In this document: positions 1-64,000 of the stretch, one piece after another | Layout: the number at the start of each line of letters is the position of its first letter | How positions within the stretch are numbered: position 1 is the stretch's first letter | NCBI RefSeq assembly: GCF_014695385.1 | Contig: NZ_JACJOD010000013.1 | Location: 62,001 to 126,000 of the forward strand | Length of the DNA stretch: 64,000 nt | Direction of reading: 5' to 3' | Source: Trichocoleus sp. FACHB-46 | GTDB taxonomy: Bacteria; Cyanobacteriota; Cyanobacteriia; FACHB-46 | Program-made: the position numbers and the translations under genes | The notes under the pieces: model-generated | Seen by the model: only the letters and a program-made list of their open reading frames with translations | The model's database searches: none | Told to the model about the DNA's origin: nothing

Positions 1-3000
1 TTCAAAAATCCGGGGTAGCTCGGCGGCTGGGATTTCTACCTGGTTGCGAACTGCCAAAGTAACGCTGGTATTGATCCCTGTTGACAAGTTTTTGGGCTGG
101 GGCTGGTGGTTAACCTGTACAACAATTTGGCCTTTGGACGGCGTGTATTTACAGGCGTTGTTGAGCAACTCGGCAATGATTCGGCTTAAGCTGGCTCGGT
201 CCGAGATTAAAGTGGGTGGGTGAGACAAGAACTCTAGGCGCAAAACTTGATGATGCTGCTGCGATCGCGTCTGAAATGGCTCTAGAAGTTCGGGCAGCCA
301 ATGCTGCAAATCGATTGACTCCACCACAAAAAGGGGATAAGACGCAGCTTCCAGACGTTGTAAATCTAGCAGATCGTTGATCAGCTCAGCTTCACGGGCA
401 CATTCAGTTTGCAAAATTTGTAAGTAGCGTTCTTGCCGCTCGGCGCTGGGAGCCATCCGCAGCATGTGAATCGCCATTTTCATGTTGGAGATGGGAGTGC
501 GAAGCTCATGAGACACGGTACTGAGGAAGTCATCCTTCAGCCGATTCAGCATTTCCAGTTCGGCGACCTGGGTTCGAGATCTTTGATATAAGCGGGCTTG
601 GCGAATGGCGATCGCGCACTGGTTAGCCACTTGTTGCACTAAGCGAATTTCCAGCTCATTAAAGACTGAACCACTGGATCGAAAGAGCCAGAGATCTCCT
701 AGGACTCCTTGGTCATCCAGAATCGGGCAAGCCAGCAAGGTCGCTGCAACTTGGATCGGACGTAGCGTTAAACCCTCGTAGATACAGAACTGAAGATGCT
801 GACCTTGTATAAGCTGATAGTACACTTCTGGTCGATCAGCCATCTGAATGACTTGGCCCACGGCTGAGGGGCCAGGGCTGTAATCATGACTGATAGTAGA
901 GATTGTGTGGTCGGCATTGTAGAGTCCGGTATCACAACAGGGCACCCCTAGGCCTTGCGCTAATTCCTTGACAGCTGTGCTCAAAATGTAGTCTTCATCC
1001 AAGCTATCGCGGACCTTATCGGTGATCCGTTTCAGCGTGGCTTCAAAATCTAAGGCTTGCTGCAGTTGCACTGTGCGTTCCACCACTTGCTGCTCTAAGC
1101 GAGCATTTAAGCGTTGCACCTGTTCGTAAAGTTCCGATTGTTGAATGGCGATCGCGAGCTGAGTTACCAGCCTTTGCAGGGAGTCAATCTCAAACGGTTC
1201 CCAGTGTCGGGGAGCAGAGCACTGATGAGCGCAGAGCAGCCCCCAAAGCTGATCGTTGGACACGATCGGCACTAGGAGGTTAGCTCGAATCTGGATGCGT
1301 TCTAAAAATTCTAAGTAACAAGATAGATAGCTTGTCTGGTAAATATCATCAACGACAGAAATTCGTCCCTGTTGATATTGGTGACTGTAATCCACATCAA
1401 AACAAGGATCATGCAGCTCGATCCCCAGAACGGATAGACAGCCTGGAGCCACGGATTCCACAATAAATTGCCCAGGTTGATCCGGAATAATTCGGTAAAT
1501 GGCGGCTCGCTCAATTTGCAGGAGATTTCGTGTCTCAGCCACAGCAGTCTGCAAAATATCATTCAGATTCAGCGATCGCCGAATTCGCAAAGCCATATCA
1601 GCAAGCAGGCGATCGCGTTCTGTTTGTTGTTGAAGTTGGGCTTCCGCCCGTTTGCGTTCGGTGATGTCCTTGAACGTAACTACCGCACCCACCAATACTT
1701 CATGCTCACGAATGGGCATGGAGGTGTACTCCACCGGAAATGAAGTGCCATTCTTACACCAAAAGATATCTTCTATGCCTTGTCGCACCATCCCATCCTT
1801 GAAAGCGGCATAAATGGGGCAGTCACTCTCTAGATGAGGTGTGCCATCTAGCTTAGAGTGATGAATCGTGGCATGCATCGGCTGACCAATCAACTCTTCT
1901 ACTTCCCAACCGACCATTCTGGAAGCAGCAGGATTCACAAAAGTAACGTGACCTTGCAGATCTAAGCCATAGATCCCTTCTCCCGCTGAGTTGAGAATCA
2001 AGTGGTTCTGATGACTGAGGCGTTCTAGCAACTCCTGCGATCGCTTTTGCTCAGTCACATCTGAAATCACCGCGATCGTCCCATTGAGCTGCCCCTCAAC
2101 GTCATAAAACGGTCCCGCAGAGAGGCTCAGGTCTATCTGTGAATGATCTTGTCGTTGACGGCGCACCTGTAACCCGGTGACCGTTTTTCCTCGGCAGATA
2201 TCTTGATAAAGCTGTTGAAATTCTGCTTGTCCAGCATCGGACACAATCGGCAGTGGTTGACCTACCACATCTGCGCCTTTCCAGCCAAACATAGCTGCCG
2301 CAGCGGCATTCCAAAGCTTTACCTTTCCCCTTTGGTCCAAGGCAATAATGGCTGAGGGTGCCGCATGGATCAAGGCCTGCAACACCTGATTCGTTTCCTG
2401 TAACACCGCCTCAATGCGCTGCCGCTGAGTAATCTCGATCAAAAGCTGCTGCTCATGATTTTGAGTTTCGGTCGTAATCTGTTGGCGATACTGCCGAAAA
2501 AACCGATTCAGGCGAGGAGCGTCCTGCAAAAGTGCAGCTAAATATTTTTGCGCCCGCTGATCAAGCTCATACGTCACTTCGGGATGCGCTTCTACCCAAA
2601 CATGGCACAGCTTCAAATAAGCCAAAAACGCACTCAAGTGGTTGTAGTACTGAGTTCCCAACACTCGCTGCATTTGGTTGTAGCAAGCCTTAGAAGCATC
2701 CAAGCTGAGGAATATATAAACTGCACTGCTAAAAATGCTCTCTTCCAACAATGAGCCCGAATCAGGCCAAGTTGTTAAAGTCGCAGGCTGGGCTTCTAGA
2801 ACACTAATGTGAAACTGAATCCTTGCTTCTGTGGGAGGCGGAGACTCTAATAACTGAAGGATATTCAAGGCTGACATGCCTAAAGGCTGCAAGCTGCAAC
2901 TGTGGCAAATCAGGCAATACGGGACGGCACAGTAACGTGACAGATAAGCTGAAAGTTTTTCTTTAATTAAAGTCGGCAAAGGATTATTCAGATAGGCAGA

Positions 3001-3120
3001 CAAAGTGTGCTGCCAAAGCGTCTCCAGGATCTCAGGGGTTGAGTGAGCAGCGGCAAAGAAAGGTGGAAAAAAACCTAACCGTTCTTCTATTTCTGCTTGA
3101 ATTTGTTCACTAGTTCGCAT
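1..3120 (-). CDS. AhpD-like/PAS/PAS/GAF/GAF sensor histidine kinase, 3' end cut by window edge
   Basis: An open frame of 1040 codons runs from the ATG at 3120 to the left edge without a stop. Residues 1 to about 140 resemble the AhpD/carboxymuconolactone decarboxylase fold: an F-F-P-P-F-F-A-A-A-H-S stretch, then a Cys cluster C64, C69, C72, H73, C75. Two PAS domains follow (about 240-358 and 363-487, each ending in a typical PAC segment), then GAF1 (about 507-657), GAF2 (about 690-833), HisKA with phospho-accepting H871 in the S-H-E-L-R-T-P box, and the start of HATPase_c with its N-box near 985; the glycine boxes lie outside the window. GAF1 has D571-P-C573-F and C601-Y602, the cysteine pair of DXCF cyanobacteriochromes, so it may bind a bilin. 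The enzyme should autophosphorylate and pass phosphate to a response regulator outside the window. No membrane segment is evident, so it is probably cytoplasmic. No clear ribosome binding site precedes the ATG. Confidence 0.88.
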   Translation of the reverse strand, partial: MRTSEQIQAEIEERLGFFPPFFAAAHSTPEILETLWQHTLSAYLNNPLPTLIKEKLSAYLSRYCAVPYCLICHSCSLQPLGMSALNILQLLESPPPTEARIQFHISVLEAQPATLTTWPDSGSLLEESIFSSAVYIFLSLDASKACYNQMQRVLGTQYYNHLSAFLAYLKLCHVWVEAHPEVTYELDQRAQKYLAALLQDAPRLNRFFRQYRQQITTETQNHEQQLLIEITQRQRIEAVLQETNQVLQALIHAAPSAIIALDQRGKVKLWNAAAAAMFGWKGADVVGQPLPIVSDAGQAEFQQLYQDICRGKTVTGLQVRRQRQDHSQIDLSLSAGPFYDVEGQLNGTIAVISDVTEQKRSQELLERLSHQNHLILNSAGEGIYGLDLQGHVTFVNPAASRMVGWEVEELIGQPMHATIHHSKLDGTPHLESDCPIYAAFKDGMVRQGIEDIFWCKNGTSFPVEYTSMPIREHEVLVGAVVTFKDITERKRAEAQLQQQTERDRLLADMALRIRRSLNLNDILQTAVAETRNLLQIERAAIYRIIPDQPGQFIVESVAPGCLSVLGIELHDPCFDVDYSHQYQQGRISVVDDIYQTSYLSCYLEFLERIQIRANLLVPIVSNDQLWGLLCAHQCSAPRHWEPFEIDSLQRLVTQLAIAIQQSELYEQVQRLNARLEQQVVERTVQLQQALDFEATLKRITDKVRDSLDEDYILSTAVKELAQGLGVPCCDTGLYNADHTISTISHDYSPGPSAVGQVIQMADRPEVYYQLIQGQHLQFCIYEGLTLRPIQVAATLLACPILDDQGVLGDLWLFRSSGSVFNELEIRLVQQVANQCAIAIRQARLYQRSRTQVAELEMLNRLKDDFLSTVSHELRTPISNMKMAIHMLRMAPSAERQERYLQILQTECAREAELINDLLDLQRLEAASYPLFVVESIDLQHWLPELLEPFQTRSQQHHQVLRLEFLSHPPTLISDRASLSRIIAELLNNACKYTPSKGQIVVQVNHQPQPKNLSTGINTSVTLAVRNQVEIPAAELPRIFE

Positions 3121-3967
3121 AAGAGGTGCGAGTGGGATGCGGAAGACAGTTTTGACTGGGTATGTATCGTCAGCTTCAGCTCAATCGTGCTGCCTATAGT
3201 AACGACTTTGAGCTTAACAATCTCTCAACTAGACGCCTCAATCTGAGTCAGTTAACAAATATTTCTTAAAGATTTCTGTTCGCCAGGTAAATAGCATTAC
3301 CAAGATTTATTAGTTTAACTGGCTTTACTACGTCTTGTGGCAGCTAGACAGACTGGTTCTTCGGCGGAGCAAGGAACGAACGCTGTTTTGCTACAAGCAC
3401 CACAGGCCAATTCTATGTTTTTAGGCTTAATTTGACAGTCAAAGCTTCTGTAGGGACGTTGTGCTAGCAACATTGTGCAAGGGCAAGGTGATTTCTTAAG
3501 TTTATCCAGCACCAATCAAGCAACCATTTGTAGCTCTTTTATAGATCTAGGAATAAGAAATAATTCACGCCAAAGCGATCGCATTTCCTAGCTTTCCGCT
3601 AACCTTAAATCAGATCCAAATCCATCAAAATTAATCAAAGAATTCTCTATCTACGTCGTTGTTAAACTGAAATGAATTTATTCGACCAGGATTTGATTCT
3701 TCTGGTTTTATTTCAACACATCTACTTCAATATCAACCAATTCACCAATTTAGGAATTTTTGTGCCAGAACACTGAGTTGCGAAATTCAATTTATCCCTT
3801 TAGAGAAATCTTTAAAGAGCAAATTCATTTAGGCTGGCACACTCCTTCGCTGAGTTATAAATTCAAAAGCCACAGATCTAACAACTCTCTAACTGTCACC
3901 AGCCATGCCAAAAAACAAAAGCTGATTTTTAGTTCCATCGCAAGCTTCTAGAGATTTCAATCCCCTT
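3121..3967. other. Long intergenic region before pst operon
   Basis: About 850 bases, AT-rich towards pstS, without a gene I can support. An open frame at 3315-3515 (-) would encode a Cys-rich 66-residue product, but part of it covers a segment at about 3440-3470 (GTAGGGACGTTG... GCAACATTG) that resembles the short dispersed inverted repeats common in cyanobacterial genomes, so I do not call it. The 3760-3951 (+) frame has no recognisable features either. The region probably holds the divergent promoters of the kinase and pstS. Confidence 0.5.
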
Positions 3968-3997
3968 GTTAACCTTATCTTTACGCTTTAGTTGTAT
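3968..3997 (+). promoter_or_regulatory. Probable Pho box upstream of pstS
   Basis: Three 8-base units spaced by 3 bases read GTTAACCT, CTTTACGC and AGTTGTAT. The layout matches the cyanobacterial Pho box (tandem PyTTAAPyPy(T/A) octamers with 3-base spacers) bound by the SphR/PhoB-type regulator under phosphate starvation. The first unit fits well, the second moderately and the third weakly. It lies 54 bases before the preferred pstS start, as expected for activation of the high-affinity phosphate system. Confidence 0.55.
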
Positions 3998-4050
3998 TCT
4001 TTTCTCGTTTGCTAAATAAGCAGTCCAGCAAAATTACTCCGAACCTGACA

Positions 4051-5187
4051 ATGGCGCTTCACTTTAACTTTGCTCATCGAGCTTTTCTGACTTCTGCGAT
4101 CGCCCTGACGGTCGGTTTGGCTTCCTGCCAACAAACTCCCCCCAGCGGTCCTCAAGGTAGCAGCCCCGCACCCGCTGGCAATACTGCCGCCAACAGCAAT
4201 GCAGGTGGTGGTCAAACTATTGCTTTAAGTGGCGCTGGCGCTAGCTTCCCCGCTCCCTTGTATCAGCGCTGGTTCTCTGAGTACAAGAAGCAAAACCCCA
4301 CTGTTGAAATCAGCTACCAGTCGGTTGGTAGTGGTGCTGGCGTTAAGCAGTTTTTGGCCGAAACAGTAGATTTCGGAGCCTCAGACGCACCCCTCAAAGA
4401 AGATGAGCGGCAAGGATTTCCGGCTAAGCGGGGCCAAGCCATTCAAATTCCTATGACAGGTGGTGCTGTTGTCTTTGCCTACAATCTAGATGGCGTTGAC
4501 AACCTCAAGCTATCGCGCGAAGCCTACTGCGGCATTGTGCAAGGTGACATTAAAACCTGGAATGATCCCAAGATTGTTCAAGACAACCCTGGTGTAAATC
4601 TACCCAGCAACCCCATCACCTTTGTTCACCGCTCTGATGGTAGCGGTACCACCTTTATCTTTACGACTCACCTGAAAGCAGCTTGCCCCAATTGGACTGC
4701 GGGTGCCTCTAAAGCTGTACAGTGGCCCGCTGGTTTTGTCGGTGCTAAAGGCAACGAAGGTGTCACCGCTCAGGTTCAGCAAACTCCCGGTGCAGTTGGC
4801 TATACCGAGTACTCCTACGCCAAAGAGAACAACCTCAAATCAGCTACGCTACAAAATAAGGGGGGTGAATTTATTGCACCTAGCCCTGAAGCATCTGCAA
4901 AAGCATTTGCTGGCGTGACCGTTCCAGAAGACTTTTCTTTGGTGATTCCTGACCCAGAAGCTAAAGACGCTTATCCCATTAATGGTTTGACCTGGTTGCT
5001 GGTTTACAGCCAGTACGACGATCCAGCCAAAGCAGATGCGTTGAAAAACATGGTCAAGTGGGCACTCTCTAATGGCGACCAGTATGCTCAGGAGTTAGGC
5101 TATGTGCCTTTACCCGATGAGCTGGCCAACCGAGTTGTCGCAACTCTTGATACCATTAAGGTTGCCGCCGCAACTCCGGCACAATAA
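4051..5187 (+). CDS. pstS: Phosphate ABC transporter substrate-binding protein PstS
   Basis: Periplasmic phosphate-binding component of the high-affinity Pst importer. From ATG 4051 the product is 378 residues and opens with a lipoprotein signal: positive residues, a hydrophobic run and the lipobox L-A-S-C, then a low-complexity Pro/Ala/Gly/Asn linker. The mature part has the PstS hallmarks: G-A-G-A-S-F-P-A-P-L-Y, S-Y-Q-S-V-G-S-G-A-G and the phosphate-contacting H-R-S-D-G-S-G-T-T. An in-frame TTG at 4009 would add 14 residues before the signal peptide and is less likely because it spoils the signal. It is first in a pstSCA(B) cluster, follows a probable Pho box, and is separated from pstC by a stem-loop, so it is probably made in excess over the membrane subunits. 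Confidence 0.97.
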   Translation: MALHFNFAHRAFLTSAIALTVGLASCQQTPPSGPQGSSPAPAGNTAANSNAGGGQTIALSGAGASFPAPLYQRWFSEYKKQNPTVEISYQSVGSGAGVKQFLAETVDFGASDAPLKEDERQGFPAKRGQAIQIPMTGGAVVFAYNLDGVDNLKLSREAYCGIVQGDIKTWNDPKIVQDNPGVNLPSNPITFVHRSDGSGTTFIFTTHLKAACPNWTAGASKAVQWPAGFVGAKGNEGVTAQVQQTPGAVGYTEYSYAKENNLKSATLQNKGGEFIAPSPEASAKAFAGVTVPEDFSLVIPDPEAKDAYPINGLTWLLVYSQYDDPAKADALKNMVKWALSNGDQYAQELGYVPLPDELANRVVATLDTIKVAAATPAQ

Positions 5188-5207
5188 GCTATTTGGTGCT
5201 ATTTAGT

Positions 5208-5238
5208 TTCCGTAGGTAGCTCTTCAGTACCTACGGAA
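5208..5238 (+). promoter_or_regulatory. Intercistronic stem-loop between pstS and pstC
   Basis: A perfect 11-base inverted repeat (TTCCGTAGGTA / TACCTACGGAA) with a 9-base loop lies between the pstS stop and the pstC start. Only a short T-poor tail follows, so it is more likely a partial terminator or an mRNA-stabilising hairpin than a full terminator. It would explain a high PstS to PstC ratio from one transcript. Confidence 0.7.
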
Positions 5239-5262
5239 CGTCTTTAATTAGTAGAGGAAATC

Positions 5263-6216
5263 ATGACTTTGCTGGTCAGAGATTCTCAGGAGACAATTCA
5301 TCAACGGTCTCCAATCTCCCGGTATGTGAATATTGGCTTTAAGTGGCTCACTGGCTTCTTTGCAGTGGCAATTGGTTTAACGCTATTGGCGATCGCCTGG
5401 CAGGTCGCCAACCAGTCCTGGCCTGCAATCCAGCAATTTGGCTTGGGTTTTCTGACCTCTAGCGCCTGGAATCCGGTTGAAGATCAGTACGGAGCTTGGC
5501 CATCGATCTACGGAACTTTAGTCAGCTCCTTTATTGCTCTGTTGCTATCGTTACCCATCGGTGTAGGCGTGGCTCTGTTCCTCAGCGAGGATTTTTTGCC
5601 ACCCCGCATCCAGCAGCCTTTGGTATTTCTCATTGAGTTGCTCGCAGCAATTCCCAGTGTTGTTTATGGCTTATGGGGCATTTTTGTCCTCATTCCTTTG
5701 GTCGGCAAACTAGCTCTTTGGCTGCACCAGCACTTGGGCTGGGTTCCCTTCTTTAGCACCCCTCCACGCGGACCAGGGATGTACATCGCAGGAGTCATCC
5801 TGGCTATTATGACTCTGCCGATCATTGCAGCTATTTCCCGTGATGCTTTAGTGGCGGTGCCTTCTGAGTTGCGGCAAGCTTCCTATGGTTTGGGCGCGAC
5901 TCGCTGGGAAACCATCTTCAAAGTCATGCTGCCTTCCGCTTTCTCTGGCATTGTTGGGGCGACGATGCTGGGATTGGGTCGGGCTTTGGGTGAAACAATG
6001 GCGGTCACGATGGTGATTGGCAACGCCAACACGGTCAGCCCATCAATCTTCTCTCCAGCCACCACGATCGCCTCACTCTTGGCGAATCAATTTGCTGAGG
6101 CATCAGGGCTGCAAATTTCGTCACTGATGTACACCGCCTTAATTTTGTTTGCCTTAACGCTGGTAGTCAATATTCTGGCTGAACTCTTGGTCCGCTCAAT
6201 GAGGCAGAGCCTTTAG
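5263..6216 (+). CDS. pstC: Phosphate ABC transporter permease PstC
   Basis: Inner-membrane permease subunit of the Pst phosphate importer, 317 residues, a typical length. An N-terminal membrane helix (about residues 28-50) is followed by a periplasmic loop with W-N-P-V-E-D-Q-Y-G, then the binding-protein-dependent transport permease domain with about five further helices. The EAA-type cytoplasmic loop that contacts the ATPase is visible as S-Y-G-L-G-A-T-R-W, followed by G-L-G-R-A-L-G-E-T-M-A-V. ATG 5263 follows GAGGAAATC, an acceptable ribosome binding site. It should pair with PstA and PstB. Confidence 0.96.
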   Translation: MTLLVRDSQETIHQRSPISRYVNIGFKWLTGFFAVAIGLTLLAIAWQVANQSWPAIQQFGLGFLTSSAWNPVEDQYGAWPSIYGTLVSSFIALLLSLPIGVGVALFLSEDFLPPRIQQPLVFLIELLAAIPSVVYGLWGIFVLIPLVGKLALWLHQHLGWVPFFSTPPRGPGMYIAGVILAIMTLPIIAAISRDALVAVPSELRQASYGLGATRWETIFKVMLPSAFSGIVGATMLGLGRALGETMAVTMVIGNANTVSPSIFSPATTIASLLANQFAEASGLQISSLMYTALILFALTLVVNILAELLVRSMRQSL

Positions 6217-6282
6217 TATTGAGGCTGAATTGGCTCACTTAAAGATTTAGTCAAAATCGAGATCTAGCAACTAGTCGCTTAT

Positions 6283-7173
6283 ATGGCTGATTTCCCCATT
6301 CCTTCACCGCCTCCCTTTTCGCCGCGCAGCTTGATGCGGTCTCGGACCTCACCTCGGACTTTGTTCTCCGCCGCCATGACTGGGTTGGTGTTTATTGCGG
6401 CCGCGATCGCCTTATTGCCTTTGGTGGCAGTGTTGACCTATGTCATTCTCAATGGAGCCGATCGACTGAGCTTAGATTTATTCACCCAATTGCCACCTCC
6501 ACCACTCGTCAAAGGCGGCGGATTTGGCAATGCCATTCTGGGTACCTTACTTACTGTCGGCATTGGAGCCGCCATTAGCATCCCTGCTGGGATTTTAGGC
6601 GCAATCTTTCTCTCAGAATTTGCTAGAGATACCACCCTCGCTTCTTGGGTTGACTTCTTTAACAACGTCCTCAGTGGTGTCCCTTCAATTGTCGTTGGGG
6701 TTTTTGCCTACAGTGTCGTGGTGCTGACTACAGGTACTTTCTCTGCCCTTGCTGGAGGTGTCGCTCTTGCCGTTCTGATGTTGCCAATCGTGGTTAGAAC
6801 TGCGGCTGAGGCACTAGAATCAGTGCCGAATGAAATTCGTCAGGCTGCCGTGGGGTTAGGAGCCACTGAATTTCAAACTGTGGCCCGTGTCGTCTTACCT
6901 GCTGCGATCCCAGCAATTTTGACTGGGGTGATGTTGTCGGTGGCCAGAGCTGCCGGGGAAACCGCACCTCTAATTTTCACCGCCTTATTTAGTCAGTATT
7001 GGGCGCGGGGTGTGATGCAACCAACTCCCACCCTATCTGTTCTAATCTTCAACTATGCCATTACGCCTTACAAGAATCAGCAAGAGCTAGCTTGGGCAGG
7101 CTCCCTAGTCCTCGTGGCTTTGGTACTAGTCACTAGCATCTTGGCTCGTTGGCTGACTCGACGTAAGGCTTAA
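6283..7173 (+). CDS. pstA: Phosphate ABC transporter permease PstA
   Basis: Second permease subunit of the Pst importer, 296 residues. After a Pro-rich cytoplasmic N-terminus there is one long helix (about 27-53), then the permease core. Family motifs are clear: G-G-G-F-G-N-A-I-L-G-T, the coupling loop E-I-R-Q-A-A-V-G-L-G-A-T, and A-R-A-A-G-E-T-A-P-L. It starts 66 bases after pstC, consistent with one transcript. The terminal A-R-W-L-T-R-R-K-A is a normal positively charged cytoplasmic end. Confidence 0.96.
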   Translation: MADFPIPSPPPFSPRSLMRSRTSPRTLFSAAMTGLVFIAAAIALLPLVAVLTYVILNGADRLSLDLFTQLPPPPLVKGGGFGNAILGTLLTVGIGAAISIPAGILGAIFLSEFARDTTLASWVDFFNNVLSGVPSIVVGVFAYSVVVLTTGTFSALAGGVALAVLMLPIVVRTAAEALESVPNEIRQAAVGLGATEFQTVARVVLPAAIPAILTGVMLSVARAAGETAPLIFTALFSQYWARGVMQPTPTLSVLIFNYAITPYKNQQELAWAGSLVLVALVLVTSILARWLTRRKA

Positions 7174-7444
7174 CCCCAGATTGATGAATTTTACTCAGCC
7201 ACACGAAAAGAAAGGTTGAATAGAATGTAAGATATCTGTGCGTCCTCAGGAATGTTTGCGATCGCCTGCTTTAAGAGTTGGCTATACCCGGAAATTTGGG
7301 TTTCAAGTTTATGACTTAATTGGATAACTACATTTGGTGGCAACGCCTGACAGTGCGAGGTAAGTTGCTAGCTTGCATTTGAATAGAAACATTCTGAATC
7401 ATTTCAACTAATTAGAGGCGAACTAATCCATTCGGGTTAACTTT

Positions 7445-8251
7445 ATGCATACTCATAGTCCCATTGCCAGTCAGACGGATACCGTTTTACGTGCAGAAAA
7501 CCTGAACGTTTATTACGGCAGCTTCCGCGCCCTCCGCAATATTTCCTTGGATATTGCCAAAAATCAAATTACAGCTCTTATTGGCCCTTCTGGCTGTGGT
7601 AAGAGCACCTTGCTGCGCTGCTTCAACCGTCTCAACGACTTGATTAAGGGATTTAAGGCCGATGGTAGAGTTTACTACCACGCTCAAGACCTCTATGCCT
7701 CTGAAGTCGATCCGGTCGAAGTTAGACGCCGAATTGGCATGGTATTTCAGAAGCCGAATCCTTTCCCCAAATCAATTTACGACAACGTCGCCTTTGGTCC
7801 TCGGCTCGTTGGCTATAAAGGGGATATGGATGAATTGGTTGAGCAATCTCTCAAACAGGCCGCGCTTTGGGGCGAAGTTAAAGACAAACTGCGAGAGAGC
7901 GGCTTAGCTTTATCGGGTGGGCAACAACAACGGTTGTGTATTGCCCGTGCGATCGCGGTGCAACCGGATATTATTTTGATGGATGAACCTGCTTCAGCCT
8001 TAGACCCCATCTCAACCCTCCGCATCGAAGATTTAATGCAGGAGTTGAAGCAGCAATATACGATCGTAATTGTGACGCACAATATGCAGCAAGCGTCTCG
8101 GGCCTCCGATCGCACTGCTTTTTTCAACGTTGAGGAAAACGAGAAAGGCGGACGCAGTGGTTATCTAGTTGAATACGATCGCACCGAAATCATTTTCCAA
8201 AGTCCACAACAGCAGATTACGCAAGAATACGTGAGCGGTCGCTTCGGATAA
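7445..8251 (+). CDS. pstB: Phosphate ABC transporter ATP-binding protein PstB
   Basis: Cytoplasmic ATPase of the Pst importer, 268 residues. Walker [10 protein letters not shown] (from about residue 47), the PstB-typical Q-loop segment [12 protein letters not shown], signature L-S-G-G-Q-Q-Q-R, Walker B I-I-L-M-D-E-P and the switch H-N-M-Q-Q-A-S-R are all present. It lies 271 bases after pstA, a larger gap than elsewhere in the cluster, so it may also have its own promoter. A terminator follows at 8315. Confidence 0.97.
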
Positions 8252-8314
8252 TTGTTAATCATTGCTAGCGCCAAGCTTCAGCCCTAACGAGATTAAATAT
8301 TTGCATTTAACTGC

Positions 8315-8349
8315 ATCCAGCAATCTTCTTTGTCTGGATTATTTTTTTT
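8315..8349 (+). terminator. Rho-independent terminator after pstB
   Basis: ATCCAG and CTGGAT arms with a 13-base loop are followed by TA and a run of eight or more T. The stem is short but the T tract is long. It closes the pst cluster. Confidence 0.6.
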
Positions 8350-8471
8350 GAGAGCAATTTCGTCTTTACTCTCAATACCTATCTCTTAGGAAGGTGATCC
8401 CCTAGTACCGATACAAGATAGGATTAACGTTAATTTTCTGATTTAATCCTGTTCTTTTTCGGTAATACATT

Positions 8472-8864
8472 ATGAAACGCTATCTGTCACGTTTGCTAGC
8501 TCTGATTCTAGTGGTTACGGTTGGTCTGGCAGGATGCAGTGGCGACCAGCTCAGCGGCAACTATCGGCAAGATACTCTTACGCTCGTTAACAGTTTGCGA
8601 GAAACCATTGAATTGCCTCAAGACGCTCCCAATCGTGTCTCTCTTCAAACAGAAGCTCGCCAGAAAATTAATGACTTCGCCTCACGGTATCGCCGGGATG
8701 ACTCTGTAACCAAGCTGAGTTCTTTTACGACTATGAGAACTGCTTTGAATGCTCTGGCAGGGCACTATAGCTCTTACCCCAATCGCCCGCTACCACAAAA
8801 GCTTAGAGACCGCTTGCAGCAGGAGTTGACCCAAGTCGAAACGGCTCTCAACCGAGGCGCTTAA
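8472..8864 (+). CDS. psb27: Photosystem II assembly lipoprotein Psb27
   Basis: Lumenal lipoprotein that binds CP43 in photosystem II assembly and repair intermediates and keeps the manganese cluster site accessible. The 130-residue product has a lipoprotein signal ending in the lipobox L-A-G-C at about residue 22. The mature domain is a four-helix bundle with family landmarks: Y-R-Q-D-T-L near the start, S-R-Y-R-R-D-D and M-R-T-A-L-N-A-L-A-G-H-Y-S-S-Y, then P-L-P-Q-K-L-R-D-R-L. Length and composition match cyanobacterial Psb27. It is transcribed alone, between the pstB terminator and a bidirectional terminator. Confidence 0.95.
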   Translation: MKRYLSRLLALILVVTVGLAGCSGDQLSGNYRQDTLTLVNSLRETIELPQDAPNRVSLQTEARQKINDFASRYRRDDSVTKLSSFTTMRTALNALAGHYSSYPNRPLPQKLRDRLQQELTQVETALNRGA

Positions 8865-8978
8865 TTTTTTAGCTTCAGCAGACCCAGTTGGCATCGTAAC
8901 TTTCGTAGCAGATTTTAAGATCTTCCGTTAGTTAACGTCGCGCGAGCGCAATTTTTGGCATCATTTCATTCTCACTAT

Positions 8979-9023
8979 AAAATCGCCTTAGATCCGAGTT
9001 GGCTTTGGATCTAAGGCGATTTT
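8979..9023. terminator. Bidirectional terminator between psb27 and the deaminase gene
   Basis: A perfect 17-base inverted repeat (AAAATCGCCTTAGATCC and its complement) encloses an 11-base loop. Each outer end is AAAA/TTTT, giving a T-run in both directions, as expected between convergent genes. Confidence 0.85.
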
Positions 9024-9055
9024 GATTTCTCAGGTTTAACCCAAGTTGGCAGTCT

Positions 9056-10138
9056 TCAGTTGACGACGCTTTGAGCAGGCTCAGAAACCTTCTCGTCTTC
9101 CCGTAGCACCTCAGTCAAGATGGAAGCTGGACGCTGTCGATGGGGCCAAGCAAAGGCGTGCTTGAAAGCTGCATCTTGGCAAGCTTGAAGTTCCTTGAAG
9201 CCAATCACGTCATAGGTCAACAGATTTTCGTACTCGAACGGCAAGCGAACATTGTGCAACCCTGCATTATCTGTGCAGATGGCAATATCTACCCCTGCTT
9301 CAAAGCAGCGATCGAATACTAGTTTGAGTTGGCGAATATCCTCTAGAGTGCCCGTCTTGAGATACGTGGTCGGACAGACTTCCAAGCATTGATTTTGCTG
9401 AGCTAACTCTGGCAAAAGTTCTGGATATCGCAGCGGAATCTGAATTCCGTGACCAATCCGCATCAAATAAGGCAGTAGTTCTGGATAACTACCATCTGTA
9501 GTTTCGTACACATGCCCAGTAGTGTTGAGTCCCAGCGATCGCGCGTAGGCATACAACTCCGTAAACTCATCAAGCCGCTCCGCATAATAGGCATCGCCCC
9601 CAGCTAAATCAATGCCACAAACATAGGTGCGATTTTGAGCCGATAATTCCACGATGGCTCGGTTTACGGCATACGGTAAGCGGGAGTGCATACACAAGAT
9701 CTGGCTCGTCACGATCGGGTATTCACTCAGCTGACTAGCCTGCCCCACAATCTCGACAATTTGAGCCATCTGGTCGATCCGCTCAGTTTGGGGCAAATGG
9801 TCTGGCGTCCGCAAATAAGGGGTATAGCGCAACTCTAAATACGCAAGATTCTCAAAGATATAAGCGCCCCGAATCAAGCGGTAGATAAAGTAAGGTAATG
9901 TCTTGGCACTCTGGACATTTTCTACCAGCGTATGTAATTCTAGATACTCATCTAGGGTTTTACGAGGCCGAGTGTAGAATTCCTCAAACTCTGGGTACTC
10001 TGGAAAGCGTTGAGCTAAATCCGACTGACTGCGATGAAAGTAGCGCCAGAGTACCCGAGGGACAACTGAACCGCCTAAGTGACGGTGTAGCTCAGCATAT
10101 AAAGACACGGCAACCTCATTCAAAAAATAAGTTGACAA
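9056..10138 (-). CDS. Adenosine deaminase family protein
   Basis: A 360-residue member of the metal-dependent adenosine/AMP deaminase branch of the amidohydrolases, presumably hydrolysing the amino group of a purine nucleoside. Metal and catalytic landmarks can be aligned: E-L-H-R-H-L-G-G (the HxH pair near residue 18), G-I-D-L-A-G-G-D, G-H-V-Y-E (the His and catalytic Glu of classical H-A-G-E), R-I-G-H-G and C-T-D-N. In classical enzymes the last motif is T-D-D; the first (zinc-binding) Asp is kept but the second is Asn here, and H-A-G-E has become H-V-Y-E, so the substrate may differ from adenosine. The gene faces psb27 across a shared terminator and is divergent from purA, which fits purine salvage. 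ATG 10138 is the natural start. Confidence 0.85.
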   Translation of the reverse strand: MSTYFLNEVAVSLYAELHRHLGGSVVPRVLWRYFHRSQSDLAQRFPEYPEFEEFYTRPRKTLDEYLELHTLVENVQSAKTLPYFIYRLIRGAYIFENLAYLELRYTPYLRTPDHLPQTERIDQMAQIVEIVGQASQLSEYPIVTSQILCMHSRLPYAVNRAIVELSAQNRTYVCGIDLAGGDAYYAERLDEFTELYAYARSLGLNTTGHVYETTDGSYPELLPYLMRIGHGIQIPLRYPELLPELAQQNQCLEVCPTTYLKTGTLEDIRQLKLVFDRCFEAGVDIAICTDNAGLHNVRLPFEYENLLTYDVIGFKELQACQDAAFKHAFAWPHRQRPASILTEVLREDEKVSEPAQSVVN

Positions 10139-10364
10139 TCGCCTGCCTGTCTCAGGAAAAAGAGCACAGTTAGATTAAATCAGCTAACTGCACCCCTCTG
10201 GTCCCAGTCAGCAGCTGCCATTAAATTGTGTAAATCCTTCTTCAACTATAGACAAATCTATGGAAGACCGGAGGGTTTCTAAAATGGCTGCCAACAGATT
10301 TTTCAACTTCTATCTTGAGGTTGACACTTGTTACGTTGGTTGCCGATAATCGTAATTTGTGTGA

Positions 10365-11726
<1,362 letters not shown>

Positions 11727-11796
11727 AACAAACGCTTTCTAGGATGACTGCACTTTATGGGCACCTATACACCTACCGTTAGCAGGATTTAAGTTA

Positions 11797-11845
11797 CTGT
11801 GCTCTGCGTTAGCCTGAAGGGCCATAGCGGAGCACAGTTTTTTTT
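11797..11845 (+). terminator. Terminator after purA, abutting the rplY start
   Basis: CTGTGCTC (11797-11804) pairs with GAGCACAG (11830-11837), followed directly by eight T. The interior can form a smaller GCC/GGC hairpin. The T tract ends exactly where the rplY ATG begins, so this may be the purA terminator or an attenuator controlling rplY. Confidence 0.75.
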
Positions 11846-12460
11846 ATGCTACTGAACCTGGAGTGTCAAAAACGGGAGTCTGGAACTAAGCCGGGAGCGC
11901 TACGACGTGCTGGCAAGACTCCTGCTGTTTTGTATGGACATAAAGGGGCAGAGTCAATTTCCTTAACCTTGGATGCCAAAGTAGCGGAAAGCTTAGTTGA
12001 TAAAGCCACTCTGAACAATACATTGGTGCAACTGAGCATTCCCAGCTTAGGGTGGAGTGGCAAGACGTTGCTCCGCGAAGTTCAAACTCACGCTTGGAAG
12101 CCGTCAATTTATCACCTCAGCTTCTTTGCGATTGAGTCGCAATCTAGCATTCACGTTCAGGTACCTATCCATCCCACGGGTGAAGCCCCAGGAGTCAAGC
12201 TGGAGCAAGGTTCTCTGGATACAGTTTTGACGGAAGTGCAGATCCAATGCCCTCCTGGAAGTATCCCTGACTTTATTGAAGTGGATATTTCCGAGCTTCA
12301 TGTGGGCGATATGGTACATATCAGCGATCTAAAATTGCCTGATGGTGCCGTTGCGCTAGAAGATCCAGCCCAGGTAGTCATGATCGTCATCGGACCTAGA
12401 AGCACTGCCGCAGCAGAGCAAGAGGAAGCAACAACTACGGAATCAGCTGCCGCCACATAA
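11846..12460 (+). CDS. rplY: 50S ribosomal protein bL25 (CTC/TL5 form)
   Basis: 5S rRNA-binding ribosomal protein of the long CTC/TL5 type: an L25 domain (about 1-90) followed by a C-terminal beta-rich TL5 domain. Landmarks are the N-terminal L-E-C-Q-K-R, A-L-R-R-A-G-K-T-P-A-V-L-Y-G-H, P-I-H-P-T-G-E-A-P-G-V-K and D-I-S-E-L-H-V-G-D-M-V-H-I-S-D. Length 204 is usual for this form; the tail is Ala/Glu/Thr-rich. The ATG at 11846 agrees with family N-termini but has no ribosome binding site because it sits directly after a terminator T tract. Confidence 0.95.
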   Translation: MLLNLECQKRESGTKPGALRRAGKTPAVLYGHKGAESISLTLDAKVAESLVDKATLNNTLVQLSIPSLGWSGKTLLREVQTHAWKPSIYHLSFFAIESQSSIHVQVPIHPTGEAPGVKLEQGSLDTVLTEVQIQCPPGSIPDFIEVDISELHVGDMVHISDLKLPDGAVALEDPAQVVMIVIGPRSTAAAEQEEATTTESAAAT

Positions 12461-12499
12461 GTCTGAAATACAAGTTTCGAGCCAAACAGAGTTATAAGA

Positions 12500-12523
12500 G
12501 CCAGGGTTACACCTGGCTTTTTT
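12500..12523 (+). terminator. Rho-independent terminator after rplY
   Basis: GCCAGG and CCTGGC arms with a six-base loop, then six T. It lies about 40 bases after the rplY stop. Confidence 0.85.
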
Positions 12524-12582
12524 GTGGGAGCTTTTTGATTGGGCAGGTTGTTTTGGGCTGAATTTACTGGATATTAGAGAGT

Positions 12583-14124
12583 ATGACAGACACTTCTCTT
12601 CCCCCTTTTATTCAACAGATGCTGGAGCCAGGATTTTATCCCCATCCTGTCGTAGAGCCGATCCAGCTAATTCAGACTCACGTTTCCTATGTACTGCTGA
12701 CAGGTGATTATGCTTATAAAGCCAAAAAACCCGTTAACTTTGGCTTTTTAGATTTCGATACGCTGGAAAAACGCCATCACTTCTGCGAAGAAGAGCTGCG
12801 TCTCAATCAACGCGGTGCGGCAGAGCTGTATATCGAGATTCTGCCCTTGACGCAGAGTGGCGATCGCTATACCCTAGGTGGCTCCGGCGCTCCGGTCGAG
12901 TACGTGATCAAGATGCGGCAGTTTCCCCAAGAAACGCTATTCACGAACTTGTTCGATCGCGGAGAGTTAACCGCAACCCGTTTGGTAGAGTTAGCCCAAG
13001 AACTCGCAAGTTTTCATGCTAAAGCAGCTAGTAGCGACTATATCCGCAGCTTTGGTGAGGTAGACCAGATCCGAGTGGCGATCGATGAAAACTACGACCA
13101 AACCCAAGGCTATGTAGGCGGGCCGCAAACTCAGCAGCAGCTCGACGAAACTCGCAGCTACACCGATCGCTTGTTTGCAGAACAGAAAACTCTGTTCGAC
13201 AGTCGTATTCAGAACGGCTGGATTCGTGAGTGTCACGGGGACGTGCATTTGCGGAATATTTGCCTGTGGCAAGACAAGATTTTGCTGTTCGACTGCATTG
13301 AGTTCAACGAGCCGTTTCGCTTTGTTGATGTCATGTTCGATGTCGCTTACATCGTCATGGACCTTGATGCCCGCGATCGCACCGACTTAAGCAATGTTTT
13401 CTTAAACGCTTATGTAGAGCAAACGGGAGACTGGGAAGGGTTGCAAGTTCTACCTTTCTATCTCAGTCGGCAATCTTATGTCCGGGCCAAGGTTACTTCG
13501 TTCTTGCTGGGTGATCCGGCAGTCCCGGAAGCCGAGAAGCAAGCTGCTGCTGAAACCGCCGCCCGCTATTACCGTTTAGCTTGGCAGTATACCCAACCGC
13601 AGCAGGGGCGATTGATTTTGATGTCTGGGTTGTCTGGCTCTGGCAAGAGTACTACGGCGCGCCAAGTGGCAGGTGAGATTGGCGGTATTCACATTCGCTC
13701 TGATGCGGTGCGGAAACATTTGGGCGGCATTCCCCTCCAGCAACGGGGTGGCGCTGATCTTTATACGCCAGAGATGACCCAGAAAACCTACGATCGCCTA
13801 CTCAAACTTGGCACGACCTTAGCCGCGCAAGGTTTCCCGGTGATTCTGGATGCTAAGTACGATCGCCAAGCTTTACGGGCTGAGGCGATCGCTCAAGCTC
13901 AAGCTCATCAATTACCGCTGCAAATTCTTTATTGCACGGCTCCAGAAGCTGTGTTGCACGATCGCTTGCAGCAACGCAGCAACGACATCGCGGATGCCAC
14001 GGCAGATTTACTCGCTCAACAGCAGATGGCCCCCTTTACGGCGGATGAGCAAGCTTTCGTGACCACCCTGGACACCACGAAAGACTTAACATCCTTGCTC
14101 ACGCAGACTCTGCAATCCCTATAG
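12583..14124 (+). CDS. APH-like phosphotransferase fused to a P-loop kinase domain
   Basis: A 513-residue two-domain protein. Residues about 1-330 form an aminoglycoside-phosphotransferase-like fold, with the catalytic loop C-H-G-D-V-H-L-R-N and metal-binding F-D-C-I-E-F-N. Residues about 340-513 form a P-loop kinase with Walker A G-L-S-G-S-G-K-S-T and a downstream D-A-K-Y-D segment. This pairing (COG2187-like plus COG0645-like) is found across bacteria without a firmly assigned substrate. Cytoplasmic; no membrane segment. It follows the rplY terminator and precedes three membrane-protein genes on the same strand with small gaps, so they could share transcription. I do not assign antibiotic resistance: the fold alone does not support it. 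Confidence 0.85.
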   Translation: MTDTSLPPFIQQMLEPGFYPHPVVEPIQLIQTHVSYVLLTGDYAYKAKKPVNFGFLDFDTLEKRHHFCEEELRLNQRGAAELYIEILPLTQSGDRYTLGGSGAPVEYVIKMRQFPQETLFTNLFDRGELTATRLVELAQELASFHAKAASSDYIRSFGEVDQIRVAIDENYDQTQGYVGGPQTQQQLDETRSYTDRLFAEQKTLFDSRIQNGWIRECHGDVHLRNICLWQDKILLFDCIEFNEPFRFVDVMFDVAYIVMDLDARDRTDLSNVFLNAYVEQTGDWEGLQVLPFYLSRQSYVRAKVTSFLLGDPAVPEAEKQAAAETAARYYRLAWQYTQPQQGRLILMSGLSGSGKSTTARQVAGEIGGIHIRSDAVRKHLGGIPLQQRGGADLYTPEMTQKTYDRLLKLGTTLAAQGFPVILDAKYDRQALRAEAIAQAQAHQLPLQILYCTAPEAVLHDRLQQRSNDIADATADLLAQQQMAPFTADEQAFVTTLDTTKDLTSLLTQTLQSL

Positions 14125-14142
14125 GGATAGGAGAAAAAGACG

Positions 14143-14469
14143 GTGGCCAAGTCTTCTAGGTTTTCAGGCGGATTTGCAGTAGGACTGAAGTGGTCTTTAT
14201 TCTTTCTGCTCTGCTTTTTCATCCTGGGTTACTCCGCCGTCTTTAGTGTCCTTCTCGCCTCAATGGGGGGATTTGCCACTAGCTTGATCACAGATTGGTG
14301 GAATGCTAAAGCTGATCCTCAACCTGCGACAACTTCAGATGCGGCAGGCAACCAAGCGAATCAGCCTAAAGCAGAACGAGTCCTGACCCGCGCTGAAAAA
14401 TGGCAACGAGCCACTGGCACTCATCGCAGGCGTCTCCCCAGATTAAAGTGGCCGTTTGGCAAAAGGTAA
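14143..14469 (+). CDS. Conserved-type small membrane protein, function unknown
   Basis: A 108-residue protein starting at GTG 14143 after an AGGAGAAAAAGACG ribosome binding site. It has one or two hydrophobic segments (about residues 15-50), a Gln/Ala/Asn-rich linker and a strongly basic tail with R-A-E-K-W-Q-R-A and H-R-R-R. It lies 18 bases after the kinase fusion and runs up to the AI-2E-type gene, which suggests an operon. I do not recognise the family; the basic tail could face the cytoplasm and bind nucleic acid or lipid head groups, but that is only an inference. Confidence 0.7.
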   Translation: MAKSSRFSGGFAVGLKWSLFFLLCFFILGYSAVFSVLLASMGGFATSLITDWWNAKADPQPATTSDAAGNQANQPKAERVLTRAEKWQRATGTHRRRLPRLKWPFGKR

Positions 14470-14479
14470 AATCAAGCTC

Positions 14480-15595
14480 ATGACTAACTCCCCCAATAAA
14501 GTACAGCGATGGTTAGCCTGGGGCTTGCCTTTTCCGCTAATTGTGCTTAATGCTTGGGTTGCCCTTCAGGTATTTGAGTATTTTGAGCCACTAGTGACCG
14601 TAGTTGGCCTCGGTGTTTTGCTAGCTTTCGTCTTAAACTACCCCGTGCGTTTTTTGCATCAACGCGGCATGAAACGCAATCGAGCCGTTTTCTTAACGTT
14701 CTTCGTGGCGCTCCTTGTAGTGATTGGGGTGGGGGTGACGCTGATTCCCATTGTGCTAGAGCAACTGAGCGAAGTGATCAGAGTTTTGCCGAGTTGGATT
14801 AATTCAGGCAGTACTAAACTGGAGCGCTTGAACCAATGGCTAGAGACTCGCAATTTGCCCATCGACTTCAGTCATTTGGCCACTCAGTTGACCGATCGCT
14901 TCCCAGATGAGGTACAAGCCCTAGCCGAAGAATTGCTTACCTTAGCTTTGGACACCGTCAACAGCGTCTCCGACGTACTACTGACGGCTGTGCTGACGTT
15001 TTACTTATTGCTAGATGGCGATCGCCTCTGGAACGGTTTGTTTCGTCGCTTGCCGAGTCGGTTTGGGGTGCCCATTCAGCGATCGCTCCAACAAAACTTT
15101 CAAAACTATTTTCTCGGTCAGGTTACGCTTGCGGCCCTCGTCGGCACTGCTATGACTCTGGCTTTTTTAGCGCTGCGGCTGAAATTTGGCTTGCTATTCG
15201 GCCTTGGGATCGGCGTTATGACCTTGATTCCCTTTGGCGATGTCCTAAGTTTTGTGCTGGTGGGCCTCTTGGTGGCTTCGCATGATTTTTGGTTGGGTGC
15301 CAGAACGTTAGGAGTGGCTGTGGTGGTCGATCAAGTGATTGACCAAGCGATCGCGCCAAGATTAATCGGGAGCTTCACAGGTCTAAGCCCCATTTGGGTG
15401 ATTGCTGTCTTGGTCATTGGCACGAAAGTTGGTGGCTTACTGGGTCTCCTGATTGCTGTCCCCATTGCCAGTTCGATCAAAAGTCTTTTAGATATTAGCT
15501 TCCAGCCTGTTCCAGAGGACAATGGCCGCGAACTGGAGCCGTCCAATTTCAATCCCATACAACTAACTCCTGCAGAATCAGAGCCTCGCTCGTAG
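14480..15595 (+). CDS. AI-2E family transporter-like membrane protein
   Basis: Polytopic membrane protein of the YdiK/PerM/TqsA (AI-2E transporter) superfamily, 372 residues from ATG 14480. A TTG at 14456 would add eight residues and overlap the upstream gene. About eight hydrophobic segments are visible: two near the N-terminus, one around residue 60-80, a long soluble amphipathic part, and a C-terminal group. Family-like stretches include Y-F-L-G-Q-V-T-L-A-A-L-V-G, P-F-G-D-V-L-S and G-L-S-P-I-W-V-I-A-V-L-V-I-G. Members export or exchange small molecules or ions; the substrate cannot be told from sequence. Confidence 0.85.
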   Translation: MTNSPNKVQRWLAWGLPFPLIVLNAWVALQVFEYFEPLVTVVGLGVLLAFVLNYPVRFLHQRGMKRNRAVFLTFFVALLVVIGVGVTLIPIVLEQLSEVIRVLPSWINSGSTKLERLNQWLETRNLPIDFSHLATQLTDRFPDEVQALAEELLTLALDTVNSVSDVLLTAVLTFYLLLDGDRLWNGLFRRLPSRFGVPIQRSLQQNFQNYFLGQVTLAALVGTAMTLAFLALRLKFGLLFGLGIGVMTLIPFGDVLSFVLVGLLVASHDFWLGARTLGVAVVVDQVIDQAIAPRLIGSFTGLSPIWVIAVLVIGTKVGGLLGLLIAVPIASSIKSLLDISFQPVPEDNGRELEPSNFNPIQLTPAESEPRS

Positions 15596-15658
15596 GGGCG
15601 AAGCCCTCGGCGAGGTGCTTTGGAGGGTTACAAGGTCGCTTGTCTAAAAGCTTCGCCC
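15596..15658. repeat. Long hairpin of cyanobacterial dispersed-repeat type
   Basis: GGGCGAAGC (15596-15604) pairs with GCTTCGCCC (15650-15658); inside, CCTCGGCGAGG can form a second small hairpin. The GGGGCGAAGCC...CGGCGAGG wording resembles short dispersed repeats in filamentous cyanobacteria. It fills the gap between the transporter stop and the DUF218 gene and has no T tract. Confidence 0.5.
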
Positions 15659-15681
15659 TGATTCAATTCAATCGATCGCCT

Positions 15682-16473
15682 ATGTTTTTGTTTCTGTCAA
15701 AGTTGCTGCCTTTATTCTTGTACCCGTTAGGGCTGAGTTGCTTGCTGTTGGTGGTGGCCTTGTTGACGTTTTGGAAGCGGCCTCGAATTGCGGCTGGTGC
15801 GATCGCTCTGGCCCTCACCGTCCTCCTGTTGGGAGGCAATGGTTGGGTTGCCAATCAGTTAGTGCGATCGCTGGAGTGGCAAAATTTACCAGCGGCAGAA
15901 TTGCCTCAAGCAGATGCGATTGTGGTGCTAGGGGGTGCGACTAAGTCTGTTGCCAAACCCAGACCTGGCGTAGACTTGAGTGAAGCAGGCGATCGCGTGG
16001 TCTATGGGGCGCAACTGTATCGCGAGGGGAAAGCGCCACTTTTGATTCTGAGTGGCGGTCGGATTAACTGGCGGGGTGGGGGATCTCCGGAATCAGCGGA
16101 TATGGCGGCATTAGTGAAGAGTTGGGGCGTCCCTGAGTCAGCGATTCTGCAAGACCCGCGATCGCTGAATACCTATGAGAATGCCGTTAATGTGAAGCAA
16201 ATTCTAGAATCGCACCAGATTAAGCGAGTTTTGCTCGTCACTTCGGCCATGCACATGCCGCGATCGCGACTCATTTTCCAGCGCCAAGGCATTGAAGCAA
16301 TTCCTGCACCCACTGACTTCTTGGTCACTGAGCTAGAAATACAAGAGCTACAGAGCAGCCCAGAAGCGCTCTTGCTCAATCTCATCCCTGATGCTGATCG
16401 GCTTCAACAATCTTCTCGCGTCCTGAAGGAGTATTTAGGATTAGCAATTTATCGGCTACGCGGTTGGCTGTAA
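15682..16473 (+). CDS. DUF218 (YdcF/ElyC/SanA-type) membrane protein
   Basis: 263 residues from ATG 15682; an upstream in-frame TTG at 15640 lies within the hairpin repeat and is less likely. Two N-terminal membrane helices (about 8-58) are followed by a DUF218 domain with D-A-I-V-V-L-G-G-A, L-I-L-S-G-G-R, S-A-D-M-A and T-S-A-M-H-M-P-R-S. Relatives such as ElyC and SanA act in envelope integrity and peptidoglycan or common-antigen metabolism. The catalytic role here is unknown. Confidence 0.88.
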   Translation: MFLFLSKLLPLFLYPLGLSCLLLVVALLTFWKRPRIAAGAIALALTVLLLGGNGWVANQLVRSLEWQNLPAAELPQADAIVVLGGATKSVAKPRPGVDLSEAGDRVVYGAQLYREGKAPLLILSGGRINWRGGGSPESADMAALVKSWGVPESAILQDPRSLNTYENAVNVKQILESHQIKRVLLVTSAMHMPRSRLIFQRQGIEAIPAPTDFLVTELEIQELQSSPEALLLNLIPDADRLQQSSRVLKEYLGLAIYRLRGWL

Positions 16474-16485
16474 GTGACAAATTAA

Positions 16486-17508
16486 CTACCCTCTCCCATT
16501 AGTCCCTACAGTCACGACCACTTCTGAAGTAGAACTGAGGTCGGATACTACAGGACACATTACTTGCAGCCGCAGCGTATTGCGGAATTCAGGAGCGAGG
16601 TAGCGTTGCTGAATGGGTTGCCAACTTTGCCACAGTTGCAGTTTTCGTTGTTGAATTTGCTCATCCAAAGTGGGTAGCGCTGTGGCTAAGTCTGACTCTA
16701 ACTCAGCACTCAAAAACTCGCTCAACACTGAATAATCTTGAATCTGCCCTAGCACTTCCTGAATATTCTTAAAGTCTTCGACTTGAGCGGCATAAGCAGG
16801 ATCATAGAAGTCGGTGAAGAATTCGGTTTGATAGCGTACTCGCTTCAGCTGCTTACGCAGGTCATGCAGTTGCGTTTCTTGGTCTGCCAATAACGCTTGA
16901 ATGACTTTGGTATCTAACTTTGATGAGGATTGATTTTGAGCTAGATTCGCTCCGACTAGCCAACCGGGATGCAGCAGCAGTTGACTGATTAGCGGCAGTA
17001 ATAAATCAGGCAGCACTTTGAGAATAGGTTGCTCAGCGATCGCTTGATACTCGGGGTGTTTAACCCAACGGGAAAAGGCTTTCTTGAACTTTTGGTAGTG
17101 GCCGCGATGTAAGGTTTTTTCTAGTTCAGCGAAGTGGTGCGATCGCTGCTTTTGTAGTTTTCTAAAAACGGCATCTAACTCTTTTTGCTCTGCTTTTTTA
17201 AGTGAGGGATAGTAACGATTTTTTAACTCTGGTTGCAGAACATCTAAATCTCGTACTGCTCCTAATTTCTTGGCGATTTTACTAATTTGAGGAATATTAG
17301 CTGCCTTGGGTAAATCTAAGGCAGGGCCAAACACTTGTAGGGCAGTCCGGAGACGGCGCATGCCAACTCGCATTTGATGTAAATGCTCTGGTTCTGAGTC
17401 TTGCAGGACTGCTGCTTCGGGCTTTACAGATTTTTTGAAGTGCTGCTGAATGGCTTGATGAGCATATTCTCCCAAGGTCGCTGCTCTGACGGGTGTCTGG
17501 ATTTTCAT
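16486..17508 (-). CDS. CHAD domain protein
   Basis: A 340-residue all-helical protein rich in Lys, Gln and His. The CHAD domain begins near residue 15 and shows H-L-H-Q-M-R-V-G-M-R-R-L-R-T-A-L, with the conserved His/Arg surface, then I-A-K-K-L-G-A-V-R-D-L-D-V and later L-R-K-Q-L-K-R-V-R-Y-Q-T-E-F-F. CHAD domains bind inorganic polyphosphate; in some organisms they accompany CYTH triphosphatases, which I do not see nearby. It is convergent with the DUF218 gene and divergent from the 74-residue protein. Confidence 0.9.
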   Translation of the reverse strand: MKIQTPVRAATLGEYAHQAIQQHFKKSVKPEAAVLQDSEPEHLHQMRVGMRRLRTALQVFGPALDLPKAANIPQISKIAKKLGAVRDLDVLQPELKNRYYPSLKKAEQKELDAVFRKLQKQRSHHFAELEKTLHRGHYQKFKKAFSRWVKHPEYQAIAEQPILKVLPDLLLPLISQLLLHPGWLVGANLAQNQSSSKLDTKVIQALLADQETQLHDLRKQLKRVRYQTEFFTDFYDPAYAAQVEDFKNIQEVLGQIQDYSVLSEFLSAELESDLATALPTLDEQIQQRKLQLWQSWQPIQQRYLAPEFRNTLRLQVMCPVVSDLSSTSEVVVTVGTNGRG

Positions 17509-17609
17509 ATCGCTTCGTTACAACTCAAAGAATTATCAGAATGGAAAATCTTATCGAATTTTTGTTAACCTTTGACTACCATTTTGTTAATTTCAGCCAG
17601 GTAATTACT

Positions 17610-17712
17610 CAGTCCTAAGATAGTTAGTTTGAAACTTTGTCTGCCAATATGCGTATTGGAGGAGGGCTTGGCAAACGAGCGCTTTTCTCAGCGAGCCTGT
17701 CGTCTAGGACTG
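17610..17712 (+). ncRNA. Possible structured RNA or leader in the CHAD upstream region
   Basis: CAGTCCTA (17610-17617) and TAGGACTG (17705-17712) can close a domain about 100 bases long. Inside are two mutually exclusive hairpins: CCAATA-tgcg-TATTGG (17644-17659), or TGCCAA (17642-17647) with TTGGCA (17668-17673). A strong GGAGGAGG lies in the switching segment, 2 bases before a TTG that opens a 16-residue frame ending at 17719. It matches no RNA family I know, and strand and transcription are unproven. Confidence 0.3.
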
Positions 17713-17820
17713 GGATAGGTAAACTATAAAAGTATGGTTTTATCTCTATCAGAAATTTCAGATAAAGTTAACAAATTATTTATTCAAAGTAAATTAAAAC
17801 TTCTAGAGTTAGTTATTTAG

Positions 17821-18045
17821 ATGTCTCAGCCTTTACATTGGGTCGTCCCAGCTCCTCCACCGGACACTGAATTCTTTGCGGTCTATCAAGCCACCCATGA
17901 GTTTTATCGGGAAGCACAACATCGAGAGGCGTTGGAGGAGTATTACGAATGGTACGAACAAACGGCTGCTGCTCACCGCCGCGAGTTTGAGAAGATGCGG
18001 GGAGATGTGAATATTTTTGGCTGGTTTAGTCGGCGCGATCGCTAG
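17821..18045 (+). CDS. Small conserved-type cytoplasmic protein, unknown
   Basis: 74 residues from ATG 17821, rich in Glu, Tyr, Arg and His. A Pro-rich N-terminus (V-P-A-P-P-P-D-T) leads into a predicted helix with E-E-Y-Y-E-W-Y-E-Q and ends in basic S-R-R-D-R. Composition looks like a real folded protein, and a HIP1 site overlaps its 3' end. No function can be assigned. The overlapping frame at 18017-18259 is not convincing. Confidence 0.6.
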   Translation: MSQPLHWVVPAPPPDTEFFAVYQATHEFYREAQHREALEEYYEWYEQTAAAHRREFEKMRGDVNIFGWFSRRDR

Positions 18046-18178
18046 TATCCAGCCTCCTGTTAGAACCGAGAGCTTGAGGGCACCTGCCCCCAAACCCCCG
18101 CTGAGAGAGTTGCGTCCCCCAGCCTCCCTCCAGAAGGTTTTCGTAAAATTTTTTGGTGGAGAAGGTAAAAAGCAAAGA

Positions 18179-18215
18179 CCCCTGATGTTTCTAGCAATGA
18201 GAAATCAATCAGGGG
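18179..18215. terminator. Terminator-like hairpin between small gene and ftrV
   Basis: CCCCTGAT pairs with ATCAGGGG, with an inner TTTCT/AGAAA pairing. There is no T tract on either side, so termination is only likely. It sits between convergent genes. Confidence 0.5.
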
Positions 18216-18282
18216 TTAGTAAAGTGATGAGTTTTATCTCTGAGCTTGAGCTGGCGTAGGAGGCTTCCTCCTGGGAACAGAA

Positions 18283-18507
18283 CTATGCGGTTACTTCTAG
18301 TTCTACTTCTTGCAAGTGAGCGCGAAATTTTTTGTCAAATTTGACTTGGATGGGTAGGTTGGCACTGACGGGTCGGCCCTGCCACTCCTTGACGACAGCT
18401 ACTACTTCGCCTTCCTGACCTTTGATATCAAATGCTTGATTGCGATGGTCAGGATGATGGTACACAATGACGGATTCTTTGACGCGAACGCGATCGCCAA
18501 CTTTCAT
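18283..18507 (-). CDS. ftrV: Ferredoxin-thioredoxin reductase variable chain
   Basis: Variable (alpha) subunit of ferredoxin-thioredoxin reductase, which passes electrons from photosynthetic ferredoxin to thioredoxin. The 74-residue SH3-like barrel matches the family along its whole length: M-K-V-G-D-R-V-R-V, V-Y-H-H-P, G-Q-E-G-E-V, W-Q-G-R-P-V-S-A-N-L-P and V-K-F-D-K-K-F-R-A-H. The catalytic chain ftrC is not in this window. ATG 18507 gives the standard N-terminus. Confidence 0.93.
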   Translation of the reverse strand: MKVGDRVRVKESVIVYHHPDHRNQAFDIKGQEGEVVAVVKEWQGRPVSANLPIQVKFDKKFRAHLQEVELEVTA

Positions 18508-18611
18508 AATCCTCGTGTTTCCTCTTCAACAACCTGAACCAATGCAGCGCTCAACCATAAGTAGCGCTTGCAGACAACCTTTTTATCTTCACATAGAGTG
18601 GCACTTTCCTA

Positions 18612-20609
18612 TCAATTAGTCGGGGAACCGGGGGGTAAAGCTTGGTTGAGGGGGTTGGGTAGACGTTGACGCAATTGCTGGAAGCCTTGCGGGTTGAGTT
18701 GTGACCAAGCAATTAAACCAGCGGTACCGCCACCAGCTAACAAGATTAATAAGCTGAGGACGACGACAAAGCGGTTGCGTTTGCGAGTTACTGTACTGAC
18801 CGGAACAGCAGTGGCAGGGGTTTCGGCTTCACCTGATTCGCCATAGAGCAACGCTTTGGAGGCTTCGGACATATCTGCGGGCCAACCACTCGTTGCATTG
18901 GTCGCTCGTTTGGGGTCAAACCAGTTGAGCTGGAAGTCGGAGGAGACTCGACAGTGCATCAACACAACAGAGGTGTTGTCGTAGCCGTTGTGTTGGTTGG
19001 CTAAATCGATCAAGGCTTGAACTGCGGCTGACAGAGACAATTTACCTCGCAGCACAGGTTCGGCGTAATCAAGCCAAGCTCGCTCAATCAAGCCGTTATC
19101 ACTGAGGCCATCGGAGCAGAGCAAAAGCAACCCATCTTCCTCGACAATGAAGCGCTGCACAGTGGGTCGAAGAAATTCGGCATCTCTGGTGCCTAGGGCT
19201 TGTGTTAATCCGCCTGCATCAGGTCTGTGTAGCGCTTCGCGATGTAAACTACGGCCCAACCGAACTTCTCTGGTGGCTACGTCATCATCCAAGGTCAACA
19301 GATGGCAGTAGTGAGGGGTGATCCAGTAAGCACGGCTATCTCCGACATTGGCGATGTATAGCTCATGGGCATTATCAGCAGTTGCACCTGTAGTCAGTTT
19401 GACTCGCTGCGGCAACTGAAGCGCCATGACTAGGGTTGTGCCCATGCGCTGTCGCGATTCTCGCCCTTGAGTATCGTTTTGAGCGCAAATCAAGTTATTC
19501 ACGACGCGAATGGCTGCTTCTAGCTGTTCCATAATCAGCTCTGGTGACAGCAGTTCTTCCTGTTCTTCTACTTCTGTTAAAAAGGCACGAATTTGGAGCT
19601 TGAGCGATCGCACTGCCAACTGACTTGCAACTTCCCCGCCTTCGTGGCCACCAATGCCATCACAAACGATCGCCAGGTGGGGCACTAATTTCTCTTTGGG
19701 ACGGGCTTGGCCTTCTCGCAAGTCGGGCACTGTAGGGAAGTAAGCATCTTCATTCAGCGATCGCTGCTTGCCTGTATCCGACTCGCCGAGTAGCTTGAGC
19801 TGGAGCGGCAATTGAGAAGATTGTTCTAGCAATAACTGGTTGAGTTGCGTGACCACACTGGCAAGCGAGGCTTCCGCTGTGCGTAACGGGTGCAAGACGG
19901 TTTGCAGCGGTTGAGCCACGACCACTTGAGCTTCGGAAGCCCAGGCAAAGAGAAATTCGCCAAATTCTTCTAGGGTGGGAGGCTGAGGCAACTTGCGGCT
20001 GAGGAGCGATCGCGGTTGGGCATCTGATTCAGGTTGGTCAGCATACAACTCGCGCAGTCGGACGCGCCAACCTTCTACTCGCAGGTTCTCTGGAATCATT
20101 AAGCTGGAGGCCACGCCTTGCTCAGCTAGCGGTTGCCACAGTTGCAGCAATTGCCACAGCCAATAGACTTGGCGCAGGGAGGTGGTTTGCGGCCAGACTT
20201 CGGCCATTGAGGGGTGTAAGGTCCCGCCTGAGTCGATGGCGGCGTTGTCCAGCAGTGCAATATCCCACTGAGTTGTTTCTTCTCGGCTGGAAGCGAACCC
20301 GTACAACTCTGGCACATGCAACCGTTGAGGATAGAGATGCAGATAAGCGAGCAACTCATCTGGCCAGGCAGGAGGGAGGTGCGGCAGCAATCCAGGTTGG
20401 GTGTCTAGCCAAATCTGTGGAGTCAAAACGTAGTATCTGCCTAGAACCAATTCCTGTGGCGATCGCTGAGTCGCGCTGCTGCCACTGGCCCAGAGGTAGC
20501 GATAGATGAGCGGTGTTTCACAATGGGCACAAAGCTTCTGGCCTAGAGAATTCTGTGGATTAGCACAGGCTAGGTTAGGGCAAGAAATTTTTAGCTCAGA
20601 ATTGCTCAT
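18612..20609 (-). CDS. PP2C-family Ser/Thr phosphatase with zinc ribbon and C-terminal membrane anchor
   Basis: 665 residues from ATG 20609; an in-frame GTG at 20621 would add four. The N-terminus is a zinc ribbon (C-P-N-L-A-C then C-A-H-C). A long middle region is kinase-regulator-like without clear motifs. The PP2C domain (about 270-540) shows the metal motifs: R-S-L-N-E-D-A, C-D-G-I-G-G-H-E-G-G, V-G-D-S-R-A-Y, C-S-D-G-L-S-D-N and G-Y-D-N-T-S-V-V. A single membrane helix (V-V-V-L-S-L-L-I-L-L-A-G-G-G) near residue 620 anchors it. It should dephosphorylate Ser/Thr proteins and oppose Hanks-type kinases, none of which is in the window. Confidence 0.92.
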   Translation of the reverse strand: MSNSELKISCPNLACANPQNSLGQKLCAHCETPLIYRYLWASGSSATQRSPQELVLGRYYVLTPQIWLDTQPGLLPHLPPAWPDELLAYLHLYPQRLHVPELYGFASSREETTQWDIALLDNAAIDSGGTLHPSMAEVWPQTTSLRQVYWLWQLLQLWQPLAEQGVASSLMIPENLRVEGWRVRLRELYADQPESDAQPRSLLSRKLPQPPTLEEFGEFLFAWASEAQVVVAQPLQTVLHPLRTAEASLASVVTQLNQLLLEQSSQLPLQLKLLGESDTGKQRSLNEDAYFPTVPDLREGQARPKEKLVPHLAIVCDGIGGHEGGEVASQLAVRSLKLQIRAFLTEVEEQEELLSPELIMEQLEAAIRVVNNLICAQNDTQGRESRQRMGTTLVMALQLPQRVKLTTGATADNAHELYIANVGDSRAYWITPHYCHLLTLDDDVATREVRLGRSLHREALHRPDAGGLTQALGTRDAEFLRPTVQRFIVEEDGLLLLCSDGLSDNGLIERAWLDYAEPVLRGKLSLSAAVQALIDLANQHNGYDNTSVVLMHCRVSSDFQLNWFDPKRATNATSGWPADMSEASKALLYGESGEAETPATAVPVSTVTRKRNRFVVVLSLLILLAGGGTAGLIAWSQLNPQGFQQLRQRLPNPLNQALPPGSPTN

Positions 20610-20748
20610 GCGTTCGCACACCCTAAAGCTAAGTGGATCAAAGGGCTAGAGGCCTAAAAGGTTGGGATAGATTGGTTGTGATAACACTAATCCCACCAGC
20701 CTACCCCATCATTATCTAAGCCTAGTACTTCACCAAATTAGATTTTCA

Positions 20749-20787
20749 GGGTTGAGTGGAGCGGGTTTCGCCAGCCCCACTCAACCC
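20749..20787. repeat. Inverted repeat between PP2C and NfeD genes
   Basis: GGGTTGAGTGG and CCACTCAACCC form a perfect 11-base stem with a GC-rich interior. It lies in the roughly 330-base gap between divergent genes, where a terminator is not expected. The rest of the gap shows no gene. Confidence 0.5.
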
Positions 20788-20941
20788 CAACCAGCACAAT
20801 TAATGCGGTGGAATCCGAGGTTGAAGTTACAAGACAGCAATCATAGCAGGGTTAGGGGCTACCAGACATTTGCGATCGCGGCAACCAAGCTGGAATTGGG
20901 ATCAGTGCAATTGAATCTATCTTTATCGCGCTGCACAGGAT

Positions 20942-21379
20942 ATGGGTATGCCTTTCGGTCCTACAGTGATTTGGTTGCTGGCAGGAGTCGGATTTTGTTT
21001 AGTAGAGCTATTGCTGCCGACTGCATTTGTCGCCTCAATGATGGGTGTGAGTGCGTTTATCGTTGCCCTGATTTCATTGGTTTTGCCGCAGCTTAGTTGG
21101 CAAATTATCCTCTGGATGGTCATTTCGGTAGCGCTGGTAGTTTTGGTGCAACGTTGGGTACCCAAGCAGAAGGCCTCAGCGATCGCAGATGCCACAGAGG
21201 CAGAAACTTTAACCGAGATTTTGCCAGGAAAAACGGGTCGGGTGCTCTACGAAGGCAATTCCTGGCAGGCCCAGTGTGATGATGAAACGCTGGCGATCGC
21301 GCCTCAGCAAAAAGTCTGTGTAGTCGGTCGTAAAGGCACGACTCTGCTGGTCATGCCAGAAAATTTACTGCATCACTAG
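20942..21379 (+). CDS. NfeD-like membrane protein
   Basis: 145 residues: two or three N-terminal membrane helices (about 8-30, 32-52 and 55-78), then a soluble OB-fold domain with [10 protein letters not shown] and [13 protein letters not shown]. This is the short NfeD form without a protease domain. Such proteins usually sit next to an SPFH/stomatin gene and organise membrane microdomains with it; that partner follows 53 bases downstream. Confidence 0.88.
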
Positions 21380-21432
21380 AGCCGAATCTGCATTCGGTTG
21401 ATTTGCTTTTTCAAGCTTCAGGAGAATCCACA

Positions 21433-22437
21433 ATGAATCAATTTATCTTAATGCTCGTTCTCGCCCTAGGCGGTGTGGGGCTTTCTGGCGTCAGAATTCT
21501 GAGCCAAGGGAATGAAGCGCTCGTTGAAACCCTGGGACGCTACAACGGCAAAAAACTCAAACCAGGGCCAAATTTCGTCTTTCCTGGTTTGGATCGCGTG
21601 GTGTTCAAAGAAACCATCCGCGAAAAGGTTTTAGACATTCCTCCCCAACAATGCATTACCCGTGACAACGTATCCATCACTGTGGACGCCGTAGTCTACT
21701 GGCGCATTATCGACATGGAGCGGGCCTGGTACAAGGTGGAGAACCTCAAGTCGGCAATGGTAAACATGGTGCTGACCCAGATTCGGGCCGAAATGGGCAA
21801 GCTAGAACTCGATGACACCTTCACGGCGCGATCGCAAATTAGTGAGCTGCTGCTCCGGGAGCTAGACATCGCCACCGACCCTTGGGGGGTAAAAGTCACC
21901 CGTGTTGAGCTACGCGACATCGTACCCTCCAAAGCCGTCCAGGAATCGATGGAATTGCAAATGTCCGCAGAGCGACGGAAACGCGCCTCTATCCTGACAT
22001 CAGAAGGCGAAAGAGAATCAGCCGTCAACTCTGCCAGAGGTAAAGCAGAAGCTCAAGTGTTGGATGCGGAAGCCAGACAAAAAGCAGTCATCTTGGAAGC
22101 GGAAGCTCAACAAAAAAGCATTATCCTCAGAGCGCAAGCAGAGCGGCAACAGCAAGTGCTCAAGGCTCAAGCCACTGCCGAAGCACTTCAGATTGTGGCC
22201 AAAACCCTTAAAACTGACCCCGATGCTCACGAAGCGCTGCAATTTTTACTAGCGCAACACTATCTAGAAATGGGCACCACCATTGGCAGCAGCGGCAGCA
22301 GCAAGGTAATGTTTATGGACCCGCGCAGTATTCCTGCCACTTTAGAAGGGATGCGATCGATCGTGGGGGATGACAGCACTCACGCTAACAACCACAACTC
22401 CAAGCTTGATCCTGCTGCTAATCTAGGGCTTTCATAA
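21433..22437 (+). CDS. SPFH/band-7 (stomatin-like) membrane protein
   Basis: 334 residues from ATG 21433, preceded by AGGAGAATCCACA; an in-frame TTG at 21403 is not needed. One N-terminal membrane helix, then the SPFH domain (about 25-190) with [29 protein letters not shown] and V-E-L-R-D-I. An Ala/Glu/Gln-rich coiled coil (about 190-260) follows. It is probably a scaffold assembling large rings in the membrane together with the NfeD-like neighbour. The C-terminus is low-complexity (His/Asn/Ser). Confidence 0.92.
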
Positions 22438-22502
22438 GCTCAAGTAGCACCTCTGCGATCGTTGGACAAAACACTGCTTAAAGCACTACTTGCGAAGCGA
22501 AG

Positions 22503-22910
22503 CTAACTAACCACCCCGTTAGCACTTTGAGCCGCTTGGCAGGGATCGCAGAGGCCAAAAAACTCCAGGGTATGGTAGTAGATCTTGAACTGATGCGATC
22601 GCTGGAGCTGCGTCTCTAGCTCGTGTACCGGACATTCATGAATGGGAATTGAGGCACCACATTGTAAGCAAGTGAGGTGGTGCTTATCTTGCTGCAAACA
22701 GCTGTACAACGATTCACCACTGGCTAACGTGCGTACCTGTACCACACCCTCTAATTTCAAAGCGTCTAGGGAGCGATAGACCGTAGCAAGCCCCATGCTC
22801 TGACTTTGACTCCGCAATTCCACGTAGAGATCTTGGGCAGAAACGGCTCGATTTAGGGTCTTCAATAGGGCTAAAATACGCTCCTGGCTGCGGGTGCGTT
22901 GAGCTTTCAT
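22503..22910 (-). CDS. zur: Fur-family repressor, Zur type
   Basis: About 135 residues from ATG 22910; a TTG at 22916 would add two. An N-terminal winged helix has T-R-S-Q-E-R-I-L-A-L-L and recognition region M-G-L-A-T-V-Y-R-S-L-D-A-L. The dimer/metal domain has H-H-L-T-C-L-Q-C-G (first structural-zinc CxxC), I-P-I-H-E-C-P-V-H and the second pair C-D-P-C. The C-L-Q-C / I-P-I-H-E-C-P pattern is that of cyanobacterial FurB/Zur, which represses zinc uptake, rather than iron Fur or PerR. Its target genes are not adjacent; it is divergent from purS. Confidence 0.85.
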   Translation of the reverse strand: MKAQRTRSQERILALLKTLNRAVSAQDLYVELRSQSQSMGLATVYRSLDALKLEGVVQVRTLASGESLYSCLQQDKHHLTCLQCGASIPIHECPVHELETQLQRSHQFKIYYHTLEFFGLCDPCQAAQSANGVVS

Positions 22911-23068
22911 ATACAAACAATTCTCAAGCGTTATGTTGGGTAGGGACGCAGTTTGTCCTTTCCTTCAAGCTAAACCATATAGACTGCACAAATGGTAAAT
23001 CGCAGCCTTAGAATAGGAAGGCTGTGGTGTACAAACCGTCTATTCACTCTTTTAGTTAAGGCGCTGCT

Positions 23069-23353
23069 GTGACTCGAAAGTATCAGGCTCGAATCTATGT
23101 TACCCTCCGTCCCTCCGTACTAGATCCAGCCGGGACGGCAGTGCAATCTGGATTGCAACATATGGGCTACGACAATGTGGAGCAAGTTCGAATCGGCAAA
23201 TATGTGGAACTGACCCTGACAGCAGCAGATGAAACCGCAGCTCGACAGCAGTTGGATCGAGTGTGCGATCAACTTTTAGCGAACCCGGTGATTGAGAACT
23301 ATCGCTTCGAACTCACCGAATCAGCCACCCTCAACTCAGGGGTAACCGCATGA
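23069..23353 (+). CDS. purS: Phosphoribosylformylglycinamidine synthase subunit PurS
   Basis: Small subunit of the three-part FGAM synthase (PurS/PurQ/PurL) in purine synthesis. 94 residues from GTG 23069, which yields the typical N-terminus with [18 protein letters not shown]. The R-I-G-K-Y-V-E-L and [13 protein letters not shown] segments are family standard. Its stop overlaps the purQ start by four bases (ATGA), implying translational coupling. purL is not in the window. Confidence 0.95.
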
Positions 23354-24048
23354 AGTTTGGCGTTGTTGTATTTCCTGGCTCGAATTGCGATCGCGACGTT
23401 GCCACCGTTACCGAAGGCTTACTTCAGCAGCCAACGCGCATGGTTTGGCATGAGGAAAGCGACATTTCCGATTTAGATGTGGTAGTAGTTCCCGGTGGTT
23501 TTAGCTACGGCGATTACCTCCGCTGCGGGGCGATCGCTCGTTTCTCTCCTGTCATGCAAGCTACGATCAAGCATGCTGAGCAGGGCAAGCTAGTTCTGGG
23601 CATTTGCAATGGCTTCCAGGTGTTGACGGAAGCAGGACTGCTGCCTGGAGCTTTGGTCCGTAACCGTGACTTACACTTTGTCTGCGATCGCGTCCCCGTT
23701 AAGGTGGAGCGAAATGATTTGCCTTGGACGCAGGAATATCAGGCAGGAGAAGTGATTACCCTACCGATTGCCCATGGTGAAGGTAGTTATTACGCTGACC
23801 CCGACACCTTGGCTGAGCTTGAAGCCAATGGTCAGGTGCTGTTCCGTTACTGCACAGCGGCAGGAGAGGCTGAAAATGGCAGCAACCCCAACGGCTCCCT
23901 CAACAACATCGCTGGCATTTGTAATCATCGGGGCAACGTTTTAGGCATGATGCCCCACCCAGAGCGAGCCGCTGAACCCATCTTAGGTAACACCGATGGC
24001 ATGAAATTGTTTCACGGTTTGTTGTCTGCCGTTGCTGCGATCGCTTAA
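23350..24048 (+). CDS. purQ: Phosphoribosylformylglycinamidine synthase subunit PurQ
   Basis: Glutaminase subunit of FGAM synthase, releasing ammonia for PurL. 232 residues with class I glutamine amidotransferase triad: the nucleophile Cys in L-G-I-C-N-G-F-Q, and the His/Glu pair in [16 protein letters not shown] and [12 protein letters not shown] are PurQ hallmarks. It starts inside the purS stop. Confidence 0.97.
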
Positions 24049-24214
24049 CCGACTCAATCAAATTGCTGGCGCGATCGCTCGACTATCTTGGTAGCCTGGG
24101 CGGGCAACAAGTAGTGGTAACCACTACTAGTTCCATACCCGTAGTGAGATGCGAGCGATGGTCAGGGTCTCGTATCCTAAGGCTTTCAAATCACCGAGGT
24201 CTCTGGATACGATT

Positions 24215-24895
24215 ATGCGATTGTTGCGGCGTAAAAGGTTTTGGTTATTCGTGGCTACGATCGCTGTAATTACTTTAATTAGCGTGCTCTTTCTTAAGGG
24301 CTGGTTTATCAATTTGAGGAGCTGGCTGCGGACTTTAGGACCGTGGTCTATTCCGATGTTTATTGCTGTTTATGTCCTCATGACCCTGGCGGGGTTACCT
24401 AATGCCTTGCTGATGCTCGGCTCCGGTACTTTGTTCGGGTTTAGCAAAGGAGTACTTTACGCCTCAATCGCAGATATTTTGGGGGCGACGGCTTGTTATG
24501 TCGTGGGTAAAACCATTGCTCGCAAACAGATAAAGAAATGGCTCGCCAAAAATCCCAAGTTTCTCGAGATTGACAAAGCGATCGCTCGTAAGGGCTGGAA
24601 AATCATCCTATTGACTCGCCTCTCGCCAGTGCTGCCTTCGAGTGTGCTTAACTACGGCTTCAGTTGTACCAAGGTCAAATTTAGAGACTATTTCATCTTT
24701 ACTTGGATCGGGATGTTGCCCGTAATCGCCTTCTACGTTTACCTCGGCTCTTTTGGCTTCAGGATGATGGGTCGAGAGGGTTCGCCGCAAAATCTGTTGC
24801 TGCAACTTAGTGGACTGTTGGCCACAGTAGCCACTGCGATTTACACGACGCGAGTCGCTAAGCGAGCCTTGGCCCAAGCTGAAGATGCTGCCTAG
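24215..24895 (+). CDS. TVP38/TMEM64 (DedA/VTT superfamily) membrane protein
   Basis: 226 residues from ATG 24215; an in-frame ATG at 24149 would add 22 polar residues and is less likely for a protein that opens with a membrane helix. The VTT domain shows L-A-G-L-P-N-A-L-L-M-L-G-S-G, G-A-T-A-C-Y-V-V-G-K and L-L-T-R-L-S-P-V-L-P-S-S-V-L-N-Y. Family members move lipids or support membrane homeostasis; the exact role is unknown. It follows purQ by about 170 bases. Confidence 0.88.
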   Translation: MRLLRRKRFWLFVATIAVITLISVLFLKGWFINLRSWLRTLGPWSIPMFIAVYVLMTLAGLPNALLMLGSGTLFGFSKGVLYASIADILGATACYVVGKTIARKQIKKWLAKNPKFLEIDKAIARKGWKIILLTRLSPVLPSSVLNYGFSCTKVKFRDYFIFTWIGMLPVIAFYVYLGSFGFRMMGREGSPQNLLLQLSGLLATVATAIYTTRVAKRALAQAEDAA

Positions 24896-24914
24896 AAGCC
24901 TGCTCAAGAGGTAG

Positions 24915-25289
24915 CTATTCGGGTTGGTGAAGTTCTGGCTGTCTCCGCTTGAACCAAACGAGCAGCACATCCAGAATGCGATTAAGGCTGGCAGGATACG
25001 CGATCGCCCAGATATTAATCAACAGGCAAGTGCTAGCCAACCAAAACAGAATATAGGTGGGAGGCATCACGATACCAACGGCCAACCAGGTTAAGACATG
25101 TAGCACCATTACTAGGGCGAAGCAACTGGCTAAACCCACGGCTCGTTGAATTTGCACCGTTGGACGACGCAAAGCCGTGAGTCCCAGAGTCAGCACGGTG
25201 GCGAGTAAGTTAGCTGGCACCAAAAACGCACAAATGGCGATGCAGTGAGTCCGAGAGAATTCAGATAGAGAGTGGAAAGCGTCAAGCAT
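24915..25289 (-). CDS. Small polytopic membrane protein, unknown
   Basis: 124 residues with three clear hydrophobic segments (about 14-38, 49-72, 76-98) and a polar, basic C-terminus (W-F-K-R-R-Q-P-E). Convergent with the TVP38 gene and downstream of the GH3 gene on the same strand with a gap of about 200 bases. I recognise no family; it reads as a conserved-type membrane protein. Confidence 0.65.
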   Translation of the reverse strand: MLDAFHSLSEFSRTHCIAICAFLVPANLLATVLTLGLTALRRPTVQIQRAVGLASCFALVMVLHVLTWLAVGIVMPPTYILFWLASTCLLINIWAIAYPASLNRILDVLLVWFKRRQPELHQPE

Positions 25290-25496
25290 GAAGAATGAAC
25301 AGTGAGAGTCTAGAAGCTATCGATTTAAGCGATCGCCCCTTACGTTAGTGCCTGCTATAAGCTCTAGCCACAGCTTAAAGGGGGATATGACTAATCATTT
25401 CACCCTTTGAGAGTACCCACTCCGGATCTTTAATAACTCTACAGCTTTGGTGGCTGCTGGCGGTTTGGCAACTGCTCTCTGGGACACCAGCTCTCA

Positions 25497-27191
25497 CTAG
25501 TAAGATTCTCGATTCGCCACTTCCGGCAGTCGAATTTCCTGGTCCACGGTTAACCCTGCCAAGAAACTGCGGTCCTCACTGATGTGAGGAAACTTGAGCT
25601 GAGAATCTGGCACCCCTTTCTTAAGCTGCCGTTGGCGGACGATCGCAAAGCTGCCTGAAGCCAGAATCCGAAGTCGCGGTGCGGGCACAGCATCTCGTCG
25701 CTTAACTTCGTAGGAAGTGTGAATTTCCTTCAGTTTTTGGTCGAACCGATGTAAGAAAGCTGACGGATTATCGAGTGCTTGACCAGGCAGCAGCTCAATG
25801 TTTACTAGATAGTGGGCTGGAATCACATCTTCAGCCAAAGTGACACAAAAATCTTCTAGGGGCAGGCCAAACTCTTGTTGCAGCGATTGCATCACTTGAG
25901 TCACATGGAATTCGGTGGTTTTTTCGGTGGTAGAGGAGAGCAGCCCCCCTCGACGATGGCGGAAAACAATCAATGGCGATTGCTCGTAAAAGCCTGTCAC
26001 TTCGACCACATCACCAATGTCGTAGCGATAGAAACCGCTGTAGTTGGTCATCAAGATGCGGTAGCGATCGCCCACTCGCACTTCCGGCGCTAGTAGGGTT
26101 TGGGGCTGTTCAGCCTCCCATTGATCTTCCGGGATAAATTCAAAAAACCCACTCTCGATCGCCAGAATGCTGCCGTCTTGGCCCAGTTCCGGATAGATGC
26201 TAAACGTGCCTTCGGCAGAGGCATAGACCGCGCCATAACCTGGGGTGTCGCCAAAGTACTGAGGAAAGCGCTCAAAGTAGAAGTCCGAAGTGCCGCCCCG
26301 CGCAGTTGCCACATAGGAAAGCTGCGGCCAAACGAGCCTTGGGATCAGCCGCCCTTCCGACTTCCAGACCTCGCGGAGTTGGGCCGCTCGGCTTGGATTG
26401 GCTGACCATTGTCGCTCTAGTTTCGTACGCACGTCCGGCGCTAATTTCAACCAAGGCGCGATCGTGCCCTGGTCTAAATCGTGTATCAACTCCTCAGCAT
26501 ATTGCTCCAAATAATTGCAGATCCGCAACACCAGCATGGGAAAGTTAGCTCCTAAACCTCGCATCTCAGGCTGGCACAGCGCAAACAGTAGGCAGAGATA
26601 GTGCCGCGTCAAGCTGTCGTCGGGCAGCAACGTTTCGTAGGGATGCGCAAAAAGTTGTTCGTAGAGGAATTTGCCCATCCGCAGTACGCCAACGCTGGCA
26701 GGCCCATACTCAATACCGCCCGGAGTGCGACCCAAAAGCTGTACCGAGTTGGTAGCAAGCAGTTTGCCAAACTGGGAGCCGCGATCGCGTAAGGCGTCAC
26801 TCAAAAACCCAATGCTGGTGAGATTCGCCTGCCGCAGAGAGTTTTGAAATCGCTTGGTGACGGGAATTAGTTTTTTTTGCCCCGTCGAACCGCTGGTGAG
26901 GTTGAGATAGACCACCGGATCGGGGGTTAAGACGTTTTGCTCACCTTGAGCAATGCGCTCGGTATAAAGCTCATAGCTGCTGTAGGGTAAAACTGGGACG
27001 CGATCGCGGAATTGGTCAATGGTTTTGATGTCGCCCAAACCATACTCTCGCCCCAAGGCAGTGTCTTGATAGGCAACCAGCAACTCTTTCAGGAACTGCT
27101 CTTGCACCGCTAAAGTGCGCCGAGTTTTTTTGACAAAGCTATTTTTCACTTGACGACTCACAGTCGCCAGAATCGGTAACAAGATCGACAT
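25497..27191 (-). CDS. GH3-family acyl-acid amide synthetase-like protein
   Basis: 564 residues from ATG 27191; the upstream ATG at 27218 adds a basic stretch not seen in the family. The whole length matches the GH3 family of the adenylating (ANL) superfamily, known from plant auxin and jasmonate conjugation: S-G-S-T-G-Q-K-K-L-I-P-V-T (nucleotide loop), Y-V-A-T-A-R-G-G-T, V-Y-A-S-A-E-G-T-F, then Y-R-Y-D-I-G-D-V-V-E-V-T-G. Bacterial members are scattered and mostly uncharacterised. It probably activates a carboxylic acid with ATP and transfers it to an amine; the substrate is unknown. It is divergent from the fatty-acid-hydroxylase gene. Confidence 0.9.
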   Translation of the reverse strand: MSILLPILATVSRQVKNSFVKKTRRTLAVQEQFLKELLVAYQDTALGREYGLGDIKTIDQFRDRVPVLPYSSYELYTERIAQGEQNVLTPDPVVYLNLTSGSTGQKKLIPVTKRFQNSLRQANLTSIGFLSDALRDRGSQFGKLLATNSVQLLGRTPGGIEYGPASVGVLRMGKFLYEQLFAHPYETLLPDDSLTRHYLCLLFALCQPEMRGLGANFPMLVLRICNYLEQYAEELIHDLDQGTIAPWLKLAPDVRTKLERQWSANPSRAAQLREVWKSEGRLIPRLVWPQLSYVATARGGTSDFYFERFPQYFGDTPGYGAVYASAEGTFSIYPELGQDGSILAIESGFFEFIPEDQWEAEQPQTLLAPEVRVGDRYRILMTNYSGFYRYDIGDVVEVTGFYEQSPLIVFRHRRGGLLSSTTEKTTEFHVTQVMQSLQQEFGLPLEDFCVTLAEDVIPAHYLVNIELLPGQALDNPSAFLHRFDQKLKEIHTSYEVKRRDAVPAPRLRILASGSFAIVRQRQLKKGVPDSQLKFPHISEDRSFLAGLTVDQEIRLPEVANRESY

Positions 27192-27459
27192 TCCCCTTCC
27201 CCTCACGCTCATCCGCACAGATGCATTGGATTTCGATTAAAGCCGATTTACCACCGGAGTTCAAATAGACACCAGTAGCGCTAAATGGTTCTCAAACCGC
27301 GAAAAAGCTCCAAATTCTATGCTGAGCGATCGCCTCGTTAGACCCTCACTCTCTAGAAATCAGTGCCACAAACCTCCTTTAGTAGCTCCTGAGCCACGAA
27401 GAGGATGTCAAAATAGTCGTTATTGGTTCTTGCGGGCACCGTGTGAGGAAGGAGAGTTC

Positions 27460-27963
27460 ATGCTGACCTTAGAGCCGATCGCCATCGGCATTGCCTGTTT
27501 CATCATCGCTTTTATTCTGGCCAGCTTGGTGGAGTACTGGATGCACCGCCTAATGCATGCGTCCCCTCGGGTGGGCGAGCGCCATCGCGACCACCATCGG
27601 CGTAACGAAGGCCAAGGCGTTTTGTGGGAATTCCGTGACTACGTCAGAGGCACGTTTATTGTGCTGGGCTTGATGTTTTTTGTCTCGATCCCTGCGGGTA
27701 GCGGGTGGCTGCTAGGTGGGATCGCCTATGCGGCGTTCTCAGCTTATGCCCATCAGCTCCAGCACGAAAACCCCACTAAGTGCTTCTGGATGAAGATGCC
27801 TGTGCATTACGTACATCATAAATACGGCATGTGGGACCACAACTTCGGCCTAGCTGTAGATTGGTGGGACCATATTTTTGGCACTTACAAACCTGTGGAG
27901 TGGCTGAGCGAGCAAGAACTGAACCAACCAGAACGGAGTTATCTGCAACTCCGTTGGTGGTAA
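27460..27963 (+). CDS. Fatty acid hydroxylase / sterol desaturase superfamily protein
   Basis: 167 residues from ATG 27460, chosen because AAGGAG lies 6 bases upstream; the longer frame from 27319 lacks this. Membrane di-iron enzyme with His boxes H-R-L-M-H, H-R-D-H-H and H-Y-V-H-H plus late H-I-F-G-T, and about four membrane helices. The size and box order resemble fatty-acid 2-hydroxylase and carotenoid hydroxylase relatives. The substrate is unknown, but an Mpo1-like gene follows on the same strand. Confidence 0.88.
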   Translation: MLTLEPIAIGIACFIIAFILASLVEYWMHRLMHASPRVGERHRDHHRRNEGQGVLWEFRDYVRGTFIVLGLMFFVSIPAGSGWLLGGIAYAAFSAYAHQLQHENPTKCFWMKMPVHYVHHKYGMWDHNFGLAVDWWDHIFGTYKPVEWLSEQELNQPERSYLQLRWW

Positions 27964-28125
27964 CGCTAGCTTAGAAGCAGTCCAACCGGGTGATTTTTGC
28001 CAAAAACTGGCGATCGCCCTCGCCTAAGCCAGAAGCCTAGTGCTATGTTGCTTAAACAGTTGCTTATTGCTTAAACAATAGTTTCCGATCCCTGGCATGA
28101 ATTCTTAGTCTGTGAGGATTCCACC

Positions 28126-28452
28126 TTGAGCGAATTTCGACAGTTGTTGCAAGAATCGAAAGCCCACTTTGTTGCCAGTCATCAAAACCCCATTAACCAG
28201 GCTCTGCACCATCTCACCAATATTTTGGCGATCGCAGCGGTAATCTTGCTATTTTACGATTGGCGGCTGACCTTAGTTTGCCTAGTATTCACCCAAGTGT
28301 TTGCCCTAGGCGGCCATGCTGTCTTTGAAAAAAATCAGCCTGCTTTCGTCAAGTACCCTGGCGTCACTATTCTCAGTTCCTTCACTTGGTCCTTTGAGAA
28401 TTGGTTTGGTCTGCGCCAAATTCTGGCTTACTTACAGCGCAAGACGGCTTAG
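28126..28452 (+). CDS. Mpo1-like (DUF962) membrane protein
   Basis: 108 residues from TTG 28126. The family pattern is clear: S-H-Q-N-P-I-N-Q-A-L-H-H, two membrane helices, then G-H-A-V-F-E-K-N-Q-P-A. The spaced His residues match the iron-binding set of yeast Mpo1, a dioxygenase that shortens 2-hydroxy fatty acids by alpha-oxidation. The neighbouring hydroxylase-type gene upstream could supply a 2-hydroxy acid, which is an inference from adjacency. Confidence 0.85.
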   Translation: MSEFRQLLQESKAHFVASHQNPINQALHHLTNILAIAAVILLFYDWRLTLVCLVFTQVFALGGHAVFEKNQPAFVKYPGVTILSSFTWSFENWFGLRQILAYLQRKTA

Positions 28453-28581
28453 CGTTTACACTTGTACACAAACTCAATAATTTCTTTGATTCAAAGTTTG
28501 TTGGAGCCAACGTCGGCAACTGTTTCCAGGCTTGCTGGCTGGTTTGTCTCCACTTTACAGGCTATCCACTGAGGAGCGTTC

Positions 28582-29979
28582 ATGTATCAAGGTTTACTGG
28601 TAATCGATGCGGATGCCCATAAGCTCGAAAATCCGCTGCTGCTGCGGGATTATATAGAGCCACAGTATCGCGATCGCATTGGTCTAGTGATTGATAGTTT
28701 GGGTGATCAGCGCGCGAAGCTGATTGACTTTAATCCTGCGACTGGCAAAAACGATTATGTGCGGATGTTCCCCCAGCCCCAAGGCTTAGGCAAAGGTGGC
28801 TTCCGCAACCTCCATCCTGAGACGACTCTCGGTGCCATGTTCAATCGGGTCCGCATTGAGCACATGGACCGCGAAGGTGTAGATGTCCAAGTTATCTACG
28901 GCACGCTCAATCTGATTTTTTCCAGCATTTTAGATAAAGATTTTGCGATCGCCCTCTGCCGCGCTTACAACACCTACATGGCAGATGACTGCCGTGGTTA
29001 TGACAACCGCCTCAAGCCCATTGGGGTTCTGCCACTTCAAGATGTGGACGCTGCGATCGCAGAGATGAAGCGCTGCATCAATGAACTCGGCATGGTCGGT
29101 ATAGCGGTGGCTCCCAACCTGCCCATTCCTCATCCCAAAGCACCAGACGCCTTCCCCGAAATCCGCACCTGCAAGAACATCAGCCATCCAGACTTCCGCC
29201 CCCTCCTACAAACTGCTGTGGATTTGGATATTGCTTTGGGCATCCACGGTGGCCCTGGTTCTTACATGGTGGGCGGCATCGCTGACCACATGGAGACCTT
29301 TGTCCTGAGCCACATCTTCGTGCAGCGCAACCAGCAGCAAATGGCAATGGCGCGCATGGTCTTCGATGGGGCATTTGAGCAATTCCCCACCCTACGGGTT
29401 GGTTTCCTCGAAGGAGGTTGCGGCTGGATTCCTGACCTCGCCCATGCTTTCCATGAGCACTGGGAGAAGCGAATTCGTGACTTCGATCCTAAGAACCCAT
29501 ATCGCCCCTCCCTCATGGACTTCACCAAGCTAATGATCCAAGAGCGGGGTGTGCAAAACGTTAACTTGCTCAACCAGGCAAAAAATCTGTTCGACTTGCT
29601 GTGGAGTGCTGAGCATGACCCTGCCAAGATCGATGACGCGAGCCTGTATGAGCACTACGATCTGCGCCACCGCGACCCGATGGACTACTTCAAACGGGGT
29701 CAGATCTTTGCGTCCTATGAGTCGGATGACCCAGGCCCCTCCTACATGCCTCAGGCAATGGGTGAAGCAGGCAAGCACATTCCTTGCTTCTCTGGTGACT
29801 ACGGCCATTGGGATGGCGTCCTCAAGGATTGCGTTAAGGATGCAGCCACAGCCACTGAGTACGATCGCGAGCATCTGGCATTATTGTTAGGCGGTAATGC
29901 GCTGGCGCTCTACGGCGATCGCTTGCGTAATTCTTTACCTGATTACGTCAAAGCTGAATCTACCGTTACAGCTCAATAA
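28582..29979 (+). CDS. Amidohydrolase 2 family (COG2159-type) metal hydrolase/decarboxylase
   Basis: 465 residues. A TIM-barrel metalloenzyme: N-terminal D-A-D-A-H (D-x-H in place of the common H-x-H), E-H-M-D-R-E-G-V-D-V-Q-V, G-V-L-P-L-Q-D-V-D-A-A, the metal-ligand stretch G-I-H-G-G-P-G-S, F-L-E-G-G-C-G-W, then S-G-D-Y-G-H-W-D and L-G-G-N-A-L-A-L-Y. Relatives hydrolyse or decarboxylate aromatic and other carboxylic substrates; the substrate here is unknown. It is about 130 bases after the Mpo1-like gene, so co-transcription is possible. Confidence 0.88.
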   Translation: MYQGLLVIDADAHKLENPLLLRDYIEPQYRDRIGLVIDSLGDQRAKLIDFNPATGKNDYVRMFPQPQGLGKGGFRNLHPETTLGAMFNRVRIEHMDREGVDVQVIYGTLNLIFSSILDKDFAIALCRAYNTYMADDCRGYDNRLKPIGVLPLQDVDAAIAEMKRCINELGMVGIAVAPNLPIPHPKAPDAFPEIRTCKNISHPDFRPLLQTAVDLDIALGIHGGPGSYMVGGIADHMETFVLSHIFVQRNQQQMAMARMVFDGAFEQFPTLRVGFLEGGCGWIPDLAHAFHEHWEKRIRDFDPKNPYRPSLMDFTKLMIQERGVQNVNLLNQAKNLFDLLWSAEHDPAKIDDASLYEHYDLRHRDPMDYFKRGQIFASYESDDPGPSYMPQAMGEAGKHIPCFSGDYGHWDGVLKDCVKDAATATEYDREHLALLLGGNALALYGDRLRNSLPDYVKAESTVTAQ

Positions 29980-30000
29980 CCTAACTTAGCTCCTGATCTA

Positions 30001-30031
30001 TCAACCCCTCTTTGGTATGAAGAGGGGTTGA
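30001..30031. terminator. Hairpin between amidohydrolase and uvsE genes
   Basis: TCAACCCCTCTT and AAGAGGGGTTGA form a perfect 12-base stem with a 7-base loop, between convergent genes. T tracts are poor on both sides, so strength is uncertain. Confidence 0.65.
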
Positions 30032-30053
30032 GCAAAAATCGAGATTTGGTTGA

Positions 30054-30983
30054 TTAGGCTGACATTGAGGCGATCGCGGGAGCTAACCACTCTTCCCGGA
30101 GTTTCGCGATCGCCTGCTCCTTCAATTTTGCTTCCACCTCAATCCAAGGCACTTCCCGGTAAGAACTAGGCATGACTGTAATGAGATTGCTGTGGTGGGG
30201 GTCGCCAAAAGCATCACAACCATTAGAAATATGCACTAGTTGCCATTCTGGAAAAGGCCAAGTGCTACGAGCGGCTAGCACCATTTCCGCTACACTAGGG
30301 TGCTCGTAGCTTTCCAGTTTTTCGTGAATGACATGATGGTGAGCATCAAACACCATTGGCACTTCAGCCGCCTGGCAGACCGCTAAGATTTCTGCCGCGC
30401 TGTAAGCATACTCGTCATTTTCCAGAGCCAAACGGCAACGAATCCCATCGGGTAGATTGCGAATCACCTGAATCAACCGTTCCGCGCGATCGCCTTTGCC
30501 GCCGTGGATTTCCATCATCGCCCAAGGCGATCGCGGCAAACCGAGCAAGTCAAAGATTTGCGCCTGAGCCCGTAGGATTTTGATACTATTCTCGATTACC
30601 TCTGGTTTATCAGAGCTAAGCACCACAAACTGATCGGGATGGATGACGAGGCGAATGCTCGCCGTCTGGGCGCGATCGCCCGTGGCTCGGAGCGTGTCTT
30701 GAAACTCCAGCAAAATTCCTTCACCGATTGGCTCATCGGCAAACGGAAATAAAGCTGAAGTTAGCCGATAGAGCCGAATCCCTTGTTCTAGACAGAAATC
30801 GATCGCGAGGTTGAGGCGCTGTAGATTGTCGGCATACAGCGCTCGCAAAACTCGTTCCTGTTCACTGAGTTCTAGCTGTAATAACCGCTTCCGGGTCAAA
30901 GCACGATAGCGCACTTGATTTGTAGAGGTAATGCAGACCAACCCCAATTTTGGAAGTGCGGTGTCTGTCAACTGTTGGCTCAT
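30054..30983 (-). CDS. uvsE: UV DNA damage endonuclease
   Basis: 309 residues of the UvdE/UvsE family, which nicks DNA 5' of UV photoproducts to start repair. TIM-barrel with metal-binding residues in R-L-Y-R-L-T-S-A-L-F-P, H-P-D-Q-F-V-V-L-S-S, M-E-I-H-G-G-K-G-D, L-E-N-D-E, F-D-A-H-H-H and V-H-I-S-N-G. It complements the photolyase gene at 58307. ATG 30983 gives the expected N-terminus with L-G-L-V-C-I-T-S. Confidence 0.93.
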   Translation of the reverse strand: MSQQLTDTALPKLGLVCITSTNQVRYRALTRKRLLQLELSEQERVLRALYADNLQRLNLAIDFCLEQGIRLYRLTSALFPFADEPIGEGILLEFQDTLRATGDRAQTASIRLVIHPDQFVVLSSDKPEVIENSIKILRAQAQIFDLLGLPRSPWAMMEIHGGKGDRAERLIQVIRNLPDGIRCRLALENDEYAYSAAEILAVCQAAEVPMVFDAHHHVIHEKLESYEHPSVAEMVLAARSTWPFPEWQLVHISNGCDAFGDPHHSNLITVMPSSYREVPWIEVEAKLKEQAIAKLREEWLAPAIASMSA

Positions 30984-31048
30984 CGGGGTTCGGCTTCTCT
31001 GGATTCGGCTGCTTTAAGTTCGGCTCTGGGGGCACTGCTAGACGGAGT

Positions 31049-31336
31049 TTATTCTTGCACGTACATAGGAGGTTCGATCGCGAAGTTGTCGATCCGACCA
31101 GACTCATCGATCACATAACCATCGGTTGTCTTCAGGTCAGTATTTTCTTCCTGCTCCACCGCAGCATCCAAGTTCTTGATATTGCGGGCCACATCTACGT
31201 TGGAGGGAATTTCTTCATCAGCTGGGTTCACAGCTGGGTTTTGCGCCATCTGCACGCCAAACTGATCCCCTCCTGCACCTTTGCCAGGTTCAGCGTCTTC
31301 AGGATTACCGCTTCTATATTCTTGTTCTTCACTCAT
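31049..31336 (-). CDS. Acidic small protein, unknown
   Basis: 95 residues from ATG 31336, which has GGGGA seven bases upstream; an ATG two codons earlier (31342) is less well placed. Strongly acidic and Gly/Asn-rich, probably disordered in its first half. The C-terminal I-D-N-F-A-I-E-P-P-M-Y-V-Q-E looks like the conserved end of small cyanobacterial proteins I have seen, but no function is known. It is 65 bases upstream of uvsE on the same strand. Confidence 0.65.
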   Translation of the reverse strand: MSEEQEYRSGNPEDAEPGKGAGGDQFGVQMAQNPAVNPADEEIPSNVDVARNIKNLDAAVEQEENTDLKTTDGYVIDESGRIDNFAIEPPMYVQE

Positions 31337-31566
31337 GGTCATATCCCCGTATGTAAAAATTCAAGCTGGCTGAGTAAGATTTGCCTTGACACCTCATGCA
31401 TCCAATGCGGCGAAGTCTTAGCTCATTCAACGCCTACCAAGTTACCTCAGTTCACCTTCAGAGAGATTCCTTCGGCGGGAAGGAACTCCACCTTGGCTAC
31501 CTATACCTTGAGTAGGGTTCTGATCCCCACACCTTCTGCCAGCGATCGCGAGAATAAAGGAAGGCT

Positions 31567-32211
31567 TTGCTCGCTGTTCTGGAACCATGTCTCTTTATCT
31601 TTGGGAACGAAAAATCTTTGGACAAGAAACAACTGTTCGATCGCTGGGCACCCAGTTATGACTGGCTCTTTCCCTCAGTGTTTTACCAAGCCATTCATCA
31701 GCGCTTGCTGGAATTTACTCAGCTAGGCGATCGCGCTCAGGTGCTAGATCTGGGTTGCGGTACTGGGCGATTACTTTATCGTTTAGCAGAGCAATTTCCC
31801 AGCTTACAAGGGACAGGATTGGATCTCTCTGCCGAAATGCTGGGGCAAGCCCAAAAACGCCAGCCTCAATCGTCTCGGCTCACCTATGTTCAAGGTGATG
31901 CCGAGCAGCTACCTTTTGGCGAGGTACAGTTTGATGCCGTGTTTAACACACTTAGCTTTTTGCACTACCGTCAGCCAGAGCAAGTTTTTGCTGAAGTCAG
32001 CCGAGTCTTAAAACCAGCGGGTTGCTTCTACTTGGTTGACTTGACGTGGCAGCCTTGGTCAGATACCCAAGCTCTACTGATCTCGCCAGGAGAAATTCGG
32101 CTTTATAGCCAGAAAGCCCGCGAACAGCTAGGGCAACAGACAGGGCTAATTTGCCAAGGCCATTATTATCTACTGGGTCCTGTGATGCTGACAGTTTTCA
32201 CTAAACCCTAG
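31567..32211 (+). CDS. Class I SAM-dependent methyltransferase
   Basis: Up to 214 residues. The start is uncertain: TTG 31567 is the furthest upstream, while TTG 31618 starts just before the conserved F-D-R-W-A-P-S-Y-D region. Motif I V-L-D-L-G-C-G-T-G-R-L, acidic G-L-D-L-S, Q-G-D-A-E-Q-L-P-F and motif post-I D-A-V-F-N-T-L-S-F show the UbiE/Coq5-like fold. The substrate is unknown. A long open frame at 30950-31726 overlaps it and is not real. Confidence 0.82.
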   Translation: MLAVLEPCLFIFGNEKSLDKKQLFDRWAPSYDWLFPSVFYQAIHQRLLEFTQLGDRAQVLDLGCGTGRLLYRLAEQFPSLQGTGLDLSAEMLGQAQKRQPQSSRLTYVQGDAEQLPFGEVQFDAVFNTLSFLHYRQPEQVFAEVSRVLKPAGCFYLVDLTWQPWSDTQALLISPGEIRLYSQKAREQLGQQTGLICQGHYYLLGPVMLTVFTKP

Positions 32212-32260
32212 GATTGCCGACTGACAATTTATTAGGAATAGCTAAAAATAGCCTGTTGTT

Positions 32261-32605
32261 TTAATCACTAATTAGAGATTCGAACGTGGTTCTTAAAGCT
32301 TTGAGATCTGCAATCCTAGCCACAATTAAGTTCTCGCTGCCAGCATCTTCTAAGCGGTGTTTCCAGAGTTGAATCTTTTCAGAATTATTCATCCAAAAAT
32401 TAACGACAGTTTCTACCACTTGATCTAAATCCCAACCGCGTTGGGGAGGTACTGTCTCGATGGATTGAATAAAAGAATCAAGGGTGCAACGGTAGGAACC
32501 AACATATTCCACACCAGGTTCTGGCAGCTTTTGTATAATTTCTTGTTGATGATTGAAGAAATGTAAAATGGGTGAGACACCTAGGACTTCAAATGTGTAT
32601 TTCAT
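32261..32605 (-). CDS. Hypothetical protein
   Basis: 114 residues from ATG 32605 with AGGAG nearby (AGGAGTTTCACATG). It opens with M-K-Y-T-F-E-V-L-G-V-S-P-I-L-H-F-F, continues with balanced charged and hydrophobic residues, and ends in a helical segment. No motif, signal or membrane segment. Convergent with the methyltransferase. Unknown function. Confidence 0.6.
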   Translation of the reverse strand: MKYTFEVLGVSPILHFFNHQQEIIQKLPEPGVEYVGSYRCTLDSFIQSIETVPPQRGWDLDQVVETVVNFWMNNSEKIQLWKHRLEDAGSENLIVARIADLKALRTTFESLISD

Positions 32606-32712
32606 GTGAAACTCCTAAAGAGTTTTTGCCGTTTCTTATTAAGAATGAATTGTAGTGAGTATAAAACCAAACGTCTAACGTCAGTAGATAGATTTAATAC
32701 CTTTTTAACCAA

Positions 32713-33975
32713 ATGAACCTTTACCTTGGCCTAGATTTTGGCACTTCAGGCGCACGCGCGATCGCAATTGACGCCGAGGGAACCGTGCAGGCGCAAGCCA
32801 GTTATCCCTATGTCGCCACGGCTTCAAAGGATTGGGTCACCAGTTGGCAAACGGCTTTATTTGCCCTGATCGAAAAAATCCCCCTAGACCTGCGCCAATC
32901 TATCCGAGCGATCGCGATCGATGGCACCTCTTCGACTGTGCTGATCTGCAACAGCGCCGGACGACCCATTGATGAACCGATCCTCTATAACGATGCTCGT
33001 GGAGCAACAGTTTTGGAGATGTTACAAGCGATCGCCCCTGCGAATCACAGCGTCATCAGTGCCACCTCTAGTTTGGCTAAGTTGTTGTGGTGGACTCAGC
33101 AACCGCAGTTTGCTCAAGTGCGCTATTTCTTGCACCAGGCTGACTGGTTGAGTTTTCTACTCCACGGCAAATTAGGGATCAGCGATTATCACAATAGTCT
33201 CAAGCTGGGCTACGACGCCGAGCAGCTATGCTACCCAGCTTGGTTAGAGAGTTTGCCCATGTCACCCTTGCTACCTCAGGTTGTGGCTCCTGGTACGCCC
33301 ATTGGCCCGGTTAAGGCGGCGATCGCTACCCAATTTAGCTTGCGCTCCAATTGCCTCGTCTGTGCAGGCACCACAGACAGCATTGCTGCTTTTCTCGCCA
33401 GTGGAGCCCAAATCCCCGGTGAGGCTGTCACGTCGCTCGGTTCCACTCTGGTCCTCAAGCTTTTGAGCCAAACTCGGATCGATGACACTCAATTCGGTAT
33501 CTACAGCCATCGTTTGGGCGAATGGTGGCTTGTGGGTGGCGCTTCCAACACAGGTGGAGCAGTGTTGCAAAAATTCTTTAGTTCTGAGCAATTAGAAACG
33601 CTTAGCGAAAAAATTCCCACTGAACAGGAAAGCTCGTTGCATTACTACCCATTGCAGCACCCTGGCGAACGCTTTCCGATCAATGATGCTGCCCTGGCTC
33701 CCCAACTAGAACCACGCCCAGAAGACCCAGTGGAATTTCTCCACGGCTTGTTAGAGAGTATGGCCCGCATTGAAGCCCAAGGTTATGAGCTATTGCAGAA
33801 GTTAGGAGCCACGCCGCTCAAACAGGTCTACACAGCCGGAGGAGGGGCAAACAACTCAGCCTGGACCAAAATTCGCGAGCGCCAACTAAAAACCTCTGTG
33901 GTTCGCTCGGCCCAAACGGAAGCGGCATACGGTACAGCTTTGCTGGCAATGCGGAATTGCAACCAGATTTTGTAA
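32713..33975 (+). CDS. FGGY-family carbohydrate kinase, D-ribulokinase-like
   Basis: 420 residues of the actin-like FGGY sugar kinase fold: phosphate loop L-G-L-D-F-G-T-S-G-A-R, A-I-D-G-T-S-S-T-V, catalytic Asp region C-A-G-T-T-D-S-I-A-A-F and adenosine motif T-A-G-G-G-A-N-N-S-A-W. It is shorter than classical xylulokinases. This short cyanobacterial/plant branch has been reported to phosphorylate D-ribulose, so I favour D-ribulose kinase; the substrate needs an assay. Confidence 0.85.
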   Translation: MNLYLGLDFGTSGARAIAIDAEGTVQAQASYPYVATASKDWVTSWQTALFALIEKIPLDLRQSIRAIAIDGTSSTVLICNSAGRPIDEPILYNDARGATVLEMLQAIAPANHSVISATSSLAKLLWWTQQPQFAQVRYFLHQADWLSFLLHGKLGISDYHNSLKLGYDAEQLCYPAWLESLPMSPLLPQVVAPGTPIGPVKAAIATQFSLRSNCLVCAGTTDSIAAFLASGAQIPGEAVTSLGSTLVLKLLSQTRIDDTQFGIYSHRLGEWWLVGGASNTGGAVLQKFFSSEQLETLSEKIPTEQESSLHYYPLQHPGERFPINDAALAPQLEPRPEDPVEFLHGLLESMARIEAQGYELLQKLGATPLKQVYTAGGGANNSAWTKIRERQLKTSVVRSAQTEAAYGTALLAMRNCNQIL

Positions 33976-33990
33976 GTAGCAAGTCTACGT

Positions 33991-34503
33991 TTACAGCGCT
34001 AGTTTCATCGTCAAGGAAATACCGCCAGCGCGATTGCGAACTTCACTCCCCGCGATCGCTCGAAACCCCATCCTTTCATACAACCGTAGAGCAGGATTAT
34101 GAGCTCTGACACTGAGAGAAATCGCTGGGTAAATCGGTTTTGCCGCTTCGAGTAAATGAGCGATGAGCTGAGTGCCAATGCCTTGGTTGCAATAGTCCGG
34201 TAGTACGGCGATCGCTAGCTCTGGCACGTCATCTGATACATAAGCGAAGCCTTTTTCTGTCCCTGGCCAAAGCCTGACCCAGACAGCTCCAACTTTCTGG
34301 TTGGTACCGGAGGCGATCGCCACAAACCCTAGATCTCCCTCTCGGCCCCAACCTTCAACGTAACGAGCTAGCAGAGGATGATGCATCGCAGCTTGAATGC
34401 TAGTTTCGCCCTCGTCTCTGAGGTGGGCTGCCTCAAACAGCATTTCCCATAGAAACGGCTGATCCGCGATGGTTAAGGGTTGAATTAGGTAGTTCAAGCT
34501 CAT
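33991..34503 (-). CDS. GNAT-family N-acetyltransferase
   Basis: 170 residues. Acetyl-CoA-binding motif A is visible as L-P-D-Y-C-N-Q-G-I-G-T-Q-L-I, followed by motif B S-L-S-V-R-A-H-N-P-A-L-R-L-Y-E-R-M-G-F. The acetylated substrate cannot be told. Convergent with the sugar kinase, 15 bases apart. Confidence 0.88.
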   Translation of the reverse strand: MSLNYLIQPLTIADQPFLWEMLFEAAHLRDEGETSIQAAMHHPLLARYVEGWGREGDLGFVAIASGTNQKVGAVWVRLWPGTEKGFAYVSDDVPELAIAVLPDYCNQGIGTQLIAHLLEAAKPIYPAISLSVRAHNPALRLYERMGFRAIAGSEVRNRAGGISLTMKLAL

Positions 34504-34642
34504 CTCTTCTAAATTGCAAAATATTTTTATTTTCTTAATAAAGAAAGTTTTTGCAATGGCCTTTACAGTAACCTTAACTTTTACAGGTGTATAAAATATT
34601 TTCTATAATTGTAATTTCTTAATCTCTACATAAGTAGACAAG

Positions 34643-34924
34643 ATGACTCCTGAAGAAAAATTAAAGCAATCGGCAGAACAAAGTCGAATTGCAAGAGAAT
34701 TTAAAGAGTTTGTAAAACAGGAAATTGAAAATTCAAAAGAATGGTTTGTGGTGACTCTTGAAACCTATGACGCCTACAGGGGATGCTATAAAGTTCACAA
34801 AAAAGATGGTTCAGTTCTTTATGCGACAGTAAGGTCAATGCCCGGTCATATTGGCAAAGGTGACACATTGGTAGCTTATCAGCCCAAAACAGGTCACTCG
34901 CCTAAATTATTTTTACCTCTTTAA
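34643..34924 (+). CDS. Hypothetical protein of AT-rich patch
   Basis: 93 residues from ATG 34643. The first third is a charged helix (E-E-K-L-K-Q-S-A-E-Q), the rest beta-rich with T-L-E-T-Y-D-A-Y-R-G-C-Y and G-H-I-G-K-G-D-T-L-V, reminiscent of a small SH3 or OB barrel. Base composition is clearly more AT-rich than its neighbours, and the roughly 1.5 kb around it lacks HIP1 sites. Downstream partner 24 bases away. Unknown function; likely acquired. Confidence 0.65.
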   Translation: MTPEEKLKQSAEQSRIAREFKEFVKQEIENSKEWFVVTLETYDAYRGCYKVHKKDGSVLYATVRSMPGHIGKGDTLVAYQPKTGHSPKLFLPL

Positions 34925-34947
34925 AGATGTATTTTTAGAATTTTGCT

Positions 34948-35718
34948 ATGAGTCATAAAGATAATAATGAGCAGAAAAACAAAGCTCATTTAACCCTAGG
35001 GTCTGCTAGTGGGATAGGAGGTGTAGGCATACTACAAATTCTAAGTCTCTTTCCTCTTACAGCTCCCATAGGAGCCGCTGGTACTGTTATTTTGAGTGCA
35101 TGGCAATCTGAGCAGCAAAAGAAATTTATCAGTGAAGTCGAGCAAAAGATAGAGGCCCTTGAGCAGAAAACCATTAAACAATCTTTGCTAGATTCTGATG
35201 AGTTTAAAGAAATAGTAGCTCGTATTTGGGATAACGCTTTGAAAACAGCTTCAGACTTGAAACGGAAGGCGCTTGCGAGCGTTTTGGTGAATTCTGCTAC
35301 TCAATCCCAAAACAGTCTCGCCGAAAAATCATCTCTTTTGCGAACTCTGCTAGAAATATCAGACAGAGAAATACTTGTCTTTACAGTTATACAAAGTGCT
35401 CTAGAAAAATCTGTTTCTTCTTGCCACGAGAAAGATATAGAACTAGCCTTAAATTTAAGTAGTCAAGAAGTTCATAATACTTGTGAGGATTTAGAGCAGC
35501 TTCGTCTAATAGCCCTTGCTGAACCGAATACCTGGACTATCACTCAACGTGGTTTGAGACTAATCGTGTGGTGGAGTGGGCTAGACAAACAAGAGATCCT
35601 AACAGCAGTTCAAGAGAGGGTTGAATCCGAACTTGGAACTAAACTTCAAGAAGTCAAGCAAGAAACAATGATTGCGATGTATGACACGCTTAGAAAAATG
35701 ATGCATCTCGGCAGGTAA
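34948..35718 (+). CDS. Hypothetical protein with hydrophobic segment, coiled coil and possible winged helix
   Basis: 256 residues. A Gly/Ala/Ile/Leu-rich stretch (about 20-50) could be a membrane segment; residues about 55-80 read as a coiled coil; a helical core follows (A-L-A-S-V-L-V-N-S-A). The C-terminal third (L-S-S-Q-E-V-H-N-T-C-E-D-L-E-Q-L-R-L-I-A, then W-T-I-T-Q-R-G-L-R-L-I) resembles a winged helix that reads a strand after a recognition helix. Lys/Glu/Ser-rich, AT-rich, no HIP1. Probably in one transcript with the 93-residue gene. Layout is like membrane-plus-helical accessory proteins found in defence or stress islands, but I do not recognise a family. Confidence 0.65.
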   Translation: MSHKDNNEQKNKAHLTLGSASGIGGVGILQILSLFPLTAPIGAAGTVILSAWQSEQQKKFISEVEQKIEALEQKTIKQSLLDSDEFKEIVARIWDNALKTASDLKRKALASVLVNSATQSQNSLAEKSSLLRTLLEISDREILVFTVIQSALEKSVSSCHEKDIELALNLSSQEVHNTCEDLEQLRLIALAEPNTWTITQRGLRLIVWWSGLDKQEILTAVQERVESELGTKLQEVKQETMIAMYDTLRKMMHLGR

Positions 35719-35821
35719 GCTTCTATACTCTCTTGATCTCTAATGCTCCTATTTAGTCATCTTCTTTAGCGACTGAATATACTTAAAGTTCTTATTGATT
35801 AATCATTGATTCTCTATCAAA

Positions 35822-35955
35822 TTAGCGAGCCTTATTTAAAGGTTGTTCCACAATACTAGCCAGCAATCGGCTGTGGCAGCTTGTTGTTGAGTGGTTTCTG
35901 CTTGCTGGCGGATACTCGTTTTAATTCCGGCTAAGTCAGAGCGGAATTCAGTCAT
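35822..35955 (-). pseudogene. Frameshifted remnant of a small coiled-coil protein
   Basis: From ATG 35955 the frame gives 39 residues ending at 35836; it reads Q-Q-A-E-T-T-Q-Q-Q-A-A-T-A-D before turning into unlikely C-W-L-V-L-W-N-N-L. Shifting frame right after A-T-A-D gives L-L-A-S-I-V-E-Q-P-L-N-K-A-R and a stop at 35822, a natural continuation for cyanobacterial Q/A-rich coiled-coil proteins. One or two bases appear lost near 35864. The open frame also extends upstream into the end of the EAL/GGDEF gene region, so the 5' part is probably gone. Confidence 0.4.
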
Positions 35956-35996
35956 ACTTTCTGAAGGCAATCCGATTTGATAGGTGAGTGCTTTAG

Positions 35997-38291
35997 TTAA
36001 TTCTCTATTGTGGCTTTGATATTAGCTTCTTCGTAATTTATTTGAAATAAGCGATTGCGGCCTTGAGCTTTAGCTCGGTAAAGACCTTGATCCGCGGCTG
36101 CAATTAAAGTTGCAGCAGAAGACTGGCCCTGGGGAATTGTTGTGGCGACACCGAGGCTAAGCGTTACGAATCCAGTAACTTGAGAACTAATGTGCAGCAG
36201 TTGCAAAGTTTTGATCTTGGCCTGGATTTCGGTCGCGACTGCGGCAGCACCCACCGCATCCGTATTCGGTAGGATGATGGCAAATTCTTCACCCCCGTAA
36301 CGAGCCACTAGATCCGCAGGTCGCTTTACAGCTTGGGCGATCGCTTGGGCAACTTGTCTTAAAGCATCATCCCCAGCTAAGTGCCCGTAGGTGTCGTTAT
36401 ACAACTTGAAGCAATCTACATCGCACAGAATCAAAGACAAAGTAGCTTGCTCACGCGCTAATCGCTGCCATTCCTGAGCTAAATACTCATCAAAGCAGCG
36501 ACGATTTGCCACTTGAGTCAAGCCATCTGAGGACGCGAGGCGCTGTAGCTCCTGGTTGGCTTGTTGCAGTTGTTGATAAAGTTCCGACTGCTGAATCGCG
36601 ATCGCGGCTTGACCCGCCAACTGGCTGAATAGATTCATCTCAGAAGCTTTCCAGCTTCTAGGACCGCTACACTGATGGGCGATCATTAGCCCCCACAGCT
36701 TCTCCTGCTGCAAAATTGGCACCACTAAATTAGCCCGAATTTGCAACTGCTGTAGTAGCTCCACATGGCATGGAGTCAGCTCTGCGGCGTGAATATCTTC
36801 AATTGCTTTAGTTCGTCCTTGCTTATATTCACAAGCGTGATTGGATTGGAAGCAAGTATCTATGACATTCAGCCCCAATATAGGTAGCCATCCCTCGGCT
36901 ACAGACTCTACCACCACAACCCCACTCCAGTCGGACGCAAAGCGGTAAAGGACAACCCGATCTACCTGAAACAGCTGTCGAACTTCTGCCGCTGTGGTTT
37001 GCAGAATTTCATTTAAGTCTAGAGATTGCCGAATGCGCTGAGTTACAGCAGCCACAATTCGCTCCGACTCACTTTGCTGGTCAATTTGCGCCTGTAAGTC
37101 GTAGTTTGCTAGCGGTTGGCTGCCTACCTGCTGAGCCTGACTACTTGCGTCCGGCAGGTTGTCACTAAGTTGATTTAAAGTCGGTGGCGCGATCGCAGTT
37201 AAGCAAGGCGTCGTAGCGGCGGGCAAAGCCCCTGGTTTGGCAATCAAGTATCCTTGGGCAAAAGTGGCACCGCGCTGCCGCAGCCAGTCCAGCTCCCCAA
37301 TGCACTCAATGCCTTCAGCCACGGTCTGAATATTTAACTGCTGCGTAATTTCCAAAATCTTTTCTGTGATTAGACCTTTATAGGGGTCTTGATGCACATC
37401 TCGAACCAGGCCCATATCCAATTTGAGGAAGTCTGGACGTAATTGATGCAATAAATTAAGGCTAGAGTAGCCAGAGCCTAAATCATCCAGCGCGATCAGA
37501 AACCCTGCATCTCGGTAGTATTTCAAAATTGATTTGAGATGATCCAAATCCTGAGGGCGATCGGACTCAATTACTTCAAACACCACATGCTCATGGGGAA
37601 TGCCTGCCTCATCAATGGCATCTACGGTACTCCGTAGGCAGGAAACTGGGTCATACAACGCCGTGGGGGAAAAATTGATAAAGATGTGGCTGGAGATTTG
37701 ATGCCGACTGGCAGCAGCGATCGCGCTTAAACGAGCCAGTCGATCCACTTGGGGCAGCAGTCCCGCTTCTGTAGCCAAATCCAAAATGGCACCTGGCATA
37801 ATCAAACGATCCTGCTCGTCAAACCCCCGCAATAGCGCTTCGTGAGCATAAATCCGAGAGGTGTCTGCCATGTGAACAATCGGCTGAAAAAAGCTAGTGA
37901 AGCGTTTAGCCGCCAGCATCTCTACCAGCCAATCAGATTGGGTGAACTTGATGAAGCGTTGCAACGAGGTAATATCGCTAAAGTCATGAATTCGGGGCTG
38001 GATATTACCTCGAACAAACAACACTTGAGTAGATTCCAACTCTCGCGGAGTCAGCAACTCGCCGATATTTTTGGCTAACTCCTGGGTTTGTCCAGGTGCA
38101 CAAGCAATACTCAGGCCATGCCGCTCTGGCATCAGATCGCAGCTGAAGTTTGCTGTCTGCAAGTAAGGCACGATTTTTTTTAGGGTGTGCGGTACAGGCA
38201 GCCACAGAAACAATCTGCCAGCCTCTGCTGCACCACAGGGCGAGAGGTTGTAGCAAGCACAGGATTTCGGACCAGCATTAGCTTGGCTCAC
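35997..38291 (-). CDS. EAL-GAF-GGDEF protein with cyanobacteriochrome-type GAF
   Basis: 764 residues, cytoplasmic. A Cys-containing N-terminal domain (1 to about 115, with C-A-C and C-G-A near the start) precedes an EAL phosphodiesterase domain (about 120-355): E-A-L-L-R-G, I-N-F-S-P, F-E-V-I-E-S, A-L-D-D-L-G-S-G-Y-S-S, L-K-L-D and V-A-E-G-I-E, so catalytic residues look intact. A GAF domain (about 425-575) has D478-T-C480-F and C508-H509, the two cysteines of DXCF cyanobacteriochromes 28 residues apart. The GGDEF domain (about 595-750) carries intact G-G-E-E-F near 665. The protein can thus in principle both make and degrade cyclic di-GMP under light control. Unusual order: most hybrids run GAF-GGDEF-EAL. 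Confidence 0.93.
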   Translation of the reverse strand: MSQANAGPKSCACYNLSPCGAAEAGRLFLWLPVPHTLKKIVPYLQTANFSCDLMPERHGLSIACAPGQTQELAKNIGELLTPRELESTQVLFVRGNIQPRIHDFSDITSLQRFIKFTQSDWLVEMLAAKRFTSFFQPIVHMADTSRIYAHEALLRGFDEQDRLIMPGAILDLATEAGLLPQVDRLARLSAIAAASRHQISSHIFINFSPTALYDPVSCLRSTVDAIDEAGIPHEHVVFEVIESDRPQDLDHLKSILKYYRDAGFLIALDDLGSGYSSLNLLHQLRPDFLKLDMGLVRDVHQDPYKGLITEKILEITQQLNIQTVAEGIECIGELDWLRQRGATFAQGYLIAKPGALPAATTPCLTAIAPPTLNQLSDNLPDASSQAQQVGSQPLANYDLQAQIDQQSESERIVAAVTQRIRQSLDLNEILQTTAAEVRQLFQVDRVVLYRFASDWSGVVVVESVAEGWLPILGLNVIDTCFQSNHACEYKQGRTKAIEDIHAAELTPCHVELLQQLQIRANLVVPILQQEKLWGLMIAHQCSGPRSWKASEMNLFSQLAGQAAIAIQQSELYQQLQQANQELQRLASSDGLTQVANRRCFDEYLAQEWQRLAREQATLSLILCDVDCFKLYNDTYGHLAGDDALRQVAQAIAQAVKRPADLVARYGGEEFAIILPNTDAVGAAAVATEIQAKIKTLQLLHISSQVTGFVTLSLGVATTIPQGQSSAATLIAAADQGLYRAKAQGRNRLFQINYEEANIKATIEN

Positions 38292-38467
38292 AACTCGCCT
38301 ACCTTGATAAAACAGCTTTAATTAGTAATTCCCAGCCAAAATCACGAGAGCCCGAAATATTATCAGGAGTTTTCAAAGAATTATTAAAGATCTCTCTTTA
38401 GGCATAAAAGCGGGCAGACCCAAAGCCAGAATCAGTCGAGCTTAGACTTTTATCTATTATCTAACTT

Positions 38468-39112
38468 TTAATCGTTTGGTAGCGGCGGGCGGAAGCAAAG
38501 GTAAGCCAGTGGCCCAAATAGCGGAATTAAAGCCACAGTCCAAAACAAGCCTGGTTCTTTTAAACCTCGACGGGCCATGTCGTCTCCTAGCAAGGTCGGC
38601 CACAACAGACCGAAAAGGCAAAACGCCAAACTCATTAGGTGAATGAAGCGGCTGGTTTGAAACTCCTGCACAAACCCACCCCAATCACCCAATAGAATGC
38701 CATAGGCGATAAAGGCGATCGTGCTTGTGCTGATCAACCAACCAGTGCGGCGTGAATCCCAAAAATTGAGCCAGCCATCTTTAGGCCCCGAAAAATGTTG
38801 GTTCGGCTCTCGTAACGCCAAATAAGGAATTAAACCCAATACTCCGGTGCCCAGAGAACCTAGGACAAACGGCCAAGCAGGAAGCTTTTGCATACGGCCA
38901 TCGGCAAATATGAGGCAGCTATAGATCATCACCCACATGCCAATCAGACTGAACACTGCCACGACCCAAGCGTTCAGATCTGTCCAGTTTCCCGCCAAGA
39001 AGTTTTGTAAGCGGCCTACGTCAGGCTGCCAGGGGGGAGCTAGGAACACAGCATAGGCAATAAAGCCAATCCAGAGCAGCCACAATCCGACTTTTCTGAT
39101 CATTGCTTTCAC
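38468..39112 (-). CDS. Polytopic membrane protein, unknown
   Basis: 214 residues with about six hydrophobic segments. Notable stretches are F-L-A-P-P-W-Q-P, L-G-L-I-P-Y-L-A-L-R-E-P and P-L-F-G-P-L-A-Y-L-C-F-R-P-P near the C-terminus. It looks like a conserved cyanobacterial thylakoid or plasma membrane protein but I cannot name the family. A 29-residue single-helix protein is encoded just upstream on the same strand. Confidence 0.75.
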   Translation of the reverse strand: MKAMIRKVGLWLLWIGFIAYAVFLAPPWQPDVGRLQNFLAGNWTDLNAWVVAVFSLIGMWVMIYSCLIFADGRMQKLPAWPFVLGSLGTGVLGLIPYLALREPNQHFSGPKDGWLNFWDSRRTGWLISTSTIAFIAYGILLGDWGGFVQEFQTSRFIHLMSLAFCLFGLLWPTLLGDDMARRGLKEPGLFWTVALIPLFGPLAYLCFRPPLPND

Positions 39113-39141
39113 ATCACGATTCAGCCAACCGCTCGATCAGG

Positions 39142-39231
39142 TTATTTAGGAGCGTCACTCTTACCTGCCTGTCTAGCAAACAGATAAACCGCGCCCCAAG
39201 CGAGCAGCACAATGATTAGTAAATAACTCAT
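39142..39231 (-). CDS. Single-helix 29-residue membrane protein
   Basis: ATG 39231 follows GGGGAAAATAA, a good ribosome binding site. The product is M-S-Y-L-L-I-I-V-L-L-A-W-G-A-V-Y-L-F then R-Q-A-G-K-S-D-A-P-K: one membrane helix and a short basic/polar tail, the layout of small photosynthetic or membrane-complex subunits. It matches no known Psb or Pet peptide I can recall. It ends 29 bases before the 214-residue membrane protein and is probably co-transcribed. Confidence 0.45.
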   Translation of the reverse strand: MSYLLIIVLLAWGAVYLFARQAGKSDAPK

Positions 39232-39344
39232 TTATTTTCCCCATTCTGATCACAGCGTAGATAAATCCAAGCGGGCGTCCCTCTTTCCTAAGGCAGGTCA
39301 CTCAGCGGTATCCTCAGCCGTGGTCCAGCTCGTAGCAACTAGAA

Positions 39345-40040
39345 CTAAGAACCAGGGGCGATCGCTTTATCCCGTCGTCTACCCTGCGAATATTGGCGCA
39401 ACCGTTGTTTGGCAATGATCTTGACTCGCCGCCTAAATTCCTCAAACTGCTGTGGGTTGGGTTGTGTTTTTTGCCAAGCCTCTCGTGCCATCAAGCGCTC
39501 CGACCAAGCTTTTAGGGCTGGGTAATCTACTAAGTCAACTTGCACATAAGGCAACAGAGACACCACAACTCCTGCGACAACATCGCCTAAAGTCAATTGG
39601 TCGCTGCCAAAGTAAGGGCGATCGCCCAACAACTCGTTAAGAAAACCCAACCCCTGCGCCACTTGAAGTTGAATTCGTTCGAGCTGCTTTGAGTTTTCGG
39701 GCTGCACCACCAATCCAAACACTGCTGGCCCCAATTCGTTCGTCGTCACCATCTGGGCCATCCGTACTGTGGCGATCGCCTGCGGATCAGTTGGCATCAG
39801 AGCAGATTGAGGGTATTTAGCTTCTAGGTAATCCAGAATTGCCAAAGATTCCAAAACTCTCACCCCTTCATCTACGACTACAGGAATGTGATGAAAAGGA
39901 TTAATCGCGGCAAACTCCGGTTGGAATTGGTCTCCATTCAACTGCATCAGCACAGGTTCAAATGGAATCTGTTTTTCTAACAGCGTCAACCAGACTCGAC
40001 GCGCATTAGGTGAGAGGGGAGCATAGTAGAACTTCAGCAT
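39345..40040 (-). CDS. Glutathione S-transferase family protein
   Basis: 231 residues from ATG 40040; the longer frame from 40112 runs through the TetR-type palindrome and is rejected. Thioredoxin-like N-terminal domain: F-Y-Y-A-P-L-S-P-N-A-R-R, cis-Pro loop H-I-P-V-V, and glutathione-binding E-S-L-A-I-L-D-Y-L. Helical C-terminal domain with L-T-L-G-D-V-V-A-G. Likely detoxifies electrophiles or reactive compounds. It lies downstream of a TetR gene, with an operator-like palindrome between them. Confidence 0.88.
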   Translation of the reverse strand: MLKFYYAPLSPNARRVWLTLLEKQIPFEPVLMQLNGDQFQPEFAAINPFHHIPVVVDEGVRVLESLAILDYLEAKYPQSALMPTDPQAIATVRMAQMVTTNELGPAVFGLVVQPENSKQLERIQLQVAQGLGFLNELLGDRPYFGSDQLTLGDVVAGVVVSLLPYVQVDLVDYPALKAWSERLMAREAWQKTQPNPQQFEEFRRRVKIIAKQRLRQYSQGRRRDKAIAPGS

Positions 40041-40065
40041 TAAAAACTCCGAGAAGGACGAATTC

Positions 40066-40079
40066 CGACCGATCGGTCT
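40066..40079. promoter_or_regulatory. Palindromic TetR-type operator upstream of GST gene
   Basis: The core GACCGATCGGTC (40067-40078) is a perfect palindrome located between the tetR stop and the GST ATG. The same ACCGATCGGT core recurs just upstream of the tetR start, as expected for one repressor controlling both genes. Confidence 0.65.
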
Positions 40080-40115
40080 GTAGAACTTCAAAAAAATAAC
40101 CCTTCGTTTCATCCG

Positions 40116-40718
40116 CTAAATTGATGGTGGTGGCAAGCGATCGCAAAGGTAATCATTTAGATGCGCGATCGCTCGCTCCAAATGCACCGGATCGTCATAG
40201 AGCTTGCTCATCATTAGGGCTCCTTCCAAGGTAGAAATCATCACCGTTGCTACGGTATCCGCCTCAACCGTAGGCCGAATTTCACCCCTGGCAATTCCCC
40301 GCTCCACAGTGCGTCGAATCGAATTGCGTAAGGTATTCATCGCTGCTTGAGCGCGATCGCGCAACGCAGGATTGGCATCATCACTCTCGATCGCCGTATT
40401 GAGAATTGGGCAACCTCCCGCGATCGGCGGGTCTTCGATAAAACTGTAAAAGACACCCAAAATCGCTTGCAGCCGTTCTATAGCATGCTGCTTTGTCGCT
40501 AGAGCAATGCGAAGCCGTTCTTGGCATCTCTGAAAAGCAAAGTCAAAAGCCTCTAAAGCTAGAGCCTGCTTACTCGTGAAATGGTTGTAAATCCCTCCTT
40601 TTTGTAACCCTGTCGCCTGCATAATGTCCGACATCGACGAACCCGCGTAGCCCTGCTGATTAAACAGAGTCGCCGCCTCTTGCAGGATCTTGGCTCTAGT
40701 TTCGTCAGCCTTAGCCAT
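40116..40718 (-). CDS. TetR/AcrR-family repressor, NemR/AcuR-like
   Basis: 200 residues. Helix-turn-helix at residues about 5-55: T-R-A-K-I-L-Q-E-A-A, M-S-D-I-M-Q-A-T-G and K-G-G-I-Y-N-H-F. The ligand domain contains I-A-G-G-C-P-I-L-N, whose Cys sits where redox or electrophile-sensing relatives carry a reactive Cys. With a GST downstream and shared palindromes, it probably senses an electrophile and derepresses the GST and itself. Confidence 0.9.
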   Translation of the reverse strand: MAKADETRAKILQEAATLFNQQGYAGSSMSDIMQATGLQKGGIYNHFTSKQALALEAFDFAFQRCQERLRIALATKQHAIERLQAILGVFYSFIEDPPIAGGCPILNTAIESDDANPALRDRAQAAMNTLRNSIRRTVERGIARGEIRPTVEADTVATVMISTLEGALMMSKLYDDPVHLERAIAHLNDYLCDRLPPPSI

Positions 40719-40734
40719 ACAGCAGTCCTCAAAA

Positions 40735-40750
40735 AGAACCGATCGGTCTT
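40735..40750. promoter_or_regulatory. Palindromic TetR-type operator upstream of tetR
   Basis: AACCGATCGGTCTT with core ACCGATCGGT (40738-40747) lies 20 bases before the tetR ATG and matches the site in front of the GST gene, indicating autoregulation. Confidence 0.65.
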
Positions 40751-40938
40751 TTTAAGAGTACAACAACCCCATCACTAATACAAATCAACCTAATGCACCA
40801 AACATTGTGCCCCTTTTGGAGGGAGTCTGAGGGATGCAACCGTCTCTCAGCACGGGCTTGGGGGCAAGCGCCCCCGAAGGCTCGGTTCTGCAAAATCTAA
40901 CGGTATGCAGCACCAACCAAGCCAAAGACTCAACCTAT

Positions 40939-41190
40939 TTAGCCACCTTGAGCTTCCTGCTGTTCCAGCTTCTCCTTCGAGTCACCCCAATAGGCGCTAT
41001 AGGTCCACTCCTCGCTATTCCCCTTGTCCTCCATAGACCAGCGGTAAATAGCTGACTTTGGGTTCACTCCAATCTCCAAGAGCTTAGCGCCCATGTAGTA
41101 TTCCATCTGGCGCTTCGTCATATCCTTCCAAGCCTCGGCTCTGTTCTTCTCCAGGGTCTTGGCCATATGAGCTTGCGTATGCTTTGCCAT
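40939..41190 (-). CDS. Small basic/acidic hypothetical protein
   Basis: 83 residues from ATG 41190 (K-H-T-Q-A-H-M-A-K-T-L-E-K), charged and helical at the start, then Y-Y-M-G-A-K-L-L-E-I-G-V-N-P and W-T-Y-S-A-Y-W-G-D. No membrane segment. The pattern looks conserved among cyanobacteria but unnamed. Starts 29 bases downstream of the pcrA-like helicase stop on the same strand, so co-transcription is possible. Confidence 0.65.
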   Translation of the reverse strand: MAKHTQAHMAKTLEKNRAEAWKDMTKRQMEYYMGAKLLEIGVNPKSAIYRWSMEDKGNSEEWTYSAYWGDSKEKLEQQEAQGG

Positions 41191-41219
41191 CCTATTTAGG
41201 TGCCTCCGATTGAATTGAA

Positions 41220-43577
41220 TTATTCTACGCGCTGCAACACTGTGACCTTTGGGTCAATAATTTTCTGGCCTAAACCTGGAAACTTAATGGCGAGGCAGAT
41301 TTTGTCCCCTTTGCCAAAGATGTGTGTGACTTGGCCCACGCCGAAAGCTTTATGCACAATGCGATCGCCCACAGTCCAGTCATCTTCATGGCTATTGGGC
41401 CGAGCGGAGCCGACAGCAACGCCTTCGCGTTTAGCCGCAGCAATTCCCTGAGTCATCCGTGTGGGGATGGCCGTAGCAACGTTGCTGGTAAGCAATTCTC
41501 TAGGCAACTCAGCTAGAAATAGCGAGGGGCTAGCAGGTTCGCGTGAACCATAGAGGCGACGTTCCCGCGCGTGGCTGATGAACAACCGCTCTTGGGCACG
41601 AGTGATGCCGACGTAGCAAAGCCGCCGTTCCTCTTCTAAAGCAGTCGGGTCTTCGAGCGATCGGAAGTTGGGGAACAAGCCTTGCTCTAAACCCACCAGA
41701 AACACGACCGGAAACTCTAGTCCCTTTGAGGAATGCAGCGTCATTAGGGAAACGCGGGCGTCATCTTCTTTTAGGTCATCCAAGTCAGAGGCAAGAGAGG
41801 CGTTGGCTAGGAAACCTGACAAGCTTTTGTCTTCGTTGTCTTCCTCAAATTGCCGCACCGCGTTGTAAAGCTCTTGGACGTTTTGCACGCGATCGAGAGC
41901 TTCATCTGTGCCCTGGTTCTGCAAGTCTTGGATATAGCCAGAGTCTTCGAGTACCCCTTGGACAATTTCTGTGGCAGGGATGGTTTCTAGTTTTTCTCGC
42001 CAAGTTTGGATGATGTTGGCAAAGTTGAGTACGCCTTTTGCAGAGCGCCCCGCCAAAGTTTTAACCGAAGTGTCGTCTTGCAAGATTTCCCAGAGCGGTA
42101 CACCCAGTTGTTGCGCCGCATTAGTTAGCGAGTCGATCGTGGTTTTGCCCACGCCACGCCGGGGGGTGTTGATCACGCGCAGCAAACTAACGGTGTCGGC
42201 GGGATTGGCGATCGCTCTCAAGTAAGCCAAGACATCTTTAATTTCTCTGCGATCGTAGAACTTGAGACCACCCACGACTTTATAGGGCACTCCCCAACGC
42301 ACTAACGATTCCTCAAAGGCGCGGGATTGGGCATTGGTGCGGTAGAGAATGGCAAAACAGCCCCAATTAAGTTCGGGGTTCTGGCGTTCTAGGGTGCGGA
42401 TTTGGTGAACCGCAAACTCGGCTTCAGCCGTTTCATCATCAGAGCGGTGACAGAAAATGGTTTCGCCACTACCGCGAGTCGGCTTCAGGACTTTGTCGAT
42501 CCGCTCCGTGTTGTTCTCAATCAGTTCGTTCGCGGCTTGGAGAATGTTTTCGGTGGAGCGGTAATTCTCCTCCAGCTTCACCATCGTCCGAGTGTCGTCG
42601 TCGGGGAGGCGATCGCCGAAGTCATCCTGAAAGCCCATCAAGATTTTGAAGTCAGCTTTGCGGAAAGAATAGATCGACTGATCCGCATCCCCCACGACAA
42701 AAATCGAGCGGTAATCCCAGCTCTTAAAGTCGCGTGACTCTGCGCCGTTCGTTACAAGTAATCGCACTAAATCGTACTGGGTGCGGTTGGTGTCTTGGTA
42801 CTCATCCACCAAAATGTGGCGAAACCGCTTGTGCCAGTAAGCTAGCACCTGCTCATTCTGCTTAAAGAGTTGCACGGGCAGCAAAATCAGGTCGTCAAAG
42901 TCTAGGGCGTTGTTGGCGGCTAGGGCATCTTGATAGCAGCTATAGACATTAGCAATCACCCGACCTCTAAAGTTGGGCTGCTGTTGCTCCAATTCCTGCG
43001 GCGACAAGCCTTCATTTTTGGCGTTGCTAATGGCGTAGCGCACCGATCGCGGATCGAACTTTTTGTCATCCAAGTTCAACTTGTTTTGGACAATATCTTT
43101 GACTAAGCTCTGGGCGTCCGATTCATCAAAGATCGAGAAGTTCTTCGTCCACTGACGACCATTACTGTCTTGATACTTATCTACGTCAAACCGCAAAATG
43201 CGGCAACACAACGCATGGAAGGTGCCAATCCACAATTCTTTGGTGATGTTTTTGTAGACCCGCGATCGCAGTTGCTTCTGTTCGTAAGGTGCGAGCAAAT
43301 GAAAGGGCTTGCTAAATTCATCCAGGGCTTGCCGCTCGGCAAACAAGCGCTCAATCCGCTCTTTCATTTCCTTGGCGGCTTTGTTGGTAAAAGTCACGGC
43401 CAGGATGCTTTCTGGGTCTACTCGGTGGGTCAGCACCAGATTGGCAATCCGGTAGGTCAGGGCGCGAGTCTTGCCTGATCCTGCTCCCGCTACCACCAAA
43501 AGCGGCCCGCAGAAATGTTCCACGGCTTGTCTTTGAGAGGGGTTGAGATGGCCGAGAAAGTCAGTGGTGGCGGTCAT
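41220..43577 (-). CDS. pcrA: ATP-dependent DNA helicase, PcrA/UvrD type
   Basis: 785 residues of SF1A helicase, 3'-5' translocation in excision repair and replication. Motifs in order: Q-motif L-N-P-S-Q-R-Q-A-V, Walker A A-G-A-G-S-G-K-T-R, Ia A-V-T-F-T-N-K-A-A-K-E-M, II V-D-E-Y-Q-D-T-N, III G-D-A-D-Q-S-I-Y-S-F-R, IV Y-R-T-N-A-Q-S-R, V M-T-L-H-S-S-K-G-L-E-F, VI Y-V-G-I-T-R-A. The C-terminal extension resembles the PcrA/UvrD RNA-polymerase-interacting region (V-G-D-R-I-V-H-K-A-F-G-V-G). Length is typical. Confidence 0.95.
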   Translation of the reverse strand: MTATTDFLGHLNPSQRQAVEHFCGPLLVVAGAGSGKTRALTYRIANLVLTHRVDPESILAVTFTNKAAKEMKERIERLFAERQALDEFSKPFHLLAPYEQKQLRSRVYKNITKELWIGTFHALCCRILRFDVDKYQDSNGRQWTKNFSIFDESDAQSLVKDIVQNKLNLDDKKFDPRSVRYAISNAKNEGLSPQELEQQQPNFRGRVIANVYSCYQDALAANNALDFDDLILLPVQLFKQNEQVLAYWHKRFRHILVDEYQDTNRTQYDLVRLLVTNGAESRDFKSWDYRSIFVVGDADQSIYSFRKADFKILMGFQDDFGDRLPDDDTRTMVKLEENYRSTENILQAANELIENNTERIDKVLKPTRGSGETIFCHRSDDETAEAEFAVHQIRTLERQNPELNWGCFAILYRTNAQSRAFEESLVRWGVPYKVVGGLKFYDRREIKDVLAYLRAIANPADTVSLLRVINTPRRGVGKTTIDSLTNAAQQLGVPLWEILQDDTSVKTLAGRSAKGVLNFANIIQTWREKLETIPATEIVQGVLEDSGYIQDLQNQGTDEALDRVQNVQELYNAVRQFEEDNEDKSLSGFLANASLASDLDDLKEDDARVSLMTLHSSKGLEFPVVFLVGLEQGLFPNFRSLEDPTALEEERRLCYVGITRAQERLFISHARERRLYGSREPASPSLFLAELPRELLTSNVATAIPTRMTQGIAAAKREGVAVGSARPNSHEDDWTVGDRIVHKAFGVGQVTHIFGKGDKICLAIKFPGLGQKIIDPKVTVLQRVE

Positions 43578-43766
43578 AAAACTCTAGGTGCGATCGCGAG
43601 CAGAGAACTCATTAAACTGGGTCAGGCAGCTTCAGAGCAAGCGTCATTTGTGTAGAGAGCAGGCTCCATTTCACATACTACAGGGTTGCTTGAAGATAGG
43701 GGCAGTGAGGTGAGGTGCGATCGCCGTCCTTCATCACTACGCCTATCCCCATTGCCAATTCTCGTT

Positions 43767-44693
43767 CTAGCCAGCCGCCAAAATTTCTGAGAGCGCTTGT
43801 TTCACCGTGGGATATTGATATTGCAAACCATCGGCGAGGGTGTGCTTTGGTAGAACCTGCTGACCTTCTAGGACAACCTTGGCTCCATCTCCCAGCAAAG
43901 CTTCCAAGGCAAAATCCGGGACTGGCAACCAGGAAGGACGGTTCAGCACCTCGCCTAATACATGGCAAAACTCAGCCATACGGACTGGGTTGGGAGCAGT
44001 GCCGTTATACACCCCTTGCATATTGGTTTGGGTCAGTGCTTGCAGAATTAGGCTGACCAAGTCTTCGCGGTGAATCCAAGAAAACCATTGCCGACCACTA
44101 CCAATCGGCCCGCCTGCAAACAGCTTGAACGGAGGTAGCATTTTGGCTAGTGCGCCTCCCATCCCCAAAACAATCCCAGTCCGCACAATCACCAAGCGGG
44201 TGCCGCTATCCTTAACTTTTTGGGCTTCCGCTTCCCAGGTTTGGCAAACTTGCGCCAAGAAATCTTTGCCAGCCGCACTGGTTTCGTCAAAGGTAGCGGT
44301 TTCACTCGTGCCGTAATAGCCCACTGCCGAAGCGTTGACTAACACGGTTGGTTTCGGGTTGGCTTGGTTGATCGCTGCCACGATGTTTTGGGTGCTAAGT
44401 TGGCGGCTGCTCAAAATCTCTTGTTTGCGGGATTCAGTCCATCTGCCGTCTGCGATCGCTTCCCCAGCCAAATTCACCACGCCATCACAACCTGCCACTG
44501 CCTGCTGCCAAGCGCCCGGAGTAGTAGGAGTGTAGGGAACAACTTCTACATTTGAGAAAACGGTGCGAGGAAACAACTGTTCGGCTCGCTCACGGCTACG
44601 GCTGAAAGCGACAATTTGATGGCCTTCCGCCTGTAAACGCTCGACTAGACGACTGCCGACAAAACCTGTGGCACCTGCGATCGCGACTTTCAT
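43767..44693 (-). CDS. TIGR01777-type SDR epimerase (YfcH/SulA-like)
   Basis: 308 residues. N-terminal NAD(P) Rossmann motif G-A-T-G-F-V-G-S-R-L, then N-L-A-G-E-A-I and the family's A-S-A-V-G-Y-Y-G motif, W-I-H-R-E-D-L-V-S-L-I and N-G-T-A-P-N-P-V-R. In plants and cyanobacteria the homologue (GC1/SulA-like) affects division site or plastid division; biochemical substrate unknown. ATG 44693 is well placed. Confidence 0.9.
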   Translation of the reverse strand: MKVAIAGATGFVGSRLVERLQAEGHQIVAFSRSRERAEQLFPRTVFSNVEVVPYTPTTPGAWQQAVAGCDGVVNLAGEAIADGRWTESRKQEILSSRQLSTQNIVAAINQANPKPTVLVNASAVGYYGTSETATFDETSAAGKDFLAQVCQTWEAEAQKVKDSGTRLVIVRTGIVLGMGGALAKMLPPFKLFAGGPIGSGRQWFSWIHREDLVSLILQALTQTNMQGVYNGTAPNPVRMAEFCHVLGEVLNRPSWLPVPDFALEALLGDGAKVVLEGQQVLPKHTLADGLQYQYPTVKQALSEILAAG

Positions 44694-44851
44694 ACTCTCT
44701 TCCGTTACTTAAAAATGCCTTCAAAAATTCTGGATTGAAGGAGACTGACCTGTTATGTAAAAAATCAAGGAAACTTAAAGCTCAGTATACAGAACGGAAG
44801 CTGGAGCCGTGGCTAAGGGCGCAACTGGCGATCGCACTCCGGGCCGTAGCA

Positions 44852-44886
44852 ATTAGATCCAAGCCAAGATCTAATCAAGATCTAAT
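44852..44886. repeat. Inverted and direct repeat upstream of phytol-kinase-like gene
   Basis: ATTAGATC (44852-44859) pairs with GATCTAAT (44868-44875), and the same GATCTAAT recurs 11 bases later (44879-44886), one helical turn away. It lies 36 bases before the TTG start and could be a protein-binding site. Confidence 0.4.
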
Positions 44887-44921
44887 AAAGTGAGAAAGCA
44901 CCTCTACCCTGTGTTCTCGCT

Positions 44922-45620
44922 TTGCTAACTGAAGTCTTCAGCCTTGTTTCTCCACCCAGCTTTTGGGTCCAGTTAACTGTTGTGGGCATCTGGCTCAGTT
45001 GTGTCGTGCTCTTGGCAGAGTGGCTAGGTCGTTATACAGAGACTGACGCAGAGATCGTTCGGAAAGTCGTCCATATCGGCGTGGGCAATGTCATTTTGCT
45101 AGCTTGGTGGCTCCAGATTCCCGCCTGGATGGGCATCACGGCTTCTGTTTTGGCTAGCGCGATCGCCTTTACTTCCTATTACGTCCCGATTTTGGCAAGC
45201 ATGAACAGCGTGGGTCGTAAAAGTTGGGGCACCTTTTTTTATGCCATTAGCATTGGGGTGTTGATTGCTTGGTTCTGGCCTATACACCAGCCTCAATACG
45301 CCGCTCTTGGCATCTTGGTGATGACTTGGGGAGATGGGCTAGCAGCTTTAATTGGTCGCCGTTTTGGTCGCCACCCTTACCAGCTTTGGGATATGCAAAA
45401 AAGCTGGGAAGGCTCATTGACGATGGCAGGCGTGAGCTACGTGGTCAGCAGCGCCATTTTGTTTGGAGTCCAAGGCAACACTTGGCAAACTTGGTGCATT
45501 CCTTTGGCCGTTGCCATAGTTGCCGCTGGCTTAGAAGCTTTTTCCAAGTTCGGAATCGATAACTTAACAGTCCCCATTGCCAGTGGAGCATTAAGTTTTT
45601 TATTAAGCAAAATTCTTTGA
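44922..45620 (+). CDS. Phytol/dolichol kinase family protein
   Basis: 232 residues from TTG 44922. Polytopic CTP-dependent kinase of the SEC59/VTE5 group with R-K-V-V-H-I-G, W-G-D-G-L-A-A-L-I-G-R-R-F-G-R-H, K-S-W-E-G-S-L-T-M and D-N-L-T-V-P-I. In cyanobacteria relatives phosphorylate phytol freed from chlorophyll so that it can be reused for tocopherol and chlorophyll synthesis. No strong ribosome binding site; the TTG is chosen because membrane helices begin directly after. Confidence 0.9.
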   Translation: MLTEVFSLVSPPSFWVQLTVVGIWLSCVVLLAEWLGRYTETDAEIVRKVVHIGVGNVILLAWWLQIPAWMGITASVLASAIAFTSYYVPILASMNSVGRKSWGTFFYAISIGVLIAWFWPIHQPQYAALGILVMTWGDGLAALIGRRFGRHPYQLWDMQKSWEGSLTMAGVSYVVSSAILFGVQGNTWQTWCIPLAVAIVAAGLEAFSKFGIDNLTVPIASGALSFLLSKIL

Positions 45621-46019
45621 CTGAGCTAATTATTTAGGTATATTTAGCCACTTTGATAATTGGTGCTTCAAATCATTTGTTAAGTTTCTATCAAAAAATA
45701 AGCACCTGTTTGATATCTTTAAAAAGTCAAGCCTGAACCAGATTTAAGCGTAAAAACAGATACAGTTTTAATCTTTCATTCAGCATAAACTATCAGTCTT
45801 TAGTTCTATGCCAAGCTAGATCTAGAGATTACAGTCATTAATCTAAAGTAAAAGCTAACGACTTCAGCTACTTCTGTTGACAGACTCTCGGATCAGTTAA
45901 ACCGCTTCTGTCGATAGATTAAAGGCGATACATGAGGAGAGATGATTGTAGCGTTCCGACTCAAGGAACGACATCATTTTATTTTCAATCGCCTTTTATC
46001 AATCACCTTATTGAAGTCA
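45621..46019. other. AT-rich intergenic region
   Basis: About 400 bases, markedly AT-rich (TTTAAAAAG, AATCATTTG runs). No convincing small frame, tRNA signature or strong hairpin. It probably contains the promoter of the downstream membrane protein. Confidence 0.5.
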
Positions 46020-46685
46020 ATGAATTTAGTTAGCCCAATTAACCTAGATTTTTTTAATTTTGATATCCCTTTATTGCGCTCTAAAGAATCTGCATTTGCC
46101 ATTGAGGACTTGCCTGGTTTATGGCGAATTCATTGGCAGGTAGGTGATAAAACCATCATTTCCACTTTTTATACGCGCATCGATCAAGCGTGTCTGCTTT
46201 GGGGAGTCATTTCGATCGCCATCTTTGCAACAGCTCAATTTCTACCTATCAGTTGGAGTTTGCAAGCTATTTGGTGGTCCGCCTTAACGGTATTCGGCAC
46301 TCTGGGTATGCATCTATTAACAGAACCCTGGAGCCGATTTGAGCATTTCAAGTGGGTGTTGCGCTGGTGGGCTTGGTTAATGCTCGGTGGTGTAGTGATT
46401 ACTGACCTCAGCATTTTTTGGGGTTGGGGCGATATGTTGTTGCAGCTTTGCCCCCTATGGCTGGGATTAAACGCAGTGGGTTATTTGGGGACAGGTTGGC
46501 GGATGCGATCGCGAGCCTTCATTTTAGTTGCGCTCATTCATTTGCTCGGCATCCTCATCCTGCCTTACTTTGCAGCTTGGCAATTTTTGCTGACTGGAGT
46601 TGTAATCGGGGTCAGCGCTCTGCTAATAGCAGAACTACAGTGGGATTCCAACGGCAACTGCACTCAAGAAATCTTAGCGGACTAA
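46020..46685 (+). CDS. Polytopic membrane protein, unknown
   Basis: 221 residues from ATG 46020; a TTG at 45942 would add 26 basic residues and is less likely. A soluble N-terminal part contains E-D-L-P-G-L-W-R-I-H-W-Q-V-G; about six membrane helices follow, rich in Trp. It resembles conserved cyanobacterial membrane proteins with an unknown role. No motif supports a function. Confidence 0.7.
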   Translation: MNLVSPINLDFFNFDIPLLRSKESAFAIEDLPGLWRIHWQVGDKTIISTFYTRIDQACLLWGVISIAIFATAQFLPISWSLQAIWWSALTVFGTLGMHLLTEPWSRFEHFKWVLRWWAWLMLGGVVITDLSIFWGWGDMLLQLCPLWLGLNAVGYLGTGWRMRSRAFILVALIHLLGILILPYFAAWQFLLTGVVIGVSALLIAELQWDSNGNCTQEILAD

Positions 46686-46939
46686 CTATTTTAGATAAGC
46701 TAATTAACTAAGTTAGCGATCGCAACAAAACAGCAAAAAGTTTGGCAGATTAAATCTGGATACTCATGATTAAACTCGGCGAAAAATAAAGGAATACTTC
46801 ACCGAGTCAAAGATATTTACGAGTAAAACCACGAGCCAATTCGGATAACTAACAACAGTCCTCAAGCAACTTAGGATTGCACTAACTAAGGTTGCATTTA
46901 GCCCCTTAGATAGTGCAGAACCGCTAAGCGCCCGATTAA

Positions 46940-47089
46940 CTACCAATCATGAGACCGACTGGATCTCACATCTCCTTCAAAAGGCTGGACACCCGTTGCA
47001 GGATACTCATCGTCAGTAGGGCTAAAGATTCGATTCACCGCACCAAAAATAAACTGAATCAAATCATTGAAGACGGCACGTAATTTCAT
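46940..47089 (-). CDS. Conserved-type 49-residue cyanobacterial protein
   Basis: ATG 47089 opens a 49-residue frame. Residues 1-22 form an amphipathic helix (K-L-R-A-V-F-N-D-L-I-Q-F-I-F-G-A-V), and the centre reads F-S-P-T-D-D-E-Y-P-A-T-G-V-Q-P-F-E-G-D, a motif I recognise from small cyanobacterial proteins of unknown function; the tail is Ser/Arg/His. It could be membrane-peripheral. Short genes of this size are commonly left unannotated. Confidence 0.7.
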   Translation of the reverse strand: MKLRAVFNDLIQFIFGAVNRIFSPTDDEYPATGVQPFEGDVRSSRSHDW

Positions 47090-47793
47090 AAGGTTTCTCT
47101 CAAGATTAGTGAGTAGTGACTCGACCTAAACTAAGCTGTGTAACCTGATACTTTTATTATCTTCAACTCTTCCAGAACGAGTTGAAATTTGTATAATTCT
47201 TTAGCTTAATTGGAGCATCATTTACTCTTCTTGATACTGCTTTACCTTTAAACAGCTAGTGAGAACTTCTTTGGGTACAAGCCAGAGCGATCGCCCTGAG
47301 ATTTTTGAGCTTTTTCATAGACACAATTACTAATTCGTCAAACCTGGGCGCTAAGCGCAGCAGCTAAACTCTTATTGTTTTTAAGCTAAGTCAAGCACCT
47401 AGTTTTGCAAAAAATCACTATAAATTGGTGGGTTAAATCTCTAGAGCATTCCTAGTACGGATAGCCTGTTGGCTAGTAGGCAGGAGCTTCACCTCACTGC
47501 TTGCAGACTGCTCCTATCATGCAATTTTGACAAAATCAGTGAAACCTTAGCAGAAGCTTTATCTAATTTTGGTAAATTTGACTATAATTAGAACAAAGGC
47601 TCTGGGACGACAAGAATAGTCGTGTTAGAAGCACCTTGAATGCACTAACTGACACGCCAATTAGCAACTCATTGTGGAAAGGTGTTGAGAAAAATGGCTG
47701 AATTGCTGAGTTGAGGCAACCTAGAGGGTTGGTTGTAGAGTTGCTGCCTTCGCAAAAATCAAACGTGAGAATTTTGTTGGTCTAGGAGAAAAT
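47090..47793. other. Long upstream region of pncB
   Basis: About 700 bases without a gene I can support. TATAAT at 47583-47588 is a possible -10 box, and ACGAC/GTCGT (47607-47611, 47619-47623) is an inverted repeat just after its expected start point. This pair is a candidate NAD-cluster promoter with an operator for the NrtR-type regulator, but spacing to the start (about 200 bases) makes a long leader. Confidence 0.35.
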
Positions 47794-49155
47794 GTGACCC
47801 ATTTAGAACTAACGCTACAGCCAGAAGATTATAGTTTGCTGACCGATCTTTACCAGCTCACTATGTCGGCTTGCTATGTCGGAGAAAGCATTGAGCGACG
47901 TCGGGCTAGTTTTGAGCTCACTGTGCGACGCTTGCCAGAAAATTTTGGCTATTTGGTGGCGATGGGTTTGGCGCAAGCATTGGAGTACTTAGAAAAGCTC
48001 CAATTTAGTCCAGCACAAATTGCAGCCTTACAAACCAGTGGGATTTTTAGCCACGCTCCCGATCGCTTCTGGACCTTGCTAGAAACTGCCCGCTTTACCG
48101 GAGATGTCTGGGCTGTCTCAGAAGGGACCGTTGTCTTTGCCAATGAACCGCTTTTAAGAGTAGAAGCTCCCTTGTGGCAAGCCCAAATTGTGGAAACCTA
48201 TCTCTTAAATGTGCTGAATTACCAAACACTCATTGCCACTCGCGCCGCCCGGATGCGAGATGCGGCGGGTCCACAAGCGGTGCTATTAGAATTTGGTACT
48301 CGTCGGGCTTTTAGCCCTCAGGCAGCACTCTGGGCGGCAAGAGCCGCTTTAGGTGCTGGGCTAGATGCTACTTCTAATGTGCTCGCGGCCCTCCAGCTCG
48401 GTCGTCAACCCGCTGGGACGATGGCTCACTCCTTAGTCATGGCTTTAGCAACCCTCCAAGGAAGCGAAATGGAAGCGTTTACGGCCTTTCACCGCTACTT
48501 TCCGGGGGCTCCTTTGTTGATTGACACTTACAACACGATCGCCGCTGCCGATCAACTTGCTCAGCAAGTCGAAGCTGGCACCCTGACGTTGGAAGGGGTA
48601 CGGATTGACTCTGGAGATTTGGCTATACTTTCCCAACAAGTGCGATCGCGGCTTCCGGGTGTACCCATTTTTGCCAGTGGAGATCTAGATGAGTGGAAAA
48701 TTGCAGAATTACGAGGCGCAGGTGCTTGCATTGATGGCTACGGTTTAGGTACCCGCTTAGTCACCGGAGAGCCTGTCAACGGAGTTTATAAGCTCGTCGA
48801 ACTGGATGGTCGGCCAGTTATGAAAGAGGCTAGCGGTAAGTTAACTTATCCTGGACGCAAGCAAATTTTTCGCTGCTTTGAACACGGACAAATCCACAGC
48901 GATCGCTTAGGGTTGATCACAGAAATGCCTAATCATGAACAACCGTTGTTACAACCCGTCTTTAAACAAGGGGAGCGCTTGCAATCAACCGAAACCTTAG
49001 AGGCGATCGCAGAGCGCACCAGCGTCTCTGTCGCGAGTTTACCCGCCGAGTTACGTCGCCTCCAATGCCCATCACCCCCACCTCTAGAAATTTCCGCTTC
49101 TCTCCTAGAGCTAACGAATCAAACCCGCCACGCCCGACCGTCACGAAACGATTAG
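47794..49155 (+). CDS. pncB: Nicotinate phosphoribosyltransferase
   Basis: First step of NAD salvage from nicotinate, cytosolic, ATP-coupled. 453 residues from GTG 47794 after AGGAGAAAAT. Family landmarks: L-L-T-D-L-Y-Q-L-T-M-S, the E-F-G-T-R-R-A loop, A-G-T-M-A-H-S, F-P-G-A-P-L-L-I-D-T-Y-N-T, R-I-D-S-G-D-L, F-A-S-G-D-L and G-L-G-T-R. First of three NAD genes in a row. Confidence 0.95.
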   Translation: MTHLELTLQPEDYSLLTDLYQLTMSACYVGESIERRRASFELTVRRLPENFGYLVAMGLAQALEYLEKLQFSPAQIAALQTSGIFSHAPDRFWTLLETARFTGDVWAVSEGTVVFANEPLLRVEAPLWQAQIVETYLLNVLNYQTLIATRAARMRDAAGPQAVLLEFGTRRAFSPQAALWAARAALGAGLDATSNVLAALQLGRQPAGTMAHSLVMALATLQGSEMEAFTAFHRYFPGAPLLIDTYNTIAAADQLAQQVEAGTLTLEGVRIDSGDLAILSQQVRSRLPGVPIFASGDLDEWKIAELRGAGACIDGYGLGTRLVTGEPVNGVYKLVELDGRPVMKEASGKLTYPGRKQIFRCFEHGQIHSDRLGLITEMPNHEQPLLQPVFKQGERLQSTETLEAIAERTSVSVASLPAELRRLQCPSPPPLEISASLLELTNQTRHARPSRND

Positions 49156-49214
49156 ATTCTCTCCATCAACTTGCCTGTTCTTACAGCTCACCTATCCCGT
49201 TGGCAACTTAACCT

Positions 49215-49814
49215 ATGCCGAACATTGCGCTCTTTGGCACCAGTGCTGATCCACCCACCGCCGGACATCAAGCCATCTTGGGTTGGTTATCTCAACAGTT
49301 CGACTATGTGGCCGTTTGGGCTTCTAATAATCCTTTCAAATCTCATCAAACGCCTCTAGAGCATCGAAGCGCTATGCTCCAGCTCTTGATTCAAGATATT
49401 GAACCACCACGACACAATATCAGCTTGCATCCAGAACTCAGCAGTTCTCGTGCCCTAATCACCGTTGAACAGGCGCAGCAGCAATGGCCTGATGCCCACC
49501 TCACCTTTACAATCGGTGCGGATTTAGTCGCCCAATTGCCCACTTGGTACCGAGTAGAAGACCTACTACAACAAGTCAAGCTGTTGGTTATTCCTCGCCC
49601 AGGTTACCCTCTAAAGGATAATGATTTGGCGGAGTTGAGGCAGCTTGGTGCCAAAATTGCGATCGCTAATTTGACTGGACCTGCCATTTCTTCCACCGCC
49701 TATCGGGAAGCAGGCCACGCAGAAGCATTATCCCCAACCGTTGAAGCTTATATTCATCAAGAGCAATTGTACGCATGGCAGGAAACCGCCCCAAAAAGAG
49801 TGCAGATCCGGTAA
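49215..49814 (+). CDS. nadD: Nicotinate-nucleotide adenylyltransferase
   Basis: Adds AMP to nicotinate mononucleotide giving deamido-NAD. 199 residues. N-terminal nucleotidyltransferase motif [12 protein letters not shown] (the TxGH form of HxGH), W-A-S-N-N-P-F-K, then I-S-S-T-A-Y-R at the end, a variant of I-S-S-T-x-I-R. Starts 59 bases after pncB and overlaps the next gene by 40 bases, so they are translated from one transcript. Confidence 0.93.
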
Positions 49815-50521
49815 CCCAACCAGCATTGGCGGACTTCAAAGTTGGAGTAGACAACGTCATTTTTTCAGTGGACACAGCTCAGAATCGGCTCCTAGCTTTA
49901 TTAGTGATGCGCCAGGAAGAACCTTTCCTTGGCCAATGGTGCTTGCCAGGAACCTTAGTGCGGCAAGGAGAATCTTTAGAGGACGCTGCCTATCGAATTC
50001 TGGCCGAAAAAATTCGGGTCAAGAACCTTTATCTAGAACAGCTCTATACCTTTGGAGAACCAGGCCGCGATCCTAGAGAATCACCTGACAGTTATGGAGT
50101 GCGTTATCTCTCCGTCAGCTACTTTGCCCTAGTACGGTTTGAAGACGCTGAACTGATCGCCAATGGGGTGAGTGGCATCGCTTGGTACCCTCTCGAGCAA
50201 GCGCCCCAACTAGCCTTCGATCACAACCAAATTCTGAAATACGGATATCAACGACTGCGCAACAAATTGGAATACAGCCCAGTAGCCTTCGAGGTGTTAC
50301 CAGACGTATTTACACTCAACGACCTCTATCAACTCTACACAACCGTTCTAGGGGAAAATTTTTCAGACTACTCCAATTTTCGCTCTCGTTTACTCAAGCT
50401 TGGCTTTCTCCATGACACTGGCATCAAAGTGTCACGGGGAGCAGGACGCCCTGCCAGTCTCTACCGCTTTGATGCCAATGCATTTACCCCGTTCAAGGAC
50501 AAACCGCTGGTGTTCATTTAA
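49775..50521 (+). CDS. nrtR: NrtR-type Nudix-related transcriptional regulator
   Basis: 248 residues. Residues about 20-150 form a Nudix fold and about 165-240 a winged helix (L-Y-Q-L-Y-T-T-V-L, then [10 protein letters not shown]). The Nudix box reads [21 protein letters not shown]: the R-E-x-x-E-E catalytic core is changed (I and K replace Glu), so it probably binds ADP-ribose-type effectors without hydrolysing them. NrtR proteins control NAD genes, which fits its overlap with nadD. Function and direction (repression) are inferred from the family. Confidence 0.88.
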
Positions 50522-50795
50522 CTTTACTTAATATTTACAAAGCCTTAAAGACTACGTAAAGCAGTACCTAGAACGTATCTAATCGCTGAAATAGATTGAC
50601 TAACATATAGCGGAATAAACTAAATCTCATAAACCAATGAGGGTCAAAAGCTGGGAGGTTTCGATAATAAAAATATATTGTAAAAAACTTTAGAACGACG
50701 TTTAATGCAATAATAGTAACTTTAGTTATTAAAAACACTAAGTTTATTTGCTACTAGTTAGAAACCCTTAACAGGAAACAAACAAGAAACACTGA

Positions 50796-52802
50796 ATGTC
50801 TCCCAATCAACTACTGATAAAGTACGCTCTCCGATACCCACTTTGGAATGTCATCACCATAGTATTGGGTTTTTCTGGAGCCCTGTTTAATGGTGTTAGC
50901 ACGACTCTAATTGTGCCTGTAGTCTTGAGTTTTCTAGGTCAAGATGTAGTTCTGCAGGGCGGACCACCCGTAATTCAAAAAATTATGGGCATGTTCAGTG
51001 GTGCACCTGAACAATATCGTCTGATTTTAATGTTGGGAGCAATTCTATTTGCGATTGGTCTCAAGAATGTAATTGGATACATCAATTCTCTATCCTCAGG
51101 TCATTTAGCTAGATTGTTAGTTAATGATTTGAGGAAAGAAGGGCTAAGAATTCTCTTAGAAGTCGATCTGGATTTCTATAGCCAAATTAAGGTTGGGGAC
51201 ATTACTAACCGAATTGGTAACGAGGTTAGCCGAACTGCTCGCTCAGTTCAAATTATCTTTCAGCTTATTTCAACAACTACTACGATCTTAGTATTTGTTG
51301 GTATTCTATTATCAATATCTTGGGAGCTGACCCTAGCTTCTACGTTCCTGCTTTCACTAGTTATTTTAGTTAATCAATTTTGGATTCGCCGATCTAAAGA
51401 GTTTGGTCGTACGTTAACTGAAATTGCCCGTATTTACACGAGTCGCCTCATAGATATCTTGACAGGGATTCGACTGATTAAAGCTGCTGGTAATGAAGAA
51501 AAAGAATACAAACAATTAGAAGACTTAATTTTAGTCCGAGAGAAAGCCGAATTCCAATCTCAGGCTAACTCCTCAGCGATCGCACCCGTCAATGAAATGT
51601 CTGGCATCATCGCTGTTTTAACCATTCTATTTCTAGGTCGAACCTTCTTCTTTCAACAGCTAGAAGCGGTCTCCGCTGTATTACTGACCTATCTCTTTAT
51701 CCTCTTTCGATTACTCCCCGTTGTTGGTCAATTAAACGGCGCTCGCAATGGATTTGCAAATGCTTCGGCGAGTGTTGAAAGTGTGAGTGATTTTCTGCGT
51801 CGTGACAACAAACCATTCATGAAGAATGGCTCGTTACTCTACAGCAAACTGGAGAAAGGGATTCGGTTTGAGAATGTATCATTTGGCTATCCAAGCCGCA
51901 GCAGCTTGGTACTCAAAAATGTAGATCTCTGGGTTCCCAGAGGAACTACCTTAGCCTTGGTAGGAGCCTCAGGTGCAGGTAAGTCAACGCTTGTCGATTT
52001 GCTACCTCGGTTCTACGATCCCACCGAAGGCCGCATTACACTAGACGACCAAGATTTGCGAGAGTTCAACCTCCGATCGCTCCGACAGTCAATGGGAATC
52101 GTCAGTCAAGACACCTTCTTATTTAACGATTCAGTTCGCAACAATATTGCCTACGGCAAAGCAGATGCCACTGACGAGGATGTCATTGAGGCGGCCAAGC
52201 GATCTAATGCTCACGAGTTTATTTTGCAGCTACCTCAAGGCTTTGATACGCCTCTTGGCGATCGCGGCATTTTGCTCTCTGGAGGCCAGCGCCAACGGCT
52301 CGCGATTGCTCGGGCTCTGCTACGCAATCCAGAAATCTTGGTACTAGACGAAGCTACCAGTGCTTTAGATACAGTCTCTGAACGACTGGTGCAACAGGCG
52401 ATTGATGAATTAAGCCGCGATCGCACCACGATTGTCATCGCTCATCGTCTCTCTACGGTGCAGAAGGCTGACCAAATTGCAGTGATGGACAAAGGCTCTG
52501 TTGTAGAGCTGGGCTCCCATGAGGAACTTTTGAAGCAAGGTGGCTATTATGCGCGCCTATGCTTGATGCAGTTTTCGGAAGACACGCAAGAAGCGCTTAA
52601 ACTCAGCAAACATACTGCTGTCTCTAAAACCTCTTACGAAATTCGCAGCCGCCTGAATTCCATGATTGGTTCTCTAAAGCTGGTTGTTGATGGAATGGCA
52701 GAAAACTCAGAAGAAGCGAGTGAACTGACTGAAGAGGCTTACTATTCAGCCGTTAAACTACTGCAAACCTTAGAGTCTCTTGAAGAAGAAGCTAAGGTGT
52801 AA
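50796..52802 (+). CDS. ABC exporter (type IV fold) with degenerate HisKA-like C-terminus
   Basis: 668 residues: membrane domain with six helices (about 15-330), NBD (about 345-590) with Walker A G-A-S-G-A-G-K-S-T, Q-loop, signature L-S-G-G-Q-R-Q-R, Walker B I-L-V-L-D-E-A-T-S and switch His in I-V-I-A-H-R-L. Typical of MsbA/lipid-flippase-like exporters. Residues about 605-668 form an extra helical hairpin: S613-Y614-E-I-R-S-R-L-N-S-M-I-G-S-L-K resembles the HisKA H-box S-H-E-L-R-T-x-x-N, with Tyr in place of His. Its location before glycosyltransferase genes suggests glycan or glycolipid export. A terminator follows at 52880. Confidence 0.93.
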   Translation: MSPNQLLIKYALRYPLWNVITIVLGFSGALFNGVSTTLIVPVVLSFLGQDVVLQGGPPVIQKIMGMFSGAPEQYRLILMLGAILFAIGLKNVIGYINSLSSGHLARLLVNDLRKEGLRILLEVDLDFYSQIKVGDITNRIGNEVSRTARSVQIIFQLISTTTTILVFVGILLSISWELTLASTFLLSLVILVNQFWIRRSKEFGRTLTEIARIYTSRLIDILTGIRLIKAAGNEEKEYKQLEDLILVREKAEFQSQANSSAIAPVNEMSGIIAVLTILFLGRTFFFQQLEAVSAVLLTYLFILFRLLPVVGQLNGARNGFANASASVESVSDFLRRDNKPFMKNGSLLYSKLEKGIRFENVSFGYPSRSSLVLKNVDLWVPRGTTLALVGASGAGKSTLVDLLPRFYDPTEGRITLDDQDLREFNLRSLRQSMGIVSQDTFLFNDSVRNNIAYGKADATDEDVIEAAKRSNAHEFILQLPQGFDTPLGDRGILLSGGQRQRLAIARALLRNPEILVLDEATSALDTVSERLVQQAIDELSRDRTTIVIAHRLSTVQKADQIAVMDKGSVVELGSHEELLKQGGYYARLCLMQFSEDTQEALKLSKHTAVSKTSYEIRSRLNSMIGSLKLVVDGMAENSEEASELTEEAYYSAVKLLQTLESLEEEAKV

Positions 52803-52879
52803 GCCTGTAATAGCTAAAGGCTTCTGTGCACTATTACTAAATCATCCTGTTTGCCGATAAGAATAGCTTTTTGAGAGAG

Positions 52880-52921
52880 CAGGTCATTGTAGTTTTTTAC
52901 GCCAATGACCTGTTCTTTTTT
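52880..52921 (+). terminator. Terminator after ABC exporter gene
   Basis: CAGGTCATTG and CAATGACCTG form a perfect 10-base stem with a 13-base loop, followed by TTCTTTTTT. Just downstream lies the end of a convergent gene, so it may also serve that strand. Confidence 0.8.
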
Positions 52922-52933
52922 AGCTTCACTTCC

Positions 52934-53908
52934 TCATGCCTCATAAAGAAATCTGTAATGTACAAATACATCCTTGTATGGAATACTGCTAATCTTGCGA
53001 TCAAACAGCTTGTCTGTAATCGGCAAGAGTGCATTCTTGAACGGAATTTTACTTTTTTGCCATTCACAGAGTTGACCAAAAAGCTCATTACTAACCCCCA
53101 TATAATGCAAGTAGGTTAGTCTTTTGCCTTTGTCGTACAAAATATGTTGCTTTTCCTCAAAATGTTTGGAGGTAACACATACTCCTGTGCAATATTCTGA
53201 ATCACCATCAAACGTTAAATTGTAAGGCTTAAATAGCTTTTTTAAAGTCATATAATTAAGCAGACGTTGCTCACTCAGCTTGTCTCCAAAAATTCTGATT
53301 TCACCAGATGCCAAATCCTGAAGAAACACTTCTAGGTCAAGCTCTGTGATCGCACCTCGCTTCGCCCCCCAGAAACCACTACAGTGAAAGTAGCGTGAGA
53401 GGACATCTGTCGATCCATATGAATCTTGGAAAACTTCTATAAAACTATCAATCGTGTTTTTGTTGCTAGAAGTCTTTCTTTGAAAATCATGCACTATGAA
53501 ATCGTAGTCATCCAGCTTTTGAAAGATGTGATTGAGGGGACGAAAAACTAACGTATCGCAATCGATAAAAATAAATTTATCGAACTCCCCATCAAACGCA
53601 CAATATTTTCTACTGTGTTGAACTTTTTGAGCTTTCTTTTTCTTGCTTCCTAACTCGCTGGGATAGTCATAGTACAAGGCTTGTACTCTTGTCACAAATC
53701 TTTCCCACTTCTCAATAATTGCTTGATTCTCAAATAAAGAGACATTTTTTCTCTTGGTAATCTCTTTTTTAATTAAGTCGATATCGTTGTTATAAGGAAT
53801 TACACAAATCGGTATGTCTCGACTGTAGTTGGCTTCAACACTATTAAGCAAAGCAACCAACTGATCGTAGACATTATTGTTTGCTACTACGTAAATACCT
53901 TGTTGCAC
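52934..53908 (-). CDS. GT-A-like glycosyltransferase, paralogue 1
   Basis: 324 residues. N-terminal G-I-Y-V-V-A-N-N-N-V-Y-D-Q-L-V-A-L-L-N-S shares its wording with the two genes at 55344 and 56356. DxD-type metal motif F-I-D-C-D-T-L-V-F; later S-G-F-W-G-A-K-R-G and Y-L-H-Y-M-G-V-S, ending in H-Y-R-F-L-Y-E. These three define one family, which I recognise as a cyanobacterial group of unknown substrate. AT-rich with a Lys-rich stretch (K-K-K-K-A-Q-K). Probably adds a sugar to a surface glycan or lipid. Confidence 0.85.
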   Translation of the reverse strand: MQQGIYVVANNNVYDQLVALLNSVEANYSRDIPICVIPYNNDIDLIKKEITKRKNVSLFENQAIIEKWERFVTRVQALYYDYPSELGSKKKKAQKVQHSRKYCAFDGEFDKFIFIDCDTLVFRPLNHIFQKLDDYDFIVHDFQRKTSSNKNTIDSFIEVFQDSYGSTDVLSRYFHCSGFWGAKRGAITELDLEVFLQDLASGEIRIFGDKLSEQRLLNYMTLKKLFKPYNLTFDGDSEYCTGVCVTSKHFEEKQHILYDKGKRLTYLHYMGVSNELFGQLCEWQKSKIPFKNALLPITDKLFDRKISSIPYKDVFVHYRFLYEA

Positions 53909-54020
53909 AATTCAACCTCCCATTTAGAGTTGGCTCCTTAAAGGAGCATAGTAGCTTCCTTAAAATCAGAATGCCTGCTAAAGATAGAAATAATTTTGCT
54001 GTAACAGCTACACAGTTCTT

Positions 54021-54965
54021 CTATGAAAGCCAAGCCTTGAATTGTAAGTCGTAGTGCCCTGCTTGCTCTGGCGGGTACCAACCTGCTTCAATCTTTTCAA
54101 TTAGCTGAGGTAGAGCTGCAATAAATTCTGGACCCCGATCCTTCGGATGAACAGTCCAAGCCTTGGGAGAGTCAATGACAGCTCGCACATATTTGTCGTT
54201 CTCAATTCTCTTGGAAACCATAATTTCCCAGGAGTCTAGAGCATTTTTGCCAGTGAAATAATTGAGAGTTGTTTTAACAGTGTTGGGTAACTGGTTGAGA
54301 ACTTGATTTCTGTACGATCGCCACAGAATAGGTAATGGTAGCAATTCCTCAAAACGCTGGACATTAATTAAGTAAGCTCGGCTACTGAAGAATTTGAAGC
54401 GATAAAAACCATTGGGATCGCGCTCATAGGGCACCTGCTGATACAAGCTGCCATCCATTGTCGGTGGACCTGCTAGCGGGCGAATGGCCATAATCTCAGG
54501 ATGTTTTTGTATCAGTTCCATGCCTTCCTCGATCCAGCTATAGCCCGGAGCTTGGTAAAGCATCATGTCACTATCAAAATGGAGGACGTAGTCAGTTTTA
54601 GCTTCCTCAATCTTGAATAGGGTACCTAGAATGGGATATCCCTTATAGTTATGGGTTTGGCGGATGCGACGGCCAAAATGTTTGGCATACACTCGGTTAT
54701 GGTAGGCTTCCGAGTAATCAATATCGGATACCGTATCAACTACCCCTGACTTGAGTAATTGATCACAATTGGCTCGGACCTCCTCCTGGCTACCAATTCC
54801 GGGGCGACCCACTTTATCACCGGAGAGGGGAGCCGTATCAATGGCGAGTAGGCGCTGAGTGAAAGGAAAGTTGCAAGTCCTGACTAAATGAGGAATGGTG
54901 TGCATCATGAAGGGAACATCAGTCCGCGCAGCCAATATGGATAATGAGCAAGTAGGAGATGCCAT
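54021..54965 (-). CDS. GT-A-like glycosyltransferase
   Basis: 314 residues. L-S-I-L-A-A-R-T-D at the N-terminus and the DxD-like H-F-D-S-D-M-M-L-Y in the middle mark a GT2/GT8-type nucleotide-sugar-binding fold; I-R-P-L-A-G-P-P-T-M-D-G and W-E-I-M-V-S-K-R follow. It is not obviously the same family as its neighbours. No membrane segment. Substrate unknown. Confidence 0.78.
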   Translation of the reverse strand: MASPTCSLSILAARTDVPFMMHTIPHLVRTCNFPFTQRLLAIDTAPLSGDKVGRPGIGSQEEVRANCDQLLKSGVVDTVSDIDYSEAYHNRVYAKHFGRRIRQTHNYKGYPILGTLFKIEEAKTDYVLHFDSDMMLYQAPGYSWIEEGMELIQKHPEIMAIRPLAGPPTMDGSLYQQVPYERDPNGFYRFKFFSSRAYLINVQRFEELLPLPILWRSYRNQVLNQLPNTVKTTLNYFTGKNALDSWEIMVSKRIENDKYVRAVIDSPKAWTVHPKDRGPEFIAALPQLIEKIEAGWYPPEQAGHYDLQFKAWLS

Positions 54966-55343
54966 TAATCTTTCCTTTCCTTAACTTACATGGAATTTGA
55001 GAACGACTAGAGCGGCGGATCTGCTAAAAGCCGTGCTTCTGTCCTTGATTTTAATAGGGGCATATCCATCTGAGTTAGAAGCTGAAAGCCCAACCAACAG
55101 CCTAAAGGACACACTGCAAAGAAACTATAAAGTCGCTTAAAGTTTTTGAGAAGAATCCTTGAAAATACGGGTGATTCATCTTAGACAGTTTGCAATTTCA
55201 GGCTCTTGTTAGTAGGGTTTAGAGGACTCGTGCTCGTTAGCAACCAGAATTTTGATCTGTAGATTAACGGATTTCACCGTAAATCGCGGAAGATACATGA
55301 GTGCCCCTGCATTACAATCAAGCCAGCGTGAGTGGAGAGTTCA
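54966..55343. other. Intergenic region between divergent glycosyltransferase genes
   Basis: About 380 bases without a supported gene. AT-rich, no clear hairpin. It must hold the promoters of the minus-strand gene at 54021 and the plus-strand operon at 55344. Confidence 0.5.
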
Positions 55344-56348
55344 ATGGTAGATGGTATCTATACCCTTGCTAACGACGTGGTGTATAACCAGTTAGTTGCT
55401 CTTTTAAATAGCATTGAAGCTAATGTTGGTAGTGAGATACCAGTTTGTATCATTGCTTATGATGAGCGAGTTGAGCGAGTGCGGGCAGAAATCGCCTCTA
55501 GAAAGAATGTCACGCTTCTAGAGGATCCTCATCTGTTTTCTCGTTGGGAAGACTTTTCAAGAAATATTTGGTCAGCTCATCCAACTGCACTTCAAACTTG
55601 GCAAAAGCAGGGCATTTCAGGGGTATACCGTCTGGGAATGAATCGACGATATTGTGCTTTTGATCCAGAAGCGCCTTTTGACAGATTCATCTACTTAGAT
55701 GCTGATGTGCTAGTGATGAATTCCTTGCAAAACGTTTTTGGGGCTTTAGATACTCATGATTTTGTAGTTTACGATTTTCAGTATAAGAGCCCTGATCATA
55801 TTTATAATTTGCGATCGCCTAAACTCAACGAAGTTTTTCCAGAATCCAGAATTCGCTCCGAAATTTTCTGTGCTGGAATGTATGCATCCAAGCGAGGATT
55901 ATTAGATCAAGATCAACGAGCTTGGTTAGTGTCTCAATTGCAAGCGGGCGAATCAGAAATTCTCTATATGTCTGCTCCTAACCAATCTGTATTGAATTAT
56001 CTGGTGATGCGATCGCAGATTCCTATTCACAACTTGGCATTGAATTTACCAAAAGACCAGATTTCTGGCAACGCAATCACCTCTAGCCACTTTGTCGACC
56101 AGAATCATGTTTTGTATGACAAGAATGCCCAGCTAACTTATCTACATTACATTGGCTTGTCTTCTAAGTTTTTCGACCGAGTTTGTAATGGAGAAAATAT
56201 AGACTTTCCCTATCGTGATATTTTCTTGCATTATCGATATTTGCAGGAACCAGAAAATCAACCTCAATTTAGAGGCAAACCAAAGCTTTACAACGCGCCG
56301 CCGAGTTTGACAAAGCGGGTCATGAAGAAACTTGGACTAGCTCGTTGA
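55344..56348 (+). CDS. GT-A-like glycosyltransferase, paralogue 2
   Basis: 334 residues from ATG 55344, which has GGAGA five bases upstream; a GTG at 55332 is the alternative. N-terminus G-I-Y-T-L-A-N-D-V-V-Y-N-Q-L-V-A-L-L-N-S, DxD-type F-I-Y-L-D-A-D-V-L-V-M, then C-A-G-M-Y-A-S-K-R-G and Y-L-H-Y-I-G-L-S and final H-Y-R-Y-L-Q-E-P. Clear paralogue of the genes at 52934 and 56356, with which it shares all landmarks in the same order. The next gene starts 7 bases downstream. Confidence 0.85.
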   Translation: MVDGIYTLANDVVYNQLVALLNSIEANVGSEIPVCIIAYDERVERVRAEIASRKNVTLLEDPHLFSRWEDFSRNIWSAHPTALQTWQKQGISGVYRLGMNRRYCAFDPEAPFDRFIYLDADVLVMNSLQNVFGALDTHDFVVYDFQYKSPDHIYNLRSPKLNEVFPESRIRSEIFCAGMYASKRGLLDQDQRAWLVSQLQAGESEILYMSAPNQSVLNYLVMRSQIPIHNLALNLPKDQISGNAITSSHFVDQNHVLYDKNAQLTYLHYIGLSSKFFDRVCNGENIDFPYRDIFLHYRYLQEPENQPQFRGKPKLYNAPPSLTKRVMKKLGLAR

Positions 56349-56355
56349 GGAAAAA

Positions 56356-57276
56356 GTGATGAAGCGTGGCATTTACATCGTTGCGAACGACAAGGTTACG
56401 AGTCAGGCGATCGCCTTGCTCAATAGCATCCGACTGCATGATCCAGAGATACCGATCGTCATGATCCCCTACGACGATCAATATCAGGCAGTGGCAGCAA
56501 AGCTGAACAGCGATTATGGCGTCACGCTCTACGAGGATTTGCAATTCATCGATCGCTTATCTAGCAAACTCCAACAAACCTTTGGGGAAAAGTTTTTTGC
56601 TAGACCCAATCAATTTCGCAAACAGGCTTGCTGGTTTGGACCTTTTGAGGAATTTCTGTATATCGATACCGATATTGTTGTTTTTGAGAAAATCAGTGAC
56701 AACCTGAATTATTTAGCTAATTATGATTTCATCTGTTGTGATTATCAGCATGCGGGTGGAATCAAAAATGTATTTTCTCAAAAAGTGATTGAAGACCAAG
56801 TCTTTAGTGAAACAGACCTAAAAGGCATGTTTAACGGAGGCTTTTGGGGCGCTAAAAAGGGCTTCTTTTCCGAGGAAGATCTATACAACAACTTTGCAGA
56901 GTGTGCTGCTCATCCGGAATATTTTGACTTTTCTCAGAAGACTTCCGATCAGCCCATTATTAACTACATGATTTTGAAGCGAGTGCAGCGTCGCCTCAAT
57001 ATTGTCCAGCAAGAGCCGAAAGGCCCTGGTAACTGGGCAGGTAGCCCTCACTTCATTGTTCAAGACCATCGCCTGATCGACTCAAAAGTAAATCGACCCC
57101 TGCAATACTTACACTGGGCAGGAATTCGCATCCAACCCGGTTGTCCTTATTGGGAAATTTGGGAGCATTACCGCTATTTGCATGAGCCAAAGCCAGAGCA
57201 ACCTGCACCTACTCCTCAAAAGTCTAATTTCTGGCGTAAGCTGACCAACAAAGTTAAAAAGCTAGCCGCAGGATAG
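56356..57276 (+). CDS. GT-A-like glycosyltransferase, paralogue 3
   Basis: 306 residues. G-I-Y-I-V-A-N-D-K-V-T-S-Q-A-I-A-L-L-N-S start, DxD-type F-L-Y-I-D-T-D-I-V-V-F, N-G-G-F-W-G-A-K-K-G, Y-L-H-W-A-G-I-R and H-Y-R-Y-L-H-E-P. Shorter than paralogues 1 and 2, with a basic C-terminus (R-K-L-T-N-K-V-K-K). It starts 7 bases after paralogue 2, so both are in one operon with the epimerase 83 bases downstream. Confidence 0.85.
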   Translation: MMKRGIYIVANDKVTSQAIALLNSIRLHDPEIPIVMIPYDDQYQAVAAKLNSDYGVTLYEDLQFIDRLSSKLQQTFGEKFFARPNQFRKQACWFGPFEEFLYIDTDIVVFEKISDNLNYLANYDFICCDYQHAGGIKNVFSQKVIEDQVFSETDLKGMFNGGFWGAKKGFFSEEDLYNNFAECAAHPEYFDFSQKTSDQPIINYMILKRVQRRLNIVQQEPKGPGNWAGSPHFIVQDHRLIDSKVNRPLQYLHWAGIRIQPGCPYWEIWEHYRYLHEPKPEQPAPTPQKSNFWRKLTNKVKKLAAG

Positions 57277-57359
57277 AGCTAGAGTTGGCTGAATAAAATG
57301 CCAGATAGAGTCTGGATATAGTTGAAAGTTAAGTCATTTGTTGAGACCCCCTAAAAGAT

Positions 57360-58310
57360 ATGGCTATTCATATTGTCACAGGAGCTGCTGGATTTATTGG
57401 CTCTCACTTAGCTGAGGCACTGCTTAACCAAGGACATGAGGTTATCGGTGTTGATCAGTTCAATGATTATTACGATCCTGCACTGAAGCGTAAAAATATT
57501 GTTTCCTTCGAGAGCCACTCTGCTTTTCGGTTGGTAGAAGGAGATATTCAAACTTTAGACTGGCCTGCCTTGCTGGATGGGGTAGATGTGGTTTATCACC
57601 AAGCGGCTCAGGCAGGGGTCCGAGCTAGTTGGGGCGAAGGTTTTCGCAGTTACACCGAGCGGAATATCAATGCCACGCAAGTTTTATTGGAAGCCGCAAA
57701 AGACGCTAAGCAACTGAAGCGACTCGTTTTTGCCTCCACTTCATCTGTGTATGGCAACGCCGAAACTTTACCCACCTACGAATCGATTTGCCCGCAACCT
57801 GTTTCCCCTTATGGCATTACAAAGCTAGCGGCGGAGCGTTTGTGTTGGTTATATCATCAGAACTTTGAGGTGCCCGTTACCGCTTTGCGCTACTTCACGG
57901 TTTATGGCCCTCGCCAACGCCCGGATATGGCCTTTCACAAGTTCTTTAAGGCCGTTTTGGAAGACCAAGCGATTCCCGTCTACGGAGATGGCCAGCAAAC
58001 TCGCGACTTCACGTTTGTCGCTGATGCGATCGCCGCTAATTTAGCAGCAGGTAGTGTGCCTGAAGCTATTGGCGAAGTCTTCAATATTGGTGGGGGCAGT
58101 CGTGTTGTGTTGGCCGAAGTGCTCGACACAATGGAGCGAGTGGTGGGTCAGCCCATCAAACGCGATCACATTGGAGCGGCGATGGGAGATGCTCGCCATA
58201 CAGCCGCTGATGTCTCTAAAGCCCAAAAACTGCTAGGCTATCAACCTCAAGTCTCTTTGGCAGAAGGCTTGGCGCGAGAATGGGAATGGATTAAAGCTTT
58301 ATACGCCTAA
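57360..58310 (+). CDS. NAD-dependent nucleotide-sugar epimerase/dehydratase
   Basis: 316 residues. Rossmann motif [13 protein letters not shown] catalytic set S-T-S-S-V-Y-G and Y-G-I-T-K, then [13 protein letters not shown] and F-N-I-G-G-G. This is typical of UDP-glucuronate 4-epimerases and related UDP-sugar enzymes; the exact sugar is uncertain. It follows the glycosyltransferases and would provide their nucleotide sugar. Its stop codon overlaps that of the photolyase gene. Confidence 0.9.
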
Positions 58311-59752
58311 GCTTCGACTCCGAGTCCAGCTTTTTGCTGCTGATAGAGTTGCTTGAATAAGCTTTGTTGTTTGTTGTGGTCGACAATGGGGGCGGGATAG
58401 CCACAGCGATCGCGCTCTAAAGGCAAAATCTTGCCGCTGAGCAAATCTTCCGTATCCACACTTCGTAGTTCTGGAAGCCAATGGCGGATGTAGGCTGCAT
58501 CCGGGTCAAATTTTTTAGCTTGGCTGGCAGGGTTAAAAATTCGCAGCGGTTTGGGGTCCATACCACTGGAAGCACTCCACTGCCAGCCGCCATTGTTGGC
58601 CGAGAGATCGCCATCAAACAGCTTTTGCATGAAGTACTTCTCGCCTTCCTGCCAATTGATGATCAAGTCTTTGACTAAGAAGCTAGCCACAATCATGCGG
58701 CAACGGTTGTGCATCCAGCCTGTCTCGTTCATCTGCCGTATGGCTGCATCCACAATCGGGTAGCCAGTTCTGCCTTCGCACCAAGCTTGCAAGTGGTCGT
58801 CGTTGTTTTGCCAAGGAAAATCTTTGAGGGGTTGGCGATAAGGGCCATCAGCTAGCGCTGGGAAGAAGTACAGAACATGCTGGTAAAACTCGCGCCATGC
58901 CAGTTCTTGCCGCCAAGTTTGCACCCCGTCTCTGGCTTCGTCGCTGCGAACTTGCTCCATCACTGCTGTAGTGGCTGCCCACACATGGCGCACCCCCAGC
59001 ACCCCAAACTTTAGTGCGGCGCTGAGTTGCGAGGTGCCGTCTTCAGATGGGAAGTTGCGCTGCTCGGCGTAGTCAGACAAAGCGCGATCGCAAAATCCTT
59101 CCAGTCGTTCTTGAGCTGCTGTTTCCCCTGGCGTCAAAACCAGTTCGTTCTCCCAGACAAAGCCTAAATCTTTAGCGGTGGGAAGCGCGATCGCACCGAC
59201 CTGTTGAGACGCTGCTTTTTCCTCTGACGTTAAACCCACTGCCCCTTGGAAACGTTCTACGGGTTCAGCCTTGAGGCGACTACTCCAATTTCTCCAGAAG
59301 GGTGTGTAGACCGTGTAAGGGTTGCCCGAACCCGAACGAATGTCCTCCGGCGCATGCAGAAGTTGGTCCCAGAAGTTGCTCGCTTTAATACCTTTTTCGT
59401 GCAGCGCTTCTAGAACGGCGCGATCGCGTTGGCGAGCGTAGGGTTCTATATCCCAATTCCAAAACACAGCCTGAGCATTGAGTGCCGCCGCCAAAGCAGG
59501 AATGCCCGTCCGAGGATCAGCCCGGAGAATCAACAATTCACTTCCTGCCTGGGCATAACTTGCTTGTAGTTCTCGCAAGCTGCCGATCATGTAAGTGACT
59601 CTGGCAGGAGCAACATCATTGCGCTCCAAAATAAGGGGGTCGAGGCAGAACACACCCACTACTTTGGGGCTTTGCTGACGTGCTTGAGCCAACCCAATAT
59701 TGTCTGTGATTCGCAAATCACGACGGTGCCAAAACAAAATAAGATCAGACAT
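58307..59752 (-). CDS. phr: Deoxyribodipyrimidine photolyase (class I type)
   Basis: 481 residues. FAD-dependent, light-driven repair of cyclobutane pyrimidine dimers. N-terminal photolyase antenna domain with [12 protein letters not shown], then [14 protein letters not shown]-binding domain with [35 protein letters not shown] and [10 protein letters not shown]. Stop overlaps the convergent epimerase stop. Together with uvsE it gives two independent UV-repair routes here. Confidence 0.93.
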
Positions 59753-59834
59753 CCGGGCTTACTGCAACTGCAAGGAAGTGTTTCAGTACTACTGTACTGA
59801 ACTCTGCCAGATTTAGCCTAAGCTCTGACAATTT

Positions 59835-60383
59835 CTAGGCTAGAAAAGGGCGAGCTAAGAAGAAGCTGGAAATAGATTTGGCGTCTACAGGTTGTCCCGC
59901 CAAAATCGCCTGCTCCAATTCCTTAGGAGTCATCAAGACCAGTTCAATGTCTTCATCGACATCCTGGGCAGGTGGCGTTTCTAACTTTTCTAAATCTTGG
60001 GCCAGAAAAGCGTAGATAATCTCATCTGAGTAGCCGGGAGCCAAGGAAAATTCTCCTAGCTTCCGCCAAGCACCAGCGCGATAGCCAGTTTCTTCCTCAA
60101 TTTCGCGCCGAATCGTTTCTGCTGGGTCTTCGTTAGGCTCGATGGTGCCCGCTGGAAACTCTAGAATCCGCCCCTTCAAGGCAAAACGGTATTGCCGTAA
60201 CAAAATGAGTTTGCCATCGGGAGTGACCGGGACAGCCAGTGCTCCACCGGGGTGCCGCACACATTCCCAATCTCCTACCGCTCGGTTGGGGAGACGCAGA
60301 GTATTGACTTCAAAGTTAAACTTGCGGCCTCGGTAGAAGAGGCGTTGTTTCAATAGCTGTGGGGGTTCGGAACCAAAACCCAT
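59835..60383 (-). CDS. Nudix hydrolase, ADP-ribose pyrophosphatase type
   Basis: 182 residues. Intact Nudix box from G-T-I-E-P-N-E-D-P through R-R-E-I-E-E-E-T-G-Y. G-D-W-E-C-V-R-H-P-G-G-A-L-A-V-P and L-L-R-Q-Y-R upstream of the box match NudF/ADP-ribose pyrophosphatases. Likely hydrolyses ADP-ribose or a related nucleotide sugar. It starts 12 bases after folK, so they are co-transcribed. Confidence 0.88.
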   Translation of the reverse strand: MGFGSEPPQLLKQRLFYRGRKFNFEVNTLRLPNRAVGDWECVRHPGGALAVPVTPDGKLILLRQYRFALKGRILEFPAGTIEPNEDPAETIRREIEEETGYRAGAWRKLGEFSLAPGYSDEIIYAFLAQDLEKLETPPAQDVDEDIELVLMTPKELEQAILAGQPVDAKSISSFFLARPFLA

Positions 60384-60395
60384 AAGATACTCGAC

Positions 60396-60914
60396 TCACA
60401 ATCGGCGCACTCCTGACCAGTCTACCGCCTGAACCAAATCTGCGATCGCTTTTCGAGAAACTGGCTCCAACCAATCGGAGGCAATTTCGGCTAGAGGCAC
60501 TAGCACAAAAGCCCGCTCGCTCATGCGGGGATGTGGCAGAGTGAGGGTGTCAGTTTCCAAAATTAAATCATCAAAAAATAACAAGTCGAGGTCAAGCGAT
60601 CGCGGCCCCCACCGTTCTTGTCTCACTCGCCCAAATTGCTGTTCTATTTCTAATAAAATCGCGAGTAATGTTTGCGGGGTCAGCGTGGTAGTGAGCAGGG
60701 CACAGCCATTGAGGAAATCGGGTTGAGGCGGACCAACCGGAGCCGTGACATACCAGTGCGATCGCGCTTGTAGGGTAATTCCAGGTGTCTGCTCTAGCTC
60801 TACCAAAGCTGATTCTAAAGTTTGTTGCGAGTCTCCTAAATTGCTACCTAAAGCGATCGCGGCACTGTGAATCAATGGATGCGTGCAGGAACTAGGGACA
60901 TTTGATAGCGGCAT
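60396..60914 (-). CDS. folK: 2-amino-4-hydroxy-6-hydroxymethyldihydropteridine diphosphokinase
   Basis: 172 residues. Pyrophosphoryl transfer to the pterin in folate synthesis. A-I-A-L-G-S-N-L-G-D near the N-terminus, F-G-R-V-R-Q-E-R-W-G-P-R-S-L-D-L-D-L-L-F and L-P-H-P-R-M-S-E-R-A-F-V-L-V-P-L are FolK signatures. The N-terminus carries about 16 extra residues before the core. Confidence 0.94.
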   Translation of the reverse strand: MPLSNVPSSCTHPLIHSAAIALGSNLGDSQQTLESALVELEQTPGITLQARSHWYVTAPVGPPQPDFLNGCALLTTTLTPQTLLAILLEIEQQFGRVRQERWGPRSLDLDLLFFDDLILETDTLTLPHPRMSERAFVLVPLAEIASDWLEPVSRKAIADLVQAVDWSGVRRL

Positions 60915-60988
60915 CTCAACCTAATTTTGCAAGTAGTATCTATGGTTATCGAAAGAGGAAAGCAAGATACATAATGCTGGCAAAAAAG

Positions 60989-62695
60989 CTACGAAAATGG
61001 ATTGGCAACGAGGTCAAATTCGTGGCTCCAAGACGGTAATTCATCCCCTCTACGCCGTCCATATAACCTTACTCTTTCAATAGATTCAACTCCTAAGCTG
61101 GTCATACCCTTCTGAATCAGGGATGCCATAGCCTGAACCTCTGGAACTTGCTCTGCCTCAACCATTACCTGCAAACAATCATTCTTCAAGTTTGCTTTAG
61201 CCGTAATTCCTTTAGGTTTGAGAGAGCGATTCATTAAAGCAGCGATCGCTTGCGGATCACCTTTCTTTGCCAATTCTAAAATGTTTTGCTGAGGCGCTGA
61301 TATTTTTGATTCCTTCTGTTGGTGAATTCCTAGGCTTTCAAGAGAAGGTATATCTTCCGGCTGTATTGTGGCTAATATGGCATCTGTAATTGAGGGTATT
61401 CGAGCAATTCTATTAGCTTGTTTCTCTAGAACTTTTTCAAAAATATTTCTCACCAACCTTCCATTGCCAAACATTCTGTCTCTATTCGTATATAAAATAT
61501 TAAACGTATTTTTTAAGCTTTCTCTGGCTGTATTAGTTAACTGAAGATGACTGTTAACGCAACGTTGCTCAAACATCGCCGATAGTTCTTCAGGGATATA
61601 ATTTTGAAAATAAAAATATCGGTTAAATCTTGACTTAAGTCCAGGGTTCGATTCTATAAATCTAGTCATTTCATCAGGATAGCCAGCAACCACTACTACT
61701 AACCTGTCCCTATAATCCTCCATATATTTAAGTAGTGTATCTATAGCTTCCTGACCAAAGTCATTAGTACCGTCATGTGGCTTTAGGGTGTAAGCTTCGT
61801 CAATAAAAAGCACACCGTCTAAAGCCGAATCTATTAATTCTTTAACTTTCAGTGCAGTATGCCCAACATATCCAGCGACTAATCCTGCTCTATCAGTTTC
61901 TACAAGATGTCCCTTACTCAGTAAACCTAGGCTTTTGTAAACTTTGCCAAGTAATCGTGCAACTGTAGTCTTCCCAGTTCCCGGTGGTCCGCAAAAGACA
62001 GCGTGGAGTGATAAAGGCGTTTTTATCATTCCTCTTTCCAGCCGAACCTTTTGAATTTTAAGAAAGTTAGCTAGGCTTTCTACCTCATCTTTCACATTTT
62101 GCATACCAATAAGTTCGCTAAGATGGTTCAAAACCTCATCTAAACTTTCTTCCTCAAGTTCATCAGTAAGACTGACTTCCTCTTCTTGAGTTTCAATATC
62201 CTCTTCTTTATTTAATAAGTGCCAAGCCAACTTTAGTGACTCTATTTCCTTTGCTGAAACTGTTCCATCTGCTTTGACGATAACTTGAGCAAATCTGTAC
62301 ATGGCATTGACAAACGGATCAAAGAAATCAGTCCCATTATTCTCGTCAATACTTCTGATTACGGAGGGTATATAAAACTTATAATCTTTATCTTCAATTA
62401 CTGTCTCAAATAGATCTAATACTGTTTTTTCGTAAAAATTTCTTACTTCTTCTGAGGAATCCCACCAATATAGTTCAGATAGAATATCTTGGCTTTTTCG
62501 AACCAATCCTATCATTAGTGAGTAGACGTACAGTTCTTTATGGTCAAAGTCACCATCACTAAACCCACAAATTATGCCTATCTTGGCCAAGTCCAATACT
62601 AAAAGGTTTTCAAAATCATCCCCTGTTAGCTCAAGTAATGGAGAAAAAGCGTTATATATAACATTGACCTCTTGCGAAAGCTCATTAGTATTCAC
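60989..62695 (-). CDS. AAA+ ATPase: TerB-like N-terminus, CbxX-type core, extra C-terminal domain
   Basis: 568 residues in three parts. Residues 1 to about 165 are helical with two TerB-like acidic segments, D-L-A-K-I-G-I-I-C-G-F-S-D-G-D-F-D near 35-51 and K-A-D-G-T-V-S-A-K-E near 141-150. The AAA+ core (about 180-450) has Walker A G-P-P-G-T-G-K-T at 236-243, pore-loop G-Y-V-G-H-T-A, Walker B V-L-F-I-D-E-A-Y at about 295-302 and G-L-K-S-R-F-N-R; this is the CbxX/CfqX/SpoVK group that includes the Rubisco remodeller CbbX. Residues 479-568 are a separate domain (G-D-P-Q-A-I-A-A-L-M-N-R-S-L, then L-Y-G-R-R-R-G-D-E-L-P-S-W) that I recall from other cyanobacterial proteins. The gene is AT-rich except in the C-terminal domain. 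No client is known. Confidence 0.88.
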   Translation of the reverse strand: MNTNELSQEVNVIYNAFSPLLELTGDDFENLLVLDLAKIGIICGFSDGDFDHKELYVYSLMIGLVRKSQDILSELYWWDSSEEVRNFYEKTVLDLFETVIEDKDYKFYIPSVIRSIDENNGTDFFDPFVNAMYRFAQVIVKADGTVSAKEIESLKLAWHLLNKEEDIETQEEEVSLTDELEEESLDEVLNHLSELIGMQNVKDEVESLANFLKIQKVRLERGMIKTPLSLHAVFCGPPGTGKTTVARLLGKVYKSLGLLSKGHLVETDRAGLVAGYVGHTALKVKELIDSALDGVLFIDEAYTLKPHDGTNDFGQEAIDTLLKYMEDYRDRLVVVVAGYPDEMTRFIESNPGLKSRFNRYFYFQNYIPEELSAMFEQRCVNSHLQLTNTARESLKNTFNILYTNRDRMFGNGRLVRNIFEKVLEKQANRIARIPSITDAILATIQPEDIPSLESLGIHQQKESKISAPQQNILELAKKGDPQAIAALMNRSLKPKGITAKANLKNDCLQVMVEAEQVPEVQAMASLIQKGMTSLGVESIERVRLYGRRRGDELPSWSHEFDLVANPFS

Positions 62696-62778
62696 AGCAT
62701 TTCTCCTCTTGGTTTGGGGGCTAGGAAGCAGGTGAGATTTCTGGCCATGCTACCCCAAGATTGAGCTAGCAATAGTAA

Positions 62779-62806
62779 AGCCTCTTCTACAAAGTGAGAA
62801 GAGGCT
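62779..62806 (-). terminator. Hairpin downstream of acnB
   Basis: AGCCTCTTCT and AGAAGAGGCT form a perfect 10-base stem with an 8-base loop. On the minus strand it is followed by TTTACTATT, a weak T tract; it lies just after the acnB stop. Confidence 0.7.
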
Positions 62807-62843
62807 ATTAAGATTATTTTTCCCTTTCAAGAGGCCTTATTAA

Positions 62844-64000
62844 CTAACGTGTTGTGGCGGTTGGCATACCCAGAATGTCTTCGATTCTAGGCATTTCTTC
62901 TAGGGGAATCACACGGCCTTCATCTTCAAAGCCCACAATTTGATCGAAGTTGAGGTAGCGGTAGAGATTATCTGCGAAGGGATTGATCTTGTTCGCTACA
63001 ATGTCGAGATATTCCTGCACCGAGGGAATCCGACCGAGGAGGGCACAAACAGCAGCGAGTTCGGCAGAGCCGAGATAAACCTGTGCTCCTTTACCCATGC
63101 GGTTGTTGAAATTGCGGGTAGAAGTCGAGAAGACCGTTGTGTTGTCGGCCACACGGGCTTGGTTCCCCATGCACAACGAGCAACCGGGCACCTCAGTTCT
63201 GGCCCCTGCTACGCCGAAGGTACTATAAACGCCTTCTTCTTTTAGTTGGTGCTCATCCATGCGAGTGGGAGGCGCGACCCACAGGCGAGTACTCACCGGA
63301 GGCGCACCTTCTAGCACTTTGGCAGCGGCGCGATAGTGACCAATATTGGTCATGCAGGAACCGATGAACACCTCATCAATTTTGTCTCCCGCCACGTCCG
63401 ATAGCAGCTTCACATTGTCGGGGTCGTTGGGAGCAGCGACGATCGGTTCTTTGATTTCGTTGAGGTCGATCTCAATGATGGCGGCGTACTCAGCATCTGC
63501 ATCCGCTTCCATTAGCGTTGGGTTGGCTAGCCACTCTTCCATCTTGGCGACTCGCCGCATAATCGTGCGAGCATCTTGGTATCCACGCGCCGCCATGTTT
63601 TTCAGCAGCGCCACGTTCGACCGCAAGTACTCAGCCACGGTATCAGTACCAAGCTTAATCGTGCATCCAGCACAGGAGCGCTCCGCACTAGCATCCGTCA
63701 GTTCAAAGGCCTGTTCCACTTTAAGATCAGGCAATCCTTCGATTTCCATGATCCGCCCGGAGAAGATGTTCTTCTTGTTCTCCTTGGACACCGTCAACAA
63801 TCCTTGTTGGATCGCCACATAAGGAATCGCATTCACCAAGTCGCGCAGCGTCACGCCGGGTTGCAGTTCACCCTTGAAGCGCACCAACACGGACTCAGGC
63901 ATATCTAAGGGCATCACACCCAAAGCCGCAGCAAAGGCCACCAAGCCAGAACCCGCCGGGAAAGAAATGCCGAGGGGGAAACGGGTATGGGAATCACCCC
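62844..64000 (-). CDS. acnB: Aconitate hydratase B, 5' part outside window
   Basis: C-terminal portion of the bifunctional aconitase B of the TCA cycle. The frame is open to the right edge; the first visible residues read [19 protein letters not shown], an AcnB hallmark. The cluster Cys in [10 protein letters not shown] and in [10 protein letters not shown] bind the 4Fe-4S centre. About 385 residues are visible of an enzyme normally near 860. Confidence 0.94.

Follow-up and report, generated by a model that had tools for sequence, protein, structure and literature searches.

The minus-strand gene at positions 38291-35997 of the window, a stretch of 64,000 nucleotides from the cyanobacterium Trichocoleus sp. 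FACHB-46, encodes a protein in which a DXCF-type cyanobacteriochrome GAF domain lies between an EAL and a GGDEF domain. Taken as a whole, and with the mechanism proposed below included in that judgement, the product is probably a soluble bilin-binding photoreceptor joined to both of the enzymes that make and degrade cyclic di-GMP. Light-controlled bifunctional proteins of cyclic di-GMP metabolism are already known, and this one belongs to that kind as a conserved variant, distinguished by its architecture and ancestry. The reading frame has a GTG start and runs for 764 amino acids free of internal stops; the start is supported by several orthologues whose sequences open at the corresponding position (MSQ/VSQ/VDR). 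The features of the gene are the following:

35997-38291, minus strand: the whole gene, N-terminal domain-EAL-GAF (DXCF cyanobacteriochrome)-GGDEF, 764 residues, from the open reading frame and Pfam, its start backed by orthologue N-termini
38007-38261, minus strand: N-terminal domain, residues 11-95, with C11-A-C13 followed by a predicted ferredoxin-like (beta-alpha-beta-beta-alpha-beta) fold, from conservation and AlphaFold
37233-37931, minus strand: EAL phosphodiesterase domain, residues 121-353 (Pfam 1.6e-54; structural match to 6ij2 with Z 29)
37827-37841, minus strand: EALLR catalytic motif, residues 151-155, with E and R in 24 of the 24 sequences that cover it
37080-37211, minus strand: EAL-GAF linker, residues 361-404, of low confidence and variable length, from pLDDT and orthologue lengths
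36594-37019, minus strand: GAF domain, DXCF-type cyanobacteriochrome, residues 425-566 (Pfam 1.4e-24; alignment to solved structures; tree)
36849-36860, minus strand: DTCF motif with the second cysteine C480 (36852-36854)
36765-36770, minus strand: predicted canonical bilin-binding C508-H509, the histidine kept in 23 orthologue sequences and replaced by Tyr in one
36531-36647, minus strand: continuous signalling helix from GAF to GGDEF, residues 549-587, predicted as a single helix
36051-36533, minus strand: GGDEF diguanylate cyclase domain, residues 587-747 (Pfam 1.3e-51; Z 27.7 to the WspR GGDEF)
36282-36323, minus strand: RPAD I-site (657-660) and GGEEF active site (666-670), from the sequence and the orthologue alignment

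The three Pfam domains bear out the original prediction of an EAL-GAF-GGDEF protein, and the motifs on which it built a two-cysteine cyanobacteriochrome are where it had placed them. Twenty-eight residues separate the cysteines of D478-T-C480-F and C508-H509, and the alignment runs without gaps against the DPCF...CH of TePixJ (PDB 3vv4), a photoreceptor whose output is, however, a chemotaxis-type transducer. Both cysteines are kept in all 24 full-length orthologue sequences, so the pair is not due to chance. The sole diverged homologue, a 558-aa EAL-GAF-GGDEF protein (L051, G241:C347), lacks the two together, each being replaced by His (EQHF and HH). Among 30 other GAF domains sampled from the same genome, 12 carry both cysteines, 16 neither, two the canonical one only and none the second one only (Fisher p = 1e-6). 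The closest solved structures are cyanobacteriochromes or their derivatives (PPHK 6oap at 7e-57, 6bhn, miRFP670nano and TePixJ). In the GAF tree the orthologous domains group together as one clade (100/99), on the side where the bilin-binding GAFs lie; the deep split between the two sides is itself weakly supported. The WXDXXL tryptophan marks the XRG (red/green) type of cyanobacteriochromes (PMC11284453), and a Val stands in its place here. The domain thus combines a canonical cysteine in a CH/CY context, a DXCF second cysteine and no XRG-type tryptophan; alignment, conservation and the joint loss of both cysteines strongly support the two-cysteine DXCF assignment.

The GAF domain therefore very probably senses blue and green light through a bilin pigment, and one bilin reductase (family PF05996) is encoded in the genome. 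C508 would hold phycocyanobilin, or phycoviolobilin derived from it, at C3(1), and C480 would attach reversibly at C10, so that the dark state would absorb blue light and the photoproduct would be green or teal. Isomerization of phycocyanobilin to phycoviolobilin is typical of the DXCF type but not universal, and it is uncertain in this protein because Thr479 replaces the Pro found in the DPCF of TePixJ and Cph2. A GAF domain that holds no bilin and responds to another ligand would have a precedent in a related GAF-GGDEF protein of the same genome that lacks both cysteines; given that the pair is strictly conserved and co-inherited in the query family, and that cyanobacteriochromes are its nearest solved structures, we regard this as very improbable. 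The related protein (L079, G000:C6:785600-788300) is a 676-aa frame that, read by eye, looks like CBS repeats-GAF-GGDEF, an architecture resembling that of SesA, with AAYF and RY at the two cysteine positions. The genome also holds a 210-aa frame (L090, G000:C8:141700-143500) that is almost nothing but a DXCF-type GAF (DDCF...CH) and adjoins a frame resembling the start of an acetyl-CoA synthetase.

Both enzyme domains look intact, as had been proposed. The EAL domain retains E151, N206, E239/E242, D269-D270, K290, E326 and Q346, the full set of residues expected of a phosphodiesterase of this class. The GGDEF domain has its GGEEF signature, the metal and substrate residues and the RxxD site of a cyclase subject to product inhibition. 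Across the orthologues that cover them, the EAL residues and GGEEF hardly vary, and most orthologues also retain the RxxD site. This conservation argues against the reading that only one of the enzymes matters in vivo, with a weak cyclase activity making the protein a net phosphodiesterase, for instance, or with the EAL domain of a cyclase serving mainly to sense cyclic di-GMP. Such cases do exist, since Anabaena CdgSH is a net phosphodiesterase in vitro with both domains intact (PMC8682488) and the other GGDEF domain of Cph2 is degenerate (PMC5812497); for the present protein we hold a single working enzyme to be improbable.

How light would reach the two enzymes is suggested by the segments that connect them to the sensor. 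The distance from the canonical cysteine to the D-x-LT motif of the GGDEF domain is 81 residues in 24 of 24 orthologues and in all five Cph2-like proteins compared, which implies a signalling helix of the same length; in the structural model this helix falls below pLDDT 50 at residues 581-592, and global confidence in the model of the whole protein is low (pTM 0.49). The EAL-GAF linker, on the other hand, has a pLDDT of about 28-34 across residues 371-400, and the distance from FAQGY to ERIV that spans it varies from 36 to 61 residues among orthologues. A helix of fixed length on one side and a disordered, variable linker on the other favour direct light control of the cyclase. The same linker, together with the occurrence of EAL-only relatives, one of them with a remnant of the GAF domain, suggests that the phosphodiesterase may be independent of light.

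In the proposed mechanism, the rigid helix between GAF and GGDEF would carry the photochange to the cyclase. The Cph2 cyanobacteriochrome-GGDEF module is a blue-activated cyclase (PMC5812497), and so is SesA (PMC8846402); by analogy, blue light would most likely raise synthesis here, with the product acting as an inhibitor at the RxxD site. The EAL domain would probably degrade cyclic di-GMP without direct light control, and light would set the cyclic di-GMP balance by tuning synthesis up or down against this degradation.

The original prediction used the same parts differently, as a switch in which one colour turns the GGDEF domain on and the EAL domain off and the other colour does the reverse. 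EAL and GGDEF domains both act as dimers, a property that suits such a switch, as do the two intact active sites. Its model would be SesC (Tlr0911) from Thermosynechococcus, a bifunctional cyclase and phosphodiesterase under a blue/green cyanobacteriochrome, in which blue light raises the cyclase and lowers the phosphodiesterase and green light does the opposite (PMC8846402, PMC5871770). The likeness is one of described function, and the opposite control established for SesC is only a candidate property of the present protein. Here the EAL domain is N-terminal of the sensor and sits behind the disordered linker, and its family includes the EAL-only relatives already mentioned. We consider a two-way switch unlikely on these grounds, but since SesC does drive both activities in opposite directions it remains a serious rival, and an independent EAL domain is just the likelier reading.

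The original prediction also described the EAL-first order as uncommon, which has to be corrected: it characterizes a conserved family, and the C-terminal half of Cph2 from Synechocystis PCC 6803 is likewise ordered EAL-cyanobacteriochrome-GGDEF (PMC5812497). Cph2-like proteins, including the homologue from Synechocystis salina (L059), also share the DXCF and CH motifs (DPCF...CH) in this context and the same distance from cysteine to GGDEF. Between the query and the Cph2-type proteins, the S. salina homologue among them, the GAF domains are about 50-55% identical and the GGDEF domains 55-60%. Cph2 differs in having an N-terminal GAF-GAF(PHY)-GGDEF photosensory half, where the query begins with a CxC domain and an EAL of another family. 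The query EAL is only about 30% identical to that of Cph2 but 59-75% identical to stand-alone EALs bearing a CxC or CxxC N-terminal domain, as in Anabaena sp. 4-3 (L016), which have the first two domains of the query and no GAF-GGDEF. In the EAL tree, the Cph2 EALs form a clade separate from the query-type EALs (100/100), and EAL-only proteins are interspersed among the fused ones. The simplest reading is thus a fusion of a stand-alone EAL phosphodiesterase with a Cph2-like blue/green cyanobacteriochrome-GGDEF module. A firm placement of the GAF beside that of Cph2 was attempted and rejected, the deep forks being unsupported in the GAF and the GAF+GGDEF trees. The arrangement appears also to have been undone in one case: one relative (L052, G256:C51) keeps the EAL and carries, just past its frame, a 21-residue scrap of the GAF with 81% identity, a sign that this relative lost the sensor-cyclase half while its EAL frame remained open.

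The genome has a Cph2-like protein of its own, a 1147-aa frame (L087, G000:C33:7200-11500) that ends just past its cyanobacteriochrome GAF (DCCF...CH). No GGDEF remnant was found downstream of it, whereas its relatives of the same genus (L011, L012) do carry the terminal GGDEF.

The N-terminal domain may constitute a second input of the EAL family. C11, C13 and H35 do not vary across the 20 homologues aligned, the most distant of which are 26-29% identical. AlphaFold places the first 130 residues in a ferredoxin-like fold (mean pLDDT 78.7), Foldseek returned only weak ferredoxin-like matches to the domain (best E 0.02), and Pfam gave no match in the first 130 residues at E values up to 10. The invariant residues make a metal or redox role possible for this uncharacterized family domain. 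An extended proposal would make the protein a two-input controller born of the fusion, in which blue/green light sets synthesis through the cyanobacteriochrome-GGDEF half and the CxC domain sets degradation by the EAL through redox state or a metal; we offer it as a rather doubtful one.

Full-length orthologues, about 64-84% identical to the query, occur in 23 of the 388 cyanobacterial genomes sampled (about 6%). They amount to 24 sequences, two of which (L004 and L015) are identical, and one (L055) was scored as two pieces although it is a single 740-aa frame. The family spans Myxacorys, including M. californica, and several other families. No description of the conserved domain arrangement was found in the literature searched, whose reach into reviews of cyanobacterial cyclic di-GMP was limited, and an earlier mention is possible. 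Knowledge of how light controls cyclic di-GMP in cyanobacteria comes from a small number of well-studied proteins, Cph2 and SesA/B/C, which belong to two unicellular genera. Among these, SesA (Tlr0924) from Thermosynechococcus couples a blue/green cyanobacteriochrome to a GGDEF domain as the query does, but its output is the GGDEF alone. The present family adds a further conserved arrangement, with one sensor between two opposing enzymes, and lends itself to asking directly which enzyme a cyanobacteriochrome controls: the one preceding it, the one following it, or both.

As for the cellular role, it is only the analogy of Cph2 and SesA/B/C that makes an output in motility or aggregation plausible. 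The genome encodes possible cyclic di-GMP targets, with three matches to PilZ and two to MshEN domains. No neighbour of the gene was found to be conserved outside the genus, so it appears to stand alone; none of the neighbours hints at motility or aggregation, and a promoter scan gave nothing above chance. The nearest flanking frames of more than 200 aa (34948-35718 on the plus strand and 38468-39112 on the minus strand of the window) have no Pfam match, and the second looks by sequence like a small membrane protein.
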